From Oscillibacter sp. (GTDB lineage Bacteria; Bacillota; Clostridia; Oscillospirales; Oscillospiraceae): a stretch of 58,907 nucleotides of DNA. This document shows, in pieces, positions 1 through 58,907 of the stretch. The DNA lies in assembly GCA_017482345.1 (NCBI GenBank), contig JAFUNB010000010.1, positions 1 to 58,907 of the forward strand. The letters are read 5' to 3'. A program made the position numbers and the translations under genes. Position 1 is the stretch's first letter; each line of letters starts with the position of its first letter. Under the pieces are notes generated by a model. That model worked only from the letters and a program-made list of their open reading frames with translations. It ran no database searches and was not told the origin of the DNA.

Positions 1-144
1 TATTTCGTTGATACAGTAGGACGGAACAAAAAAGCAATTAAAGCGTATATCCAAAATCAGCTACAAGAGGATCAAATAGCCGACCAAGTGAGCATTAAGG
101 AATTCGTGGACCCGTTTACGGGGAGCAAGAATACCAAGGCATAA
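1..144 (+). CDS. tnpA: IS200/IS605-family transposase TnpA, C-terminal fragment (cut by window edge)
   Basis: The first 47 codons are open from base 1 to a TAA at 142-144. They read like the C-terminal end of the small Y1 (HUH) transposases that mobilise IS200/IS605 elements as single-stranded DNA. The segment 'YFVDTVGRN' followed by 'IKAYIQNQ' matches the last helix of that family; the Tyr of 'KAYIQNQ' (codon 46-48) is the probable nucleophile, by family analogy. The N-terminal part with the HUH metal site lies outside the window, so intactness cannot be judged. The AT-richer codon use differs from the GC-rich genes that follow. Confidence 0.85.
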   Translation, partial: YFVDTVGRNKKAIKAYIQNQLQEDQIADQVSIKEFVDPFTGSKNTKA

Positions 145-278
145 CGAAAACCCCTTAAGGGGTAGCCCGAGAAAGTAATGCGGTCGGCAAATCTTTTCGG
201 GCCCCTTAAGGGGCATTGTCCGTATAAAGCCCTTATAGGGCTTACTCAAGCCTCCGGCTTAGCCGGAGGTTTTGACTT
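1..278 (+). mobile_element. Right end of an IS200/IS605-type insertion sequence
   Basis: The transposase fragment is followed by about 130 bases of noncoding DNA with two copies of the palindrome CCCCTTAAGGGG (151-162 and 202-213), an AAGCCC/GGGCTT hairpin near 227-242, and a hairpin with 8-bp arms (251-258 and 262-269) plus a TTTTGACTT tail. Subterminal hairpins instead of terminal inverted repeats are typical of IS200/IS605 right ends. The exact cleavage site is inferred; it lies only a few bases from the pfkA stop codon. Confidence 0.75.
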
Positions 279-280
279 GA

Positions 281-1291
281 TCAGCGGAGAGAACCGCTGC
301 GATGGGTCAGGGACTGGAGAATGTCGTATTTCTCCATGTCGAAGGGCTTGACCATCTGCAGGGCCTTTTCCATTTCAATATCCACAATTTTGCCGTCCTG
401 CTCGGCGACAACACAGTTGCCCCGGCGCTCGATCATGGCCTGCACGGCCTCGTAGCCCATGAGGCTGGCGATCTCGCGGTCCCGGGCGGAGGGAGAGCCG
501 CCGCGCTGGATGTGGCCCAGAACGGTGACGCGGGGATCGATGCCCACTTCCTCGTTGATGCGCTTGGCGATGTCCATGGCACTGCCGGCGCCTTCGGCCA
601 CCACGATCATGTAATGAGTGGTGCCGGCCAGGCGGGCGCGGCGGATCTTCTCCACCACGTCGTTTTCAAAATCCAGCTCCCGCTCGGGGATGAGCACGGC
701 GGTGGCGCCCACGGAGAGGCCCACCGTCAGCGCCAGATAACCGGCGTGGCGGCCCATGACCTCCACGATGGAGCAGCGCTCGTGGGACTGCATGGTGTCA
801 CGCAGCTTATCGATGCACTCGATGGCGGTGTTGCAGGCGGTGTCAAAACCGATGGTGTAGTGGGAGCAGCCGATGTCGTTGTCGATGGTGGCGGGGATAC
901 CCACGACCTGCAGGTCCATGCCGTTGGCGGCAGCCTGACGGGACAGGGCCAGCGCGCCGCGGAAGGTGCCGTCGCCGCCGACAGCGACGATGCCGTCCAG
1001 ACCCAGCAGCTTGCAGGAGGCCAGCGCGCGGTCACGGCCGGCGGCGTCCATGAACTCCTTGCTCCGGGCGGTGTAGAGCATGGTGCCGCCCTTGTTGATG
1101 ATATGGCTGACGCTGGTGGCGTCCATACGGATGAAATCGCTGTTGATGAGGCCGCTCCAACCGCGGCGAATACCCACGCACTCAATGCCCTGGCTGACAG
1201 CGCAGCGGACAACGGCGCGGACGGCTGCGTTCATGCCGGGGGCGTCGCCGCCGCTGGTCAGAACGCCGATACGTCTGATTTCTCGTTCCAT
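281..1291 (-). CDS. pfkA: ATP-dependent 6-phosphofructokinase
   Basis: This enzyme phosphorylates fructose 6-phosphate to fructose 1,6-bisphosphate, the committed step of glycolysis. The 336-residue product carries the N-terminal nucleotide loop 'LTSGGDAPGMN' (about residues 11-21), the ATP site 'GGDGTF' near 105, the catalytic 'TIDNDI' near 130 and the substrate loop 'MGRHAGYLAL'. It is slightly longer than the approximately 320-residue bacterial form. The ATG at 1291 follows an AGGAGG-type ribosome binding site on the minus strand. A TTGACA/TATATT promoter lies about 75-100 bases upstream, inside a 14-bp inverted repeat. The IS200/IS605 remnant abuts the stop codon. Confidence 0.96.
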   Translation of the reverse strand: MEREIRRIGVLTSGGDAPGMNAAVRAVVRCAVSQGIECVGIRRGWSGLINSDFIRMDATSVSHIINKGGTMLYTARSKEFMDAAGRDRALASCKLLGLDGIVAVGGDGTFRGALALSRQAAANGMDLQVVGIPATIDNDIGCSHYTIGFDTACNTAIECIDKLRDTMQSHERCSIVEVMGRHAGYLALTVGLSVGATAVLIPERELDFENDVVEKIRRARLAGTTHYMIVVAEGAGSAMDIAKRINEEVGIDPRVTVLGHIQRGGSPSARDREIASLMGYEAVQAMIERRGNCVVAEQDGKIVDIEMEKALQMVKPFDMEKYDILQSLTHRSGSLR

Positions 1292-1362
1292 ATGAGGTCC
1301 TCCTTTTATAGGTGGTTCCGGCGGAAAATCCGGCCGGAAGATATAAGTAACCGATTACTCCG

Positions 1363-1391
1363 AATATATCAAGGACGCTTTTCCCTGTCAA
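1363..1391 (-). promoter_or_regulatory. Sigma-A promoter of pfkA
   Basis: On the minus strand a perfect -35 TTGACA (1386-1391), a 17-base spacer and -10 TATATT (1363-1368) precede pfkA. The -35 edge overlaps the proximal arm of an inverted repeat (1373-1386 and 1420-1433), so a repressor or a hairpin from the upstream transcript could affect it. Confidence 0.75.
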
Positions 1392-1433
1392 GCATCATCT
1401 TTTACAAAAAGAGGTGCGGAGGGAAAAGCGTCC
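1373..1433. repeat. Perfect 14-bp inverted repeat between thrE2 and pfkA
   Basis: GGACGCTTTTCCCT at 1373-1386 is matched exactly by AGGGAAAAGCGTCC at 1420-1433, with 33 bases between the arms. It sits downstream of the thrE genes and over the pfkA -35 region. It could be a weak terminator-like hairpin for thrE readthrough or an operator for pfkA. No protein binding site is recognised. Confidence 0.6.
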
Positions 1434-1458
1434 GAACGTAAAAGGATCAAATTGTCGG

Positions 1459-1905
1459 TCAGGACTGGGCGTGAGCCTGTTTGCGCCAGGTCAGCATTCG
1501 CACCAGAGACGTGACCATGGAGGCGCCGGCCGCGATGGCGCCGGCTGCTGCCGCTGTCTGGAGACCCTTGGCGGTGAACATGGCAAAGTCGCCGCTGATG
1601 AGATAGTCCATGGTGTAATACAGACCGCCGCCCGGCACCAGAGGGATGATGCCGATGACCAGAAAAATGGTGGCAGGTGCTTTCAGTGCCCGGGCCAGGA
1701 TCTCTGCCAGCGCCGAAACGGCAATGGTGGCCAGAAAATAGCGGGCGGCCTCGACGGGCAGGAAGTCCGTCAGCAGATAGACCAGCCAGGAGATGGCGCC
1801 GTTGAGACTGCACAGAAAGATAAACCGCGGTTTGCGAACCTGAAAGATGTAGCAAAAGCTGGCACAGGCGATGAATGCGTAAAGGCAGGGCAAAAATCTC
1901 AGCAT
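1459..1905 (-). CDS. Threonine/serine exporter family protein, small subunit (ThrE_2, YjjB-like)
   Basis: This 148-residue, mostly hydrophobic protein has four to five predicted membrane segments and the motif 'IPLVPGGGLYYTMDYL', characteristic of the ThrE_2/YjjB (DUF3815) half of split threonine/serine exporters. It is expected to form one transporter with the larger DUF1212 subunit encoded immediately upstream; only one base separates that stop codon from this ATG (1905), so the two are co-transcribed and perhaps translationally coupled. The substrate is inferred from the family; some relatives export other organic acids. Confidence 0.85.
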   Translation of the reverse strand: MLRFLPCLYAFIACASFCYIFQVRKPRFIFLCSLNGAISWLVYLLTDFLPVEAARYFLATIAVSALAEILARALKAPATIFLVIGIIPLVPGGGLYYTMDYLISGDFAMFTAKGLQTAAAAGAIAAGASMVTSLVRMLTWRKQAHAQS

Positions 1906-1906
1906 A

Positions 1907-2680
1907 TCACATCACCCCCAAAAACATTCTTGCGGCGCCCATGGGAAGGGCGATGCCGATGGCCAGTGCCAGAGAAATGATGAGAACTTCCGTTAGCTTG
2001 CTCATGGCAGTCAGAAAATCGCCAGCGATCATATCGCGCATGACGTTGGTAATGGCGATACCGGGAACCAGCAGCATGATGGCGCCTATGATGATCATAT
2101 CGATATGGATGTTCAGACCCAGATACTGCAGCGCCAGCGGTACGCTGGCCATCAACATGCTGGAACAGACGTTGGTGAAGAAAATGTTGGTATTCATCCG
2201 GCCAAGAGTCGTGTTGGCGAATTTGACTGCCAAGCCGCTGGCAAAGGCGATGACGGCATCCAGTGCCGTGCCGCCCCAGAACAGCGTGAAAAACACGGCC
2301 ACAAAGCCGTGGGCCAGATAGCTGACCAGTTCGGAATACAGCGGAGCGGAGGTGATCTCCCGCAGCTGGGCGAAACAGGTGTCAATATCGGGTGTCTCGC
2401 GGCAGACCCGGCGGCACAGGTTGTTCAATTTATCCAGTTTATCCAGCGCGATGGCAGAAGAACGGATGCGGATGGATTTGGTATAATTGTGATCCTCGTG
2501 CATGATGTTGAGGATGATACAGGAGGGGATGGCAAATACTTCGATGTCCGTATAGCCATAGGCATGCATCAGACGGGTGATAGAGTCCTCCACCCGGTAG
2601 ATTTCAGCGCCGCTCTGGACCAGGTGGCGGCCCATTTCACAGCAAAAATTCAAAAAATGTTCTGTTTTTTCGATTTTCAT
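1907..2680 (-). CDS. Threonine/serine exporter family protein, large subunit (ThrE_1/DUF1212, YjjP-like)
   Basis: The product has 257 residues from the ATG at 2680; a GTG at 2692 lies inside the GGAGGTGG ribosome binding site and is less likely. The N-terminal soluble half (to about residue 110) includes the family signature 'ETEHFLNFCCEMGRHLVQSGAE' region and 'CIILNI', and the C-terminal half holds about five membrane helices with 'LLVPGIAITNVMRD'. These are the landmarks of the YjjP/DUF1212 subunit, which pairs with the small subunit encoded next. A strong promoter lies upstream at 2724-2751. Confidence 0.87.
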   Translation of the reverse strand: MKIEKTEHFLNFCCEMGRHLVQSGAEIYRVEDSITRLMHAYGYTDIEVFAIPSCIILNIMHEDHNYTKSIRIRSSAIALDKLDKLNNLCRRVCRETPDIDTCFAQLREITSAPLYSELVSYLAHGFVAVFFTLFWGGTALDAVIAFASGLAVKFANTTLGRMNTNIFFTNVCSSMLMASVPLALQYLGLNIHIDMIIIGAIMLLVPGIAITNVMRDMIAGDFLTAMSKLTEVLIISLALAIGIALPMGAARMFLGVM

Positions 2681-2723
2681 GGGAACTACCACCTCCGGAT
2701 TCAGTTAAATCGACTGTACTTCC

Positions 2724-2751
2724 ATTATATAGAAACATGAAAATAAGTCAA
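2724..2751 (-). promoter_or_regulatory. Promoter of the thrE-type operon
   Basis: Minus-strand -35 TTGACT (2746-2751), 16-base spacer and perfect -10 TATAAT (2724-2729) lie 45-70 bases upstream of the DUF1212 gene. Confidence 0.75.
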
Positions 2752-2806
2752 CAAAGATGCGTGTGATATGCAAAAACGTCGCATGGGAATGAAGAAATCT
2801 TGTAGT

Positions 2807-2872
2807 AATGTAAAGTTTGCTTGACATAAAGAGGTCGCTGTGTTATGCTCTAAAATGTAAAGTGAACTTTAC
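2807..2872 (+). promoter_or_regulatory. Promoter of the XRE regulator gene flanked by GTAAAGT repeats
   Basis: A perfect -35 TTGACA (2821-2826), 17-base spacer and -10 TATGCT (2844-2849) precede the regulator gene. AATGTAAAGT occurs on both sides, at 2807-2816 and 2854-2863, and the second copy forms a perfect palindrome GTAAAGTGAACTTTAC (2857-2872). The arrangement suggests an operator for autoregulation by the downstream XRE protein; that is inference. Confidence 0.7.
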
Positions 2873-2891
2873 TTTTCTGAGGAGGGATGAC

Positions 2892-3092
2892 TTGAAAAAC
2901 CGGATCGAGGAGATCAGAAAAGAACGGGGTGTCCGGCAGGAGGAATTTGCGAAGGCGCTTGGCGTCTCCCGCCAGACCATCAGCTCTCTGGAAAACGGAC
3001 GGTATAACCCGTCCATTCTGCTGGCCTATAAGATCGCCAGATATTTTGAAATGGCCATTGAGGACGTGTTCTGTTTCGATGAGGAGGTTTGA
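2892..3092 (+). CDS. Small XRE/Cro-CI family transcriptional regulator
   Basis: This 66-residue protein is almost entirely one helix-turn-helix domain: 'RQEEFAKALGVSRQTISSLENGRYNPS' spans the two recognition helices (about 18-44), followed by 'ARYFEMAIEDVF'. It belongs to the minimal YozG/YgzD-like group of Bacillota. The start is the TTG at 2892, six bases after GAGGAGGGA; the coding frame has no better-placed ATG. The palindrome and direct repeats around its promoter are probable targets. The following gene starts one base after its stop, so the pair is an operon; in this family the partner is typically a small membrane protein. Confidence 0.9.
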   Translation: MKNRIEEIRKERGVRQEEFAKALGVSRQTISSLENGRYNPSILLAYKIARYFEMAIEDVFCFDEEV

Positions 3093-3093
3093 C

Positions 3094-3495
3094 ATGAACT
3101 ACGGTAAGAGGATTTTTCTCAGCATTTTCTGGATGCTGCTGGGACTGACGCTGATGGGCTGCCATCTGGCTGGTTTCATGGAAGAATTTTGGAGCAGTAT
3201 GGGCTTTGCCCTTCTGGTGGTTGGAACGCTGCAGGTCATTCGCCAGATCCGCTATCGCACCAACGAAGAATACCGGGAGAAGTTCGACACAGAGGCGAAA
3301 GATGAGCGGAACCGTTTTATCGCAAACAAGGCTTGGGCCTGGGCGGGGTACTGGTTTGTGCTCATCGGCGGCTGCGCTACCATTGTGCTGAAGCTGTTGG
3401 GCCGTGAGGATCTGATGATGGTGGCCTCCGGCGGCGTGTGTCTGATGATGCTGCTGTACTGGGGCTGCTGGATGTATCTGAGGAAAAAGTATTGA
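3094..3495 (+). CDS. Small membrane protein co-encoded with the XRE regulator
   Basis: The 133-residue product has four predicted membrane segments (about 7-27, 32-48, 84-103 and 108-127) separated by a charged cytoplasmic stretch ('YREKFDTEAKDERNRF'). It resembles the DUF2178/DUF3796-like partners often found after small XRE regulators, but I cannot assign a definite family. The ATG at 3094 follows GAGGAGG. It is coupled to the regulator upstream and the NUDIX gene downstream, whose ATG begins two bases after this stop codon. Confidence 0.75.
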   Translation: MNYGKRIFLSIFWMLLGLTLMGCHLAGFMEEFWSSMGFALLVVGTLQVIRQIRYRTNEEYREKFDTEAKDERNRFIANKAWAWAGYWFVLIGGCATIVLKLLGREDLMMVASGGVCLMMLLYWGCWMYLRKKY

Positions 3496-3496
3496 A

Positions 3497-3988
3497 ATGA
3501 ATGAGAAATTTGCTGTTCCCTGTGTGGGAGCGATCATCGAAAAAGAAATTGACGGTATGCCGCATGTTTTGATCCAGACCCGGCAGAAGGCCGATGGCGG
3601 AGCGACCAACGGACTGACGGAATTGCCCGCCGGAAAGGTGCGGGAATATGAGGACTTGTTTTCTGCCCTGCGTCGGGAGGTGCGGGAGGAAACTGGACTG
3701 ACTGTTACAAAGATCAGGGGAGAGGATCAGTCGGCCGTGATCTCGTGCGATGGTGGGGCGATTTGCTCCTATCAGCCTTACTGCGTGACACAAAACCTGT
3801 CCGGTGCCTATTCCATCCTGCTGCACACATTTTTGTGCGAGGCGGAAGGCGAACTGTTGACGGATACAGATGAGAGCAGCAATATCCGCTGGATTCCGGT
3901 GGAGGAGCTGCGCAAAGTGGTGCGGGAACAGCCGGAGACCGTGTTTTTCCTGCATCTCAATGCCCTGAGAGCGTATCTGAATTTATAA
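3497..3988 (+). CDS. NUDIX hydrolase
   Basis: The 163-residue protein contains a complete Nudix box around residues 50-72: G, five residues, E, seven residues, then 'REVREETGL', fitting G-x5-E-x7-REUxEExGU. The Glu residues bind the metal that drives hydrolysis of a nucleoside diphosphate linked to another moiety. The substrate cannot be deduced. It is the last gene of the XRE/membrane protein cluster, starting two bases after the upstream stop. Confidence 0.9.
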   Translation: MNEKFAVPCVGAIIEKEIDGMPHVLIQTRQKADGGATNGLTELPAGKVREYEDLFSALRREVREETGLTVTKIRGEDQSAVISCDGGAICSYQPYCVTQNLSGAYSILLHTFLCEAEGELLTDTDESSNIRWIPVEELRKVVREQPETVFFLHLNALRAYLNL

Positions 3989-3995
3989 TGGGAAC

Positions 3996-4025
3996 GCCCC
4001 GTTTCGCCATTGCGCGAAGCGGGGC
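3996..4025 (+). terminator. Probable terminator after the NUDIX gene
   Basis: A GC-rich hairpin with arms GCCCCG-TTTCGC and GCGAAGCGGGGC follows the stop codon by 8 bases. Only a short, weak T tract (ATCTT) follows, so termination may be partial. Confidence 0.5.
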
Positions 4026-4088
4026 ATCTTGCGCCGGAGAACGGGAAATGATATGATAACTCCGTATACTTTCGATTGGAGACAGCCA

Positions 4089-6749
4089 ATGAAAAAACTG
4101 GTCGTAGGAATATTGGCCCATGTGGACGCGGGTAAAACCACGCTGTCCGAGGCCATGCTATATCGCAGCGGCGCGGTGCGGAAGCTGGGGCGGGTGGATC
4201 ACCAGAACGCCTTTCTGGACACGGACGCCATGGAGCGGGAACGGGGCATTACCATCTTCTCCAAGCAGGCGGAGTTTTCCCTGCCTGAGGCGGACATCAC
4301 CCTGCTGGACACGCCGGGCCACGTGGATTTTTCCGCGGAGATGGAGCGGACGCTGCAGGTGCTGGACTGCGCCATTCTGGTCATCAGCGGCACGGACGGC
4401 GTTCAGGGCCACACTCGGACGCTGTGGCGGCTGCTGGAGCGCTATCATATCCCCACGTTCCTGTTTGTCAATAAGATGGATCTGGCCGGCGCCGACAAGG
4501 CCGCCCTGCTGGAAGGCCTGAAAACCCGCCTTGGCAGCGGCGTCACGGATTTTACCAGCCGGGACGATACCTTTCTGGAGGAGGCCGCCCTGTGCGACGA
4601 GGCGGTACTGGAACAGTTTCTGGAAACCGGCGAGGTATCGGACGACGATCTGACCTGCATGATCGCGGAGCGGAAGCTGTTCCCCTGCTGGTTCGGCTCT
4701 GCGCTGAAGCTGGAGGGCGTGGATGAATTCCTGGAGGGACTGGGACACTTTGCCTCCGCACCCGTCTATCCTGCGGAGTTCGGCGCCCGGGTGTTCAAGA
4801 TCTCCCGGGACGGTCAGGGCAGCCGTCTGACCTGGCTGAAGGTCACCGGCGGTACGCTGCGGGTGAAGGATCTCCTGACCAACCGGCAGGAAGGCATGGC
4901 GGACGACAAGGTTTGGGAGGAAAAGGCAGACCAGCTGCGGATCTATTCCGGCCTGAAATTCCGGCTGGTGGATGAGGCGCCTGCGGGAACGATCTGCGCG
5001 GTTACCGGACTGAGCCGAACCCGCCCTGGCCAGGGACTGGGCGGCGAGACTGCCTGGACGGCGCCGGTGCTGGAACCGGTACTGACTTATCACATTCAGC
5101 TGCCGGAGGGGACGGATCCCCACATGGCGCTGTTGAAGCTGCAGCAGCTGGAGGAGGAAGACCCCCAGCTCCATATCGTCTGGCACGAGCAGCTGCGCCA
5201 GATCCACGCCCAGCTGATGGGCGAGGTGCAGCTGGAGATCCTGCAGCGGCTCATCCGGGAACGCTTTGGTATGGAAATCACCTTCGGTGAGGGTGCGATC
5301 CGCTATCGGGAGACGATTGCGGGCGCAGTGGAGGGCATCGGCCACTTTGAGCCGCTGCGTCACTACGCGGAGGTACATCTGCTGCTGGAACCCGGTGAAC
5401 GGGGCAGCGGTGTGCAGATCTTCACCGCCTGCCCGGAGGACGACCTGGACCGCAACTGGCAGCGGCTGATCCTGACCCATCTGGATGAAAAGGAACATCT
5501 GGGCGTGCTGACCGGCTCGCCCATCACGGATATCAAACTGACGCTGGTGGCGGGCCGGGCCCATGTGAAGCACACGGAGGGCGGCGACTTCCGCCAGGCC
5601 ACTTACCGTGCCGTGCGTCAGGGACTCATGCAGGCGGAGAGTGTGCTGCTGGAGCCCTGGTATGATTTCCGGCTGGAGATCCCCGCCGAGCAGGTGGGCC
5701 GGGCCATGACCGACCTGCAGCGGATGAACGGCGAGATCGAGCCGCCGGAGACTGTGGGCGACGAGACTGTATTCACTGGCGCCGCGCCGGTGGCGGCCAT
5801 GCGGAACTACGCCCGGGAGGTCACAGCCTATACCCGGGGCCGGGGTCGGCTCAGCTGTGTCCTGCGGGGCTATGCACCCTGCGCTCAGCAGGCAGAGGTG
5901 GTGGAGACTATCGGTTACGATCCGGAGCGGGACGTGGACAACACGCCGGACAGCGTGTTCTGCGGTCACGGCGCCGGCTATACGGTGAAGTGGGATGAGG
6001 TGCCCGCTATGGCCCATGTGGACAGCGGTCTGAGGCTGGGCCGGGAACAGGCGGAGGAAGAAAAGGCGCCCGTCCGCCGGGCTGTCCGCTCTTATGCAGG
6101 AACCATTGAGCAGGACAAAGAGCTGCAGGCGATTTTTGAACGGACCTACGGCCCCGTGAAGCAGCGCACCCCACAATCGGGCGGCGCACCGCGGCGCACC
6201 ATTATGGAGCCGGCAGAGAAACGACCCATCCGGCAGCAGCACACGGGACCGGAATACCTGCTGGTGGACGGCTACAACATCATCTTCGCGTGGGACGAGC
6301 TGAAGGCGGTGGCGCAGGACAATCTGGACGCCGCCCGCAAGCAGCTGTGCGACCTGCTGAGCAATTATCAGGGCTTCAGGAAATGCGTGGTCATCGTGGT
6401 GTTCGACGCCTATAAGGTCAAAGGCGGTCTTGGCAGCGTGGAGAAGTACCACAACATCCACGTAGTCTATACCAAGGAGGCCGAGACGGCGGACGCCTAT
6501 ATCGAGCGGGCCACCTATGAGATCGGCCGGAAGCACAGGGTAAAGGTGGCCACCTCCGACGGCCCGGAGCAGCTGATCATTCTGGGTCACGGTGCGCTCC
6601 GTCTGTCTGCCAGCGCCTTCCGGGCGGAGGTAGACGAGACCCTGCGGCAGATCGCCGCCACGCTGGACCGGAACAACCAGGCCGGGAAGACCGGCGCTGT
6701 GAGAGCCGCGATGGAAAAGGCGCGGGACGGCAAGGAGGACGAAGTATGA
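4089..6749 (+). CDS. TetM/EF-G-like translational GTPase fused to a C-terminal Rae1/YacP-type NYN nuclease domain
   Basis: The 886-residue product begins like ribosomal protection proteins: G1 'AHVDAGKTT' (10-18), G2 'RGITI', G3 'DTPGHVDF', G4 'NKMD', then domains II to V ending near 'HGAGYTVKWDEVPAMAHVDSGL' (about residue 650). After a linker, residues 723-870 match Bacillus YacP/Rae1, the ribosome-associated mRNA endonuclease: 'LLVDGYN' (Asp727), 'VVFDAYKVKGG', 'TKEAETADAYIE', 'VATSDGPEQ' and 'GHGALRLSA'. TetM-type factors and Rae1 both act at the ribosomal A site, so a ribosome-rescue or mRNA-cleaving role is inferred rather than tetracycline resistance. The ATG at 4089 is preferred because the protein then starts like TetM. 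The LspA-like gene overlaps the stop codon. Confidence 0.88.
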   Translation: MKKLVVGILAHVDAGKTTLSEAMLYRSGAVRKLGRVDHQNAFLDTDAMERERGITIFSKQAEFSLPEADITLLDTPGHVDFSAEMERTLQVLDCAILVISGTDGVQGHTRTLWRLLERYHIPTFLFVNKMDLAGADKAALLEGLKTRLGSGVTDFTSRDDTFLEEAALCDEAVLEQFLETGEVSDDDLTCMIAERKLFPCWFGSALKLEGVDEFLEGLGHFASAPVYPAEFGARVFKISRDGQGSRLTWLKVTGGTLRVKDLLTNRQEGMADDKVWEEKADQLRIYSGLKFRLVDEAPAGTICAVTGLSRTRPGQGLGGETAWTAPVLEPVLTYHIQLPEGTDPHMALLKLQQLEEEDPQLHIVWHEQLRQIHAQLMGEVQLEILQRLIRERFGMEITFGEGAIRYRETIAGAVEGIGHFEPLRHYAEVHLLLEPGERGSGVQIFTACPEDDLDRNWQRLILTHLDEKEHLGVLTGSPITDIKLTLVAGRAHVKHTEGGDFRQATYRAVRQGLMQAESVLLEPWYDFRLEIPAEQVGRAMTDLQRMNGEIEPPETVGDETVFTGAAPVAAMRNYAREVTAYTRGRGRLSCVLRGYAPCAQQAEVVETIGYDPERDVDNTPDSVFCGHGAGYTVKWDEVPAMAHVDSGLRLGREQAEEEKAPVRRAVRSYAGTIEQDKELQAIFERTYGPVKQRTPQSGGAPRRTIMEPAEKRPIRQQHTGPEYLLVDGYNIIFAWDELKAVAQDNLDAARKQLCDLLSNYQGFRKCVVIVVFDAYKVKGGLGSVEKYHNIHVVYTKEAETADAYIERATYEIGRKHRVKVATSDGPEQLIILGHGALRLSASAFRAEVDETLRQIAATLDRNNQAGKTGAVRAAMEKARDGKEDEV

Positions 6750-7174
6750 TTCTTTCCATTCTGTTGGGCGGCGCCGTGGCGTGTGCCTGTGTGGCAGTCC
6801 GCTGGCGGCTGGACCGGCCGGAGCGGCAGGACAGCGAGCATTTTGGCGGCCGGGTGAAGCTGACCGCTCTGCGGAACTGCGGCTCCGCCTTCGGACTTCT
6901 GCGCCTGACGGCAAACCAGCTGTCCGTCCTGTCGGCGGCACTTCTGGCCTGGAGCCTGACGCTGTGGCGGGAGAGCCGTATTGGCTGCGCACTGGTACTG
7001 GGCGGCGGCTTGAGTAACCTGTGGGAGCGGGTGATGCACGGCAGCGTGTTTGATTACCTTCAGTTCCCCAAAGCGCCGGAAAAGGTGCGGCGGTATGTGT
7101 TCAATCTGGCGGATCTGGCCATTTTCTTCGGCGTCATCGCCGTTGTGCTGGGCGGCCGCAAAAAGAAGCACTGA
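6746..7174 (+). CDS. Signal peptidase II (LspA)-like membrane protein with altered catalytic Asp
   Basis: This 142-residue protein has the LspA plan: 'RNCGSAFG' (43-50), 'GGGLSNLWERVMHGSVFDY' region (86-104) and 'FNLADLAI' (119-126), with membrane helices between them. LspA removes signal peptides from prolipoproteins using two Asp residues, in N-L-x-D-R and N-x-A-D. Here the second Asp is present (Asp123), but the first position is Glu94 (codon GAG at 7025-7027). The protein is also shorter than usual LspA (about 150-170). It overlaps the upstream fusion gene by four bases (ATGA), so the two are coupled. It may be a divergent peptidase or an inactive paralogue. Confidence 0.75.
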   Translation: MILSILLGGAVACACVAVRWRLDRPERQDSEHFGGRVKLTALRNCGSAFGLLRLTANQLSVLSAALLAWSLTLWRESRIGCALVLGGGLSNLWERVMHGSVFDYLQFPKAPEKVRRYVFNLADLAIFFGVIAVVLGGRKKKH

Positions 7175-7180
7175 AACAAA

Positions 7181-7206
7181 AAACAGACGCCGGAAGGCGT
7201 CTGTTT
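7181..7206. terminator. Bidirectional terminator between convergent genes
   Basis: AAACAGACGCC and GGCGTCTGTTT form an 11-bp stem with a GGAA loop between the LspA-like gene (plus) and the sugar isomerase gene (minus). A/T-rich flanks on both sides suit termination in either direction. Confidence 0.85.
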
Positions 7207-7209
7207 TGC

Positions 7210-8136
7210 TTATGCGGTGACTCGCTTCAGCAGGGCGGCGGTCTGTTCCAGTGCGTCCATCAGGGGGATGGTGTAGTCCTCCTGTTCGATGCTCAGGGGG
7301 CCGTCGTAACCCGCTTCCCGGAGAGTCAGCACGAACTGCCGCCACCAGGCCTCGTCGTGGCCGCTGCCGGGGGTGACGAAGTTCCAGGAACGGGTGGCGA
7401 ATTCCAGCACGCCCTTGGTGTCCAGCATGGTGCCGGTGCCGGCAGCTGCCTCCGTGCGCACATCCTTGATGTGGACGTGATAAATGCAGTCGGCCAGGGC
7501 GCGGGTCATGGCCAGCGGATCGGCGCCCATCCAGAACAGATGGCTGGGATCCATGTTGACGCCGATGATGTCGCCCACTTCACCCCGCAGACGGCGCAGG
7601 TTTTCTACGTTGTTCACCAGCTGCCAGCCATGGAACTCCAGAGCGATGCGCTCCACGCCGTGATCGGCGGCCCGGCGGGCCAGCTCTTTCCAGACGGGGA
7701 TGGCGGTGTCCCACTGGTAGCGGAGAATGTCCGCCGTCTCGGGAGGCCAGGAGGTCACGACCCAGGTGGGGGTGCGGTCCTCGGCACAGCCGCCGGGCAA
7801 ACCGCTCATCATGACCACTGTCTTCAAACCCAACTGCTCAGCCAGCTGGAAGGTGCCGGCGGCCACAGCCCGGTCTTTCGCGCCCTTTTCACCGGGGAAC
7901 AGGGGGTTGCCGGAGCAGTTGAGGGCGGAGATGGTGAGATCGTTTGCCGCCAGCGTGTCCAGCAGCTCTGTCCGCTTTCCAGCGTCGGCGGTGAGTGCGT
8001 TCAGGTCGATATGGGGCGCGGGGGACCAGTTGCCGCAGCCCAGCTCCACCTGCTCCAGTCTAAGGCGTTTGCAAACGGCGGCCGCTTCCCGCAGCGGCAG
8101 ATGGGCCAGACTGTCCGTGACCATTCCCAGTTTCAT
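7210..8136 (-). CDS. Sugar phosphate isomerase/epimerase (xylose isomerase-like TIM barrel)
   Basis: The 308-residue product has the AP-endonuclease-2/xylose-isomerase-like fold signature: 'LGMVTDSL' at the N terminus, 'IALEFHGWQ', 'IGVNMDPSHLFWMGADP', 'IYHVHIKDV' and 'LSIEQED' near the C terminus, which supply the Glu, Asp and His metal ligands in this fold. Relatives isomerise or epimerise sugars, inositols or hydroxypyruvate; the substrate here is unknown. The ATG at 8136 follows AGGAGG. It appears to be a single-gene unit, convergent with the LspA-like gene and divergent from the HIT gene. Confidence 0.85.
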   Translation of the reverse strand: MKLGMVTDSLAHLPLREAAAVCKRLRLEQVELGCGNWSPAPHIDLNALTADAGKRTELLDTLAANDLTISALNCSGNPLFPGEKGAKDRAVAAGTFQLAEQLGLKTVVMMSGLPGGCAEDRTPTWVVTSWPPETADILRYQWDTAIPVWKELARRAADHGVERIALEFHGWQLVNNVENLRRLRGEVGDIIGVNMDPSHLFWMGADPLAMTRALADCIYHVHIKDVRTEAAAGTGTMLDTKGVLEFATRSWNFVTPGSGHDEAWWRQFVLTLREAGYDGPLSIEQEDYTIPLMDALEQTAALLKRVTA

Positions 8137-8283
8137 GAGGGTGTCCTCCTGTTGCTTTTTTCTCAGCATAGCACAGGCGGAAAAGAAAATCCAGAGGTTC
8201 TCCTTGACGGAGGCGGCGGGGGAGGAGTATGGTTATGGCAGGGACAAATGGTCCCACAATCTGAAACATACGGAGGAATACCC

Positions 8284-8706
8284 ATGGGCTGCTTTTACTG
8301 CGATGCGCATCACGAGGGCCGCGAGGCTATCATGTTTTATGTGGGCGAGATGAAGGCCTCTACCCTGTATCTGTTCAAGGACCAGGCTCATCTGGGCCGC
8401 TGCGTGCTGGCGCTGAAGGACCACAAGAAGGAGCTGTGCGAGTGCGGCGCTCAGGAGCTGGTTGACTTTGCTGACGATCTGGCAAAGGCTTCCGGTGCTG
8501 TCAAGGAGATCTGGGGCTGCACCAAGCTGAATCTGGCCTCCTTCGGCGACTCCAACCCCCATCTGCACTTCCACATCGTGCCCAAGTATGAGGGTGGCTT
8601 TGAGTTCGGCGGTAACTTTACCATCACCAATCCCAATCCCGTTCATCTCAGCGACGCCGAGTATGCCGGCATGATCGCTGCTTTGAAAGAAAAACTGGGC
8701 ATCTAA
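8284..8706 (+). CDS. HIT family protein
   Basis: The 140-residue protein contains the histidine triad 'HLHFHIV' at about residues 99-105, the active site of HIT nucleotide hydrolases and transferases, and an N-terminal 'CFYC' pair that could bind zinc as in some HIT proteins. The C-terminal region 'FEFGGNFTITNPNPVHLSD' is typical of a clostridial subgroup. The ATG at 8284 follows CGGAGGAA. The precise substrate is not evident. A good terminator follows, so the gene is monocistronic. Confidence 0.88.
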   Translation: MGCFYCDAHHEGREAIMFYVGEMKASTLYLFKDQAHLGRCVLALKDHKKELCECGAQELVDFADDLAKASGAVKEIWGCTKLNLASFGDSNPHLHFHIVPKYEGGFEFGGNFTITNPNPVHLSDAEYAGMIAALKEKLGI

Positions 8707-8719
8707 ACGTTTAGCTTCC

Positions 8720-8748
8720 AAAGTGCGGCAGAAATGCCGCACTTTTTT
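8720..8748 (+). terminator. Rho-independent terminator after the HIT gene
   Basis: AAAGTGCGGCA and TGCCGCACTTT form an 11-bp stem with a GAAA loop, followed by a T tract, 14 bases after the stop codon. Confidence 0.92.
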
Positions 8749-8861
8749 AATTTCGTCAGAATGTAGAAATTTGCGCTTTCCCCTTTTAAATCGATTGCGG
8801 GTGTGATAAAGTGATACGCGGTGAGAATTGGTCCTTTTCAAAGAAAGGTGGTAAATACAAT

Positions 8862-10604
8862 ATGAGAAAAACGAAAATCGTCTGTACACTGGGTCCCGCA
8901 ACCGATAAGGAAGGCGTTCTGCGCGGCATGCTGAAGGCCGGCATGAATGTGGCCCGCTTCAACTTCTCCCACGGCGACCACGCCGGCCACAAGGAGCGTC
9001 TGGACGCTCTGAAGGCCTTGCGGGAGGAGATGGATCTGCCTGTGGCCACCATGCTGGACACGAAGGGTCCCGAGGTCCGCCTGAAGTCCTTCAAGAACGG
9101 CCCTGTGGAGCTGAAGGAGGGTACGGAGTTTGTCCTGCATACCGATCAGGTGGAGGGCGACGAGACCAAGTGTTCCATTACCTATAACGATCTGCCCGGA
9201 GACGTGAAGCCCGGCGACACCATCCTGCTGGACGATGGTCTGGTGCGCATGACCGTGCTGGAGACCACCGACACCACCATCCGCTGCAAGGTGCTCAACA
9301 GCGGCATGATGAAGAACAACAAGGGCGTCAACATCCCCGGCGTCCGTCTGTCCATGCCCTATGTCAGCCAGCGTGACCGGGATGATATCCGCTTCGGTAT
9401 CGAGCAGGGCTTCGACTTTATTGCCGCCAGCTTTGTCCGCACTGCCGCCGATGTCCGCGAGCTGCGCCAGATCCTGGATCAGGCCGGTTCCCACATCCGA
9501 ATCATCGCCAAGATCGAAAACCGTGAGGGCGTCAACAACCTGGCCGATATTCTGGCTGTGGCTGACGGTATCATGGTGGCCCGCGGCGATATGGGCGTTG
9601 AGATCGACTTCACGGAGATCCCCATGATTCAGAAGGATATGATCGCCAAGTGCGTGGCCGCCGGCAAGCCGGTCATCACCGCCACCCAGATGCTGGAGTC
9701 CATGATCGAAAATCCCCGCCCCACCCGTGCGGAGATCACCGACGTGGCCAACGCCATCTACGACGGCACGTCCGCTATTATGCTCTCCGGCGAGACTGCC
9801 GCAGGCGCCTACCCTGTGGAGGCTGTGCAGACCATGCACGCCATCGCCGTGCAGACCGAGGCCAATGTGGACCACTCCAAGACTATGAAGTTCAAGAGCA
9901 AGAAGGAGCGCCTGTCCATTTCCGCCGCTATGGCCCACGCCGCCTGCACCACTGCTGTGGACATCGGCGCCGACGCCATTCTCAGCGTCAGCCAGCGCGG
10001 TATCACCGCTCAGATGGTCAGCCGTTTCCGCCCCAAGACCACGGTTGTGGCGCTGCTGTTGGATGAGCAGGTCCGCCGCCAGATGAGTCTGTATTGGGGC
10101 GTTGAGGCTGTGATGATGCCCCGCGCCAAGAACTCTGACGAACTGGTGGATCTGGCTGTGGAGGCCGCGGAAAAGGCCGGTATCGTCCAGAAGGGCGACC
10201 TGGTGGTCGTCACCGCCGGTGTGCCGGTGGGTATTGCCGGTACCACCAACATGATCCGCGTCAAGCAGGTGGGCGGCTCTCTCATCAACGCCATGGGCGT
10301 CGGTGACCTGAAGGCCAGCGGCCGCCTGTGCGTCTGCCGCACGATCGAGGATATCCAGGAAAAATTTCAGGACGGCGATGTTCTGGTGGTGCCCTACACC
10401 ACCAATGAGATGCTGCCCTGGATCCGCAAGGCTGCCGCCATCATCACTGAGGAGGCCAGCCGGGACTGCCACACCGCAACGGTGGGTCTGGCGCTGGAGA
10501 AACCCGTGATCATTGCAGCTGTGGATGCAAGCCGCCGTCTGCAGGACGGTGTCCGCGTCAGCGTGGACTGCAGCCGCGGCGTTGTGCAGACCATGCCCAA
10601 CTGA
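8862..10604 (+). CDS. pyk: Pyruvate kinase with C-terminal PEP-utilizer-type extension
   Basis: Pyruvate kinase converts phosphoenolpyruvate and ADP to pyruvate and ATP. The 580-residue protein carries 'RFNFSHGDH' near 28, 'TKGPEVR' near 68, 'IIAKIENREG' with the catalytic Lys near 220, and the substrate signature 'ITATQMLESM' with 'PTRAEITDVANA' near 270-295. The last 110 residues form the extra PEP-utilizer mobile-like domain ('VVPYTTNEMLPWI', 'DCHTATVGLALEKPVI') found in Bacillus-type enzymes; the usual phosphohistidine motif is only loosely conserved. The ATG at 8862 follows AAAGGTGG. Pyk and pfkA, two control points of glycolysis, are about 8 kb apart here in separate units. Confidence 0.96.
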   Translation: MRKTKIVCTLGPATDKEGVLRGMLKAGMNVARFNFSHGDHAGHKERLDALKALREEMDLPVATMLDTKGPEVRLKSFKNGPVELKEGTEFVLHTDQVEGDETKCSITYNDLPGDVKPGDTILLDDGLVRMTVLETTDTTIRCKVLNSGMMKNNKGVNIPGVRLSMPYVSQRDRDDIRFGIEQGFDFIAASFVRTAADVRELRQILDQAGSHIRIIAKIENREGVNNLADILAVADGIMVARGDMGVEIDFTEIPMIQKDMIAKCVAAGKPVITATQMLESMIENPRPTRAEITDVANAIYDGTSAIMLSGETAAGAYPVEAVQTMHAIAVQTEANVDHSKTMKFKSKKERLSISAAMAHAACTTAVDIGADAILSVSQRGITAQMVSRFRPKTTVVALLLDEQVRRQMSLYWGVEAVMMPRAKNSDELVDLAVEAAEKAGIVQKGDLVVVTAGVPVGIAGTTNMIRVKQVGGSLINAMGVGDLKASGRLCVCRTIEDIQEKFQDGDVLVVPYTTNEMLPWIRKAAAIITEEASRDCHTATVGLALEKPVIIAAVDASRRLQDGVRVSVDCSRGVVQTMPN

Positions 10605-10619
10605 ATCTTACAATAAATA

Positions 10620-10655
10620 AACAGGAGCTCCGACCAACCGGTCGGAGCTCCTGTT
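10620..10655. terminator. Bidirectional terminator between pyk and mgtE
   Basis: AACAGGAGCTCCGACC pairs perfectly with GGTCGGAGCTCCTGTT (16 bp, AACC loop) between the convergent pyk and mgtE genes. A run of A/T on each side suggests it serves both. Confidence 0.9.
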
Positions 10656-10662
10656 ATGTTTG

Positions 10663-12120
10663 TTATATGCCAAGAATGGAGGAGGCGATCTCGAAATAGA
10701 TCAGCAGGGACAGGGCGTCTACGATGGTGGTGATGAAGGGGGAGGCCATGACCGCCGGGTCAAAGCCGATCTTTTCCGCCAAAATCGGCATGGCACAGCC
10801 CACCAGCTTGGCGCACAGCACCGTGCAGACCAGCGTGGCGCAGACCACGAGAGCCACCCAGACGGTGACGTCGGGGTTGTTCAGCAGCATGCGGTCCACC
10901 AGCATCATTTTGATGAAGTTGGCGCCGGCCAGACAGACACCGCAGCACAGGGACACCCGCAGTTCTTTCCACAGGACGTGGAACAGATCGGAGAAGCGGA
11001 CCTCGTCCAGCGACAGAGCGCGGATGACGGCCGTGGAGGCCTGGGTGCCGCTGTTGCCGCCGGTACCGGACAGCATGGGGATGAAGCTGGTCAGAATGGC
11101 GCAGGACATAAGGGCGGATTCAAAGTGCGTCAGAATGATGCCGGTAAAGGTGGCGGACAGCATCAGCATCAGCAGCCAGGGTGTGCGGGCCTTCCAGGTC
11201 TCAAAGACGCCGGTTTTCAGATAGGGCTTGTCGGAGGGCAGCATAGCCGCCATCTTTTCGAAGTCCTCGGTGGTCTCTTCTTCGATAACGTCCATGGCGT
11301 CGTCCACCGTGACGATACCCACCAGACGGTTTTCGGTATCTACAACGGGCAGAGCCAGGAAGTCGTACTTGCTCAGAGCCTGGGCAGTGGTCTCCTGGTC
11401 GTCCAGCGTCTGGACGGCGATGAGACTCTTTTCCATGATCTCACCGATGATATCGTCCTCCTCCGCCAGCAGCAGGCGGCGAATGGACAGGTAGCCGATC
11501 AGATGGCGGCGCTCATCGATGACATAGCAGACGTTGATGGTCTCCTTGTCGGGAGCGGTGCGGCGGATACGCTTTAAGGCGTCCTCCACCGTCATATTCT
11601 CCTTCAGATCCACAAACTCCGTGGTCATGATGCTGCCGGCGGAGTCCTCGGGATACTTCAGGATCTCGTTGATGCTCTTGCGGGTATCGGGATCGGTGTG
11701 CTTCAGGATGCGGGTGACCACGTTGGCGGGCATTTCTTCCACCAGGTCAACGGCGTCGTCCAGATACAACTCGTCCAGAACTTCCTTCAGCTCGGCGTTG
11801 GAGAAACCCTGAATCAGCATCTGCTGCTGATCGGATTCCAGCTCCACGAATACCTCTGCGGCCAGCTCCTTGGGCAGCAGACGGAACAACAGGGGGATCT
11901 GATCGTTATTCAGATCGCCGAACAGTATACCGATATCCGGAGCCTCCAGCGGGGACAGGAGGTCACGCAGGTCTGCATACTGTTTTCGGGAAAGCAGTTC
12001 CTCAACCGTTTCCAGAATGTCGTCCAGACGTTCTTCCACGTTTTCCATATCCTCGTATACGTCTTCGTATACGTCTTCGATCATTTCTTCCAGTTCCTGA
12101 TCAGTCATGTTTTCTGCCAT
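10663..12120 (-). CDS. mgtE: Magnesium transporter MgtE
   Basis: MgtE is a homodimeric, magnesium-gated Mg2+ channel. The 485-residue product shows the MgtE N domain after an acidic N-terminus ('EDVYEDVYEDMENVEER'), the linker 'DPDTRKSINEILKYPEDSAGSIMTTEF', a CBS pair (about 150-275) and five C-terminal membrane helices with 'SGTGGNSGTQASTAVIRAL', the conserved pore region. The acidic and CBS domains close the pore when cytosolic magnesium is high. The gene is preceded by an M-box riboswitch leader and its own promoter, so magnesium is expected to control transcription as well. Confidence 0.95.
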   Translation of the reverse strand: MAENMTDQELEEMIEDVYEDVYEDMENVEERLDDILETVEELLSRKQYADLRDLLSPLEAPDIGILFGDLNNDQIPLLFRLLPKELAAEVFVELESDQQQMLIQGFSNAELKEVLDELYLDDAVDLVEEMPANVVTRILKHTDPDTRKSINEILKYPEDSAGSIMTTEFVDLKENMTVEDALKRIRRTAPDKETINVCYVIDERRHLIGYLSIRRLLLAEEDDIIGEIMEKSLIAVQTLDDQETTAQALSKYDFLALPVVDTENRLVGIVTVDDAMDVIEEETTEDFEKMAAMLPSDKPYLKTGVFETWKARTPWLLMLMLSATFTGIILTHFESALMSCAILTSFIPMLSGTGGNSGTQASTAVIRALSLDEVRFSDLFHVLWKELRVSLCCGVCLAGANFIKMMLVDRMLLNNPDVTVWVALVVCATLVCTVLCAKLVGCAMPILAEKIGFDPAVMASPFITTIVDALSLLIYFEIASSILGI

Positions 12121-12153
12121 GGTGCAGACCTCCTTTCCTTTGGTCGGTCGGGC

Positions 12154-12190
12154 AAAATAAAAAAATCCCCAATCGTCCCGTCCGGTCGAT
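12154..12190 (-). terminator. Probable expression-platform terminator of the mgtE leader
   Basis: Minus strand: ATCG-A-CC and GG-GA-CGAT arms (12172-12190) form an imperfect stem, followed by TGGGGA and a seven-T run (about 12160-12167). It lies between the M-box aptamer and the mgtE ribosome binding site, where magnesium-dependent termination would occur. Confidence 0.5.
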
Positions 12191-12235
12191 CAGAGAAAAT
12201 ACCCCCTTGGCTTCTGCCGGAAAACCACAGTTTTC

Positions 12236-12405
12236 CGCTTACCGTTCAAGCTTTAGCGTCACAAGGCGGTGAAATCGCATTAGATGATACCTTCGTGTTC
12301 GATATCGCCTGTTCAAACCCTCTCATGATGTCTCCATCACTCTGCGGCAGCGATCCATATCCCTGTGGTAGCCTTACCTACCGGACCATGTTCAGTTTTG
12401 CTCAC
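12236..12405 (-). ncRNA. M-box (ykoK) magnesium riboswitch upstream of mgtE
   Basis: On the minus strand the leader contains the M-box landmarks in order: GGTAGGTAAGGCTACC (12367-12382, consensus UAGGUGAGGCUCC), GGGATATGGAT followed by GCTGCCGC, and GACGCTAAAGCTTGAACGG (12242-12260, consensus GUGCUAAAGCUCUACGA). These are the conserved core elements that bind several Mg2+ ions. The leader starts at a good promoter and runs into mgtE. Family identification is by motif reading, not by covariance scoring. Confidence 0.85.
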
Positions 12406-12412
12406 TGTGTTT

Positions 12413-12441
12413 ATATTATGCCAAAAAAAACGTGCTGTCAA
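12413..12441 (-). promoter_or_regulatory. Promoter of the M-box-mgtE transcript
   Basis: Minus strand -35 TTGACA (12436-12441), 17-base spacer, -10 TAATAT (12413-12418); predicted start near 12406, immediately before the M-box. Confidence 0.8.
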
Positions 12442-12486
12442 GGCGCAGAGGATGGGCGGAAAGGAATTTTCTGAACCGAAAATGAC

Positions 12487-12515
12487 TTGTGGGGCATGGC
12501 GCTCCGTGATATAAT
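12487..12515 (+). promoter_or_regulatory. Promoter of radC
   Basis: -35 TTGTGG (12487-12492), 17-base spacer and perfect -10 TATAAT (12510-12515), about 47 bases before the radC start. Confidence 0.7.
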
Positions 12516-12561
12516 ATGATATTCCGAAAAAATTGCGTTTTTGCGTGCGGGAGGGGCAAAT

Positions 12562-13230
12562 ATGGGAATTCATGACGGCCACCGGGAGAAGATGCGCCAG
12601 CGGTTTTTGAAGGGCGGACTGGAGAATTTTGCCGACCATGAAGCGCTGGAGCTGCTGCTGTATTACGCCATCCCCCGGCGGGACACCAACCCCATCGCCC
12701 ACGCGCTGATGGAGCGGTACGGCTCCCTGTCTGCGGTGCTGGCGGCACCGGCGGACGACCTGAAAAAGGTGGAGGGTATCGGCGAGAGCGCGGCCGTGCT
12801 GTTGAAGCTGGTGCCCCAGCTGACGCAGAAGGCGCGGCTGGCTGAGGCGGAGCGGGTGCTGAACTCCTCGGACCGGGCCGGCGCATATCTGCTGGATCTG
12901 TTCTCCGGCCAGACGCATGAGGTGGTCTATGTGCTGTGTCTGGACCGAAAGGGAAAGCTCATCACCCACAAGCGGCTGGGGGAGGGCGGTATTTCCTCCG
13001 CGGGACTGGATATCCGGAAACTGGTGGAGTGTGCCATTCTATCCTCCGCCAGCGCAGTCATTCTGGCCCACAACCACCCCAGCGGCATCGCCCTGCCCTC
13101 CAACGACGATTTTGCCGCCACAGACCGGGCCAGAGAGGCGCTGAAGAATATTGATGTGCAGCTGGCAGACCATATCATTGTGGCGGACGGGGACTTTGTG
13201 TCACTGGCCGATTCCGGATACCTTACATAA
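12562..13230 (+). CDS. radC: RadC family JAMM/JAB-domain protein
   Basis: The 222-residue protein has an N-terminal helix-hairpin-helix-like part ('KKVEGIGESAAVLLK', about 70-84) and a C-terminal JAB/MPN domain with the zinc metalloprotease motif 'HNHPSG' plus downstream Asp (about 172-184), the canonical RadC layout. The biochemical role of RadC remains uncertain despite its historic link to DNA repair. The ATG at 12562 follows GGGAGGGG. It is followed within 82 bases by uvrB, but a separate promoter and SOS-like site lie between them. Confidence 0.93.
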   Translation: MGIHDGHREKMRQRFLKGGLENFADHEALELLLYYAIPRRDTNPIAHALMERYGSLSAVLAAPADDLKKVEGIGESAAVLLKLVPQLTQKARLAEAERVLNSSDRAGAYLLDLFSGQTHEVVYVLCLDRKGKLITHKRLGEGGISSAGLDIRKLVECAILSSASAVILAHNHPSGIALPSNDDFAATDRAREALKNIDVQLADHIIVADGDFVSLADSGYLT

Positions 13231-13233
13231 AAT

Positions 13234-13272
13234 CGAACAAATGTTGCATATTAAACAGAGGTATGGTAAGAT
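13234..13272 (+). promoter_or_regulatory. uvrB promoter with overlapping LexA (SOS) box
   Basis: -35 TTGCAT (13244-13249), 17-base spacer, -10 TAAGAT (13267-13272). CGAACAAATGTTGC (13234-13247) resembles the Bacillota LexA box CGAACRNRYGTTYG, with mismatches only in the last two bases, and overlaps the -35 element as expected for repression. This fits SOS control of uvrB. Confidence 0.65.
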
Positions 13273-13311
13273 ACAGACAGAAATGATGCGGTACGTGGAG
13301 GAACGAGAACG

Positions 13312-15282
13312 ATGCCGAAATTTGAAGTTGTTTCTGAATATCAGCCCTCCGGCGATCAGCCGCAGGCCATCGCCAGTCTGGCGGAGGGCATTGAAAACGG
13401 ACTGAAGGAACAGGTGCTGCTGGGCGTTACCGGCTCCGGCAAGACCTTCACCATGGCCAAGGTCATCGAGGCCGCCCAGCGCCCCACGCTGGTGCTGGCC
13501 CACAATAAGACCCTGGCCGCCCAGCTGTGCGCGGAGTTCAAGGAGTTTTTCCCCAACAACGCGGTGGAATACTTCGTGTCCTATTACGACTACTATCAGC
13601 CGGAGGCCTATATCCCCCACACGGATACCTATATCGCCAAGGATGCCTCCACCAACGATGAGATCGACCGGCTGCGTCTGTCTGCCACCTGCGCTTTGCT
13701 GGAGCGGCGGGACGTGATCGTGGTGTCCTCCGTGTCCTGTATTTACGGTCTGGGCGAGCCGGACGACTTCGCCAAGATGGTGGTGTCCCTGCGGGTTGGT
13801 GCCGAATGGGACCGGGATGAGCTGCTGCGCCGTCTGGTGGAGATCCGCTATGAGCGCAACGACATCGCCTTTGAGCGCAATATGTTTCGCGTCCGGGGCG
13901 ATACCGTGGAGATCTATCCCGCCTATTATAAGGACAAGGCCATCCGGGTGGAGTTCTTCGGTGATGAGATCGACCGCATCAGCGAGATCACGCCCCTGAC
14001 CGGCAATGTGAACCGGACGCTGAACCACATCGCCATCTATCCCGCCAGCCACTATGTCACCACTAAGGACAAGATGGACCGGGCCCTGGGCGATATTCGC
14101 GCCGAGATGGAGGAGCAGGTTCGCATTTTTACCGACAACGAGCAGCTGGTGGAGGCACAGCGCATCCGCCAGCGTACCGAATATGACATGGAGATGATGG
14201 CGGAGCTGGGCTACTGCTCCGGCATTGAGAACTACTCACGCATCATCTCCGACCGTCCGGCGGGCAGCGCCCCCATGACGCTGCTGGACTTCTTCCCGGA
14301 CGACTTCCTGCTGTTTGTGGACGAGTCCCACGTGACGCTGCCCCAGGTGCGGGCCATGTACAACGGCGACCACGCCCGCAAGGACAGCCTTGTGAAATAC
14401 GGCTTCCGGCTGCCCTGCGCCTATGACAACCGCCCTCTGAAATTCGAGGAATTTGAGGAGCGCATCGGTCAGGCGGTGTTTGTCTCCGCCACTCCCGGTC
14501 CCTATGAGCGGGAACGGGCGGACAGCATCGTGGAGCAGGTCATCCGTCCCACCGGTCTGCTGGACCCCAAGGTGGAGGTGCGCCCTGTCACCGGTCAGAT
14601 CGACGATCTGATGGAGGAGATCAACGCCCGCGCCGCAAGAAGCGAGCGTGTTCTGGTGACCACCCTCACCAAAAAAATGGCAGAGGATCTGACGGACTAT
14701 TTCAAGAACGCCGGCATCCGGGTGCGGTATATGCACTCCGACGTGCAGACCATCGAGCGCATGGAGATCATCCGGGATCTGCGTCTGGGCGAGTTCGATG
14801 TGCTGGTGGGCATCAACCTGCTGCGTGAGGGTCTCGACCTGCCGGAGGTCAGTCTGGTGGCCATTCTGGACGCCGACAAGGAGGGCTTCCTGCGCAGCGA
14901 GACGTCTCTCATCCAGACCATTGGCCGTGCCGCCCGAAACGCGGAGGGCCTCGTCATCATGTACGCCGACGAGATCACCCCCTCCATGCGTGCTGCCATG
15001 GAGGAAACGGAGCGCCGCCGCACCATTCAGGATACCTTCAACCGCGAGCATGGCATCGTGCCCAAGACCATCATCAAGGGCGTCCGCGAGGTGCTGGAGA
15101 TATCCAAGACGGCGGAGGCGGACACCATCCGCGGCCGCAGAAAGAAAAAGCTCTCCGAACAGGAGCGGGCCGCCGAGATCGCCAAGCTGGAGAAGGAAAT
15201 GAAAGAAGCCGCGAAGATGCTAGAGTTCGAGTACGCGGCAGTGCTGCGTGACCGGATCATTGAGTTGAAGGGCGAGAAATAA
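13312..15282 (+). CDS. uvrB: Excinuclease ABC subunit B
   Basis: UvrB is the damage-verifying helicase-like subunit of nucleotide excision repair; it is loaded by UvrA and recruits UvrC. The 656-residue protein has Walker A 'GVTGSGKT' (about 38-45), the beta-hairpin region '[12 protein letters not shown]' that inserts behind the lesion, motif 'DESHVTLPQ', helicase motifs V and VI ('[14 protein letters not shown]', 'QTIGRAARN'), and the C-terminal UVR motif '[17 protein letters not shown]' that contacts UvrC. Length is normal. A LexA-like box upstream and uvrA 2.1 kb downstream on the same strand support coordinated damage control. Confidence 0.98.
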
Positions 15283-15301
15283 TTTACAAGGAGGTGCGCC
15301 G

Positions 15302-16018
15302 ATGGAGGAGCGTACAAGATTCCAAAATGTGATTTTGATCGTTCTGGCCGCCATGGTGGTCATTTTCGGCGTCCTTACCGGTGTTGTCCGCAGCCAGAAG
15401 GGCGTACAGTTCGGTGATTCTCTGCTGTGGGTGGAGGAGACGGAGGAGGCCACGGTTTACACCGGAAAAGTCCATGGCGACAACGTGACCGTCAGCGTGT
15501 CCGGAAACGCGTTTCCAGATGTTGAGGTTGCGTACACGGTGGAAGGCGGCCGCCATGACGTCTACACCGTGGAGTATCCGCTGGAACCGGTGGAGACGGA
15601 GTACGGCCCTGTGCCCGGCATCCGGATCTTGAAAAACCAGACGATCATCTTTCGGGGTGCGTATGATCCGGATGGCGAGATCCGCCGCTGGTATGATGGA
15701 GATGGAGAATGGACGTTCGTGGTTACAGGGCCGCCGGATGTGCATGACCTGACCAGAGGAAATCTGGTCTATTTCGCCAACGGCCCGGAGCTGACGAGTC
15801 GGGGCAGCTGGGGCCTTTACCTGCTGCTGGTTCTGATAACGGCGGTGCTGGCCTTTGACGTGTGGTACCCGGAGGCCCTGTTCTATCTGCAGCACAGCTG
15901 CGACGTCCGAGATCCGGAACCGTCTGATTTTTACATCGCGACCCAGAGAATCAGCTGGGTGGTATATACCTGCGCGCTGCTGTGCGGCCATATTTATATT
16001 CTGACACATATCTGGTGA
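15302..16018 (+). CDS. Hypothetical membrane protein
   Basis: I do not recognise the family of this 238-residue protein. It has an N-terminal membrane segment (about 9-28), an approximately 140-residue extracytoplasmic part rich in beta-strand-like patterns ('TVYTGKVHGDNVTVSVSG', 'YTVEGGRHDVYTVEYPL'), and two C-terminal membrane segments (about 168-186 and 218-236). It starts 19 bases after uvrB with AAGGAGG before the ATG and ends 7 bases before the EamA gene, so it is probably co-transcribed with both. Confidence 0.75.
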   Translation: MEERTRFQNVILIVLAAMVVIFGVLTGVVRSQKGVQFGDSLLWVEETEEATVYTGKVHGDNVTVSVSGNAFPDVEVAYTVEGGRHDVYTVEYPLEPVETEYGPVPGIRILKNQTIIFRGAYDPDGEIRRWYDGDGEWTFVVTGPPDVHDLTRGNLVYFANGPELTSRGSWGLYLLLVLITAVLAFDVWYPEALFYLQHSCDVRDPEPSDFYIATQRISWVVYTCALLCGHIYILTHIW

Positions 16019-16025
16019 AACTGAC

Positions 16026-16898
16026 ATGAAACCGAAGACAACGGCCCCGGTTGGGGCATATTTGAATATTTTACTGGCGGCGGCCCTGTGGGGTGTCATC
16101 GGCATCTGGAACCGGACACTGATGGCGGCGGGACTGTCTCCCACATCCATCGTGCTGGTGCGGAATTTCGGCGGCTGCGTGCTGCTGGCGGCGATCTTTG
16201 CCGTCCGTGACCGCAGGGTGTTCGCCGTGAAAAAGGAACATCTGAAATACTTCTTCGGCACCGGCGTGGTCAGTATTCTGCTGTTCACCTGCTGCTACTT
16301 CTCCTGCCAGAAGATCTGCTCTCTGGCGGTGGCGTCCATTTTGCTGTATACGGCGCCGTCCTTTGTGGTGATCCTGTCCGCCATTCTCTGGCGGGAGCCG
16401 GTGACGAAGAAAAAGCTGGCGGCGCTGGCGCTGACGCTGGTGGGCTGCGCGTTGGTGTGCGGCGTATTTGCCGGTGATCTGAGCGTTTCCCTCAGCGGTG
16501 TGCTGCTGGGACTGGGCGCGGGCTTTTTCTACGCACTGTACAGCGTGTTCGGCCGCTATGCGTTGGCCCATTACGACTCCATGACCGTGACGGTGTGGAC
16601 ATTCCTGTTTGCCGGCCCGGCCTCGCTGGTGCTGCTGCGCCCGGCGGAACTGACCGCGCTGGCTCAGCCGAAGCTGGCGCTGATCGCCGCGGCGATGGTG
16701 GTGTTTTCCACGGTGCTGCCCTATCTGTTTTATACCAAGGGCCTCAGTCAGGTGGAGGCAAGCAAGGCCTCCATCATGGCAAGTCTGGAGCCGGTGGTGG
16801 CAGCCCTGACCGGCGTTCTGGTGTTCGGCGAACCCATGAGCGCCCTGACGGCGGCGGGCATTTTCTGCGTGCTGGCCGGCGTGTATATTTTGAGGTGA
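16026..16898 (+). CDS. EamA/DMT-family transporter
   Basis: The 290-residue protein has ten predicted membrane helices arranged as two EamA repeats; the second begins near 'LGLGAGFFYALYSVFGRYAL' (about 160). The conserved 'SLEPVVAALTGVLVFGE' near the C terminus is a hallmark of the drug/metabolite transporter superfamily. Substrate is unknown. It lies between the uncharacterised membrane protein and ybaK with gaps of 5-7 bases, indicating one operon. Confidence 0.9.
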   Translation: MKPKTTAPVGAYLNILLAAALWGVIGIWNRTLMAAGLSPTSIVLVRNFGGCVLLAAIFAVRDRRVFAVKKEHLKYFFGTGVVSILLFTCCYFSCQKICSLAVASILLYTAPSFVVILSAILWREPVTKKKLAALALTLVGCALVCGVFAGDLSVSLSGVLLGLGAGFFYALYSVFGRYALAHYDSMTVTVWTFLFAGPASLVLLRPAELTALAQPKLALIAAAMVVFSTVLPYLFYTKGLSQVEASKASIMASLEPVVAALTGVLVFGEPMSALTAAGIFCVLAGVYILR

Positions 16899-16903
16899 AC
16901 GAT

Positions 16904-17389
16904 ATGGCAAAGAAAAAAGAGGAAAAGACCAATGTGATGCGGGTATTGGAGCAGAAAAACATCCCCTACACCGCCCATACATATCCCGAGGACGGCCCTG
17001 TTGACGGTGTCAGCGTGGCCAATTACCTGCATCAGGATGTGGAGCAGGTATTCAAGACGCTGGTGACGAAGGCGGCCAGCGGCAATTACTATGTATTCGA
17101 TATCCCCGTGGCGGAAAACCTTGATCTGAAGAAGGCTGCGAAAGCCGTGGGGGAGAAGTCCATCGCCATGATCCCGCAAAAGGAGCTGCTGCCCCTGACC
17201 GGCTATATCCACGGCGGCTGCAGCCCTGTGGGTATGAAGAAGCTGTTCCCCACCGTGTTCCACGAGACGGTGGTGCTGTTTGACACCATCTGCGTCTCCG
17301 CCGGCAAGATCGGCGCGCAGGTAGAGGTGGATCCGCAGGCTCTGATGGAGCTGCTGGGCGCCACGGCGGCAGATGTGGTCGTGGACTGA
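16904..17389 (+). CDS. ybaK: Cys-tRNA(Pro) deacylase YbaK/EbsC
   Basis: This trans-acting editing enzyme hydrolyses Cys-tRNA(Pro) mischarged by prolyl-tRNA synthetase. The 161-residue product shows the YbaK/prolyl-tRNA synthetase insertion-domain pattern: 'VFKTLVTKAASGNYYVFDIPV' with the catalytic-region Lys (about residue 47), 'GYIHGGCSPVGMKK' (about 97-110) and 'VSAGKIGAQVEVDP'. The gene begins 5 bases after the transporter gene and is followed by uvrA after 27 bases with an independent ribosome binding site. Confidence 0.93.
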   Translation: MAKKKEEKTNVMRVLEQKNIPYTAHTYPEDGPVDGVSVANYLHQDVEQVFKTLVTKAASGNYYVFDIPVAENLDLKKAAKAVGEKSIAMIPQKELLPLTGYIHGGCSPVGMKKLFPTVFHETVVLFDTICVSAGKIGAQVEVDPQALMELLGATAADVVVD

Positions 17390-17416
17390 TTGGGATCCGA
17401 CAGGAGGATCGTTTTT

Positions 17417-20239
17417 ATGCAGGATAAAATCATTGTAAAAGGCGCACGCGCCAATAATCTGAAAAATGTGGACGTCACCATTCCCCGTGACAAGCTGGTG
17501 GTGATGACGGGCCTGTCCGGCTCCGGCAAATCCTCTCTGGCCTTTGACACCATCTATGCCGAGGGCCAGCGGCGGTATGTGGAGAGCCTTTCTTCCTACG
17601 CCCGTATGTTCCTGGGCCAGATGGACAAGCCGGATGTGGACTATATCGAGGGCCTCAGCCCCGCCATTTCCATCGACCAGAAAACCACCAGCAAGAATCC
17701 CCGCTCCACCGTGGGCACGGTGACGGAGATCTACGACTATCTGCGCCTGCTGTGGGCCAGAGTAGGCACGCCCCACTGTCCCAAGTGCGGCAAGGTCATC
17801 CAGCAGCAGACCATCGACCAGATCATCGACCAGGTGCTCTCACTGCCGGACGGCACCCGCATCCAGGTGATGGCGCCCGTCATCCGGGGCAAGAAGGGCG
17901 AACACGCCAAGGTGTTTGAGGACGCCAAGCGCTCCGGTTACGTCCGCGCCCGGGTGGATGGAAACCTGTACGAGCTGGACGAGGAGATCAAGCTGGAGAA
18001 AAACAAGAAGCACACCATCGAGATCATCGTGGACCGCCTCATCATCCGGCCCGACATTCAGCAGCGGCTGACCGACAGCGTGGAGATCGCCTCCGGCCTC
18101 TCCGGCGGTCTGGTGGTCATCAATCTGCTGCGGGAGGAGCAGGATCTGACCTTCTCCCAGAACTACGCCTGCGAGGACTGCGGCATCTCCATCGAGGAGC
18201 TGACGCCCCGCATGTTCTCCTTCAACAACCCCTTCGGTGCCTGTCCCACCTGTACGGGCCTTGGCAGCCAGTTGAAGGTGGACGAGATGCTGGTGGTGCC
18301 GGATGGCAAGCTGTCTATTCTGGACGGTGCTATTCAGGCCTCCGGCTGGGGCAATATCCGCTCCGACGGTATCTCCCGCATGTATTTTGACGCCCTGTCC
18401 AAGAAGTACCACTTCGCTCTGACCACTCCGTGGAACGAACTGAGCGATGAGGTGCGGGACATCATTCTGTACGGTACTAAGGGTGAAAAGCTGGAACTGC
18501 ATTACGACCAGCCCCGGGGCAAGGGTACTCTGTATCAGCCCTTTGAGGGCGTCTGCAACAACATCCAGCGCCGCTATCACGAGACTCAGAGCGACGCCAG
18601 CAAGAAGGAACTGGAGGAGATGATGGCGGAGTGCCCCTGCCCGTCTTGTCGTGGCCGCCGCCTGCGGAAGGAGTCTCTGGCGGTGACGGTGGGCGATCTG
18701 GATATCGACGCCTATACCCGCATGTCCGTTGGCGATGAGCTGAAATGGGTGGAGGAGCTGGTCCTGACGGAGCAGCAGCACCTGATCGCCGACCGGATTC
18801 TGAAGGAGATCAAGGCCCGCCTTGGCTTTTTGCAGTCTGTGGGTCTGAGCTATCTGACCCTCAGCCGCAGCGCCGCCACCCTCTCCGGCGGCGAGAGCCA
18901 GCGGATCCGTCTGGCCACCCAGATCGGTTCCAGTCTGATGGGCGTGCTGTATATTCTGGATGAGCCGTCCATCGGCCTGCACCAGCGGGATAACGACAAG
19001 CTGCTGGGAACACTGCGGAATCTGCGGGATCTGGGTAATACCCTGCTGGTGGTGGAGCACGACGAGGACACCATGCGCGCCGCCGATTACCTCATCGACA
19101 TCGGCCCTGGCGCCGGTATTCATGGCGGTACCATTGTGGCCGCCGGCACGCCGGAGGAGGTCATGGCCAATCCCATGTCCCTGACCGGCCAGTATCTGGC
19201 GGGCAAGCGGAAGATCCCCGTGCCCCATATCCGCCGCAGCGGAAACGGCAAGTATCTGAAAGTCACCGGCGCGGCGGAGAACAACCTGCGCAGTATCGAC
19301 GTGGAGTTCCCGCTGGGCAGCTTCACGGTGGTTACCGGCGTGTCCGGCAGCGGCAAAAGCTCGCTGGTCAACGAGATCCTGTTCAAGCGGCTGGGTGCTG
19401 ACCTGATGCGCATGAAGGTGCATCCCGGCAAGTGCGGCGGAATTGAGGGCATTGAGCATCTGGATAAGGTGGTCAACATTGACCAAAGCCCCATTGGCCG
19501 CACGCCCCGCTCTAACCCGGCCACCTATACCGGCCTGTTCAACGACATCCGAGACCTGTTCGCCGCTACCCAGGAGGCCAAGAGCCGCGGTTACGGCCCC
19601 GGCCGCTTCTCCTTCAACGTCCGCGGCGGACGGTGCGAGGCCTGCAGCGGCGACGGTGTGCTGAAGATCGAGATGCACTTCCTGCCGGATATCTTCGTCC
19701 CCTGCGAGGTCTGCAAGGGCCGCCGCTACAACCGTGAGACGCTGGAGGTCCGTTACAAGGGCAAGAATATCGCCGAGGTGCTGGACATGACCGCCGATGA
19801 GGCGATGGAGTTCTTCTCCGCCCTGCCCAAGCTCCACAATAAGCTGAAAACCCTGTGTGATGTGGGCCTTGGCTATGTGAAGCTGGGTCAGCCCTCCACG
19901 GAGCTGTCCGGCGGCGAGGCCCAGCGCGTGAAGCTGGCCACGGAGCTGTCCAAGATCGCCACCGGCAAGACCATCTATATTCTGGATGAGCCCACCACCG
20001 GCCTCCACGCCGACGACGTGCGCAAGCTGCTGGAGGTTCTGCAGCGGCTGGTGGACAGCGGCAACACCGTGGTGGTCATTGAGCACAATCTGGATGTCAT
20101 AAAATGTGCCGACCACATCATCGACCTGGGCCCTGAGGGCGGCGACGGCGGCGGAACCATCGTCTGCACCGGCACGCCCGAAGACGTGGCGGCCTGCCCG
20201 GAAAGCTATACTGGTCAGTACCTGAAGCGGGTATTGTGA
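17417..20239 (+). CDS. uvrA: Excinuclease ABC subunit A
   Basis: UvrA is the dimeric ABC ATPase that first recognises bulky DNA damage. The 940-residue protein has the full layout: Walker A 'GLSGSGKSS' (about 31-39), a first zinc module ('CPKCGK', 'CEDCG', 'CPTCTG'), the signature '[12 protein letters not shown]' near 490, the second Walker A 'GVSGSGKSS' near 640, the central zinc finger '[14 protein letters not shown]' to '[10 protein letters not shown]', and the second signature '[12 protein letters not shown]' with '[12 protein letters not shown]'. The ATG at 17417 follows CAGGAGG. Confidence 0.98.
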
Positions 20240-20346
20240 CGAAAGATGCGCGAAAAATCAAAAAAAGATTGACCCCGCCGGGTTTTCGGCGGACAATATA
20301 AATACCAAAAACGCTTAACAAACAAAGAAAGTTGAGGATCACCTGT

Positions 20347-21246
20347 ATGTCTAAGATTCAAAATGTAGCCATGATCACCGTCTGCGGCCGCCCCAACGTG
20401 GGCAAGTCCAGCCTGACTAACGCGCTGGTGGGCGAGAAGGTCGCTATCGTGTCCAACAAAGCCCAGACTACCCGCAACCGTATTTACGGCGTGGTGAACC
20501 GGGATGACACCCAGTTCATCCTGATGGACACGCCGGGCCTGCACAAGCCCAAGAGCGCTCTGGGTGATTACATGGTGAAGATCGTTACCTCCAGCCTCAG
20601 CGACGTGGACTGCGCGCTGCTGCTGGTGGAGCCCATCGCCCATGTGGGCGCTCCCGAGCTGGCACTGATCCAGCGCATCAAAGAGGAGGGTATCCCCGCC
20701 ATCCTGTGCATTAACAAGATCGACACCGTGGAGCCCGGAGAACTGCTGCCGGTCATCGCCGCCTACAACGAGGCGTGGGACGGCTTTGACGCCATCATCC
20801 CCATCTCCGCCCACTCCGGTGACGGTCTGGAGGAGCTGCTGGCCGAGCTGCGCAAGTACGCCGTGGAAGGCCCCCAGCTGTTCCCGGACGGCATGACTTC
20901 CGATCAGCCTGAGCGTCAGGTCATCGGCGAGCTGCTGCGTGAGAAGATGCTGCTGTGCCTGGATAAGGAGATCCCCCACGGTGTCGCCATCGAGATCGAA
21001 CGCTTCACCGAGCGGGATTCCGGCGTCATCGACGTGGAGGCCATCATCTTCTGCGAAAAGGCCAGCCACAAGGGCATCATCATCGGCAAGCAGGGCGCCA
21101 TGCTGAAGAAGATCAGCACCATGGCCCGCCACGACATGGAGAAGTTCATGGGCACCAAAGTCTATCTGGAGACCTGGGTCAAGGTTAAGGAAAACTGGCG
21201 CGATAACGTCAATTTCGTCCGCTCTTTCGGCTATAACGAGGAATAA
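20347..21246 (+). CDS. era: GTPase Era
   Basis: Era couples GTP hydrolysis to 30S subunit assembly by binding the 3' end of 16S rRNA. The 299-residue protein has G1 'GRPNVGKSS', the switch region, G3 'DTPGLHKPK', G4 'NKID' and a C-terminal KH domain with 'IIIGKQGAMLKKI'. The ATG at 20347 follows GAGG. The order era-yqzL-recO is conserved in Bacillota. The last 18 codons are present again, with synonymous changes only, about 215 bases downstream. Confidence 0.97.
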   Translation: MSKIQNVAMITVCGRPNVGKSSLTNALVGEKVAIVSNKAQTTRNRIYGVVNRDDTQFILMDTPGLHKPKSALGDYMVKIVTSSLSDVDCALLLVEPIAHVGAPELALIQRIKEEGIPAILCINKIDTVEPGELLPVIAAYNEAWDGFDAIIPISAHSGDGLEELLAELRKYAVEGPQLFPDGMTSDQPERQVIGELLREKMLLCLDKEIPHGVAIEIERFTERDSGVIDVEAIIFCEKASHKGIIIGKQGAMLKKISTMARHDMEKFMGTKVYLETWVKVKENWRDNVNFVRSFGYNEE

Positions 21247-21470
21247 GACGAAAGAGAAACGGGCAACGCCGGTTTTCCGCGAGCGGAAGCGAGCCGCGCG
21301 TTAGCGCGTACAAGCGTTTCGCGGAGCGAAACCTTGGAGTGGCCGGGCTTTGCCTGGCCGCTCAGGTCCAAACGGGGACCCTATAAAACCAAGGGTTTTA
21401 TGGGGAGAAACTGGCGAGACAATGTCAACTTCGTTCGCTCCTTCGGCTATAACGAGGAATAACACGAAAA
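21190..21470 (+). repeat. Duplicated 3' end of era flanking a hairpin-rich spacer
   Basis: The genuine era end (21190-21255) and a second copy (21406-21470) align over about 63 bases, from 'NWRDNVNF' to the stop codon and beyond it (TAA-NACGAAA). Differences fall at third codon positions, so both encode the same 17 C-terminal residues. Between them (21256-21405) lies a run of hairpins, including GTTTCGC/GCGAAAC and the perfect ATAAAACC/GGTTTTAT. This looks like a scar left by DNA that brought its own era 3' end, not a simple tandem duplication. Confidence 0.85.
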
Positions 21471-21529
21471 ATTCCCAACCATAAAAAACGACGGTTTCCG
21501 CAGACTATCCGGTAAAGGAGGTCTGCATC

Positions 21530-21634
21530 ATGGAACCGGAGACCCTTTGGGACGTATTCTGCCTGACGGGAGAACCCATGGCCTATATGCTGTACCGTGC
21601 TGCGGAACAGCGGGGGAAGGGCCCGTCGGCGTGA
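21530..21634 (+). CDS. yqzL: YqzL family small protein
   Basis: A 34-codon reading frame begins at ATG 21530 after an ideal AAAGGAGG site. The peptide 'LWDVFCLTGEPMAYMLYRA' matches the YqzL pattern (aromatic-x-x-F-x-x-T-G-x-x-x-x-Y-L), and the position between era and recO is exactly where yqzL lies in Bacillus. It is shorter than the 47-residue Bacillus protein. Function is unknown. Confidence 0.8.
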   Translation: MEPETLWDVFCLTGEPMAYMLYRAAEQRGKGPSA

Positions 21635-21676
21635 TTTTCGGAGGCAATCGGGCCTCCGTACATAGGTGGTGAGACC

Positions 21677-22453
21677 ATGGCGGCAACGCCCTACATCGTC
21701 ACCCGGGGCATCGTCCTGCGGGAGACGGAGACAAAAGAGGCGGATAAGATCCTGACACTGCTGACGGCAGAACGGGGCAGGATCTCCGTCATCGCCCGGG
21801 ACGTCCGGCGCAAGAGCTGTAAATATGCCGCCTGCGCCCAGCCGCTGGTCTACTCCGAATGGACGCTCTATCAGAAGGGAGACTGGTATTACGCCAACGA
21901 GGGCTCCACGCTGGAGCTGTTCAACGGATTGCGGAACGATCTGGACGCGCTGTCCCTGGGATTCTATCTGGCGGAGCTGACGGAGGCCGTCACCACCGAG
22001 GAGACGGATTCCGACGCGCTGCTGCGCCATCTGCTCAACGGACTATACGCGCTGGCGGTGCTGAAGAAGCCGCCTGCGCTGGTGAAGGCCGCCTTTGAGC
22101 TGCGGCTGATGAGTCTGGCCGGCTATGAGCCGCTGGCGGACGGCTGCGCCTACTGCGGCTGTCCGGAGCCGGAGCAGCCCCTGCTGGACGTGGTGCAGGG
22201 CGTGCTGCGCTGCCGCAAGTGCGGCGTGAAGGAGAGCGCCCTGTCCATGCCTCTGTGCGGTGATTCCCTGGCGGCCCTACGCCATGCGGTGTACGGCGAC
22301 GCCAAGCGGCTGTACTCCTTCAAGCTGGGCAATGAGGCGCTGCGGCGACTGGCCGCGGCGGCGGAGGCCTTTGTGGCCGCCCAGCTGGAGCGGGGATTCC
22401 GGACGCTGGACTTTTATAAGAGCCTGCAGCCGGTCGATATCCCGTCAAAATAA
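21677..22453 (+). CDS. recO: DNA repair protein RecO
   Basis: RecO loads RecA onto SSB-coated single-stranded DNA in the RecFOR recombination pathway. The 258-residue product has the N-terminal OB fold ('IVLRETETKEADKILTLLT' and 'GRISVIARDVRR'), and a helical C-terminal domain with the zinc module 'CAYCGC' and 'CRKCG' (about 157-180). It lies 42 bases after yqzL and is followed by mutS2 after 47 bases. Confidence 0.95.
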   Translation: MAATPYIVTRGIVLRETETKEADKILTLLTAERGRISVIARDVRRKSCKYAACAQPLVYSEWTLYQKGDWYYANEGSTLELFNGLRNDLDALSLGFYLAELTEAVTTEETDSDALLRHLLNGLYALAVLKKPPALVKAAFELRLMSLAGYEPLADGCAYCGCPEPEQPLLDVVQGVLRCRKCGVKESALSMPLCGDSLAALRHAVYGDAKRLYSFKLGNEALRRLAAAAEAFVAAQLERGFRTLDFYKSLQPVDIPSK

Positions 22454-22500
22454 GTGATGATCCGTGTGACTCCAATGGAGTGATACGATGAGGAACAACT

Positions 22501-24894
22501 ATGAGCGAATTGTTTGATAAATCCATCCGAACGCTGGAACTGCCCCGGGTGCTGCAGCTGCTCAGTGAGCAGGCAGTCAGCGCCGAGGCTAAGGAACGCG
22601 CCCTTCGCGTCCGTCCCGAAACGGAGACGGAGGAGGTGCTGCGTCTGCTGGATCAGACGGACGCGGCCCGGCAGATGATCGGCCTCCACGGCAGTCCCTC
22701 GTTCTCCGGCGTGAAGCCGGTGGCGGAGGCGCTGGGCCGGGCGGACCGGGGCGGCAGCCTCAACACCCGGGAGCTGCTGACCATAGCGGATCTGCTGACG
22801 GCGGCCCGTCGTGCCAAGGAGTATTTCAACACGGAGGCAGAGGAGAAGACGGCTATTGACCATCTGTTCCTCTCTCTCCACGGCAACCGCTTCCTGGAGG
22901 AGAAGATCAAGCGGTGTATTCCCGATGAAAACACCATTGCCGACGCCGCCTCCAGCGAGCTGGCGGATATCCGCCGCCACATGCGGCAGGCTCAGGCCAA
23001 AAGCCGCCAGATTTTGCAGAAGATCATCTCCTCTCCCACGTATTCCAAGATCCTGCAGGAAAGCATCATCACCCAGCGGGACGGCCGCTTTGTGGTGCCG
23101 GTCAAGGCGGAGCACAAGGGCGATATGCCCGGTCTGGTGCATGACATCTCCTCCTCCGGCGCCACGATTTTTGTGGAGCCGATGGGCGTGGTGCAGGCCA
23201 ACAATGAGTATATCGAGCTAGAGGCCAAGGAGCAGAAGGAGATCCAGCGGATCCTGGCGGAGCTGTCCGCGGAAAGCGCGGCCCACCGGGAGGATATCCA
23301 GTGGGACTATGACGCCATGGTGCATCTGGATCTGATCTTCGCCCGGGGACAGCTGAGCTATAAAATGGACGGCGTGCGGCCGGAGGTGCGCCGGGACGGC
23401 GCCATCCACCTGCGCCGGGCACGGCATCCGCTGCTGGACCCCAAGAAGGCGGTTCCCATCGACATCGAGCTGGGCGATACCTTTGATACTCTGGTCATCA
23501 CCGGCCCCAACACCGGCGGTAAGACCGTCAGTTTGAAGACGCTGGGTCTGCTGACCCTGATGACCCAGTGCGGCCTGCACATCCCTGTGGCCGACCGCAG
23601 TGTGGTGTCCGTTTACGAGCGGGTTCTGGCGGATATCGGCGACGAGCAGAGCATTGAGCAGAGCCTGTCCACCTTCTCCGCCCACATGGTCAATATCGTG
23701 GCCATTCTGGCCGAGGCGGACCGGCACAGCCTCATCCTGTTTGATGAGCTGGGCGCCGGCACGGACCCCATCGAGGGCGCGGCGCTGGCCATTGCGGTCA
23801 TCCAGCATGTGCGGCAGCGGGGCGGCCGTGTGGCGGCCACCACCCACTATGCGGAGCTGAAGACATTTGCCATGACCACGGCGGGCGTGGAGAACGCCAG
23901 CTGTGAGTTTGATGTGGAGACCCTCAGTCCCACGTACCGTCTGCTCATCGGCATCCCCGGCAAGTCCAACGCCTTCGCCATCTCCAAGCGGCTGGGCCTG
24001 CCGGACGAGGTGATCGAGAGCGCCAAGGTGCAGATGAGCGGCGAGAGCGTTCGCTTTGAGGATATCCTGACCCAGCTGGAGCATAAGCGCCAGCAGATCG
24101 AAAAGCGGGAGCTGGAAGCCAACCGTCTGCTGCAGCAGCGGGAGGAGGACGCCCGCAAGGCCCGGGAGTTCCGGGCCCAGATGGAGCGGGCCAAGGAGAA
24201 TGCCCGCGGCCGCGGCGAGGCGGAGGCCAAGCGCATCCTGCGGGACGCCCGCGCGGCGGCGGACGAGGTGTTCACTGAGCTGGCTGAGATGCGGAAAGCG
24301 CAGGCCAAGGCAGAACGGACCATGAACGCCAACGAAGCCAGAGCGGAGCTGCGCCGCAAGCTGAATGAGGCGGAGGACGCCGTTACCAAGCGGGACGCCC
24401 GTCAGGAGCCGATTCCCAAACCCAGCCGGCCCATCCGGGTGGGCGATCTGGTGGAGATCCCCGGCGTGCGGACGCCGGCGGAGGTGGTCTCTGTGGGCAA
24501 GGACGGCACACTGCAGCTGAAATCCGGCATTTTGAAGATGAAAGCCAAGGCGGACGAGGTGCGTCTCATCGAGGACGACGAGCGGGCCGCTCAGAAGAAA
24601 AAGCCTGCCGCCACCAGCAGCAAGAGTGTGGACAGCGTTATGCGGGCACCCGCCAGCCGGGAGCTGGACATCCGGGGCATGGAGTCCCTGGAGGCGGAGA
24701 GCGTGGTGGAGACTTTCCTCTCCGCCGCTGTGATGGGCCGTCTGAACGAGGTCACCATCATCCACGGCAAGGGAACCGGCGTCCTGCGCAAGGCTGTTCA
24801 CGACATTCTGCGGCGGAACAAGGCGGTCAAGACCTTCCGGCTGGGTGTGTACGGCGAAGGTGAGAGCGGCGTGACCGTGGTCACCCTGAAGTGA
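22501..24894 (+). CDS. mutS2: Endonuclease MutS2
   Basis: MutS2 acts in recombination control and, in Bacillus, in rescue of collided ribosomes. The 797-residue protein has the MutS core and ATPase domains with Walker A 'TGPNTGGKT' (about 334-342), Walker B 'LILFDELGAGTDP' and 'TTHYAELK', a long charged coiled coil (about 515-640), a KOW-like segment ('RVGDLVEIPGVRTPAEVVSV'), and a C-terminal Smr nuclease domain with 'LDIRGM' and 'IIHGKGTGVLRKAV'. Length is standard. It starts 47 bases after recO. Confidence 0.97.
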   Translation: MSELFDKSIRTLELPRVLQLLSEQAVSAEAKERALRVRPETETEEVLRLLDQTDAARQMIGLHGSPSFSGVKPVAEALGRADRGGSLNTRELLTIADLLTAARRAKEYFNTEAEEKTAIDHLFLSLHGNRFLEEKIKRCIPDENTIADAASSELADIRRHMRQAQAKSRQILQKIISSPTYSKILQESIITQRDGRFVVPVKAEHKGDMPGLVHDISSSGATIFVEPMGVVQANNEYIELEAKEQKEIQRILAELSAESAAHREDIQWDYDAMVHLDLIFARGQLSYKMDGVRPEVRRDGAIHLRRARHPLLDPKKAVPIDIELGDTFDTLVITGPNTGGKTVSLKTLGLLTLMTQCGLHIPVADRSVVSVYERVLADIGDEQSIEQSLSTFSAHMVNIVAILAEADRHSLILFDELGAGTDPIEGAALAIAVIQHVRQRGGRVAATTHYAELKTFAMTTAGVENASCEFDVETLSPTYRLLIGIPGKSNAFAISKRLGLPDEVIESAKVQMSGESVRFEDILTQLEHKRQQIEKRELEANRLLQQREEDARKAREFRAQMERAKENARGRGEAEAKRILRDARAAADEVFTELAEMRKAQAKAERTMNANEARAELRRKLNEAEDAVTKRDARQEPIPKPSRPIRVGDLVEIPGVRTPAEVVSVGKDGTLQLKSGILKMKAKADEVRLIEDDERAAQKKKPAATSSKSVDSVMRAPASRELDIRGMESLEAESVVETFLSAAVMGRLNEVTIIHGKGTGVLRKAVHDILRRNKAVKTFRLGVYGEGESGVTVVTLK

Positions 24895-24908
24895 GAGAGG
24901 CGGTGCGT

Positions 24909-25385
24909 ATGGAACTGACGTTTCGATTTGCAGAGGAGCAGGATACGCCGCTGATCCTGCGGTTTATCCGGGATCTTGCAGAATATGAGAAGATGCTGGA
25001 ACTGGTGGTGGCGGACGAGGCCACGCTGGCTGACCAACTGTTCAACAAGAAAAACGCGGAAGTGATTTTTGCTGTGGAGAATGGCGTGGAAGTGGGGTTT
25101 GCCCTGTTCTTCCATAACTTCTCCACGTTCCTGGGCCGTTCCGGACTGTATTTGGAGGATCTGTTCGTCCTGCCGGACCACCGGGGCAAGGGATACGGCA
25201 AAGCGATCTTAAAAAAACTGGCGTCCATCGCCGTGGAGCGCGGCTGCGGGCGGATGGAGTGGTGGTGCCTGGATTGGAACAAGCCCAGCATCGACTTCTA
25301 TCTGTCCCTGAATGCGGAGCCCATGGAGGACTGGACGGTGTACCGTCTGGCAGGAGAGACCCTGCGGGCGCTGGCAGAGAGCTGA
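24909..25385 (+). CDS. GNAT family N-acetyltransferase (diamine acetyltransferase-like)
   Basis: This 158-residue protein resembles the spermidine/spermine and thialysine acetyltransferase branch of GNAT enzymes: 'LYLEDLFVLPDHRGKGYGKAIL' region with the acetyl-CoA P-loop 'RGKGYG' (about 90-100), and 'EWWCLDWNKPSIDFY' (about 118-132) that lines the substrate pocket in that branch. The amine substrate is inferred. The ATG at 24909 lies 14 bases after mutS2, so it is likely read from the same transcript. Confidence 0.85.
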   Translation: MELTFRFAEEQDTPLILRFIRDLAEYEKMLELVVADEATLADQLFNKKNAEVIFAVENGVEVGFALFFHNFSTFLGRSGLYLEDLFVLPDHRGKGYGKAILKKLASIAVERGCGRMEWWCLDWNKPSIDFYLSLNAEPMEDWTVYRLAGETLRALAES

Positions 25386-25414
25386 TATGATCTGAGGAAA
25401 ATGAGGTGACTGGC

Positions 25415-26188
25415 ATGCAAGAGCTTGAAAAACAGTTTCACATCCATTGCGTTCCCGGCGATGTGGGCCGATACTGCATCGTTCCCGGCGACCCTGGCCG
25501 TGTGAGCGCCATCGCCGCGCTGTTTGACGACGCGAAGCAGGTGGCGTATAACCGGGAGTTCAACGTCTGGACCGGCTATTTGCTGGGAGAGAAGGTGAGC
25601 GCCTGCTCCACCGGCATCGGCGGCCCCTCTACCGCCATCGCACTGGAGGAGCTGCACAAGTGCGGCGCCGACACCTTCATCCGCACCGGCACCTGCGGCG
25701 GCATTGATCTGGATGTGCAGTCCGGCGATATCGTGGTGGCCACCGGCGCCATCCGCTACGAGCATACCAGTATGGAATATGCGCCCATCGAGTTCCCGGC
25801 AGTGCCGGATCTGGACATCACCAACTGTCTGGCGCAGGCTACCCGGAATATGGGATTACCCCTGCACACCGGCGTGGTGCAGTGCAAGGACAGCTTTTAC
25901 GGCCAGCACTCCCCGGAGGCCTCACCGGTCTATTACGAGCTGAAGGCCAAGTGGGAGTCCTGGAAGCGGCTGGGCGTCAAGGCCAGCGAGATGGAGTCCG
26001 CGGCGCTGTTTGTGATCTCTGCGGCGCTGGGCTGCCGGGCCGGATCCTGTTTCCATGTGATCTGGAATCAGGAGCGGGAGGCGGCCGGACTGGATCAAAA
26101 AATGAGCGAGGATACCAGCAACTCGGTCAAGGTGGCTGTGGAGGCCCTGAAGCTGCTGATCCGGGAGGATCGGAAGCTGGGACGCTGA
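25415..26188 (+). CDS. udp: Uridine phosphorylase
   Basis: This enzyme of pyrimidine salvage cleaves uridine with phosphate to uracil and ribose 1-phosphate. The 257-residue protein has 'VPGDPGRV' (about 22-29), the PNP/UDP signature '[16 protein letters not shown]' (about 64-79), 'RTGTCGGID' and the ribose-binding '[10 protein letters not shown]' (about 188-197). Start choice: ATG 25415 has GAGGTG at a normal distance; a GTG at 25406 is possible. It closes the block and is followed by a strong terminator. Confidence 0.9.
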
Positions 26189-26198
26189 ACCAACAAAT

Positions 26199-26230
26199 AA
26201 CAGCCGGACGGCATTTGCCGTCCGGCTGTT
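26199..26230. terminator. Bidirectional terminator between udp and mscS
   Basis: AACAGCCGGACGGCA pairs with TGCCGTCCGGCTGTT (15 bp, TT loop) between convergent genes, flanked by A-rich and T-rich bases. Confidence 0.88.
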
Positions 26231-26234
26231 CGTT

Positions 26235-27056
26235 TCATTCGCGATTTTCCACGATGTGGACATTCAGATGGTCGTAGGTCATTTCGATGCCGTGGCGGTC
26301 AAAGGCGCCGCGGAGATTTTGGTTGATGCCGTGATAGACGTCCCAATAGTGGTCAGGATCTGTCCAGCACTGAATGGTGTATTCGATGGAGCTGGCGCCG
26401 TAATTGGTCAGGCGGATCACCGGCTCCGGATCGGACATCCGGAAGTCCACCGGCTCCATGGCTTCCCGGCAGGCAGAGATGACCGTGTCGGTGGGGGCGT
26501 CGTAAGAGGCGGTGATCGTTACGGTCACACGGCGGCGGCCCAGAACGGTGTAGTTGGTGACCTGAGAACTGGCCAGCTCCTGGTTGGGCAGCATGACGAC
26601 AAGGCCGTCCGCGGTTTCCAGCTTGGTGTGGTTCAGGCTGATCTCCTGCACCGTGCCGGAGGTGCCGCCCACCTCGATGAAATCACCGATGGAAAAGGGA
26701 CGGGAGGAGAGGATCACCAAACCGCCGGCAATGTTGCCCAAAATGTCCTCGGCTGCCAGTGTGATGCCCAGAGAGCCCACGGACAGCAGCGCCACCAGCG
26801 AAGTGATGGGAATGCCCAGACTGTCCACCACGATGAGTCCCGCAATGACATACAAAACGGCTTTGATGGCGGCGGCGATGTAATCCCGGGCCCTGTCGTC
26901 CAGTCGGGTTTTGGCCAGAAGCTTTTTCAGGACCTTTGTGATGGCGCGGATCACCAGCAGACAGATCAGCAGCGTGAAGAGGGCGGAAACGACACTGCCC
27001 AGAGAAACGTTGCCGACAGACAGCGCCAAAACGTCAGAAATATTTGTTTGAGGCAT
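26235..27056 (-). CDS. mscS: Mechanosensitive ion channel, MscS family
   Basis: MscS channels open under membrane tension to release solutes during hypo-osmotic shock. The 273-residue protein has three N-terminal membrane helices (about 20-110), the pore-lining third with 'SVGSLGITLAAEDILGNIAGG', then the MscS beta domain 'FSIGDFIEVGGTSGTVQEISLNHTKLE' split over about 125-155, and the alpha/beta cytoplasmic vestibule. The ATG at 27056 follows AGGAG on the minus strand. It seems monocistronic with its own promoter. Confidence 0.93.
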   Translation of the reverse strand: MPQTNISDVLALSVGNVSLGSVVSALFTLLICLLVIRAITKVLKKLLAKTRLDDRARDYIAAAIKAVLYVIAGLIVVDSLGIPITSLVALLSVGSLGITLAAEDILGNIAGGLVILSSRPFSIGDFIEVGGTSGTVQEISLNHTKLETADGLVVMLPNQELASSQVTNYTVLGRRRVTVTITASYDAPTDTVISACREAMEPVDFRMSDPEPVIRLTNYGASSIEYTIQCWTDPDHYWDVYHGINQNLRGAFDRHGIEMTYDHLNVHIVENRE

Positions 27057-27093
27057 GGAAACGACTCCTTTTTTAAAATAAACAACAGAATAA

Positions 27094-27122
27094 ACTGTAG
27101 TCACGGAGCCTGGAAAAGTCAA
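27094..27122 (-). promoter_or_regulatory. Promoter of mscS
   Basis: Minus strand -35 TTGACT (27117-27122), 17-base spacer, -10 TACAGT (27094-27099). Confidence 0.6.
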
Positions 27123-27138
27123 GAAACAAACTGTGAAC

Positions 27139-27170
27139 AAAAAAGCGGAGCGCCGGGGGCACTCCGCTTT
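27139..27170 (-). terminator. Terminator of the LysR-family gene
   Basis: Minus strand stem AAAGCGGAG/CTCCGCTTT with a GC-rich loop followed by six T, 14 bases after the regulator stop codon. Confidence 0.85.
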
Positions 27171-27183
27171 GTACTTATACGGA

Positions 27184-28149
27184 TTATTCCTCTGCCTGTG
27201 TCAGAGACTGGTGCAGAGATTCGGTAAACTGGATGGAATTTGCCACAGACTGCTCCAACAGGTGCACAAAATGCTCCATCTGGGGGGAGGCCTTTGCGTT
27301 TTTCGGGACGATCCAACCAATGCGGACACTGGTTTTGCCGTTCAGGGGAACGGTCATGACCGACTGGTTGGTGATACCCTCGACCAACAGGCCGCTGCCG
27401 GTGGTGAATGCATCGGTCCGGGCCAGCACATTCATCATAGTGGAGCGGTTGTTGACGCTGATCGTGCGTGCTGGCTTTTTCAGGGAGACAATCTGATACT
27501 CCTCGGAGAAATCGGTAGCAACGCCCTGGTCGTGCTCAAAGGAGACGTAGGGATAACCGGCCAGATCCGTCTCGGACACAGAGGTCTGATTCGTCAGAGG
27601 GTGGTCCTTGCGGACGTAAATGCAGGGGGCCACGGCGGCGATCTCGTGGAACTCCAGTTCCCGGGAGTCCAGCAGGCGGCGGATGAGCTTTTCCGTCATC
27701 TCCGTCAGGAAGATGACGCCCAGATCCGCCCGGTGGTCATACACGTCGTCGATGACGGCATCCATGCCGGTCTCCTTGATGGAGAAGCAGAAGCGATTAT
27801 CCTCGGATTGCTGCAGCATCCGGAGGAAGGCGTCTTCGGTGAAGGGGTAGCGCTGAGAGGAAACGGAGAAGCGAACGGGCGCGGATGTATTGCGGGCTTC
27901 GCCGTACAGGCTTTCGATACGCTTTTTCTGCTCCAGAAGCGACACAGCGTAGCTGAGGAACTCCTTGCCCTCCGGCGTAAATTCCACGCCCCGGTTGCTG
28001 CGGACGAAGAACTGGATGCCCAGCTCCTCCTCCAGTTCACGCACGGCGGTGGAAATACCGGACTGAGAGAGGAATAATTTGTGGGCGGCCTTGTTGATGG
28101 AGCCGCATTTCGAGATCTCCACTACATAGGTCAGCTGCTGAAACGTCAT
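27184..28149 (-). CDS. LysR-family transcriptional regulator
   Basis: The 321-residue protein has an N-terminal winged helix ('LTYVVEISKCGSINKAAHKLFLSQSGISTAVRELEEELGIQFF', residues about 6-48) and the LysR substrate-binding domain. It resembles CysB/CysL-type regulators in length. It is transcribed divergently from the methionine gamma-lyase gene across a 350-bp intergenic region with a long imperfect inverted repeat, so control of that gene, perhaps in response to sulfur amino acids, is a reasonable inference. The ATG at 28149 follows AGGAGGG, with a strong promoter upstream. Confidence 0.92.
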   Translation of the reverse strand: MTFQQLTYVVEISKCGSINKAAHKLFLSQSGISTAVRELEEELGIQFFVRSNRGVEFTPEGKEFLSYAVSLLEQKKRIESLYGEARNTSAPVRFSVSSQRYPFTEDAFLRMLQQSEDNRFCFSIKETGMDAVIDDVYDHRADLGVIFLTEMTEKLIRRLLDSRELEFHEIAAVAPCIYVRKDHPLTNQTSVSETDLAGYPYVSFEHDQGVATDFSEEYQIVSLKKPARTISVNNRSTMMNVLARTDAFTTGSGLLVEGITNQSVMTVPLNGKTSVRIGWIVPKNAKASPQMEHFVHLLEQSVANSIQFTESLHQSLTQAEE

Positions 28150-28182
28150 TACAAACCCTCCTGTGACAGAGCTAATGGCCCT

Positions 28183-28211
28183 ATTATAGGAGAAAACACA
28201 GGCAAAGTCAA
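28183..28211 (-). promoter_or_regulatory. Promoter of the LysR-family gene
   Basis: Minus strand -35 TTGACT (28206-28211), 17-base spacer and perfect -10 TATAAT (28183-28188), 34 bases from the start codon. Confidence 0.8.
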
Positions 28212-28290
28212 ATGGTTATTGGAAAAACTGTGAACACATTCAAAAAAACACATACTAACACCCCGCGGGAAAAGTATGGTAACCTATAGA

Positions 28291-28339
28291 TGAAGTTGAT
28301 AAAAACTAAAACGACAAGTTGGAGTTTATCGTCAACTTC
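28291..28339 (+). promoter_or_regulatory. Inverted repeat in the LysR-megL intergenic region
   Basis: GAAGTTGA-TAAAAAC and GTTTATCGTCAACTTC form an imperfect hairpin or operator-like repeat of about 16 bases per arm, some 160 bases before megL. The rest of this 350-bp region (28150-28499) is AT-rich, with no gene and no riboswitch I recognise; the megL promoter is weak by eye, which would fit activator control. Confidence 0.5.
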
Positions 28340-28499
28340 ACCACAAAAACGAAGGACGATGAAAGCGAATTTCCGCTGGAGACCTTCGGCCTTTCAAGTT
28401 TCCTAGCAATCACCCTGATAGCGAAAAAACGAAACACAAAACAAATGTTTGTCGCACAAAGACAGTGCGGCGTGTAAGAAAGAAAGGATGGTAATTAAC

Positions 28500-29696
28500 A
28501 TGAACACCGAGAAGAAACTGGGCTTTGCTACCCGTCAGATCCACGTTGGTAAGGTGAAGAACGCTGCTGGTTCCCTGTGCGATCCCATCTATCAGACTTC
28601 TACTTTCGAGTTTGATTCCGTTGAGCAGGGCGGCGCCCGCTTCGCTGGCCAGGAGGGCGGCTACATCTACTCTCGTCTGGCTAACCCCACCGTGGCTACC
28701 GTTGAGGCTAAGCTGGCTTCTCTGGAAGGCGGCGAGGCTGCTCTGGCTACCGCTTCCGGCATGGGTGCCATCTCTTCCGCTCTGTGGAGCGCTGTTGTCG
28801 CTGGCGACGAGATCATCGCTGACGAGACCCTGTATGGCTGCACCTACGCCCTGCTGAACCATGGCATGGCAAAGTTCGGTGTCAAGGTCACCCTGACTGA
28901 CCTGACCAACATCGAGAACCTGAAGAAGGCTCTGTCTGACAAGACCAAGGTTGTCTACTTCGAGACTCCCTGCAACCCCACTCTGAAGATCCTGGACATC
29001 GAGCTGATCGCCAAGACCGCTCACGAGTACAACCCCGACATCCGCGTCATCGTTGACAACACCTTCGCTACTCCTTACCTGCAGCAGCCCCTGAGCCTGG
29101 GTGCCAACGTTGTCGTCCACTCCGCCACCAAGTATCTGAACGGCCACGGCGACGTCATCGCTGGTGTCATCGTCTCCGACGCTGACTTCATCATGCAGTG
29201 CCGTATGTTCGGCGTGAAGGACATGACCGGTGCTGTCATGAGCCCCTTCAACGCTTTCCTGATGGCTCGTGGCCTGAAGACTCTGGACATCCGTATGGAG
29301 CGTCACTGCGCCAACGCCAAGAAGGTTGCCGAGTTCCTGGATGCTCATCCCGCTGTTGAGACCGTTTACTATCCCGGTCTGGAGAGCTTCGCCGGCCACG
29401 CTGTCGCCATGAAGCAGATGAAGATGCCCGGCGCCATGATCGCCATCGAGCTGAAGGCTGACAAGGCTACCACCGCTGCCGCTCTGAACAAGCTGGAGCT
29501 GTGCACCATCGCTGTCTCTCTGGGCGACGCCGAGACCCTGGTCGAGCATCCCGCTACCATGACCCACTCCACCTACAATGCTGAGGAGCTGAAGGCTGCC
29601 GGTATCTCCGAGGGCCTGGTCCGCATCAGCGTTGGTCTGGAAGATCCCGAGGACATCATCGCCGACTTCAAGGCCGTCCTGGATCCCCTGGTCTAA
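28500..29696 (+). CDS. megL: Methionine gamma-lyase (PLP-dependent, Cys/Met metabolism family)
   Basis: The predicted enzyme cleaves L-methionine to methanethiol, ammonia and 2-oxobutyrate. The 398-residue protein aligns along its length with Pseudomonas methionine gamma-lyase: 'YSRLANPT', 'ASGMGAISS', 'DETLYGCTYA' with the Cys that marks MGL rather than cystathionine enzymes, PLP lysine in 'SATKYLNGHGD', and 'GLKDMTGAV'. The ATG at 28500 follows GAAAGGATGG. Codon use is richer in GCT, TCT and GTT than in most neighbours, suggesting high expression. Homocysteine or cysteine desulfhydrase activity is possible. The divergent LysR gene is the likely regulator. Confidence 0.9.
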   Translation: MNTEKKLGFATRQIHVGKVKNAAGSLCDPIYQTSTFEFDSVEQGGARFAGQEGGYIYSRLANPTVATVEAKLASLEGGEAALATASGMGAISSALWSAVVAGDEIIADETLYGCTYALLNHGMAKFGVKVTLTDLTNIENLKKALSDKTKVVYFETPCNPTLKILDIELIAKTAHEYNPDIRVIVDNTFATPYLQQPLSLGANVVVHSATKYLNGHGDVIAGVIVSDADFIMQCRMFGVKDMTGAVMSPFNAFLMARGLKTLDIRMERHCANAKKVAEFLDAHPAVETVYYPGLESFAGHAVAMKQMKMPGAMIAIELKADKATTAAALNKLELCTIAVSLGDAETLVEHPATMTHSTYNAEELKAAGISEGLVRISVGLEDPEDIIADFKAVLDPLV

Positions 29697-29714
29697 TTGA
29701 TTACTTAATCTTAA

Positions 29715-29754
29715 GCAAAAAGAAGGTCTGCCGGAAGGCAGACCTTCTTTTTGC
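29715..29754 (+). terminator. Terminator of megL
   Basis: GCAAAAAGAAGGTCTGCC pairs with GGCAGACCTTCTTTTTGC (18 bp, GGAA loop); the 3' arm carries the T tract. Confidence 0.92.
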
Positions 29755-29806
29755 TGTGAAGACGGATAGAGGGGGAGTGTGGCACAAGGGGAAGACCTCT
29801 CTTTGT

Positions 29807-29932
29807 CGACACACCCGCCTGCGGGCGGCGAACTCGGAGGGGTTTTACACACCTTGGGCGCGAGGAGGGACGTCTCCGGCCTAAAAGCCGCGCTTTGCGC
29901 GGTTGGCCTCCGACACACCCGCCTGCGGGCGG
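29807..29932. repeat. 22-bp direct repeat in the megL-tRNA intergenic region
   Basis: The sequence CGACACACCCGCCTGCGGGC followed by GG occurs identically at 29807-29828 and 29911-29932. Each copy contains the small palindrome CCCGCCTGCGGGCGG. Between the copies lies AAGCCGCGC/GCGCGGTT, another hairpin, and a 14-base copy of the tRNA-Leu 3' end (29858-29871). No gene is evident from 29755 to 30033. Confidence 0.8.
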
Positions 29933-29962
29933 GCGTACGACTCGCTCCGCTCGCATGCATAA

Positions 29963-29997
29963 AGACGCTCTAAGACATAAAATGTCTAAGAGCGTCT
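29963..29997. repeat. Inverted repeat near the tRNA-Leu genes
   Basis: AGACGCTCTAAGACAT and ATGTCTAAGAGCGTCT match as inverted arms at 15 of 16 positions with a 3-base loop. There is no T tract worth calling a terminator; origin unknown. Confidence 0.65.
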
Positions 29998-30033
29998 AAA
30001 TCTCACCGGTGGGTTCTTCACACATCCTCGAAT

Positions 30034-30074
30034 ACCAAAAAAAGAGACAGCCTATGGCTGTCTCTTTTTTTGGT
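30034..30074 (-). terminator. Terminator of the tRNA-Leu operon
   Basis: Minus strand: ACCAAAAAAAGAGACAGCC and its complement form a 19-bp stem with a 3-base loop and T tract. The 5' arm includes the encoded CCA end of the tRNA. Confidence 0.9.
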
Positions 30075-30158
30075 GCGCGAGGAGGGACTCGAACCCTCAC
30101 GTGCGTAATGCACACTAGAACCTGAATCTAGCGAGTCTACCAATTCCACCACTCGCGC
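30071..30158 (-). tRNA. tRNA-Leu (anticodon CAG)
   Basis: The minus strand folds as a class II tRNA: acceptor GCGCGAG/CTCGCGC, D arm with GGTAGA, anticodon stem CTAGA/TCTAG enclosing TTCAGGT (anticodon CAG), a long variable arm, T arm GGGTTCGAGTCCC and encoded CCA at 30071-30073. Confidence 0.96.
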
Positions 30159-30188
30159 ATATAGCAGATGGCTGTCCAAAAGGATCAG

Positions 30189-30274
30189 TGGTGCGGCTGA
30201 CGGGACTTGAACCCACACGTTGAATCAACACCAGCACCTCAAGCTGGCCTGTCTACCAGTTCCAGCACAGCCGC
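30189..30274 (-). tRNA. tRNA-Leu (anticodon GAG)
   Basis: The minus strand folds with acceptor GCGGCTG/CAGCCGC, D arm GGTAGA, anticodon stem CCAGC/GCTGG enclosing TTGAGGT (anticodon GAG), a variable arm, T arm GGGTTCAAGTCCC and encoded CCA at 30189-30191. It is first in the two-tRNA unit. Confidence 0.96.
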
Positions 30275-30307
30275 AAATCTTTGTTCCCTGGAAAAGACTG
30301 CTTGATT

Positions 30308-30336
30308 ATTATAGCCAGAACCGGCGATAATGTCAA
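30308..30336 (-). promoter_or_regulatory. Promoter of the tRNA-Leu operon
   Basis: Perfect consensus on the minus strand: -35 TTGACA (30331-30336), 17-base spacer, -10 TATAAT (30308-30313), as expected for stable RNA genes. Confidence 0.92.
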
Positions 30337-30399
30337 CACCTAATTTCGCTTTTTTTCAAATAAATTCTCCCGCCGGTCAGGCGGGAGAATTTGGGCAGT

Positions 30400-31785
30400 T
30401 TAACGGTCATCCATGGCGGTATAACCGCGGTGTGCCTCCACACATTCGTAGCGGGGGCGGATCAGCTTGCCGCCGGAGGTCAGCTCTTCCATGCGGTGTG
30501 CGGCCCAGCCGGAAATACGGGCCACGGCGAACAGCGGCGTATACAGCTCCTGGGGCAGACCCAGCATATCATAGACAAAGCCGCTGTAGAAATCGATGTT
30601 GGTGGCCAGAGCCTTTTTGCCCTGCCGCTCCATCAGCAGCTGCTTGCCGATACGCTCTACGTTGGTATACAGCGTCAGCTCCAGGTCGCGGCCCTTTTCG
30701 GCGGCCAGCTTGTGGACGTATTCGCGGAATACCTCGCAGCGGGGATCGCTCATGGTATACACCGCGTGGCCAAGACCGTAAATAAGGCCGCTGTGGTCGA
30801 ATGCCTGCTTATCCAGGATCTGCGTCAGATATTCCGTGACACTGGCCTCGTCGGCCCAATCCTTTACATGGAGCTTGATGTCGGCCATCATATCCATGAC
30901 CTTATTGTTGGCGCCGCCGTGGCGGGGACCCTTCAGAGAGGCCATGGCCGCGGAAATGGCGGAGTAGGTGTCCGTGCCGGAGGAGGTGACCACATGGTTG
31001 GTGAAGGTGGAGTTGTTGCCGCCGCCGTGGTCAGCGTGCAGCACCAGCGCCACGTCCAGCGTGCGGGCCTCCAGCTCCGTGTAGCTGCAGTCCTCCCGCA
31101 GCAGGCGCAGGAAGTTTTCCGCCGTGGACAGCTCCGGGCGGGGAATGTGGACATACAGGCTCTCGCCGGGCAGACTGTATCTCCACGCCTGATAGGCGTA
31201 GACCGCCAGCACGGGCATGTTGCTCATCAGCTGCAGACTCTGCCGAAGGACATTTTCCAAGCCAATGTCATTGGGGTTGTCGTCATAGCAGAACAGGGTC
31301 AGAATGGCCCGCTGCATGGTGTTCATCAGATCCTGAGAGGGGGCCTTCATAATGACGTCCCGGAAGAAGTTGGAGGGCAGCGTCCGGTAGGAGGCCAGCT
31401 GGACGCAGAAATCCTGCAGCTGGTGGGCGTTAGGCAGCTCACCGAACAGCAGCAGATAGGCGGTCTCCTCAAAGGCGTAGCGTCCACGGCTCTCGGAGCC
31501 GGCCACGATGTCGCGGCAGTCGATACCGCGGTAATACAGCGTGCCTTCCTTGGGAATGATATGCTCCTGCTCATCCACGTCGTAGGACTGGATCTCCGCC
31601 ACGCGGGTCAGACCCGTCAGAACGCCGCGGCCGTTTTCGTTGCGCAGGCCTCGCTTGACATTGTATTCCTTATACAGGCGGGGGTCGATATAATTTTTCT
31701 TCTCCCACTGCTCCTTCAGAGACATGATGGCGGGAGTGATCTCACAATAGGCGTTTTCACGCTTTTCTTTCCAGGGACTGTACAT
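30400..31785 (-). CDS. gltA: Citrate/2-methylcitrate synthase
   Basis: Citrate synthase condenses acetyl-CoA with oxaloacetate at the entry to the citrate branch that feeds glutamate synthesis in anaerobes. The 461-residue protein has the catalytic landmarks 'LHADHGGGNNSTF' and 'GLGHAVYTMSDPR' (two His) and 'NIDFYSGFVYDMLGLP' (Asp). The longer N-terminal part is typical of clostridial citrate synthases. The ATG at 31785 follows AAGGAG; an in-frame ATG at 31848 lies over the promoter region and is less likely. No aconitase or isocitrate dehydrogenase gene is adjacent. Confidence 0.94.
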   Translation of the reverse strand: MYSPWKEKRENAYCEITPAIMSLKEQWEKKNYIDPRLYKEYNVKRGLRNENGRGVLTGLTRVAEIQSYDVDEQEHIIPKEGTLYYRGIDCRDIVAGSESRGRYAFEETAYLLLFGELPNAHQLQDFCVQLASYRTLPSNFFRDVIMKAPSQDLMNTMQRAILTLFCYDDNPNDIGLENVLRQSLQLMSNMPVLAVYAYQAWRYSLPGESLYVHIPRPELSTAENFLRLLREDCSYTELEARTLDVALVLHADHGGGNNSTFTNHVVTSSGTDTYSAISAAMASLKGPRHGGANNKVMDMMADIKLHVKDWADEASVTEYLTQILDKQAFDHSGLIYGLGHAVYTMSDPRCEVFREYVHKLAAEKGRDLELTLYTNVERIGKQLLMERQGKKALATNIDFYSGFVYDMLGLPQELYTPLFAVARISGWAAHRMEELTSGGKLIRPRYECVEAHRGYTAMDDR

Positions 31786-31819
31786 GGCGCAGGCTCCTTT
31801 CGTTGGAGGACTTTTTGCA

Positions 31820-31848
31820 ATACTAACACGATTAAAATTCATTTTCAA
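31820..31848 (-). promoter_or_regulatory. Promoter of citrate synthase gene
   Basis: Minus strand -35 TTGAAA (31843-31848), 17-base spacer, -10 TAGTAT (31820-31825). Confidence 0.65.
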
Positions 31849-31936
31849 TAGATAAAATCACAAAAATAAATTTATTTTCAGACAAAAATGCATGAATTGA
31901 TCTGCAAAATTGCATTTAAGGAGATGGTTTTTAGTG

Positions 31937-31967
31937 AAAATGACGCCGCTCCAGCTGGAGTGGCGTC
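31937..31967 (-). terminator. Terminator of the sirtuin gene
   Basis: A near-palindromic stem GACGCCGCTCCAG/CTGGAGTGGCGTC (31942-31967) followed on the minus strand by TTTT, 40 bases after the stop codon. Confidence 0.8.
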
Positions 31968-32009
31968 GTTTCGGGGAGGACATTTGTAATTCTGCACAAA
32001 GACAGCGGC

Positions 32010-32726
32010 TTACAGCTGAGCCAGCGTTTCGCCGATGGGATCGGTGATGACCAAATCGGCGGCAAGATCGCGGGCCACAGCGGATTTATTGATGAGCACC
32101 AGCTTGTGGCCCCGGTAGTAATTGATGAGTCCGGCGGCGGGCCAGACGTTCAGGGAGGTGCCGCCGATGATGAGCATATCGGCCTCGGAGATGAAACGGA
32201 CGGAATCGTCGATGGTCTGCTGATCCAAACCCTCCTCATACAGCACCACGTCCGGCTTGATGTCGCCGCCGCAGGTGCAGCGGGGCACGCCCTGACTGTG
32301 GAGCATATGGTCGAAGCCGTAGAACTTGCCGCAGCGGCGGCAGTAATTGCGGTGGACGCTGCCGTGCAGCTCCAGCACCCGCTGGCTGCCGGCGGCCTGA
32401 TGCAGACCGTCGATGTTCTGGGTGATGACGGCCTTCAGCTTGCCCTCCCGCTCCCACTGGGCGAGTTTTTTATGGGCGGCGTTTGGCTCCACACCGGTGA
32501 CCAGCATTTTTGCCCGGTAAAAGCGGAAAAATTCTTCGGGGTTGCGTTCATAGAAGGTATGGCTTAAAATTGTCTCAGGCGGGTAGCTCCACTCCTGGTG
32601 GTACAGTCCGCCGGTGCTGCGGAAATCGGGGATGCCGGATTCCGTGGAAACGCCGGCTCCGCCGAAAAAGACGATGTTGTCAGAGTGATCTACCAGTTCT
32701 TTCAGTTTTCGTACAGCTTCCGTCAT
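32010..32726 (-). CDS. cobB: NAD-dependent protein deacylase, sirtuin family
   Basis: Sirtuins remove acyl groups from lysine side chains using NAD+. The 238-residue product has the NAD-binding 'GAGVSTESGIPDFRS' (about 22-36), the catalytic 'TQNIDGLHQAAG' and 'LHGSVHRNYC' with the active-site His, a zinc module of two Cys pairs ('CRRC' and 'CTCGG'), and 'GTSLNVWPAAGL'. Acetate-handling genes nearby fit a role in regulating acyl-CoA enzymes by deacetylation, but this is inference. Confidence 0.94.
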   Translation of the reverse strand: MTEAVRKLKELVDHSDNIVFFGGAGVSTESGIPDFRSTGGLYHQEWSYPPETILSHTFYERNPEEFFRFYRAKMLVTGVEPNAAHKKLAQWEREGKLKAVITQNIDGLHQAAGSQRVLELHGSVHRNYCRRCGKFYGFDHMLHSQGVPRCTCGGDIKPDVVLYEEGLDQQTIDDSVRFISEADMLIIGGTSLNVWPAAGLINYYRGHKLVLINKSAVARDLAADLVITDPIGETLAQL

Positions 32727-32753
32727 CCTGAATCCCTCCTAAGGAGTGTTTTT

Positions 32754-33089
32754 ATGAATATTCAGATCTTCGGGTCCTCAAAGTCCTTTGATACCAAGAA
32801 GGCCGAGCGCTGGTTCAAGGAGCGCCGCATCAAGTATCAATATATCGATGTTCCCTCAAAAGGATTATCCCCCAGAGAATACCTGGCCGTCAAGCAGAAA
32901 GTGGGCTTCGCAGCGCTGGTGAATACCAAGTGCAAGGCCTACGAAAATCTGTATATGGCCTACATCACCCCGGACGCACAGGAGGAAAAGCTGCTGGAGC
33001 ATCCGGAACTGTTCAACACCCCCATCGTCCGAAACGGCAAGGAGGCCACGGTGGGCTACTGTCCGGACGTCTGGGCAAAATGGGAATAA
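32754..33089 (+). CDS. ArsC/Spx-like thioredoxin-fold protein lacking the usual Cys
   Basis: The 111-residue protein belongs to the arsenate reductase-like/Spx fold family: 'DTKKAERWFKERRIKYQYID' follows the N-terminal strand, and 'TPIVRNGKEATVGYCPDVW' closes the fold. Relatives have 'KCFDTKKAER' with a redox Cys; here the position is Ser11. Catalytic arsenate reduction is therefore doubtful. Two Cys elsewhere (about 62 and 105) are not placed as a CxxC. The ATG at 32754 follows AAGGAG. Divergent from the sirtuin gene. Confidence 0.8.
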   Translation: MNIQIFGSSKSFDTKKAERWFKERRIKYQYIDVPSKGLSPREYLAVKQKVGFAALVNTKCKAYENLYMAYITPDAQEEKLLEHPELFNTPIVRNGKEATVGYCPDVWAKWE

Positions 33090-33098
33090 GCGCGTAAA

Positions 33099-33144
33099 AT
33101 ACCCGCCCCCTGACACATACTATTGTGTGGAAGGGGGCGGGTAT
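33099..33144 (+). promoter_or_regulatory. Long hairpin covering the YihY-like gene ribosome binding site
   Basis: ATACCCGCCCCC (33099-33110) pairs perfectly with GGGGGCGGGTAT (33133-33144), with an inner CACA/TGTG helix. The 3' arm contains the purine-rich ribosome binding site and ends at the base before the ATG. No T tract follows, so it is not a classical terminator; translation control is plausible. Confidence 0.7.
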
Positions 33145-33999
33145 ATGATTTGGGAACGGTGGCCGGACAATCGGGCGATCCGGGGCGCGGGTCTGCTGGT
33201 GCGGCGGTACCTGCGGCACAATGTGGGGATCCAGAGCGCGGCGCTGGCCTTTTACCTGCTGTTTATGATCTTTCCGTTCCTGATCTTTGTCAGCGCCCTG
33301 CTGGGCCTGCTGCAGCTGGACGTGGCGGAGATCCTGGCCGCGCTGGAGGAACTGCTGCCCCGGGAGATCGTGGAGCTGGTGGGCGTGTATCTTCGCCATG
33401 TGAGGGAACATTCCAGCGTGCGGCTTGCCATGTTTGGCCTGCTGTTTTCCGTCTATTTTCCCATGCGGGCCACAAACGCCCTGCTGCGCTCTGTGCGGAC
33501 GGCGTATCATCTGGGACCGCCCCGACGGGGGATCGGGCACTGGCTGCGGACGCTGCTGTATACAGTGGTGCTTTTGACGGCGATTTTTCTGACGCTGACC
33601 GCTATGACGGTGGGAGAGCGCATCCTGGTCTGGTCGCAGGTCCGGCTCCGCCTGACGGCGCTGGCGGAAGTGTGGGTGTGGCTGCGGTTTCCGGTGGCTG
33701 CTGCGGTGGGCTTTTTTGCCCTGCTGTTTCTGTATGCCCTGGCACAGGATGGCCGCCGGCCCTGGCGGGAGCTTTGGCCGGGGGCGGCAGTGTCGCTGGC
33801 AGTGTGGCTGGGATTATCCTGGTTATACGCCCTGTATGTGGAGAATTTCGCGGATTATTCCCTGCTGTATGGGGCCATCGGCACGGTGGTCGTGCTGCTA
33901 GTCTGGCTGTATCTCAGCTCCATCGTGTTGATTATGGGCGCGGAGGTAAACGGCGTGCTCATTTCCCTGCGGCGGGAACGGGCGGAGAGACTTAACTGA
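33145..33999 (+). CDS. YihY/virulence factor BrkB family membrane protein
   Basis: The 284-residue protein has about six membrane segments and the YihY signature: 'NVGIQSAALAFYLLFMIFPFLIF' at the first helix, 'TNALLRSVRTAYH' mid-way and 'YGAIGTVVVLLVWLYLSSIVLIMGAEVN' at the end. The family is often misnamed ribonuclease BN; its function is not established. The gene starts 55 bases after the ArsC-like gene, behind a hairpin that occludes its ribosome binding site. Confidence 0.9.
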   Translation: MIWERWPDNRAIRGAGLLVRRYLRHNVGIQSAALAFYLLFMIFPFLIFVSALLGLLQLDVAEILAALEELLPREIVELVGVYLRHVREHSSVRLAMFGLLFSVYFPMRATNALLRSVRTAYHLGPPRRGIGHWLRTLLYTVVLLTAIFLTLTAMTVGERILVWSQVRLRLTALAEVWVWLRFPVAAAVGFFALLFLYALAQDGRRPWRELWPGAAVSLAVWLGLSWLYALYVENFADYSLLYGAIGTVVVLLVWLYLSSIVLIMGAEVNGVLISLRRERAERLN

Positions 34000-34033
34000 A
34001 ACAGCCTGCTGAAATTTGTTTCAGCAGGCTGTT
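34000..34033. terminator. Bidirectional terminator between convergent membrane protein genes
   Basis: AACAGCCTGCTGAAA pairs with TTTCAGCAGGCTGTT (15 bp, TTTG loop). Confidence 0.85.
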
Positions 34034-34035
34034 AT

Positions 34036-34545
34036 TCACTGTCCGAATATCTTTTTCAGGTGCTTTTTTGCCAGCCACTCGAAACGGGGAATGGCGAAGT
34101 CGTAGAGGAGGAAGGTGACATTGCCCAGCGCCAGCAGGATCAGCGTGAAGACTGCGCCCATGACTTCGGGCACCAGCACCAGCATGATCAGCGCTTCGAT
34201 GGCGATGACGATGCAATTGAACAGCAGGAGCTTGACGATCAGGCGGGGCAGAGAGGGGAGATGCTGCAGCCGGGGACGCAGAGCGGGATACCAGCCGAAG
34301 AAGCCGATGAACATGAGATTCTGCTCCAGATTGGACACCAGCATCAGGCAGAGCAGACCAATGGCGGCCCACAGCATCAGGTGGTATTTTATGCCCCATT
34401 CTTTTCCAATGGGGATGAGGCAGAGGCCCACGAACATGGGACAGACGTACATGCCAAGCTCCAGAATGGCGCCCAGCACCATGAGGACCACACCCAGGGC
34501 GGCAGTTATGCCGCAGACGGCCATTCGCCGGGATTGCTGTTTCAT
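34036..34545 (-). CDS. Hypothetical integral membrane protein
   Basis: The 169-residue product has five hydrophobic segments (about 8-30, 33-48, 56-74, 100-125 and 127-147), short charged loops, and a basic C-terminus ('KKHLKKIFG'). The N-terminal pattern 'MAVCGITAALGVVLMVLGAI' resembles the first helix of ECF transporter S-components and related clostridial membrane proteins, but no family can be named safely. It stands alone, divergent from the CoA-transferase gene. Confidence 0.7.
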   Translation of the reverse strand: MKQQSRRMAVCGITAALGVVLMVLGAILELGMYVCPMFVGLCLIPIGKEWGIKYHLMLWAAIGLLCLMLVSNLEQNLMFIGFFGWYPALRPRLQHLPSLPRLIVKLLLFNCIVIAIEALIMLVLVPEVMGAVFTLILLALGNVTFLLYDFAIPRFEWLAKKHLKKIFGQ

Positions 34546-34747
34546 GAAGACCTCAACTTTCTGCCGTGGGCGGCGTGTGGAATAGAAAAATTTTATTCCC
34601 GATCTCCGGACTTGTCAACCGGCTCCGAAGGGAAACGGTTGCAAGATGAATTCGGAGCCGATATAATGAAGGCCATGAAGAATGGCTGCATTGCTGCGCG
34701 GCCGGAGGCGGCGCGGCTGGGTGTATCACGGCGGAGGAGGGATCCCT

Positions 34748-36082
34748 GTGAGCGTATTGGAACAGTATCTCAGCAAACTGCGCACGCCGGATGAGGCGGT
34801 CAAAGTGGTCAAGAGCGGCGATTGGGTGGATTACACCACCAACGTGGGCTTTCCCGCACTGCTGGACGCCGCCCTGGCGAAACGCCGGGACGAGCTGACG
34901 GATGTGAAGATCCGCGGCAATCTGCTGTTTGGCCCCATCCAAACGGTGGAATGTGACCCGCTGCGGGAACATTTTGTCTATAACAGCTGGCACTGCTCCG
35001 CCTATGAACGGAAGCTGTGCGACCGGGGCCTCTGCAACTATATTCCCATGGTGTTCCGGAATCTGGAGGCCTATTACCGGCATTTCATCGACGTCAACGT
35101 GGCCATGATGTGCGTGACGCCTATGGACAAGCACGGATATTTCAACCTGTCCTGTGCCACGGGCGTGGCCAAGGGTATTCTGGATGACGCGGACATCGTG
35201 ATCCTGGAGGTCAACGAAAATCTGCCCCATATCTACGGTATGTACGATGAGAACATCCATATCAGCGAAGTGGATTTTGTGGTGGAGGGCCCCCACGATC
35301 CTCTGCCGGAGTTCCCAGTGGAGACGCCTACGGAGGAGGACATCCGCATCGCGGGGCACATCATCCCCTACATCGTGGACGGCGCCAGCATCCAGCTGGG
35401 CATCGGCGGCATGCCGGATGTGGTGGGCGCCCAGCTGGCCCAGTCGGATCTGAAGGATCTGGGCATGCACACGGAGCTTTGCTCCGACGCCTACTATACC
35501 CTGCACAAGGCGGGAAAGCTGACCAACGCGCGGAAGGCAAGCCTGCCCGGCAAGGGTGTGACGGGCATTGTATTTGGCTCTCGGGAGCTGTATGACTGGG
35601 TGGACCGCAACCCCAGCGTGATGATCGCGCCGCTGGAGTATGTCAACGCACCGGCAACCATCGCCCAGCTGGATAATATGATCTCCATCAACAGCTGTAT
35701 TGCCGTGGATCTCTACGGTCAGATCTGCGCGGAGAGCGCCGGCCTGCGCCACATCAGCGGAACCGGCGGCCAGCTGGACTATGTGACCGGCACGGCCATG
35801 GCCCGGGGCGGCAAGTCCTTTTTGTGTATGACCTCCTGCTTCGTGGATAAAAACGGTGTGCGGGAGTCCCGTATTTTGCCGCATTTCGAAGGTGACATTG
35901 TCACCGCACCCCGCAGTCAGGCCCACTTCATCGTCACGGAGTACGGCGCGGTGAATCTGGCGGGCCGCAGCACCTGGGAGCGGGCGGAGATGCTCATCTC
36001 CATCGCCCATCCGGAGTTCCGGGAGGATCTGATCCGGGCGGCGGAGCAGCAGCGGATCTGGCGGGCTTCCAACAAGAGATGA
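34748..36082 (+). CDS. Butyryl-CoA:acetate / 4-hydroxybutyrate-type CoA-transferase
   Basis: The 444-residue protein belongs to the acetyl-CoA hydrolase/transferase family. Its start 'PDEAVKVVKSGDWVDY' is nearly the same as in butyryl-CoA:acetate CoA-transferases of butyrate producers; other landmarks are 'GIGGMPDVV', 'LGMHTELCSDAY' with the presumed catalytic Glu, and 'GTGGQLDYVTG'. It would exchange CoA between acyl-CoA and acetate in fermentation, but the exact acyl group is uncertain. The start is GTG 34748 after GGAGGAGGGA. A thioesterase gene overlaps its stop by four bases. Confidence 0.88.
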   Translation: MSVLEQYLSKLRTPDEAVKVVKSGDWVDYTTNVGFPALLDAALAKRRDELTDVKIRGNLLFGPIQTVECDPLREHFVYNSWHCSAYERKLCDRGLCNYIPMVFRNLEAYYRHFIDVNVAMMCVTPMDKHGYFNLSCATGVAKGILDDADIVILEVNENLPHIYGMYDENIHISEVDFVVEGPHDPLPEFPVETPTEEDIRIAGHIIPYIVDGASIQLGIGGMPDVVGAQLAQSDLKDLGMHTELCSDAYYTLHKAGKLTNARKASLPGKGVTGIVFGSRELYDWVDRNPSVMIAPLEYVNAPATIAQLDNMISINSCIAVDLYGQICAESAGLRHISGTGGQLDYVTGTAMARGGKSFLCMTSCFVDKNGVRESRILPHFEGDIVTAPRSQAHFIVTEYGAVNLAGRSTWERAEMLISIAHPEFREDLIRAAEQQRIWRASNKR

Positions 36083-36525
36083 CTGGCGGGAGGCGAAGAA
36101 GTTTGGAATATATCCGTAAGGTGCATTACCACGAGACAGACCGGATGGGCGTGACCCATCACTCCAACTACATCAAGTGGATGGAGGAGGCCCGTATCTG
36201 GTTTCTGGATCAGCTGGGCTGGGGTTACGCGAAGCTGGAGGCGGACGGCGTGATTTCCCCCGTGATCGGTGTGGAGGGAAAGTATCTGCATGCCACTACC
36301 TTTGATGACACCGTCGGGATCTGTGTTCGGGTGGAGGAATTCAAAGGTGTACGGCTGGTCATCGGCTATGAGATGACTGACCGGGCCACGGGCCAGGTTG
36401 TTTTTACCGGCCGGAGCATGCACTGCTTCACCAGCCGGGAGGGCAGACCGGTTATCCTGCGGCGGCAGTTTCCGGAACTGGATCAGCTGCTGAGAACGCT
36501 GGCGGAGGAAGCGCCAAAAGAATAA
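36079..36525 (+). CDS. Acyl-CoA thioesterase, YbgC/4-hydroxybenzoyl-CoA thioesterase-like hotdog protein
   Basis: The 148-residue hotdog-fold protein has the signature 'HYHETDRMGVTHHSNYIKWMEEAR' region (about 16-39), with the Asp used by 4-hydroxybenzoyl-CoA thioesterases, then 'YLHATTFDDTV' and 'GRSMHCF'. Overlap with the CoA-transferase (ATGA) shows tight co-expression. It may release acids from acyl-CoA intermediates or proofread the transferase pool. Confidence 0.88.
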   Translation: MTGGRRRSLEYIRKVHYHETDRMGVTHHSNYIKWMEEARIWFLDQLGWGYAKLEADGVISPVIGVEGKYLHATTFDDTVGICVRVEEFKGVRLVIGYEMTDRATGQVVFTGRSMHCFTSREGRPVILRRQFPELDQLLRTLAEEAPKE

Positions 36526-36531
36526 ACGACA

Positions 36532-36559
36532 TTGGGGCCGGTCTGATGACCGGCCCCAA
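36532..36559 (+). terminator. Probable terminator of the CoA-transferase/thioesterase operon
   Basis: TTGGGGCCGGTC pairs with GACCGGCCCCAA (12 bp, TGAT loop) just after the stop codon; the following T tract is weak. Confidence 0.65.
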
Positions 36560-36671
36560 CAGTTTCAGTATAGCAGGGTTATCTGGTGCAATGCAAGTGC
36601 AATGTGGGAGATTTACCACAAATCTGTATTTTCAACAAGTTTTATTCGTATATTTTATACAAAAATACGTC

Positions 36672-36882
36672 TTGTAAAGCTGGACCATATATGGTAAATT
36701 AACATCAGAAAGGGTGATACCAATGTACAGGTAAATCCTGATAGCTCTATACAGGAAAAAGAGCAGTAAAACAACAACTGTGGAAACGGTAGAAAGAGAG
36801 GTTAACCAATGATTGAACCCAAGAATTTTGCAAAGTGACTCTTAACTGCAAGTGGTTAATGCAGTTAAGAGTCACTTTTTTT
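36672..36882 (+). ncRNA. Isolated promoter-to-terminator transcription unit (candidate small RNA or leader)
   Basis: -35 TTGTAA (36672-36677), 17-base spacer and -10 TAAATT (36695-36700) predict a transcript from about 36707. It ends at a perfect 17-bp hairpin (36834-36850/36860-36876) with a T tract, giving about 176 bases. It contains a 4-codon frame (MYR) and a 9-codon frame (MIEPKNFAK, 36809-36838) after GAGAGG, whose stop codon lies in the terminator 5' arm. I recognise no known riboswitch. It may be a small RNA, an attenuator leader, or the remains of a deleted gene. Confidence 0.5.
36834..36882 (+). terminator. Strong terminator ending the isolated unit
   Basis: AGTGACTCTTAACTGCA and TGCAGTTAAGAGTCACT form a perfect 17-bp stem with a 9-base loop and a run of seven T. 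Confidence 0.92.
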
Positions 36883-36888
36883 GTTGTT

Positions 36889-36911
36889 AACGCCCGGAAG
36901 GGCGTTTTTTC
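36889..36911 (+). terminator. Second terminator upstream of the molybdenum hydroxylase operon
   Basis: AACGCCC/GGGCGTT with a GGAA loop and T6 follows the first terminator by 7 bases, so readthrough into the hydroxylase operon should be very low. A -10-like TATACT at 36970-36975 probably starts the operon. Confidence 0.85.
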
Positions 36912-37011
36912 TTTTGCAGAAACAACGGGAAATTTCGCAAAATTTGTTCTGTTTTGGAAAAAGCCATGGTATACTTATCCTGAAATTTTATGTCGATACG
37001 GAGGTAGCACC

Positions 37012-37785
37012 ATGCTGCGTATCAAGGAATATATCCGGCCTCAGAGTCTGGAGGAGGCCTATCAGCTGTGCCAGAAGAAAGGAAATGTGGTCCTGGGCGG
37101 TATGCTGTGGCTGAAGATGCAGAACCGGAGCGTGAATACGGCCATTGATCTGCAGGATCTGGGACTGGACAAAATCGAGGAGAACGATGAGGAATACCGG
37201 ATCGGCGCCATGGTGACGCTGCGCCAGCTGGAGCAGCACGCAGGTCTGGAGAGGCTGACCCACGGGGCCATGGCAGAGGCCGTGCGCCATATCGTGGGCG
37301 TCCAGTTCCGGAATCTGGCCACCATCGGCGGCAGCATCTACGGCCGCTTTGGCTTTTCCGATGTGCTGACGCTGTTTATGGCCATGGGCGCAAAGGTGGA
37401 GCTTTATAACGGCGGCGTCATGAGCGTGGAGGCCTTTACCCATCTGCCCCGGGAGATCCGGGATATTCTGGTGGCCGTCATCGTGCCGAAGGACGTGAAG
37501 CGGGCGGCCTATCAGTCCCAGCGGAACGCCAGCACGGATTTCCCCGTGCTGACCTGCGCCGTGTGTGAGACCGACGAGGGCGTGACCTGCGCGGTGGGCG
37601 CCCGCCCGGCTCTGGCTGTGTGTGTGAAGGGCCTGCCTGCCGATGCGCCGGAGGAGACCGCCGAAACGGTGACGGAGCAGCTGCAGTTTGGCAGCAGCCT
37701 CCGCGCCGGTGAAGAATACCGCCGCCGGATCTGCCGGGTGCTGGTGCGCCGGGCCCTGGAAGCCATGAACGCTCAGGAGGTGTGA
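37012..37785 (+). CDS. Molybdenum hydroxylase (xanthine dehydrogenase family), FAD-binding subunit
   Basis: The 257-residue protein matches the CoxM/XdhB-type FAD subunit: 'PQSLEEAYQLC' near the start, the FAD loop 'VVLGGMLWLKMQNR' (a divergent form of the usual G-G-T motif), 'RIGAMVTLRQLE', and 'QFRNLATIGGSIYGRFGFSDVLTLFMAMGAKVEL' across about 100-130. It passes electrons from the iron-sulfur subunit to NAD+ or a ferredoxin-like acceptor. It is slightly short for the family (270-290). First gene of the three-gene operon; ATG 37012 follows GGAGG. Confidence 0.88.
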   Translation: MLRIKEYIRPQSLEEAYQLCQKKGNVVLGGMLWLKMQNRSVNTAIDLQDLGLDKIEENDEEYRIGAMVTLRQLEQHAGLERLTHGAMAEAVRHIVGVQFRNLATIGGSIYGRFGFSDVLTLFMAMGAKVELYNGGVMSVEAFTHLPREIRDILVAVIVPKDVKRAAYQSQRNASTDFPVLTCAVCETDEGVTCAVGARPALAVCVKGLPADAPEETAETVTEQLQFGSSLRAGEEYRRRICRVLVRRALEAMNAQEV

Positions 37786-37787
37786 AC

Positions 37788-38240
37788 ATGGAGATCAAAC
37801 TGAATCTGAATGGACGGGCTGTGACCGCCTCTGCGGCGCCGGATACCATGCTCATCGATTTTCTGCGGGAGCAGGGCTGCCTCAGCGTCAAGCGGGGCTA
37901 TGAGACCTCCAACTGCGGTCTGTGCACCGTGATGATGGACGGTAAACCCATCCTGTCCTGCTCCACGCTGGCTGCCCGGGCGGACGGCCATGAGGTCTAC
38001 ACGCTGGAGGGGCTGCAGGCCGAGGCGGAGGAGTTTGCCTCCTTTGTGGCAAATCAGGGCGCCGACCAGTGCGGCTTCTGCAATCCCGGTTTCGTCATGA
38101 ATACCATCGCCCTGCTGCGGGAGAATCCGGATCCCACCGACGATGAGATCCGCGCCTTCCTGTCCGGCAACCTGTGCCGCTGCTCCGGTTATGAGAGCCA
38201 GCTGCGGGGCATCCGCGCCTATCTGGACAGCCGGAAGTGA
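37788..38240 (+). CDS. Molybdenum hydroxylase, 2Fe-2S subunit with one replaced cluster ligand
   Basis: The 150-residue protein has an N-terminal plant-type ferredoxin domain and a C-terminal four-helix 2Fe-2S domain with 'CGFCNPGF' and 'CRCSGY'. In the N-terminal cluster the family pattern is K-x-G-C-x4-C-G-x-C then Cys; here it reads '[12 protein letters not shown]' and Cys58, so the first ligand is Tyr38 (codon TAT at 37899-37901; TGT would restore Cys). Cys31 is nearby but off the usual position. The start is ATG 37788, two bases after the FAD subunit stop codon. Confidence 0.9.
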
Positions 38241-38251
38241 GGAGGGGTGAC

Positions 38252-40537
38252 ATGGAGAAGAAACTTTATCGGGCGGTTGGACAGCCCATCCCCAAAAAGG
38301 ACGCCATGCAGCTGCTGCTGGGCAAGCCGGCCTATCTGGATGATGTGACGCCGAAGAACTGTCTGGTGGTCAAGGTGCTGCGCAGTCCCCATGCCCACGC
38401 ACTGATCGAAGAGATCAAAACCGATGTGGCCATGAAAGTGCCCGGCATCGAGTGTATTTTTACCTATAAAGATGTGCCGCAGGAGCGGTTTACCCATGCT
38501 GGCCAGACCTTCCCGGAGCCGTCCCCCTATGACCGGCTGATCCTGGATCAGCGGGTGCGCTACGTGGGTGACGCCGTGGCCATCGTGGCCGGTGCCGACG
38601 AGGCCTGCGTGGATAAGGCTATGCGGCTGATCCGGGTGAAGTACCAGGTGTTGGAGCCGGTGCTGGATTTCCACACGGCCAAGGACAACCCGGTTCTGGT
38701 GCATCCGGAGGACAACTGGGTGGCACCCTGTCCGGTGGGCGCCGATAACCGCCGCAACCTCTGCGCCACGGATTGCGAACAGGACGGCGATGTGGAGACC
38801 GTTCTGGCGGAGTGCGACTATGTGGTGGACCGGGTGTATCACACCAAGGCCTGCCAGCAGGCCATGATGGAGACCTTCCGGACCTATACGGAGATGGATG
38901 TTTTCGGACGGCTGCATGTGATCTCCTCCACCCAGATCATCTTCCATCTGCGCCGTATCCTGTCCCATGCGCTGGGGATCCCCAAGAGCCGCATCCGCGT
39001 GACCAAGCCCCGCATCGGCGGCGGCTTCGGCGCCAAGCAGACGGCGGTGGCGGAGGTGTATCCCGCCTTTGTGACGCTGAAAACCGGCAAGCCCGCCAAG
39101 ATCATCTATACCCGTCAGGAGTGCCAGATCGCCGGCTCTCCCCGCCATGAAATGGAGATTCGTGTGCGGGTGGGTGCGGACAAGAGCGGAAAGATCCGGG
39201 CCATGGATGTTTACACCCTGTCCAACACCGGCGCCTACGGCGACCACGGACCCACCACGGTGGGTCTCAGCGGCCATAAGTCCATCCCCCTGTATACGGC
39301 GGGTCTGGAGGCCTTCCGTTTCCGCTATGACGTGGTGTATACCAACAAGCAGGCGGCCGGCGCATACCGCGGCTACGGCGCCACCCAGGGCATCTTCGCG
39401 GTGGAATCCGCCGTCAACGAGCTGGCGGAGCAGCTGGGCATGGATCCGGTGGCCATCCGCGAGATGAACATGGTGCGTGAGGGCATGATCATGCCCGCCT
39501 ATTATAACGAGCCGGCCAGCGCCTGCGCGCTGGACCGCTGCATGGAGCGCTGCAAGGAACTGTTCGACTGGGACGCCCAGTATCCCGTGCGGGATATGGG
39601 CAACGGCAAGGTGCGCGCGGCCGGCGTGGCCATGGCTATGCAGGGCAGCTGCATCTCCGCGGTGGATATTGGTTCTGCCACTGTCACGCTGGGTGACGAC
39701 GGCTATCTGCTGAGCATTGGCGCGGCAGACATGGGCACCGGCTGCGATACCATCCTCTCCCAGATGGTGGCCGAGTGCATGGAGTGCGAGGTGGACGAGG
39801 TTTCCGTGGCCAGCGTGGATACGGATACCTCCCCCTATGACTCCGGTTCCTATGCGTCTTCCACCACCTATGTCACCGGCAAGGCGGTGGAGATCGCCTG
39901 CGGCAGGCTGAAGGAGCAGCTGTGCAGCATTGCCGCCGAGATGATGGAATGTGACGCGGACAAGCTGTATTTTGCTGGTGATAAGGTGTGTGCCAAGGAT
40001 GGCTCCGGCTTTGTGGAGCTGCGGGACATTGCCTACCGCGCCCAGTGCAATAACACGATTGCTGCCCGGGCCAGCGCCACCCACTGCAGTCCCGTTTCTC
40101 CTCCGCCCTTCATGGTGGGTATGGTGGAAATCGAGCTGGACCGGGAGACCGGCAGCGTGGAAGTGGTGGACTACACCGCCGTGGTGGACTGCGGCACGCC
40201 CATCAACCCCAATCTGGCCAGAGTCCAGACGGAAGGCGGTCTGGTGCAGGGCATCGGCATGACGTTGTTTGAGGATGTGACCTATAGCAAGGAGGGCCGG
40301 ATCCTGGAGGATACGCTGATGCAGTATCGGCTGCCCACGCGGCTGGATATGGGACACCTGCGGGTGGAGTTCGAGCAGAGCTATGAGCCCACCGGTCCCT
40401 TCGGCGCCAAGAGCATCGGAGAGATCGTGATCAATACGCCCGCTCCCGCCATTGCCCACGCTGTGCGCCGGGCCACCGGCGTCTGGCACCGGGAGCTGCC
40501 CATCACCCCGGAAAAGATCCTGATGGCTGACGAATAA
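38252..40537 (+). CDS. Molybdenum hydroxylase, molybdopterin-binding catalytic subunit
   Basis: The 761-residue protein has the aldehyde oxidase/xanthine dehydrogenase a/b hammerhead domain (about 20-125) and molybdopterin-binding domains, with 'GGGFGAKQT', 'AYRGYGATQG' and the catalytic Glu in 'GPFGAKSIGE' near the C terminus (about 719). These enzymes hydroxylate purines, nicotinate or other heterocycles; the substrate is not evident. No Moco maturation or XdhC-type insertion gene lies in the window. A strong terminator follows. Confidence 0.93.
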   Translation: MEKKLYRAVGQPIPKKDAMQLLLGKPAYLDDVTPKNCLVVKVLRSPHAHALIEEIKTDVAMKVPGIECIFTYKDVPQERFTHAGQTFPEPSPYDRLILDQRVRYVGDAVAIVAGADEACVDKAMRLIRVKYQVLEPVLDFHTAKDNPVLVHPEDNWVAPCPVGADNRRNLCATDCEQDGDVETVLAECDYVVDRVYHTKACQQAMMETFRTYTEMDVFGRLHVISSTQIIFHLRRILSHALGIPKSRIRVTKPRIGGGFGAKQTAVAEVYPAFVTLKTGKPAKIIYTRQECQIAGSPRHEMEIRVRVGADKSGKIRAMDVYTLSNTGAYGDHGPTTVGLSGHKSIPLYTAGLEAFRFRYDVVYTNKQAAGAYRGYGATQGIFAVESAVNELAEQLGMDPVAIREMNMVREGMIMPAYYNEPASACALDRCMERCKELFDWDAQYPVRDMGNGKVRAAGVAMAMQGSCISAVDIGSATVTLGDDGYLLSIGAADMGTGCDTILSQMVAECMECEVDEVSVASVDTDTSPYDSGSYASSTTYVTGKAVEIACGRLKEQLCSIAAEMMECDADKLYFAGDKVCAKDGSGFVELRDIAYRAQCNNTIAARASATHCSPVSPPPFMVGMVEIELDRETGSVEVVDYTAVVDCGTPINPNLARVQTEGGLVQGIGMTLFEDVTYSKEGRILEDTLMQYRLPTRLDMGHLRVEFEQSYEPTGPFGAKSIGEIVINTPAPAIAHAVRRATGVWHRELPITPEKILMADE

Positions 40538-40543
40538 AAAACA

Positions 40544-40585
40544 ACCGCCCGCTTTCACAAGCCTGTGAAAGCGGGCGGTCTTTTT
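40544..40585. terminator. Terminator of the molybdenum hydroxylase operon
   Basis: ACCGCCCGCTTTCACA pairs with TGTGAAAGCGGGCGGT (16 bp), followed by CTTTTT. It can also serve the DUF1836 gene on the minus strand. Confidence 0.9.
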
Positions 40586-40588
40586 GTA

Positions 40589-41122
40589 TCAGGTCTTTTC
40601 CTGGAATGGATACATCTCCAAAAACTTGGTGGCGAACAGCTTGCTGGCAAAGGACAGCGCCGAGCCGCGGACCAGTTCACTCTCCGGCGTCACATGGCTG
40701 GCGTGGCTGCGGGCGGAAAAATCGCGGGTGGAGAAAGTGGACTGCAGGGCGGATTCCAGCTCCACGCAGAAGTAGTTATAGGCCTGCGGGAAGGGATAGC
40801 TCCTGGTCTGGACAGCCATGAGGGCGCCCACGTCCGCAATGCTGAACACCTGCTTCAGAAGGCAGATGCAGTAAAGTCGGGCGACCTGCTCCTGGTCATA
40901 GCGCTTTTTCACCGGCGGGGGGATCAGCTTCTGCTTGACGTAGTTGTTGATCATAGCGGCGGTGATGGCGTATTCGGTGCCGGTGCGCAGGGGAGCGGTA
41001 TAGTGATTCAGCAGCTCCACGACCTGGTCGTTATACAGCGGAATGGAGGGAAACTGCTCATATCGGGGACAGCGGTATTCCAGAATTTCCTGAAACACCG
41101 ATTCTGCAGAGCGGTTGGACAT
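40589..41122 (-). CDS. DUF1836 domain-containing protein
   Basis: The 177-residue protein shows the DUF1836 pattern: 'IPLYNDQVVELLNHY' followed by 'ITAAMINNYVKQKLIPPPVKKRYDQEQVARLYCICLLKQVFSI' (about 55-97), which resembles a MerR-like winged helix region. Members are suspected DNA-binding regulators, without a defined target. It sits convergent to the molybdenum hydroxylase operon and has its own promoter. Confidence 0.85.
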   Translation of the reverse strand: MSNRSAESVFQEILEYRCPRYEQFPSIPLYNDQVVELLNHYTAPLRTGTEYAITAAMINNYVKQKLIPPPVKKRYDQEQVARLYCICLLKQVFSIADVGALMAVQTRSYPFPQAYNYFCVELESALQSTFSTRDFSARSHASHVTPESELVRGSALSFASKLFATKFLEMYPFQEKT

Positions 41123-41151
41123 GGCGGGACTCCTTTCAAAAGGATGTCTTT

Positions 41152-41179
41152 ATTTTACCTGATGTGAATTTGATGTCAA
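41152..41179 (-). promoter_or_regulatory. Promoter of the DUF1836 gene
   Basis: Minus strand -35 TTGACA (41174-41179), 16-base spacer, -10 TAAAAT (41152-41157). Confidence 0.7.
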
Positions 41180-41196
41180 TAGTTTGTCGACAGGGG

Positions 41197-41225
41197 TTGA
41201 CAGAAATTGACAAAACCGTTAAGAT
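41197..41225 (+). promoter_or_regulatory. Promoter of degV
   Basis: -35 TTGACA (41197-41202), 17-base spacer, -10 TAAGAT (41220-41225). The divergent DUF1836 promoter begins only 18 bases away, so the two may be co-regulated. Confidence 0.75.
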
Positions 41226-41282
41226 GGTTTTAAAAACTAGATTATCTTGTAATTTAGACATTTCGAAAGGCGGTTCACAGCT

Positions 41283-42119
41283 ATGGTTCGCATTGTTTCA
41301 GATACGTCTACGCTGTATTCTTCAAAACAGGCAGAGGAGGCTGGTTTCTCCGTCGCTCCGCTGTCGGTCACCATCGGCGGCGAGACGTATCGGGAATTTG
41401 ATGAAATCAGTTCCCAGCGGTTCGTGGAGAAGATCCGGGAGGGCAACATGCCCACCAGCAGCCAGCCCGCCATCGGCGAAGTGGCCGAGGTGTTTGAAAA
41501 GTTCCCTGAGGATGAGATCCTGAACATCTCCATGGCCCACGGCCTGTCCGGCACCTATAACAGTGCCTGCTCCGCCGCAGAGCTGGTGGATAACTCCGGC
41601 CGGATCACCGTGCTCAACAGCCGTACCCTGTGCGGCCCCCACCGCTACATGGTGGAAAACGCCGTGCGGCTGGCAAAGGAAGGCAAGAGCAAGGACGAGA
41701 TTCTGGCTGACTGCGCCCGACTGATGGAGACGGACAAGAGCTATCTCATGCCCGATGATTTTGAGTTCCTGCGCCGGGGTGGCCGCGTGTCCTCTCTGGT
41801 GTCCTATGTGGGCCGGGCGGCCCATCTGGTTCCGGTGATGACCCAGACGGAGGATACCATGCAGCTGACCATCGCCGGCGTTCGCCGGGGTTTTGAGCAG
41901 GCCATCAAGTATGTGGGCAAGTGCCTGGAGGATCGCGGCGTTGGAAAGGGCTGGCGGGTCTACATCACCCACGCCGATGCCATGAACAGAGCACAGCGGG
42001 CTCACGAGATCCTGACCAAGCTGTTCCCGGAGGCGATTTTCGAGATCCATCCCCTCAGCCCCGCGTTTATTACCCAGGGCGGTCCCGGCTGCGTGGCAGT
42101 TCAAATCATTCACGAATAA
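41283..42119 (+). CDS. degV: DegV family fatty-acid-binding protein
   Basis: DegV (FakB-like) proteins bind a fatty acid and, in Gram-positives, present it to the kinase FakA. The 278-residue protein begins 'MVRIVSDTSTLYS' and has the lipid-head motif 'MPTSSQPAIGE' (about 57-67), 'SGTYNSA' and 'LRRGGRVS' (about 160-167). No FakA-like gene is in the window. The gene is monocistronic with good promoter and terminator signals. Confidence 0.93.
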   Translation: MVRIVSDTSTLYSSKQAEEAGFSVAPLSVTIGGETYREFDEISSQRFVEKIREGNMPTSSQPAIGEVAEVFEKFPEDEILNISMAHGLSGTYNSACSAAELVDNSGRITVLNSRTLCGPHRYMVENAVRLAKEGKSKDEILADCARLMETDKSYLMPDDFEFLRRGGRVSSLVSYVGRAAHLVPVMTQTEDTMQLTIAGVRRGFEQAIKYVGKCLEDRGVGKGWRVYITHADAMNRAQRAHEILTKLFPEAIFEIHPLSPAFITQGGPGCVAVQIIHE

Positions 42120-42126
42120 ATGAGAG

Positions 42127-42158
42127 ACGACCGGCTTTGCAAAGCCGGTCGTTTTTTG
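42127..42158 (+). terminator. Terminator of degV
   Basis: ACGACCGGCTTT pairs with AAAGCCGGTCGT (12 bp, GC loop), followed by T6. Confidence 0.92.
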
Positions 42159-42221
42159 CATAAAAGCTGTCCGGCGGCAAACACTATCCCAAACGACTTG
42201 ATAACAGGGGGAGTTTGTTAT

Positions 42222-43166
42222 ATGCCGGAGAGAATCGTCATTGCGCTGGGCGGAAATGCCCTGCAGTCTAAAGACAGCGGCGCCACCGCCGAGGCGCAGC
42301 TGCAGGTGGTGAAGCGCACCTGTGAGCATATCGCGGAGATCAGCCAGCGGGGCTACGAAATGGCCATCGTCCACGGAAACGGTCCGCAGGTGGGCCGGAT
42401 CCTGCTGGCCAGCGAGACGGCCAGGGATGTGGTGCCCGTCATGCCCTTTGATGTGTGCGGCGCCATGAGCCAAGGGTATATCGGATACCACATTCAGCAG
42501 GCGCTGAAATACGCCCTCAATACCCGAAACCGGAACTATCCGGTGGTGTCTTTGACCACGCAGGTGGTGGTGGACCGGAACGATCCGGCGTTTAAAACGC
42601 CCACAAAGCCCATCGGCGCCTTCTGCACGGAGGAGGAAGCACGGAAATTGGAGCTGGAGAAAGGCTACACCATGCGGGAGGACGCCGGACGGGGCTGGCG
42701 CCGGGCGGTGGCTTCTCCGCTGCCCCGCCGCATCGTGGAGATCGGAGCGGTGCGGCTGCTGTGGGATCACGCCATCGTTATCACCTGCGGCGGAGGCGGC
42801 GTGCCGGTGGTGGAGAATGAGGATGGCACGCTGGAGGGCGTGGCCGCCGTCATCGACAAGGACTTTGCCGCGGAGCTGTTGGCGGAGGAAGTGAATGCGG
42901 ATGCCCTGCTGATCCTGACGGAGGTGGAGAAGGTGGCCATCCGCTTCGGTCAGCCGGATCAGGAGGATCTGAGCCGCCTGAGTCTGGCGGAGGCTGCCAA
43001 ATACGTCCGGGAGGGACAGTTTGGCGTGGGCAGCATGCTGCCGAAGGTGGAGGCAGCCATGAAGTTTGTCCGGGCCAATCCCGGGAAGAAGGCCATCATC
43101 ACCAGTCTGGACAAGGCGCTGGACGCGCTGGACGGAAAGACTGGCACAGTCATCACATTTGCTTAA
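42222..43166 (+). CDS. arcC: Carbamate kinase
   Basis: The enzyme makes ATP and carbamate from carbamoyl phosphate and ADP. The 314-residue protein has 'IALGGNAL' (about 7-14), 'VHGNGPQVG' (about 50-58), 'CGGGGVPV' and 'DKDFAAELLAEEVNADALLILTEVEKVAI' split around residues 210-245, all typical of the amino acid kinase fold of carbamate kinases. No arginine deiminase or ornithine transcarbamylase gene adjoins, so the carbamoyl phosphate source is unknown. A strong terminator follows. Confidence 0.95.
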   Translation: MPERIVIALGGNALQSKDSGATAEAQLQVVKRTCEHIAEISQRGYEMAIVHGNGPQVGRILLASETARDVVPVMPFDVCGAMSQGYIGYHIQQALKYALNTRNRNYPVVSLTTQVVVDRNDPAFKTPTKPIGAFCTEEEARKLELEKGYTMREDAGRGWRRAVASPLPRRIVEIGAVRLLWDHAIVITCGGGGVPVVENEDGTLEGVAAVIDKDFAAELLAEEVNADALLILTEVEKVAIRFGQPDQEDLSRLSLAEAAKYVREGQFGVGSMLPKVEAAMKFVRANPGKKAIITSLDKALDALDGKTGTVITFA

Positions 43167-43170
43167 AAGA

Positions 43171-43203
43171 GCGGCCCGGCAGAAATTGCCGGGCCGCTTT
43201 TTG
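43171..43203 (+). terminator. Terminator of arcC
   Basis: GCGGCCCGGCA pairs with TGCCGGGCCGC (11 bp), followed by T5. Confidence 0.9.
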
Positions 43204-43289
43204 AAAAAAGTCTGTACAGGGGGAACTTTTTCGTGTAGACTGCGTCTGAAGATGCGAACAACATCATACATAAGGAGAAAACAACCATT

Positions 43290-44033
43290 ATGAAAAAACT
43301 GATTGCACTGCTGCTGGTGCTGGCCGTGATCCTGTCTCTGGCCGCCTGCGGCAAAAAGGAGGAGCCTGTCGCTCCCGTGGCCCCCGAGGTGGAAACTGAG
43401 ACTCCCGAGGCAGAGGTCCCCGTGGATTCCGAAGTGGAGGACACCGTTATCGAGATGGAGCCTGCTGATCCCGAGGCCGACGTGCCTGCCGCACCCACTG
43501 AGGAGCCTGATGTTCCCGCGGCTATGCCCGCGGTGCCCGAGACTCCTGCTGTGACCCCTGAAGTGCCTGTCGAGCCTGAAAAGCCCGTGGCGCAGCCGGA
43601 GAGCAAGCCCGAGGCCAGCACTCCCGCTGCCGGTGTGGACCTGAACGCCTTCTACCAGTCTCTGCTGGATACCTACGGTGAGAATTTCCCCGCTACCATG
43701 AACCTGTGCGAGAGCGTGGAGCTGCTGGACGCCTTCTATCCCGGCCTGTCCGGCATTGCCACCAATCAGATGATGATCTGCCAGCCTATGATGGGCGCCG
43801 TGGTGTGTGAAATTGCTCTGGTGGAGGTTGCTGACAAGGCGAATGTGGAGACCGTCAAGGCCATCCTGCAGGGCCGTATCGACGCCCAGGTGGAGGGCGG
43901 CGCCTGGTACCCCGAGAGCATCGAGGGCTGGAAGAACGACTCCCGCATCGTGGTCAACGGCAACTGCCTGATGATGATCGCCTACAGCGAATGCGACGCA
44001 GTGGTCAGCGCTTTCCAGGACCTGTTTGCCTAA
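43290..44033 (+). CDS. DUF4358 domain-containing lipoprotein
   Basis: The 247-residue protein has a lipoprotein signal 'LLVLAVILSLAAC' with Cys20, then an approximately 90-residue Pro/Glu/Val-rich linker (about 25-115), and a C-terminal DUF4358 domain with 'MMICQPMMGAVVCEIALVEVADK' (about 150-172) and 'QVEGGAWYPESIEGWKND'. It is expected to be anchored outside the membrane and to use the linker to cross the wall. Function unknown. The linker repeats P-x-V-P/E-x-P motifs rather than exact DNA repeats. Confidence 0.88.
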   Translation: MKKLIALLLVLAVILSLAACGKKEEPVAPVAPEVETETPEAEVPVDSEVEDTVIEMEPADPEADVPAAPTEEPDVPAAMPAVPETPAVTPEVPVEPEKPVAQPESKPEASTPAAGVDLNAFYQSLLDTYGENFPATMNLCESVELLDAFYPGLSGIATNQMMICQPMMGAVVCEIALVEVADKANVETVKAILQGRIDAQVEGGAWYPESIEGWKNDSRIVVNGNCLMMIAYSECDAVVSAFQDLFA

Positions 44034-44041
44034 TAAAACGT

Positions 44042-44078
44042 AAAAAGAAGGGCTTCCGTTCGGAAGTCCTTCTTTTTT
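44042..44078. terminator. Bidirectional terminator between the lipoprotein and DUF362 genes
   Basis: AAAAAGAAGG-GCTTCCG pairs with CGGAAGTCCTTCTTTTT (one G-T pair) between convergent genes. Confidence 0.88.
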
Positions 44079-44085
44079 GCGGAAA

Positions 44086-45195
44086 TCAGATGTTTACCAG
44101 CTCGTATTCGCGCTGGCCGATGCCGATTTTCTCGGCGTGCTCCAGGCAGGTGCGCCAGTCGGTGTCGGGGTGAGCGGCGGTAAAGGGATCACCGGAGGAG
44201 CAGTCGCAGTCCTTCAGGACGGAATTGGGGATGGTGGGCTGGGCCAGGACAGCGTCGGCGCAGGCCTGATCCAGTGCCACGGGGTCGAAGGAGGCGAACA
44301 TGCCCACGTTGGGAACGAGGGGAACGTCGTTTTCGGCGTGGCAGTCACAGTTGGGGGAGACGTCCAGCACCAGGGAGATATGGAAGCAGGGACGACCGTC
44401 CACGACGGCCTTGGAGTACTCGGCGATCTTCTTATTCAGGATGGCGGGAGCCTCGTCCCACTTCACCTGGATGGCGTCCTTGGGACAAACGGCGATGCAG
44501 CGGGCGCAGCCCACGCAGCGGTTTTCGTCGATGAAGTACTTGCCGTCCTCGCCCCGCTGGGGAGCGTCATGGGCGCAGATTTTGGCGCAGGAGCCACAGG
44601 AGACGCACTTCTTTGCCTTCACAAAGGGCTTGCCGGAGTTATGCTGTTCCATCTTGCCGGCACGGCTGCCGCAGCCCATGCCGATGTTTTTCAGCGCGCC
44701 GCCCATGCCGGCCTGCTCGTGGCCTTTGAAGTGGCTCAGAGAGATGAACACGTCGGCATCCATGATGGCGCGGCCGATCTTGGCCTCCTTCACATATTCG
44801 CCGCCCTCCACGGGGACGGCTACCTCGTCGTTGCCCTTCAGACCGTCGCCGATAAGGATGTGGCAGCCGGTGTTGTAGGGGTTGAAGCCGTTCTGATAGG
44901 CGGATTCAATGTGGTCCAGCGCGTTCTTGCGGCCGCCCACATACAGGGTGTTGCAGTCGGTCAGGTAGGGTTTGCCGCCCTTATCCTTCACCAGCTGGAC
45001 CACTACCTTGGCCCAGTTGGGACGCAGATAGGCCATGTTGCCGGGCTCGCCGAAGTGCATTTTGATGGCGACGTACTTGCCGTCCATGTCGATGTCGTCA
45101 AAACCGGCGGCCATGATGAGGCGGGCGAACTTTTGGGGCAGGGTCTCGCGCCAGGAAGGGGCGCGGAAGTCAGCAAAATAAACTTTGGATGCCAT
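44086..45195 (-). CDS. DUF362 domain protein with two 4Fe-4S clusters
   Basis: The 369-residue protein joins a DUF362 domain (about 1-180, 'AIKMHFGEPGNMAYLRPNW', 'HFKGHEQAGMGGALKNIGMGC') to a ferredoxin-type segment with 'CVSCGSCAKIC' and 'CVGCARCIAVCPKDAI' (about 195-245), then a C-terminal DUF362 part with extra Cys ('CDC', 'DCDCSSGDP'). It is a common anaerobe protein, likely an oxidoreductase accessory; its reaction is not known. Confidence 0.9.
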   Translation of the reverse strand: MASKVYFADFRAPSWRETLPQKFARLIMAAGFDDIDMDGKYVAIKMHFGEPGNMAYLRPNWAKVVVQLVKDKGGKPYLTDCNTLYVGGRKNALDHIESAYQNGFNPYNTGCHILIGDGLKGNDEVAVPVEGGEYVKEAKIGRAIMDADVFISLSHFKGHEQAGMGGALKNIGMGCGSRAGKMEQHNSGKPFVKAKKCVSCGSCAKICAHDAPQRGEDGKYFIDENRCVGCARCIAVCPKDAIQVKWDEAPAILNKKIAEYSKAVVDGRPCFHISLVLDVSPNCDCHAENDVPLVPNVGMFASFDPVALDQACADAVLAQPTIPNSVLKDCDCSSGDPFTAAHPDTDWRTCLEHAEKIGIGQREYELVNI

Positions 45196-45231
45196 ATGCT
45201 CTCTCCTCTGTAATTTTGTTTATGTTGGGTT

Positions 45232-45645
45232 TTATTCGTCCATGTCTACGCTGATGTTGTCTGTGCCGTGGCGGTCAAACTCGGACAGGTAGGCGTCAAT
45301 ACGCTCCATCAGCTCTCCGTAATTCTCCCGGGTCAGCGGCTCGCCATTCATGTCCCGCAGGGCCAACTCCTCAGCCAGAATTTCATAGAACACCACGTCC
45401 TCGTAGTTTTCGATGGCCTCGTGGATGCCGCCGTCGGCAAAGGCGCGGGAGGGGATCAGCTCGCCCCGGTAAAGCTCCACCAGCTTGCTCATCTTCTGCT
45501 GCAGACAGTGGGAAAATACCAGACTCTCCACCTGGTCGTACTCTTTGATGCGGTCATTTTCACGGGTGGAGTTGATCACCCAGTTTCCTATGTAAACAAG
45601 ATCCAGCAGATAGCGAAACTGCCGGTCTGTCAGTTCAATTTTCAA
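45232..45645 (-). CDS. Hypothetical cytoplasmic protein
   Basis: The 137-residue acidic protein, rich in helices ('FRYLLDLVYIGNWVINST', 'EAIENYEDVVFYEILAEELALRDM'), resembles no family I can name with certainty. The best start is TTG 45645, eight bases after GGGAGG; a GTG at 45654 lies inside that ribosome binding site. It follows the murI region divergently and is read toward the DUF362 gene, 36 bases upstream of it, so they probably share a transcript. Confidence 0.75.
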   Translation of the reverse strand: MKIELTDRQFRYLLDLVYIGNWVINSTRENDRIKEYDQVESLVFSHCLQQKMSKLVELYRGELIPSRAFADGGIHEAIENYEDVVFYEILAEELALRDMNGEPLTRENYGELMERIDAYLSEFDRHGTDNISVDMDE

Positions 45646-45749
45646 CGGATACACCTCCCAGTGGTCATTTGTCTCACAATGGTATGATTATAACAAAGGT
45701 ATTCGTAAAATTCCACACAAAAAACCGGGGAAAAAGACTAAAATCTGTC

Positions 45750-45778
45750 TTGCGGCAAACTGCGCCGCATAGTATAAT
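45750..45778 (+). promoter_or_regulatory. Promoter of murI
   Basis: -35 TTGCGG (45750-45755), 17-base spacer and perfect -10 TATAAT (45773-45778). Confidence 0.75.
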
Positions 45779-45838
45779 ATTAAACTTAGATGTAACCTGG
45801 TGCAAAGTGCCCAGATTTCGATAAGGAGCATGAAACAT

Positions 45839-46654
45839 ATGGATATGCGACCGATCGGCGTGTTCGATTCCGGACTGGGCGGCCTGACGGCGGTGCGATC
45901 CCTGCGGCAGATTCTGCCGGAGGAGGATCTCATCTATTTCGGAGACACCGCCCGTGTGCCCTACGGCGGACGCGCCAGAGAGACCATTTTGAAATATGCC
46001 CGGCAGGATGTGCGCTTTCTCCGGTCCTTTGACCTGAAGGCCATCATCATCGCCTGCGGCACCGTGTCCACCACGTCGCTGGAGACGCTGCAGAAGGAGA
46101 ACGACCTGCCCATTGTGGGTGTGGTGGAGCCCACCTGCCGCCGGGCGCTGGCCGTGACGAAGAACAGGAAGGTCGGCATGATCGCCACCCAGGCCTCTGT
46201 TCGTTCCGGCGCCTATGAGGAGACGCTGCTGCGGCTGGATCCGAAGGTAGAGATGATCTCCCGCCCTTGTCCGCTGTTTGTCCCGCTGGTGGAGAATGGA
46301 CGGATCCACCGGGGAGACGTGGTCATTGAGACCGTGGCAAGAGAGTATCTGGAGCCTATGAAGGAGGCGGGGGTGGACACCCTGATCCTGGGCTGCACCC
46401 ACTATCCGCTGCTGACGGAGATCATCGCAGACATTATGGGGCCGGAGGTCGAGCTGGTCTCCGCCGGCGAGGAGTCTGCCTTCGAGCTGAAGCGGCTGCT
46501 GAAGATCAGAGGGCTGCGGACAGATGAGGACCGGAAGGGCGGGGCGGAGTTTTACGTCAGCGACCGGCCGGAGGATTTTGAGTGCACCGCATCGGTGTTT
46601 TTGGGTGAAGACCTGCACCGCGCGGCACGGAGGATCGACATTGACAAGTATTGA
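45839..46654 (+). CDS. murI: Glutamate racemase
   Basis: MurI makes D-glutamate for peptidoglycan. The 271-residue protein has 'FDSGLGGLT' (about 10-18), the first catalytic Cys in 'IACGTVST' (the usual form is A-C-N-T), and the second in 'GCTHYPLL'. Start: ATG 45839 lies ten bases after AAGGAG; an upstream ATG at 45830 is too close to it, and ATG 45845 is also possible. The next gene overlaps its 3' end by 14 bases, and argS follows. Confidence 0.93.
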   Translation: MDMRPIGVFDSGLGGLTAVRSLRQILPEEDLIYFGDTARVPYGGRARETILKYARQDVRFLRSFDLKAIIIACGTVSTTSLETLQKENDLPIVGVVEPTCRRALAVTKNRKVGMIATQASVRSGAYEETLLRLDPKVEMISRPCPLFVPLVENGRIHRGDVVIETVAREYLEPMKEAGVDTLILGCTHYPLLTEIIADIMGPEVELVSAGEESAFELKRLLKIRGLRTDEDRKGGAEFYVSDRPEDFECTASVFLGEDLHRAARRIDIDKY

Positions 46655-47084
46655 GAACATGAAGCTGCCCGTGATGCTCAGCATCCGGGGCGAGCAGTAT
46701 TTTGACGGCGTGGATCCCGACGGCACCGAGCTGATGACCGAGGGCACCATGACGCTGACCGAAGACGGCATGATCCTGCAGTACGAGGAGACGGCGCTGA
46801 CCGGCATGGCCGGCACGACCACCACCTTTGAAATCCGCGGAAAGCAGGTGATCCTCACCCGATCCGGCACCGTCAATTCCATGATGATTTTTGAGGAGGG
46901 ACGCCAGCATACGTCCCTGTACGAGACGCCCTTTGGCGAACTGAGTGTGGATATCCAGACCAGCGTTCTGCGGCACAATCTCAGCGAGCGGGGCGGCGTT
47001 ATGGACATCAAATATTCCATCGCGGTGGAGCACACCGTTACCGGCCGGAACTGCTTCAAGATCCGGGTCCGAAGAAAACAGTGA
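46641..47084 (+). CDS. DUF1934 family beta-barrel protein (YwiB-like)
   Basis: The 147-residue protein matches DUF1934 (YwiB-like), a small calycin-type beta barrel: 'MLSIRGEQYFDG', 'EGTMTLTEDGMILQYEE', and 'MDIKYSIAVEH' at the end. The start is taken as TTG 46641, with GGAGG six bases before; an in-frame ATG at 46659 has no proper site. As in Bacillus (ywiB-argS), it directly precedes argS. Function unknown. Confidence 0.85.
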   Translation: MTSIENMKLPVMLSIRGEQYFDGVDPDGTELMTEGTMTLTEDGMILQYEETALTGMAGTTTTFEIRGKQVILTRSGTVNSMMIFEEGRQHTSLYETPFGELSVDIQTSVLRHNLSERGGVMDIKYSIAVEHTVTGRNCFKIRVRRKQ

Positions 47085-47110
47085 AATTAAAACAAAAGAG
47101 GTTTTGAGAT

Positions 47111-48856
47111 ATGATCAACATGATCCAGAATGCAAAGGACCAGGCCGCTGCTCTGGCCATGAACGCCTATCGTGCCGCCGTCGCAGACGGCTCTCTGCCT
47201 GAGGCTGAGGTGAAGACTGCCCCTGTGGAGATTCCCAAGGACACCGCCAACGGTGACTTCACCACCACCTTCGCACTGGCTGCCTCCAAGGCTCTGCGCC
47301 AGCCCCCCCGCAACATTGCCCAGACCCTGCTGGACCATATGAACCTGGAGGGCACCTATTTTGCCTCCGCCGAGATCGCAGGCCCCGGCTTCCTGAACTT
47401 CCGCTTGAATCCCAGCTGGTATGAGGGCGTCATGAACGCCGTGGAGTCCGAGGGCGAGAGCTACGGCACCAACGACGGCCTGAAGGGCAAGAAGTACATG
47501 GTGGAGTTCGTCTCCGCCAACCCCACCGGCCCTATGCACATGGGCAACGCCCGCGGTGGCGTGTTGGGTGACACCCTGGCTGCCGTGCTGGCCCACTGCG
47601 GCGCCGACGTGACCCGCGAGTTCTATGTCAACGACGCCGGCCATCAGATCGACAAGTTCGCCCACTCCATCGAGGCCCGTTACCTGCAGATCATCCACGG
47701 CGAGGAGAACGTGCCCTTCCCCGAGGACGGCTATCAGGGCGGCGACATCCGCGAGCTGGCCCAGGCTTACTACGAGCTGCACGGCGAGAAGCTGGTGAAC
47801 GTGGACGAGGCTGAGCGCCAGAACGAGCTGGCCCAGTTCGGCCTGTCTGTCAACCTGCCCAAGATGAAGACCGACCTGCAGCGCTACAAGATCGACTACG
47901 ATCTGTGGTTCTATGAATCCACCCTCCATGAGAGCGGCTATGTGGCTGAGACCGTGGATATGCTGACTGCCAACGGCTGGACCTATGAGAAGGACGGCGC
48001 CCTGTGGCTGAAGACCGCCGAGATCATGCGGAACAACATGCTCAAGGCCGGCAAGAAGGAAAAGGACATCGAGAAGCTGGATCTGAAGGACGACGTTCTG
48101 CGCCGCGCCAACGGCTTCTACACCTATTTCGCCGCCGATATCGCCTATCACCGCAACAAGTTCGCTGTCCGCGGCTATGACAAGGTCATCAATATCTGGG
48201 GCGCCGACCACCACGGTCATGTGGCCCGTCTGAAGGGCGCTCTGGACGCGCTGGACCTGAACGGCACCGAGCGTCTGGATATCGTGCTGATGCAGCTGGT
48301 GAAGCTGCTGCGTGACGGCGAGCTGGTCCGTATGTCCAAGCGTACCGGCAAGGCCATCTCCCTCAGCGATCTGCTGGATGAGGTGTCTGTGGACGCCGCC
48401 CGCTGGTACTTCAACGCCAAGCCCGATACCCAGATGGAGTTCGATCTGGGTCTGGCCGTCCGCGAGGACAGCGAGAACCCCATTTACTACGTGGAGTATG
48501 CCCATGCCCGTATCTGCTCCCTGCTGCGGGCCATGGCTGAGGAGGGTGTTACGGTGCCCGCCCAGTCTGAAGTGGACATGTCTCTGCTGAGCGGCGAGAC
48601 GGAGATCGCCCTCATCAAGCAGATCTCCCAGTTCTGCGAGGAGATCCGTCTGGCTGCCCGGGACTACGATCCCAGCCACATCAACCGCTATCTGCAGGAG
48701 CTGGCTGCCTGCTTCCACCGTTTCTACAACGCCTGCCGCATCAAGGGCGAGGAGAAGGCCGTGCAGGCTGCCCGCCTGAAGCTGGCCGACGACACCCGCA
48801 TCGTGCTGCGGAACGGTCTGAAGCTCATCGGCGTGGACGCACCCGAGAAGATGTGA
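47111..48856 (+). CDS. argS: Arginyl-tRNA synthetase
   Basis: Class I synthetase charging tRNA-Arg. The 581-residue protein has the N-terminal Add-1 domain, the HIGH-type motif as 'NPTGPMHMGNARGG' (about 136-149), the K-M-S-K-S loop reduced to 'MSKRTG' (about 408-413), and the DALR anticodon-binding domain at the C terminus ('RLKLADDTRIVLRNGLKLIGV'). Codon use is biased toward highly expressed codons. A strong terminator follows. Confidence 0.97.
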   Translation: MINMIQNAKDQAAALAMNAYRAAVADGSLPEAEVKTAPVEIPKDTANGDFTTTFALAASKALRQPPRNIAQTLLDHMNLEGTYFASAEIAGPGFLNFRLNPSWYEGVMNAVESEGESYGTNDGLKGKKYMVEFVSANPTGPMHMGNARGGVLGDTLAAVLAHCGADVTREFYVNDAGHQIDKFAHSIEARYLQIIHGEENVPFPEDGYQGGDIRELAQAYYELHGEKLVNVDEAERQNELAQFGLSVNLPKMKTDLQRYKIDYDLWFYESTLHESGYVAETVDMLTANGWTYEKDGALWLKTAEIMRNNMLKAGKKEKDIEKLDLKDDVLRRANGFYTYFAADIAYHRNKFAVRGYDKVINIWGADHHGHVARLKGALDALDLNGTERLDIVLMQLVKLLRDGELVRMSKRTGKAISLSDLLDEVSVDAARWYFNAKPDTQMEFDLGLAVREDSENPIYYVEYAHARICSLLRAMAEEGVTVPAQSEVDMSLLSGETEIALIKQISQFCEEIRLAARDYDPSHINRYLQELAACFHRFYNACRIKGEEKAVQAARLKLADDTRIVLRNGLKLIGVDAPEKM

Positions 48857-48863
48857 TCGATGC

Positions 48864-48893
48864 AGGGCCGCGCCTGATGGCGCGGCCCTTTCT
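48864..48893 (+). terminator. Terminator of argS
   Basis: AGGGCCGCGCC pairs with GGCGCGGCCCT (TGAT loop), followed by TTCTT. Confidence 0.85.
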
Positions 48894-48928
48894 TAAGTAC
48901 AGAACTTTACATTGCGGAGGAGCGCAAC

Positions 48929-49462
48929 ATGTTTGAAAACCGATATACCATTACGAAAAAGCTGTATGTGGACTGGGCGGTACATCCCGTCATGCTGGGC
49001 GGACAGACCCGCCGCCGCTTTTCTCTGCTGTCCATCGGCGTGCTGGCTGTGGGTGTGGTGATGCTGGTGCCGGCTGTGATCAGTCGGGACTGGACATACG
49101 CCGGCCTGTATGCGCTGCTGCTGGCAGCGGTGCTGTTCCGGATGTTTGGCTATAACGCCGTGATGGCCGGGCAGCAGTACAACAAGCTGCGCGCCGGCAA
49201 GGACGGCGACTGGGACCGGGTCGTGTATTTTGAGGAGGACCAGATCCGCATCCGGGACGACGGCAAGCTGCTGGCGGTCAAGGAGTATGCGCGTGTGGAA
49301 GAAGTGCGGACCATGAAGGACGGCATGGCACTGGTTCTGGAGGGCGGCATTGTCATCCGTATGGACAAGAATGGCTTCTATCTGAATGACCAGAAGTCTA
49401 CCGCCGAGGCATTTGTTGCTTTTATGAAGGAGAAGTGCCCGGATGCTCTGTTCAAGGGCTGA
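48929..49462 (+). CDS. YcxB-like membrane protein
   Basis: The 177-residue protein has two membrane helices (about 33-50 and 55-75) and a cytoplasmic C-terminal domain with 'VYFEEDQIRIRDDGKLLAVKEYARVEEV', similar to the YcxB family. It starts with GGAGGAG before ATG 48929. The AzlC gene begins ten bases after its stop, so they are co-transcribed. Function unknown. Confidence 0.82.
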   Translation: MFENRYTITKKLYVDWAVHPVMLGGQTRRRFSLLSIGVLAVGVVMLVPAVISRDWTYAGLYALLLAAVLFRMFGYNAVMAGQQYNKLRAGKDGDWDRVVYFEEDQIRIRDDGKLLAVKEYARVEEVRTMKDGMALVLEGGIVIRMDKNGFYLNDQKSTAEAFVAFMKEKCPDALFKG

Positions 49463-49472
49463 GGAGCGACTC

Positions 49473-50177
49473 ATGAGTAAGACAAATCCGGCTGTTCGCT
49501 GGGGCAGGCTCCTGCGGACGGCGTTTCCCGCCACCGTGCCGGTCATGACCGGCTTTCTGGTGCTGGGCTTTGCCTATGGCGTGCTGATGGATACCAAGGG
49601 ATATGGCCCCCTGTGGTCCACGCTGATGAGCCTGCTGGCCTTCGGCGGCAGCATGCAGTATGTGGCCATCACCCTGCTGACCACGGTGTTTGATCCCATT
49701 CAGGCCTTTTTGCTGTCGGTCATGGTCAATGCCCGGCATCTGTTTTACGGACTGGCCCTGCTGGAAAAATACAAAGGACTGGGCAAGGTGCGGGGATTCC
49801 TCATTTTTGCCCTGTGTGACGAGACGTTTTCGCTGGTCTCCACCGTGGAGCCGCCGGCGGACGTGGACCGCAAGGACTTTTATCTGGGCGTGTCCATCCT
49901 GAACTACGGCTACTGGGTGCTGGCCACAGCGGTGGGCGGACTGATGGGCGACCTGATCCCCTTCGACACCACCGGACTGGACTTTGCGCTGACGGCGCTG
50001 TTTGTGGTGCTGTTCATGGAGCAGTGGAAGAAGCGGGAGAACCGCTTTGCCGGCGCAACGGGTATCGTCTGTGCGGTTGTGGCGCTGGTGATCTTCGGTG
50101 CGGAGCAGATGGTCATCCCCGCTATGATCCTCATGGCTGTGATCTTACTGGGAGGGAGGAAACGCGTATGTTCCTGA
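49473..50177 (+). CDS. azlC: AzlC family branched-chain amino acid exporter, large subunit
   Basis: The 234-residue integral membrane protein shows the AzlC pattern: 'FPATVPVMTGFLVLGFAYGVLM', 'FGGSMQYVAITLL' and 'NARHLFYGLALLEKY', with about seven helices. It works with AzlD to export branched-chain amino acids and analogues. The downstream azlD gene overlaps its 3' end by ten bases, so the pair is translationally coupled. Confidence 0.93.
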   Translation: MSKTNPAVRWGRLLRTAFPATVPVMTGFLVLGFAYGVLMDTKGYGPLWSTLMSLLAFGGSMQYVAITLLTTVFDPIQAFLLSVMVNARHLFYGLALLEKYKGLGKVRGFLIFALCDETFSLVSTVEPPADVDRKDFYLGVSILNYGYWVLATAVGGLMGDLIPFDTTGLDFALTALFVVLFMEQWKKRENRFAGATGIVCAVVALVIFGAEQMVIPAMILMAVILLGGRKRVCS

Positions 50178-50503
50178 CGCCGGTTCAGACAATCATCATG
50201 ATCCTGGCAGTGATGGCCGGAACCCAGCTGACCCGCTGGCTGCCGTTTATCCTGTTCCCGGAGAACAAAAAACCGCCTGAGGTGGTGCTGTATCTGGGCA
50301 AGGTGCTGCCTGCAGCTGTGATGGGACTGCTGGTGGTCTACTGCCTGCGTAATACGAATTTCCTGCAGGCACCCCACGGGGTCCCGGAGGTGCTGGCGGT
50401 GGCCGCTGTGGCGGCGCTGCACTGGTGGAAGGGCAATGTGCTGGTGTCCATCGCCGGCGGAACGGCCCTGTATATGCTGCTGGTACAGGTGATTTTTGCA
50501 TAA
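50168..50503 (+). CDS. azlD: AzlD family branched-chain amino acid exporter, small subunit
   Basis: This 111-residue, four-helix protein has 'TQLTRWLPFILFP' near residue 20 and 'LHWWKGNVLVSIAGGTALYMLL' at the end, typical of AzlD. It forms the export complex with AzlC and starts inside the azlC reading frame. A strong terminator follows. Confidence 0.92.
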   Translation: MFLTPVQTIIMILAVMAGTQLTRWLPFILFPENKKPPEVVLYLGKVLPAAVMGLLVVYCLRNTNFLQAPHGVPEVLAVAAVAALHWWKGNVLVSIAGGTALYMLLVQVIFA

Positions 50504-50538
50504 AAAAGAGGGATGTGTTACACATCCCTCTTTTTTTG
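50502..50538 (+). terminator. Terminator of azlCD
   Basis: AAAAAAGAGGGATGTG pairs with CACATCCCTCTTTTTT (16 bp), overlapping the azlD stop codon. Confidence 0.92.
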
Positions 50539-50641
50539 TTTCTGCTTGTTTTCAAACTGTTACAAATTGTGTTGGATTTGTCAGGAAGTTTCTGTGAAAA
50601 CCCGATATTCTGAAACCATAAAGCAACAGGAGGTTTTTGCC

Positions 50642-51820
50642 ATGAAACGATTGGTGATCGGTGTGCTGCTGGCGGCTGTTCTGCTGACCGGATGCGGCAA
50701 AAAACAGGAGACGACAAATACGCCCCCCGCTCAGGGGACGAATGACAACGAATATTGGCCCACATCCTGCGGGGAGGTCTACAGCGCCATTACGGAGGAT
50801 CTGGCGTTCCGGGTCTCTGTGGAGGAGAAAAACGGAACGGTGACGGATCTGGCCATCACGCCGGACAACGCCTGGAACGTGGCGGGCATGGAGCGGATCT
50901 TCTCCATCAACTATGTGTGGTCTGAGGCCAGCCGGGCGGAGTGGGACGCCCAGATGTCCGGCGGCGGCAATCTGCTGACCATTTCCGAGGAGACCGGCGA
51001 CGCGGCCATCTGGTGCCGCTCTGACGGCAACGTGGTCTGCTGGCGCGCGGACAGCGGCGAAGTGCAGTATGCCCGGGCGGTGAATCCCAAGGAGGGCGAA
51101 CCCTTTGAGGGCAAGCTGTATCATCTGCTGGACGGCATCGCCGAGGATGCGGTGGGTGCCGGCGTGTGGAATGTGACAGCGGACGGAGATCTGGACGCCG
51201 ACGAGGCGGCAGAGGAGCTGCTGAATCAGATCACGGCCAACTATTGCGCGGTTCCCAAGTGGGTCACCTGGAAGCCGGAGGACGTGGTGGCGGATGGCTC
51301 CAATGTCTATGACCACTATCAGGGCGAGCCGGAGAACTTCTGCTGCGGTATGGGCTTCCTTGTGAAACTGGCGGAGCCGGATGGAGAGAATGGCAGCTAC
51401 TGGCGCTCGGGCGCAGGATTGGAGACGCCGGACGAGGACGGCTATTACGGCTGGGGTAAGGCTGTGCATGTCAAGCGGAACGAAACTGGCGATTGGTACG
51501 TCTATGATCATGGAACCGGCGGATATCTGGTGGAGCTGCCCTTCAAGTGGGAGGAGGCGACGCTGGCGCAGTTGGTGGAGGCCTTCTTTGAAACCGTGGG
51601 CGACACCCATGAGTGGCAGGTGCCCTATTACATTCTGGCTCTGCCCAGAGAGCAGCTGAAGGCGCTGCCGGCACTGCTGAAGGAGCTGACGGAGGCGGAG
51701 GCCATGGAGCTGATCGGACTGCTGGAGAAGCAGGCTGTCAACGCCAAGGAGACCGGCCCCTGGGTGGCGGATATGCTGGAGGATGTGCTGGAGGAATACA
51801 GTGCGTATCTGGCGGAATAA
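50642..51820 (+). CDS. Hypothetical lipoprotein A (tandem paralogue pair)
   Basis: The 392-residue protein has a lipoprotein signal 'VLLAAVLLTGCG' with Cys18, a short polar linker, and a large extracytoplasmic domain. It shares a common plan with the next gene: 'CGEVYSAITEDLAFRVSVEE', 'WVTWKPEDV', 'VYDHYQGEPENFCCGM', 'LPFKWEEATLAQLVEAFFE' and a helical C-terminus. No known family is recognised. The ATG at 50642 follows AGGAGG. The pair probably arose by tandem duplication. Confidence 0.85.
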   Translation: MKRLVIGVLLAAVLLTGCGKKQETTNTPPAQGTNDNEYWPTSCGEVYSAITEDLAFRVSVEEKNGTVTDLAITPDNAWNVAGMERIFSINYVWSEASRAEWDAQMSGGGNLLTISEETGDAAIWCRSDGNVVCWRADSGEVQYARAVNPKEGEPFEGKLYHLLDGIAEDAVGAGVWNVTADGDLDADEAAEELLNQITANYCAVPKWVTWKPEDVVADGSNVYDHYQGEPENFCCGMGFLVKLAEPDGENGSYWRSGAGLETPDEDGYYGWGKAVHVKRNETGDWYVYDHGTGGYLVELPFKWEEATLAQLVEAFFETVGDTHEWQVPYYILALPREQLKALPALLKELTEAEAMELIGLLEKQAVNAKETGPWVADMLEDVLEEYSAYLAE

Positions 51821-51855
51821 ACTGAGACAACGAAACTGCAGGCGGGAGGATGGGC

Positions 51856-53058
51856 ATGAAACGAGTCTGGATCGGGGTACTGCTTTGCGCGGTACTGCTG
51901 TGCGGATGCAGCAGGACTGAGCCTGCGCAGCCGCAGCCACAGGAAAAGCCCCGGCAAACAGAACAGACGCCCGCTCCCGCAGAACAGGCGGAGCCGGCGG
52001 GCGGAGAACTGGCGGAGGAGTGCGGAGCGGTTTATCGTACCATCACCCATGATCTGACGTTCCTCATCTCTGTGGAGGAGACGGACGGCAAGGTTTCCGC
52101 ACTGGACATGACCCCGCTCAATGCCGAAGCGGCAGCGGGGCGGGAGGCGGCTTTTGCCCTGGAATTTCAGTGGACGGAGGCGGACGAGGAGGCTTGGCTG
52201 GCCCAGACGGAGGAACAGGGGCATCTGGTCACCCTGGCGGACAGTGACAGCCAAACCCGCATCCAGTGCCGTACGGAAGGGGATGTGATCTGCTGGCGAA
52301 TGGGCGGCGGCGCCGCGCGGTACGCCGCAGTGACCGATATCAGCGAGGAACCGCTGGAGCCGTGCCGGTTCAGCAGGCTTTTGCTGGATCTGGCGGAGGA
52401 CGAGATGGAGCGGCAGGCCTGGGCTCAAACGGTGAGCGGCACCTTTGCTCCCGCCGGGAAAATGGCGGAGGCGGTCGCGGCGTATTACCGGGAGCTGCCG
52501 GACTGGGTCAGCTGGAAGCCTCAGGACATGAGGGTGGACCGGGTGGAGCTGTACGACACCTATGAGGGGGAGCCGCAGCAGCTCTGCTGCAATATGCTGT
52601 TCCGCGTCAGGGTGGAGGATCCGGAGTCTGCGGATATGATCCCGTGGCAGCTGGGCGACGGCCTGCGGGAGATGGACGAAAACGGCTATTATCTGTGGAG
52701 CACGACCCTGCGGATGGAGAAGAACGGCAGCGCATGGCGTGTGGCGGAACGAGACATCGGCGGCGTGTTTGTGGTACTGCCCTTTGTGTGGGAGGATGCC
52801 ACGCTGGACCAACTGGTAGAGGCGTTCTTCCTGTCCGGCGGCGAGACGAACCGCCGGCGGATCCCGGACCGGATCCTGGAGCTGTCGGAGAAGGGACTGG
52901 CACAGCTGCCGGAGCTGCTGGAATCCCGGAGTGAAATGGAGATCAAGCTGCTGTGCGGCGCGCTGGGAAACCGCGTGAAGGCCGGCGGCAGCCGGAACTG
53001 GACGCTGGAGACGCTGCAGCCTGTCATGGGCGCCTTTGATGTGTATTTGGATGCATAG
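51856..53058 (+). CDS. Hypothetical lipoprotein B (tandem paralogue pair)
   Basis: The 400-residue paralogue of the preceding protein has signal 'VLLCAVLLCGCS' with Cys18 or nearby as the lipid site, a Pro/Gln/Glu-rich linker (about 22-50), and 'CGAVYRTITHDLTFLISVEE', 'WVSWKPQDM', 'LYDTYEGEPQQLCCNM' and 'LPFVWEDATLDQLVEAFF'. The ATG at 51856 is six bases after GGGAGG; one at 51850 touches that site. It follows lipoprotein A by 35 bases and ends at a terminator. Confidence 0.85.
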   Translation: MKRVWIGVLLCAVLLCGCSRTEPAQPQPQEKPRQTEQTPAPAEQAEPAGGELAEECGAVYRTITHDLTFLISVEETDGKVSALDMTPLNAEAAAGREAAFALEFQWTEADEEAWLAQTEEQGHLVTLADSDSQTRIQCRTEGDVICWRMGGGAARYAAVTDISEEPLEPCRFSRLLLDLAEDEMERQAWAQTVSGTFAPAGKMAEAVAAYYRELPDWVSWKPQDMRVDRVELYDTYEGEPQQLCCNMLFRVRVEDPESADMIPWQLGDGLREMDENGYYLWSTTLRMEKNGSAWRVAERDIGGVFVVLPFVWEDATLDQLVEAFFLSGGETNRRRIPDRILELSEKGLAQLPELLESRSEMEIKLLCGALGNRVKAGGSRNWTLETLQPVMGAFDVYLDA

Positions 53059-53081
53059 CTTCCCGGGAGATACATAAACTG

Positions 53082-53113
53082 GAACTGCGGTCATTTGGCC
53101 GCAGTTCTTTTTT
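53082..53113 (+). terminator. Terminator of the lipoprotein pair
   Basis: GAACTGCGG pairs with CCGCAGTTC (53082-53090/53099-53107), followed by T6. The ribosome binding site of the next gene starts right after it. Confidence 0.85.
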
Positions 53114-53124
53114 GGAGGTGTGCC

Positions 53125-53658
53125 ATGCAAAGACAGCTGATCCGGTGGGAGTGGGGCGGCGCGGTATTCACGGCGGCGATGGGTGTACTCCTGCATTTCG
53201 CCTATGGATGGAGCGGGGAACACCCGCTGGTGGCCGTGGTGAGCAGCGTCAACGAGTCCACCTGGGAGCATATGAAGCTGCTGTTTTTCCCGGTGTTTGT
53301 CTGGTCGGTGGTGCAGTTGTGGTTTCATGGACGGAATTACCCCAATTTTCTGGCGGCACGGACGGCGGCGGTGCTGGTGGGCCTGGCACTGATCCCGGTG
53401 CTGTATTATACCTACACCGGCGCGCTGGGACGGCAGATCGACTGGGTGAATATTTTGATTTTTTTCCTGGCAGTGGCGGCAATGTTTCTGCTGGATGCGT
53501 ATCTGCTGACGCGCGGCTGGGGCGGCAGGGCCTGGCAGCAGGTGGCGGGACTGATGGTTTTGTGGGCGCTGGCGTTTTGTTTTGTGTATTATACCTTTTA
53601 TCCTGTGGAGCTGCCGCTGTGGCAGGATCCGGTCACAGGCGGATATGGGATCCCGTGA
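53125..53658 (+). CDS. DUF6512-like membrane protein
   Basis: The 177-residue protein has five to six membrane segments and the motif 'AVVSSVNESTWEHMKLLFFP' (about 37-56), which marks the DUF6512 family of Bacillota membrane proteins of unknown function. ATG 53125 follows GGAGGTG directly after the preceding terminator. A terminator overlaps its stop codon. Confidence 0.82.
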   Translation: MQRQLIRWEWGGAVFTAAMGVLLHFAYGWSGEHPLVAVVSSVNESTWEHMKLLFFPVFVWSVVQLWFHGRNYPNFLAARTAAVLVGLALIPVLYYTYTGALGRQIDWVNILIFFLAVAAMFLLDAYLLTRGWGGRAWQQVAGLMVLWALAFCFVYYTFYPVELPLWQDPVTGGYGIP

Positions 53659-53684
53659 AAGAGTGCCGCCGGCACTCTTTTTTT
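53658..53684 (+). terminator. Terminator of the DUF6512-like gene
   Basis: AAAGAGTGCC pairs with GGCACTCTTT (10 bp, GCC loop), followed by further T bases. Confidence 0.88.
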
Positions 53685-53712
53685 GTGAAGCGGTATTTTC
53701 CACACCTCTGCC

Positions 53713-53742
53713 TTGACCGTCTGCGGCTGTAGGGGGTATAAT
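53713..53742 (+). promoter_or_regulatory. Promoter of the xpaC-telA operon
   Basis: -35 TTGACC (53713-53718), 18-base spacer and perfect -10 TATAAT (53737-53742). Confidence 0.75.
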
Positions 53743-53783
53743 ATCTCTGTTATGAATCTTTTTTGGGGAAAGGAGGCCGAAGC

Positions 53784-54497
53784 ATGGAGGAAAAGGCCCG
53801 CAAAAGTGTGGCTCCCTTTTACGCTGTGGCGGTGGTGGCCCTGGTCTGGGGCGTGCTTTTGCCGCTGTATCGTGTGAAGCACTACATCCTGTTTGCGGCT
53901 GTCTGCGCGGGTGTGTTTTTCGCTGTCAGCGCTGTGTGTAAAAATGCCGGTGTGATCGGCGGCGCGGAAGCAAGTGCTGCCGCACCCAAGGAAAAGCCTC
54001 AGGAGGAGACCACCGGCAACGCGGATGTGGACAAGATGCTCAAGGAGGGCAAAATGGCCATCTCCGAGATGAAGCGGCTGGATGAAAATATTGCGGATCC
54101 CGGTATCTCCGCTGATATCGTGCGGCTGGAGCAGGTCAGCACCAAGATCTTTGAGGCGGTGAAGGAGGATCCTAAGAAGCTGCCCAAGATCCGCAAGTTT
54201 ATGGACTATTACCTGCCTACGACCCTGAAGCTGCTGAACGCCTACGACCGTATGAGCGCTACCGGCGTGTCCGGTGAGAACATCGACGCCACCCTGACAA
54301 AGGTCGAGGGCATGATGCGCAATATCGTAGCCGCGTTTGAAAAACAGCTGGACAGCCTGTACGGCGCGGATGCGCTGGATATCTCCACCGACATCACGGT
54401 GCTGGAGACCATGATGGCCCGGGAGGGACTGACGGAGCAGACACTGCAGGCGCAGACGCTGCCCGCGGATGATACAGATATCAAACTGGAACTTTGA
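53784..54497 (+). CDS. xpaC: XpaC-family (5-bromo-4-chloroindolyl phosphate hydrolysis) protein
   Basis: The 237-residue protein has two N-terminal membrane helices (about 10-30 and 34-52), then a helical cytoplasmic region with 'MLKEGKMAISEMKRLDENI' and 'KFMDYYLPTTLKLLNAYD' (about 150-167), the XpaC hallmark. XpaC and TelA are usually encoded together; their shared role, toward membrane or tellurite-type stress, is not settled. ATG 53784 follows AAAGGAGG. It is first in a four-gene operon. Confidence 0.88.
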   Translation: MEEKARKSVAPFYAVAVVALVWGVLLPLYRVKHYILFAAVCAGVFFAVSAVCKNAGVIGGAEASAAAPKEKPQEETTGNADVDKMLKEGKMAISEMKRLDENIADPGISADIVRLEQVSTKIFEAVKEDPKKLPKIRKFMDYYLPTTLKLLNAYDRMSATGVSGENIDATLTKVEGMMRNIVAAFEKQLDSLYGADALDISTDITVLETMMAREGLTEQTLQAQTLPADDTDIKLEL

Positions 54498-54510
54498 GGA
54501 GAAACAAACC

Positions 54511-54711
54511 ATGAGCGAGAAAGTCAAACAGCTGCTGATCAATATTTTTCTGCTGGTGATCTATATTGTGTGTGCGGTCTATTACCTGAACAATGCCTTT
54601 GGCTCCTGGCCCACGGTCTATATCTTTGATATGGCCATCGGCCTGATGTGGGTGGCAGGCGTGGTTCTGTGGACCATCCGCACCATTCGCATGTGGCACA
54701 GACACAGATAA
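54511..54711 (+). CDS. Small two-helix membrane protein between xpaC and telA
   Basis: The 66-residue peptide has two predicted membrane helices (about 8-26 and 38-57) joined by 'NNAFGSWPT' and ends in a basic tail 'RTIRMWHRHR'. It starts 13 bases after xpaC with GAGGAG before the ATG and is followed by telA after 28 bases. No family is recognised; its place in the operon suggests a membrane partner of XpaC/TelA. Confidence 0.75.
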   Translation: MSEKVKQLLINIFLLVIYIVCAVYYLNNAFGSWPTVYIFDMAIGLMWVAGVVLWTIRTIRMWHRHR

Positions 54712-54739
54712 AAAACTGATAATACGGAGGATTTGTACG

Positions 54740-55885
54740 ATGGAAAACATGATTCCTGAACTGACCCTGGATCCCAATGCCGCAGCCGCCGTGGAAGCGC
54801 CTCAGCTGACGCTGGGAACGGAGCCTGCAGCACCTGCCGCAGAGCCTGTGAAGATCGATGACAGCATGCTCAACGAGGCGGAGAAGAAGGCTGTGGAGGA
54901 ATTCTCCAAGAAGATCGACCTGATGGACTCTAATCTGGTGCTGCAGTATGGCGCTGCCGCCCAGAAGAATGTGGCCAGCTTCTCTGAGAATGCACTGGGT
55001 TCCGTGCGCACCAAGGATCTGGGCCAGGTGGGTGACTCCCTGGCAGAGCTGGTGGTGGAGCTGAAGGGCTTTGGCGCAGAGGAGGAGAAGAAGGGCCTCT
55101 TCGGCCTGTTCAAGAAGGCCGGCAACCGTCTGGAGAGCATGAAGGCCGAGTACTCCAAGGTGGAGAGCAACGTGGACCGCATCGCGCAGGAGCTGGAAAA
55201 GCATCAGGTGGTCCTGATGAAGGACATCGCCATGTTCGACCAGATGTATGAGCTGAACCTGCGCTACTACAAGGAACTGACCATGTACATCCTGGCCGGC
55301 AAGAAGAAGCTGGAGGACGTCCGCGCCAACGAGCTGCCCGCCCTGAAGGCCAAGGCTGAGCAGACCGGCGCCCAGGAGGACGCCCAGCGCTACAACGACA
55401 TGGTCCAGATGTGCGAGCGCTTCGAGAAGAAGCTGCACGATCTGGAGCTGACCCGCATGATCTCCATCCAGATGGGTCCCCAGACTCGTCTGCTGCAGAA
55501 CAATGACACCCTGATGGTGGAGAAGATCCAGTCCTCTCTGGTGAACACCATCCCCCTGTGGAAGAGCCAGATGGTACTGGCCCTGGGTCTGGAGCACAGC
55601 CGTCAGGCCACGGCCGCCCAGAGCGCCGTCACCGAGATGACCAACGAGCTGCTGAAGAAGAATGCCGATCTGCTGAAGATGGGCACCATCCAGACGGCCA
55701 AGGAGGCCGAGCGCAGCATCGTGGATATCGAGACCCTGCAGCACACCAACCAGCAGCTGATCTCCACGCTGGACGAGGTGCTGACCATTCAGCGGGAAGG
55801 CGCCGCCAAGCGCCGTGCGGCTGAAGCTGAGCTGGGTAGAATCGAGGGCGAGCTGAAGCAGAAGCTGATGGAACTGCACGATTGA
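54740..55885 (+). CDS. telA: Toxic anion resistance protein TelA
   Basis: TelA/KlaA proteins are helical proteins linked to tellurite, nisin and other envelope stress. The 381-residue protein has the family pattern: an N-terminal disordered part, 'KIDLMDSNLVLQYG', 'GLFGLFKKAGNRLESMKAEYSKVESNVDRIAQELE' (split around 120-150), 'LTMYILAGKKKLED' and 'TIPLWKSQMVLALG', with long coiled-coil potential. It is co-transcribed with xpaC and the TPM gene. Confidence 0.93.
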   Translation: MENMIPELTLDPNAAAAVEAPQLTLGTEPAAPAAEPVKIDDSMLNEAEKKAVEEFSKKIDLMDSNLVLQYGAAAQKNVASFSENALGSVRTKDLGQVGDSLAELVVELKGFGAEEEKKGLFGLFKKAGNRLESMKAEYSKVESNVDRIAQELEKHQVVLMKDIAMFDQMYELNLRYYKELTMYILAGKKKLEDVRANELPALKAKAEQTGAQEDAQRYNDMVQMCERFEKKLHDLELTRMISIQMGPQTRLLQNNDTLMVEKIQSSLVNTIPLWKSQMVLALGLEHSRQATAAQSAVTEMTNELLKKNADLLKMGTIQTAKEAERSIVDIETLQHTNQQLISTLDEVLTIQREGAAKRRAAEAELGRIEGELKQKLMELHD

Positions 55886-55926
55886 TCCCGCGCCTGTCTC
55901 AAAGAGACTGAAAAGGAATTTTGCCT

Positions 55927-57057
55927 ATGAAATTACTGCAAAAACGTTCGGTGGCGGCTGTCATCATGGTGGCGGCTATTCTGGCCGGCATCCTGCTGGG
56001 CCAGGCGCGCAAGCCGGATGATCAGGGTGCGCCGTCCACGGCTATCGTGGGCACCTACACCTATACCTATGACCACGCCGGCGTGCTGACGGACCGCACC
56101 ATGGAGTATATCGACGCCATGAACGCCTCCCTGTTTGCCCAGACCGGTGCGCAGATCATGGTGCAGACGGTGGATACCACCGGCGGCGTGGACATCGTGG
56201 ACTACGCCACGAAGCTGGGCAACCAGTATGGCGTCGGCTCCGCGGAACGGAACAACGGTTTGGTGATCGTTCTGGCCATTGAGGACATTGCCCAGAACGG
56301 TTTGGTGGGTGACTACGGTGTCTCCGGCGGCGACGGCCTGTACCGGTACGGCAGCGAGCTGACCAACCTCCTGTATCAGTACATGGAGGAGGATTTCGCC
56401 GCGGGCGATTATGACGCCGGTGTACGCAGGACGGTCAGTGCCTATATGGACTGGTTCGGCGATTTCTATGATGTCACCATCAAGGAAAACTACATCCCCG
56501 CGGTGAAGGAGACCTATTCTGCGGGTGATGGCTACTATACGGAGACCACCGGAACGGTGGAACCGGGATTCGGTTCCTTCCTGATGAGAGTGTTCCTTGT
56601 TTTGCTGGTTCTGCTGGTGCTGTGGATCATTCTGGATAAGCTGCGCTATAACAGCTATCGCCGGCGGTATCTGGTGCCCGGCATGGGGATCCCCACCCGG
56701 CGCTATTACCCTATTTTCTGGGGACGCACCACCCGGCGGGCAAAGCCCAAAAAGAACAATACCCGGCCGCCCAAAGGCGGTTCCGGCCCCCGTCCACCCA
56801 TGGGCGGCGGCAGCTATCGTCCTCCCACCCGCAATAACCGGCCCACAGGGTCCTCCTTTGGGGGCGGCTCTTTCCGGGGGAGTTCCTCTGGAAGAGGCGT
56901 CGGCGGAAGCCGCGGCGGCTTCGGTGGCGGCGGCAGCTTTGGCGGAGGCTTTGGCGGCAGCCGTGGAGGCTTCGGCGGAGGCGGCAGTTTCGGTGGCAGC
57001 CGGGGCGGCGGCTTCGGCGGCTCCCGCGGAGGCGGAGGCTTTGGCGGACGCCGGTAA
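55927..57057 (+). CDS. TPM-domain membrane protein with Gly/Arg/Phe-rich tail
   Basis: The 376-residue protein has an N-terminal membrane anchor (about 8-26), an extracytoplasmic TPM domain ('VYDHAGVLT'-like start, then 'QTGAQIMVQTVDTTGG', 'GVGSAERNNGLVIVLAIED'), a second membrane helix (about 218-237), and a cytoplasmic tail of about 110 residues made of G-G-F, S-R-G-G and G-G-S repeats, ending 'GGFGGRR'. TPM proteins such as YgcG combine the same parts. ATG 55927 is preferred. It ends the xpaC-telA operon, suggesting envelope stress work with TelA. Confidence 0.88.
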   Translation: MKLLQKRSVAAVIMVAAILAGILLGQARKPDDQGAPSTAIVGTYTYTYDHAGVLTDRTMEYIDAMNASLFAQTGAQIMVQTVDTTGGVDIVDYATKLGNQYGVGSAERNNGLVIVLAIEDIAQNGLVGDYGVSGGDGLYRYGSELTNLLYQYMEEDFAAGDYDAGVRRTVSAYMDWFGDFYDVTIKENYIPAVKETYSAGDGYYTETTGTVEPGFGSFLMRVFLVLLVLLVLWIILDKLRYNSYRRRYLVPGMGIPTRRYYPIFWGRTTRRAKPKKNNTRPPKGGSGPRPPMGGGSYRPPTRNNRPTGSSFGGGSFRGSSSGRGVGGSRGGFGGGGSFGGGFGGSRGGFGGGGSFGGSRGGGFGGSRGGGGFGGRR

Positions 57058-57070
57058 TCACAAATCAATC

Positions 57071-57103
57071 AAAGCGCCGCGGAATCCTCCGCGGCGCTTT
57101 TCC
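57071..57103 (+). terminator. Terminator of the xpaC-telA-TPM operon
   Basis: AAAGCGCCGCGGA pairs with TCCGCGGCGCTTT (13 bp, ATCC loop), followed by TTCC. Confidence 0.88.
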
Positions 57104-57114
57104 TGTGCTTACGA

Positions 57115-57144
57115 TTGACAGTGACACAGCAAAAACGATACAAT
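57115..57144 (+). promoter_or_regulatory. Promoter of the DUF262-AlbA_2 gene
   Basis: -35 TTGACA (57115-57120), 18-base spacer, -10 TACAAT (57139-57144). Confidence 0.75.
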
Positions 57145-57173
57145 CAAGCAAAGAGACAAAAGGAGGCATCGCC

Positions 57174-58739
57174 ATGAAGCAAGTGCATGAATCCATCTCC
57201 GTGCGGGAAGTGTACCGGATGTTCCGGGAGGGACAGCTGGTGGTGCCGGCCTATCAGCGGAGCTTTGTCTGGAGTCAGGAGCATCAGGAGATGTTTGTAG
57301 AGAGCCTGCTGGAGGGATATCCCGCCGGCATGGTGATGGCCGCGGCCACGGAGGCGGGCCGCTATGAGATCGTGGACGGCCATCAGCGGGTGCGGACCAT
57401 CTGCCGGTTTATCGATGAGGGCTTCCGCTGGCGGCAGGAGGAAGAGCCGCTGCCCAGGGAGGAACAGGAGCGGTTCCTGGAGCTTTCGGTGGCGTTCAGC
57501 TTTTTGATGGACATTGACGGCGCAGAGCAGGTCATTGACCTCTACCGCAAGGTGAATACCATCGGAGAGAATATTACGCCACAGGAGCTGCGCCGGGCCG
57601 GTGCGCAGGGAGCCTTTGCGGCGCTGGTGGAACGGCTGACGGAACGGCTGCGGCAGACGAAAGAGGAGCCGGCGTTTTCCGGCTCTGTATGGGCGGATCT
57701 GGGCCTGTTCGAGGAGGCGGAGCTGCGCCGCAGAGAGGATCAGGAGCTGATCGCCCGGCTGGCACTGTCTGTGCTGGAGGGAACGCCGCGGCCCCATGAT
57801 CGGGAGCTGGATGCGGTCTATACACCGGGCACCGACGTCTGGCAGCGGGTAGAGGGATATTTGAACGCCTATCCGGCGGAGCGGCTGGAGCAGGAACTGA
57901 ACAGGACGTTTGCCTGCTTCGCGTCTTTACCGGTGCCGCTGGGAAGCGGCAAAAAGGCAGTGGAGGCCTTTTATCTGGTGGGGCTGGCTGTGTTTGAGCT
58001 GATGGCCGGTGGAACGCGGCTGCTGTTTGACCAGGCGGGGCTGTGCGAAGTGCTGCGGGCCATGCGGCTGCTGATCCCGGAGCAGCCGGAGTCTGCGGCG
58101 CAGTACATGGAGCTGAAGCAGTATGCCCTGTGGCGGGTGCAGGACTGCTTTGCCGACGAGGATGCCCAGCAGGCGAGCGTGGAGCGGGAGTTTGAAAACT
58201 CCATGCGCCGGGCCAAGGTGGAGACTGCCCGTTATGAATTCAAGCAGGGCTTCTTGCGTCTGGACACGGAGCGAAGCTATGACAAGGCGTTGCAGGATCA
58301 GATTTTGAAAACTCTGTGTGGTATGGCCAACATGGGCCCCATGTCTGCCAGCTATCTCTATATCGGTGTGGCGGATACGGAACGGGACGCCAGGCGGGTG
58401 GAGCTGATGGACGGGATTCAGCCGGTGGAAGTGGCCGGACACTATATTGTCGGCATTCAGCGGGAAGTGGAGGTCATGGGCTCCACGGTGGAGGATTACT
58501 GCAAGCGGATCCAGCAGTTTATCGATCATTCTGAGCTGTCCCGCCATTTGATCGTTTCTGTGCTGTCCAAGATGGAGGTGTTCGACTACCGGGGATTTAC
58601 AGTCATCCGCCTTGTAGTGCCGCCCCAGGAGCAGGTCTCCTACTATCAGGGCCAGATCTATCTGCGCAAGCACAGCAATACCATCCTGCTGCGGGATCCC
58701 CGGGAGATCGTGGCGGTGGCCCAGCAATTTACACTATGA
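57174..58739 (+). CDS. DUF262 (GmrSD-type ParB/sulfiredoxin-like) protein fused to an AlbA_2/Schlafen-like domain
   Basis: The 521-residue protein starts with a DUF262 domain: 'VPAYQRSFVW' (24-33), 'IVDGHQRVRT' (66-75; usual form D-G-Q-Q-R) and 'YRKVNTIGENITPQELRRA' (124-142). The middle is helical and unassigned. The C-terminal part (about 350-515) fits AlbA_2/Schlafen-type domains: 'YEFKQGFL', 'LYIGVAD' and 'IRLVVPP' with 'GQIYLRKHSNT'. DUF262 is the nucleotide-dependent half of GmrSD-type defence enzymes, and AlbA_2 occurs in defence and tRNA-cleaving proteins, so a stress or phage-defence role is inferred, not shown. It is a single-gene unit beside an IS3 element. ATG 57174 follows AGGAGG. 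Confidence 0.78.
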   Translation: MKQVHESISVREVYRMFREGQLVVPAYQRSFVWSQEHQEMFVESLLEGYPAGMVMAAATEAGRYEIVDGHQRVRTICRFIDEGFRWRQEEEPLPREEQERFLELSVAFSFLMDIDGAEQVIDLYRKVNTIGENITPQELRRAGAQGAFAALVERLTERLRQTKEEPAFSGSVWADLGLFEEAELRRREDQELIARLALSVLEGTPRPHDRELDAVYTPGTDVWQRVEGYLNAYPAERLEQELNRTFACFASLPVPLGSGKKAVEAFYLVGLAVFELMAGGTRLLFDQAGLCEVLRAMRLLIPEQPESAAQYMELKQYALWRVQDCFADEDAQQASVEREFENSMRRAKVETARYEFKQGFLRLDTERSYDKALQDQILKTLCGMANMGPMSASYLYIGVADTERDARRVELMDGIQPVEVAGHYIVGIQREVEVMGSTVEDYCKRIQQFIDHSELSRHLIVSVLSKMEVFDYRGFTVIRLVVPPQEQVSYYQGQIYLRKHSNTILLRDPREIVAVAQQFTL

Positions 58740-58782
58740 AAAAACCTCTGCAAACCAAACGGTTTGTGCACCTGGTAAGATA

Positions 58783-58823
58783 AAAGTAGACACTCACAAA
58801 AACCGTGAGTGTCTACTTTTTTC
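58783..58823. terminator. Terminator-like hairpin inside the IS left end
   Basis: AAAAGTAGACACTCAC pairs with GTGAGTGTCTACTTTT (7-base loop), with T6 on the plus side and A4 on the other. It would insulate the transposase from outside transcription and also end DUF262-AlbA_2 transcripts. Confidence 0.85.
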
Positions 58824-58860
58824 ATATCTGGTAAAATAAAAAAAGGGGGGTGAATTAAGG

Positions 58861-58907
58861 ATGGGATGCAAAAAAGGAATTCCTCATCGCAAATGGAGTA
58901 AAGATGA
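58861..58907 (+). CDS. IS3-family transposase OrfA, N-terminal fragment
   Basis: The last 47 bases encode 'MGCKKGIPHRKWSKD', typical of the N-terminus of IS3/IS150-type OrfA helix-turn-helix proteins. The frame is open to the window edge. GGGGGGTG upstream is the likely ribosome binding site. Confidence 0.7.
   Translation, partial: MGCKKGIPHRKWSKD

Follow-up and report, generated by a model that had tools for sequence, protein, structure and literature searches.

A Tet/EF-G-type GTPase fused to a YacP/Rae1 NYN nuclease domain in Oscillibacter: a probable Rae1 of these Clostridia

The window analyzed here is a stretch of 58,907 nucleotides from Oscillibacter sp. (contig JAFUNB010000010.1 of assembly GCA_017482345.1), belonging to a 1.63-Mb draft genome that comprises 42 contigs and is 72% complete. 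On its forward strand, a single open frame runs from the ATG at 4089 to the stop at 6749 and codes for a protein of 886 aa, in which a complete EF-G/Tet-type GTPase is followed by a C-terminal extension, a linker and a YacP/Rae1 NYN nuclease domain. As this is one frame and all its Pfam domains score above their cut-offs, the fusion of a TetM-type GTPase to a Rae1/YacP domain that the first-pass annotation had read at this position is real. The mechanical ORF list begins the frame at a TTG at 4029; the starts of the relatives favor the ATG at 4089. The features of the locus are as follows:

4089..6749, + strand: fused gene (translational GTPase, extension, linker and NYN_YacP), with 112 distinct fused relatives collected
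4101..4742, + strand: GTPase (G) domain, GTP_EFTU, residues 5-218 (Pfam E 3.8e-50)
4779..5288, + strand: domains II and III, residues 231-400 (EF-G_D2 231-311, EFG_III 329-400; Pfam)
5295..5636, + strand: domain IV, EFG_IV, residues 403-516 (Pfam)
5553..5594, + strand: domain IV loop III, residues 489-502, GRAHVKHTEGGDFR (alignment)
5643..5891, + strand: domain V, EFG_C, residues 519-601 (Pfam)
5892..6023, + strand: GTPase C-terminal extension, residues about 602-645 (SVFCGHGAG...W635; alignment)
6024..6254, + strand: linker, residues 646-722, with a conserved ELxxIFExTYG-type stretch at about 678-688 (alignment)
6258..6704, + strand: NYN_YacP nuclease domain, residues 724-872, with D727, D773, D802 and D824 (Pfam E 2.7e-49)
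4029..4057, + strand: promoter-like TTGCGC-17-TATGAT, found by eye and not in the consensus-scan list
6746..7174, + strand: LspA-like (Peptidase_A8) gene overlapping the stop of the fused gene (Pfam E 1.2e-20)

The GTPase residues K16, H78, K129 and D131 are conserved in all rows of two sets of fused proteins (38/38 and 72/72), and N128 in 71 of the 72 rows of the second set (alignment A4). The ATG lies 31 nt downstream of the promoter-like element, and comparable sequences were seen by eye in six of 12 upstream regions inspected (from 17 tried); the consensus scan gave two sites, both on the − strand, and no + strand promoter. If the element is the promoter used, only about 25 nt would precede the ATG, leaving no room for a leader peptide. 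The gene is neighbored by those for a phosphofructokinase, a ThrE exporter, a NUDIX hydrolase, the LspA-like protein, MgtE and RadC, as on a core chromosome. Relatives of the LspA-like gene occur at 10 other loci, all of them close relatives of the window; its overlap with the stop makes translational coupling to the fused gene possible, and it probably lies outside the latter's function. No conserved operon was seen around the fused genes, the widest neighbor cluster, by eye an ABC-transporter ATPase, recurring at 11 of 106 loci. Another contig of the same genome (C37, locus L130) differs from window positions 5695-13139 by one mismatch in 7445 bases; we rejected it as a paralogous second copy, the near-identical overlap being a redundancy of the draft assembly.

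An NYN_YacP match within a frame of at least 671 aa is present in 35 of the 36 other genomes of the genus, the single one without it being 73% complete, and in four of the 23 other genomes of the order. The genus-wide presence and the 112 distinct fused proteins argue that the fusion is neither a chance arrangement nor a chimera. Among the matches listed for the C-terminal half, the best named one is from an uncultured Dysosmobacter (80% identity), followed by Oscillibacter and Flavonifractor drafts, with Intestinimonas and Pseudoflavonifractor listed as well, and a full-length relative in a Monoglobus record is annotated as a 'translation factor GTPase family protein'. The contig scan used two patterns, one of them also able to match a stand-alone NYN domain, and took in 80 of 593 confirmed stretches.

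The distribution of the architecture across Clostridia, which the first-pass annotation had named as a check, was searched in a class sample of 147 genomes (own genome included) and in a phylum sample of 398. The NYN_YacP domain occurs in 100 of the 147, namely the own genome, 53 others with the fused form (one of which, G517, matches profile positions 1-75 only) and 46 with a stand-alone protein of 168-216 aa; the remaining 47 lack any NYN_YacP. Twelve of the 53 fused matches cross one stop codon, which in the three compared (G460, G190 and G124) is the gene's own end. One fused gene, in G492 (L252), is split into two frames of 584 and 351 aa, either as a pseudogene or through an error of sequencing. 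Of the 398 genomes of the phylum sample, 219 have an NYN_YacP match, with one match each save three: the own genome with its redundant contig, G264, where two stand-alone copies score equally, and G357, where the match lies in two pieces at the ends of contigs. G562, G589 and G590 each have, within a frame of 163-165 aa, an additional piece of about 47 residues that resembles NYN_YacP and scores below the cut-off.

Whole fused genes are rare in mobile-element collections, with places covering 80% of the protein in only two of 72,556 plasmid records and two of 50,697 phage records. Two unannotated records labeled 'UNVERIFIED Bacteriophage sp.' (MT835563.1 and MT835514.1; L279 and L280) encode proteins related to the fused one over its whole length (62% and 50% identity), and are probably bacterial DNA rather than instances of phage carriage. 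At an E-value of 0.001, the fused protein matched no family among the PADLOC models, and the idea of an anti-phage system was dropped on that account.

A profile spanning domain IV to the extension (A1) recovers the same GTPase subfamily in all 53 fused genomes and in eight further ones, which together code for nine NYN-less copies in frames of 655-729 aa; its lower-scoring cluster (about 91-124 bits) consists of EF-G, other Tet-type factors or fragments, judging by length and by two inspected cases. Four of the eight genomes lack any NYN_YacP, indicating that the GTPase has a role of its own, and the other four, all of family f31, possess a stand-alone NYN_YacP. One genome, G548, carries two NYN-less GTPase copies (L249 and L250) plus a stand-alone NYN_YacP. 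A general partnership between a separate Rae1 and a separate GTPase was considered and set aside as weak, such pairs being found in four of the 46 stand-alone genomes, all of them in f31.

The fused and stand-alone forms are mutually exclusive: none of the 147 genomes has both, where 16.6 would be expected if the two were independent (53 fused with the own genome left out, 46 stand-alone). The hypergeometric probability of such a zero overlap is 5e-12 with phylogeny ignored, and the class sample could mostly reflect a few events. The genomic location of the stand-alone gene offers a further view of this exclusion. By eye, RlmB is encoded directly upstream of rae1 at 12 of 15 loci, with none by the rule used at the other three, and profile tests confirmed RlmB at two loci (L260 and L258) and SigH at five. 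Within the class sample, both forms are present in three families, f182, f177 and f178. In f182, the stand-alone genome G499 has the order rlmB-rae1-sigH and the fused genome G562 has rlmB-sigH; likewise in f177, G538 (stand-alone) has rlmB-rae1-sigH and G469 (fused) rlmB-sigH. In f178, the fused G470 again shows rlmB-sigH, and rae1 is immediately followed by sigH in four stand-alone genomes, two of which have rlmB 1.8 to 3 kb off; in the other two, rlmB was not found in the stretch examined.

All three states of this site occur within one genus, in which seven of 11 genomes have an open fused form and four an open stand-alone form. Among the three of the 11 whose rlmB-sigH site was inspected, rae1 is intact in G499, decayed in G474 and absent from G562. 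The decayed copy (L277:3596-4160) lies between rlmB and sigH in a fused-gene genome that is a single contig and 100% complete; the site with its flanks aligns at 71% identity over 764 columns with 62 gaps, and the copy has no frame open beyond 49 codons and no DGYN. In the own genome (G000) and in G013, G058, G124 and G575, rlmB has other neighbors than sigH, and the empty-site comparison is silent there; in the own genome, rlmB is on contig C22 and the fused gene's window on C17. As yacO (rlmB) and rae1 are adjacent in Bacillus subtilis (PMC6613710, in the part used here), we infer that the stand-alone gene is probably the older state. The fused form thus appears to have taken the place of stand-alone Rae1 in these bacteria.

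A tree of 76 NYN domains (38 fused and 38 stand-alone, from the best-scoring loci) divides the two groups by one branch with a support of 99/96; a warning accompanied the joining of two long fused rows, L109 and L129. A quick tree of the GTPase, with 39 fused and nine NYN-less rows, recovers one change each at SH-aLRT values of only 54 and 90, and many of its rows differ in make-up. A single origin of the fusion would fit both trees, of which that of the GTPase is the weaker.

The NYN part scores 167.8 bits against the NYN_YacP profile (curated cut-off 24.6), matches the solved B. subtilis YacP (PDB 5mq8/5mq9) with an E-value of about 4e-24, and shares 40% identity with the stand-alone Rae1 of G499. 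The YacP/Rae1 motifs and the intact active site read from the sequence at the outset are right: D727, D773 and D802 are present in 72 of 72 aligned fused proteins and D824 in 71 of 72 (A4). All four are likewise kept in 38/38 of the other fused set, so that the loss of acidic residues in relatives, proposed as a sign against the reading, did not appear. We take these four, positioned by alignment, to be the acidic residues of the NYN active site. Beyond them, G728, Y729, N730, R750, F772, A801, I805, E806, V820, Q828 and G835 are, like D727, D773, D802 and D824, fixed in all 38 fused and all 38 stand-alone proteins. Two further positions are invariant in the stand-alone group and variable in the fused one: R838 and E843 are found in 38/38 stand-alone proteins each as against 21/38 and 19/38 fused ones, with the window protein having an alanine at position 843. 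In the second fused set, which is close to the window, R838 is kept in 69/72 and E843 in 31/72, placing the loss of R838 in one fused branch and pointing to a wide relaxation of E843. We posit that a docking or recognition contact might have become less important once the GTPase brings the NYN domain.

The distance from W635 to the NYN domain is 76-127 residues (median 87) in the 112 fused proteins, 86 of which display an LxxIFxxxYG-type stretch in the linker; the NYN-less relatives end ahead of it. Judging from length alone, a linker of some 80 residues should have sufficient reach, and a clash with domain IV would be the likelier limit. The retention of the fusion across many families with such a linker and its conserved stretch speaks against the proposal that the two halves act separately, with an EF-G-like accessory GTPase and an NYN domain that matures rRNA or tRNA or cuts free RNA being joined for co-expression only. 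This proposal draws on the occurrence of NYN-less GTPases and of stand-alone Rae1 each without the other, as well as on an earlier suggestion of rRNA and tRNA maturation for NYN_YacP (cited in PMC4342817, as excerpted). Given also that B. subtilis Rae1 is reported to be an endonuclease acting in the ribosomal A site (PMC6613710 and PMC12320835, in the sections drawn on), we consider it unlikely.

The resemblance of the GTPase to tetracycline-protection factors holds at the level of the fold. Among the matches listed, tet(M), tet(O), tet(W) and tet(S) are 28-31% identical to it over residues 1-597. The best NCBIfam match is the general Tet model NF012153, at 397.5 bits with a cut-off of 775; other Tet models are likewise below theirs (NF033148, 258.6/1100; Tet(M), 220.7/1420; Otr(A), 325.9/900), and so is the EF-G equivalog TIGR00484 (277.4 bits, cut-off 659.4). 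The tip of loop III reads AHVKHTEGGDF as against YYSPVSTPADF in tet(W), with K494, H495 and T496 conserved in 72/72 rows and H492 in 71/72, and loop I of domain IV is two residues shorter than in tet(W). The NYN-less sisters share this tip and also the C-terminal extension, which is absent from tet(W). Thus, the label 'TetM-like' in the first-pass annotation stands for the fold; it does not extend to the family, given scores far below every Tet cut-off listed and a different domain IV tip.

These comparisons bear on the published proposal, as given in Atkinson 2015 (PMC4342817), that such proteins are tetracycline ribosomal protection factors whose nuclease adds to resistance. It accords with the shared domain order and with the general Tet model outscoring that of EF-G. 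Loop III of domain IV has been implicated in tetracycline displacement, and Tet(M) variants with S508A, or even S508A P509A V510A, can be active (excerpt of PMC4750697), so that a changed tip does not by itself rule out protection. With scores that reach at most about half of the cut-off of the general Tet model and a different domain IV tip that is common to the NYN-less sisters, protection is disfavored; the scarcity of the gene in plasmid and phage records also counts against this proposal, and we regard it as very improbable.

Rather, we favor the view that the fused protein is the Rae1 of these Clostridia, that is, a housekeeping endonuclease that depends on the ribosome to cleave mRNA and is attached to a translational GTPase; the genomic comparisons make this probable. 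The mutual exclusion, the single group formed by the fused forms in the NYN tree, and the intact, decayed and absent states of the rlmB-sigH site argue for it, and the conserved catalytic residues and the A-site action reported for B. subtilis Rae1 add further support. The NYN-less GTPase relatives in eight genomes and the 47 genomes without any NYN_YacP weigh on the other side. B. subtilis Rae1, among whose known targets are the spyTA and bmrCD mRNAs, is not known to need a GTPase, which we also count against this equivalence.

A related possibility, to which we give little credence, is that of a stress- or drug-responsive factor, not a general Rae1, that cleaves mRNA where A-site antibiotics or collisions have stalled the ribosome. 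The joining of a Tet/EF-G-type GTPase to an A-site type of nuclease would suit such a function, and the suppression of a B. subtilis efp mutant by a rae1 mutation links Rae1 to paused ribosomes (PMC6613710, in the part consulted). However, the fused form replaces the housekeeping gene of the rlmB-sigH site, is nearly universal in the genus, and would lack room for a leader peptide if the promoter-like element is used. The antibiotic response envisaged in the first-pass annotation gained no support, and its interpretation holds in part, for the fusion, the motifs and the active site.

For the favored Rae1 equivalence, we infer that the best mechanism is still the one put forward in the first-pass annotation, a nuclease brought to the ribosome. 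The GTPase would bind in the factor site when the ribosome's A site is empty or slow, and its histidine- and lysine-rich domain IV tip may then probe the decoding center. GTP hydrolysis would then let domain IV withdraw, upon which the tethered NYN domain could cut the mRNA in or beside the A site, leaving the mRNA to decay and the ribosome to pass to rescue. Because domain IV and the NYN domain would have to occupy the same space, they probably act one after the other. More tentatively, and with rather less than even confidence, we suggest a GTP-clocked mRNA endonuclease, in which GTP hydrolysis times or proofreads NYN cutting and so restricts cleavage to A sites that are slow or empty; such a gated form might have displaced the ungated stand-alone Rae1 in many Clostridia, and more than once within families holding both.

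What is new here is the evidence that the fusion displaces stand-alone Rae1, the architecture itself having been in print since 2015. On this evidence, a gene that had been suspected of conferring resistance is likely to encode a housekeeping factor of mRNA decay. Cutting of mRNA in the A site is generally attributed to small nucleases that act on their own; Rae1 as a nuclease of this kind was the subject of a 2017 paper, later than the Atkinson 2015 text. With a nuclease and a ribosomal GTPase in one polypeptide, it becomes possible to test directly whether factor binding and mRNA decay are linked. A genus in which rae1 is either intact or, in genomes with a fused gene, decayed or absent amounts to a natural replacement experiment. 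For annotation, these core fused genes resemble tetracycline resistance genes and, on present evidence, should not be counted as such.

Within the literature on the fusion and on Rae1 that was covered, the fusion is described in PMC4342817 only. According to that paper, a YacP-like NYN RNase domain was gained by the Tet proteins of ten Clostridiales species, for which antibiotic resistance by way of an RNase is suggested. By that description, our protein belongs with these, having the same layout of a Tet/EF-G-type GTPase and then a YacP-like NYN domain; it differs in that what was read there as possible resistance is seen here to exclude and apparently replace stand-alone Rae1. With B. subtilis Rae1/YacP it shares the NYN_YacP domain and the same acidic residues, and the two forms never occur together in the genomes searched; unlike the B. 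subtilis protein, which stands alone beside rlmB (yacO), it is part of an 886-aa fusion with rlmB on another contig. It has the same five GTPase-factor domains as Tet(M), Tet(O) and Tet(W) but other domain IV loops I and III and another C-terminal extension, and the Tet proteins have no nuclease. Finally, the NYN-less GTPases of the same subfamily have the same tip loop and the same C-terminal extension, and differ in ending where the linker of the fused protein would begin.
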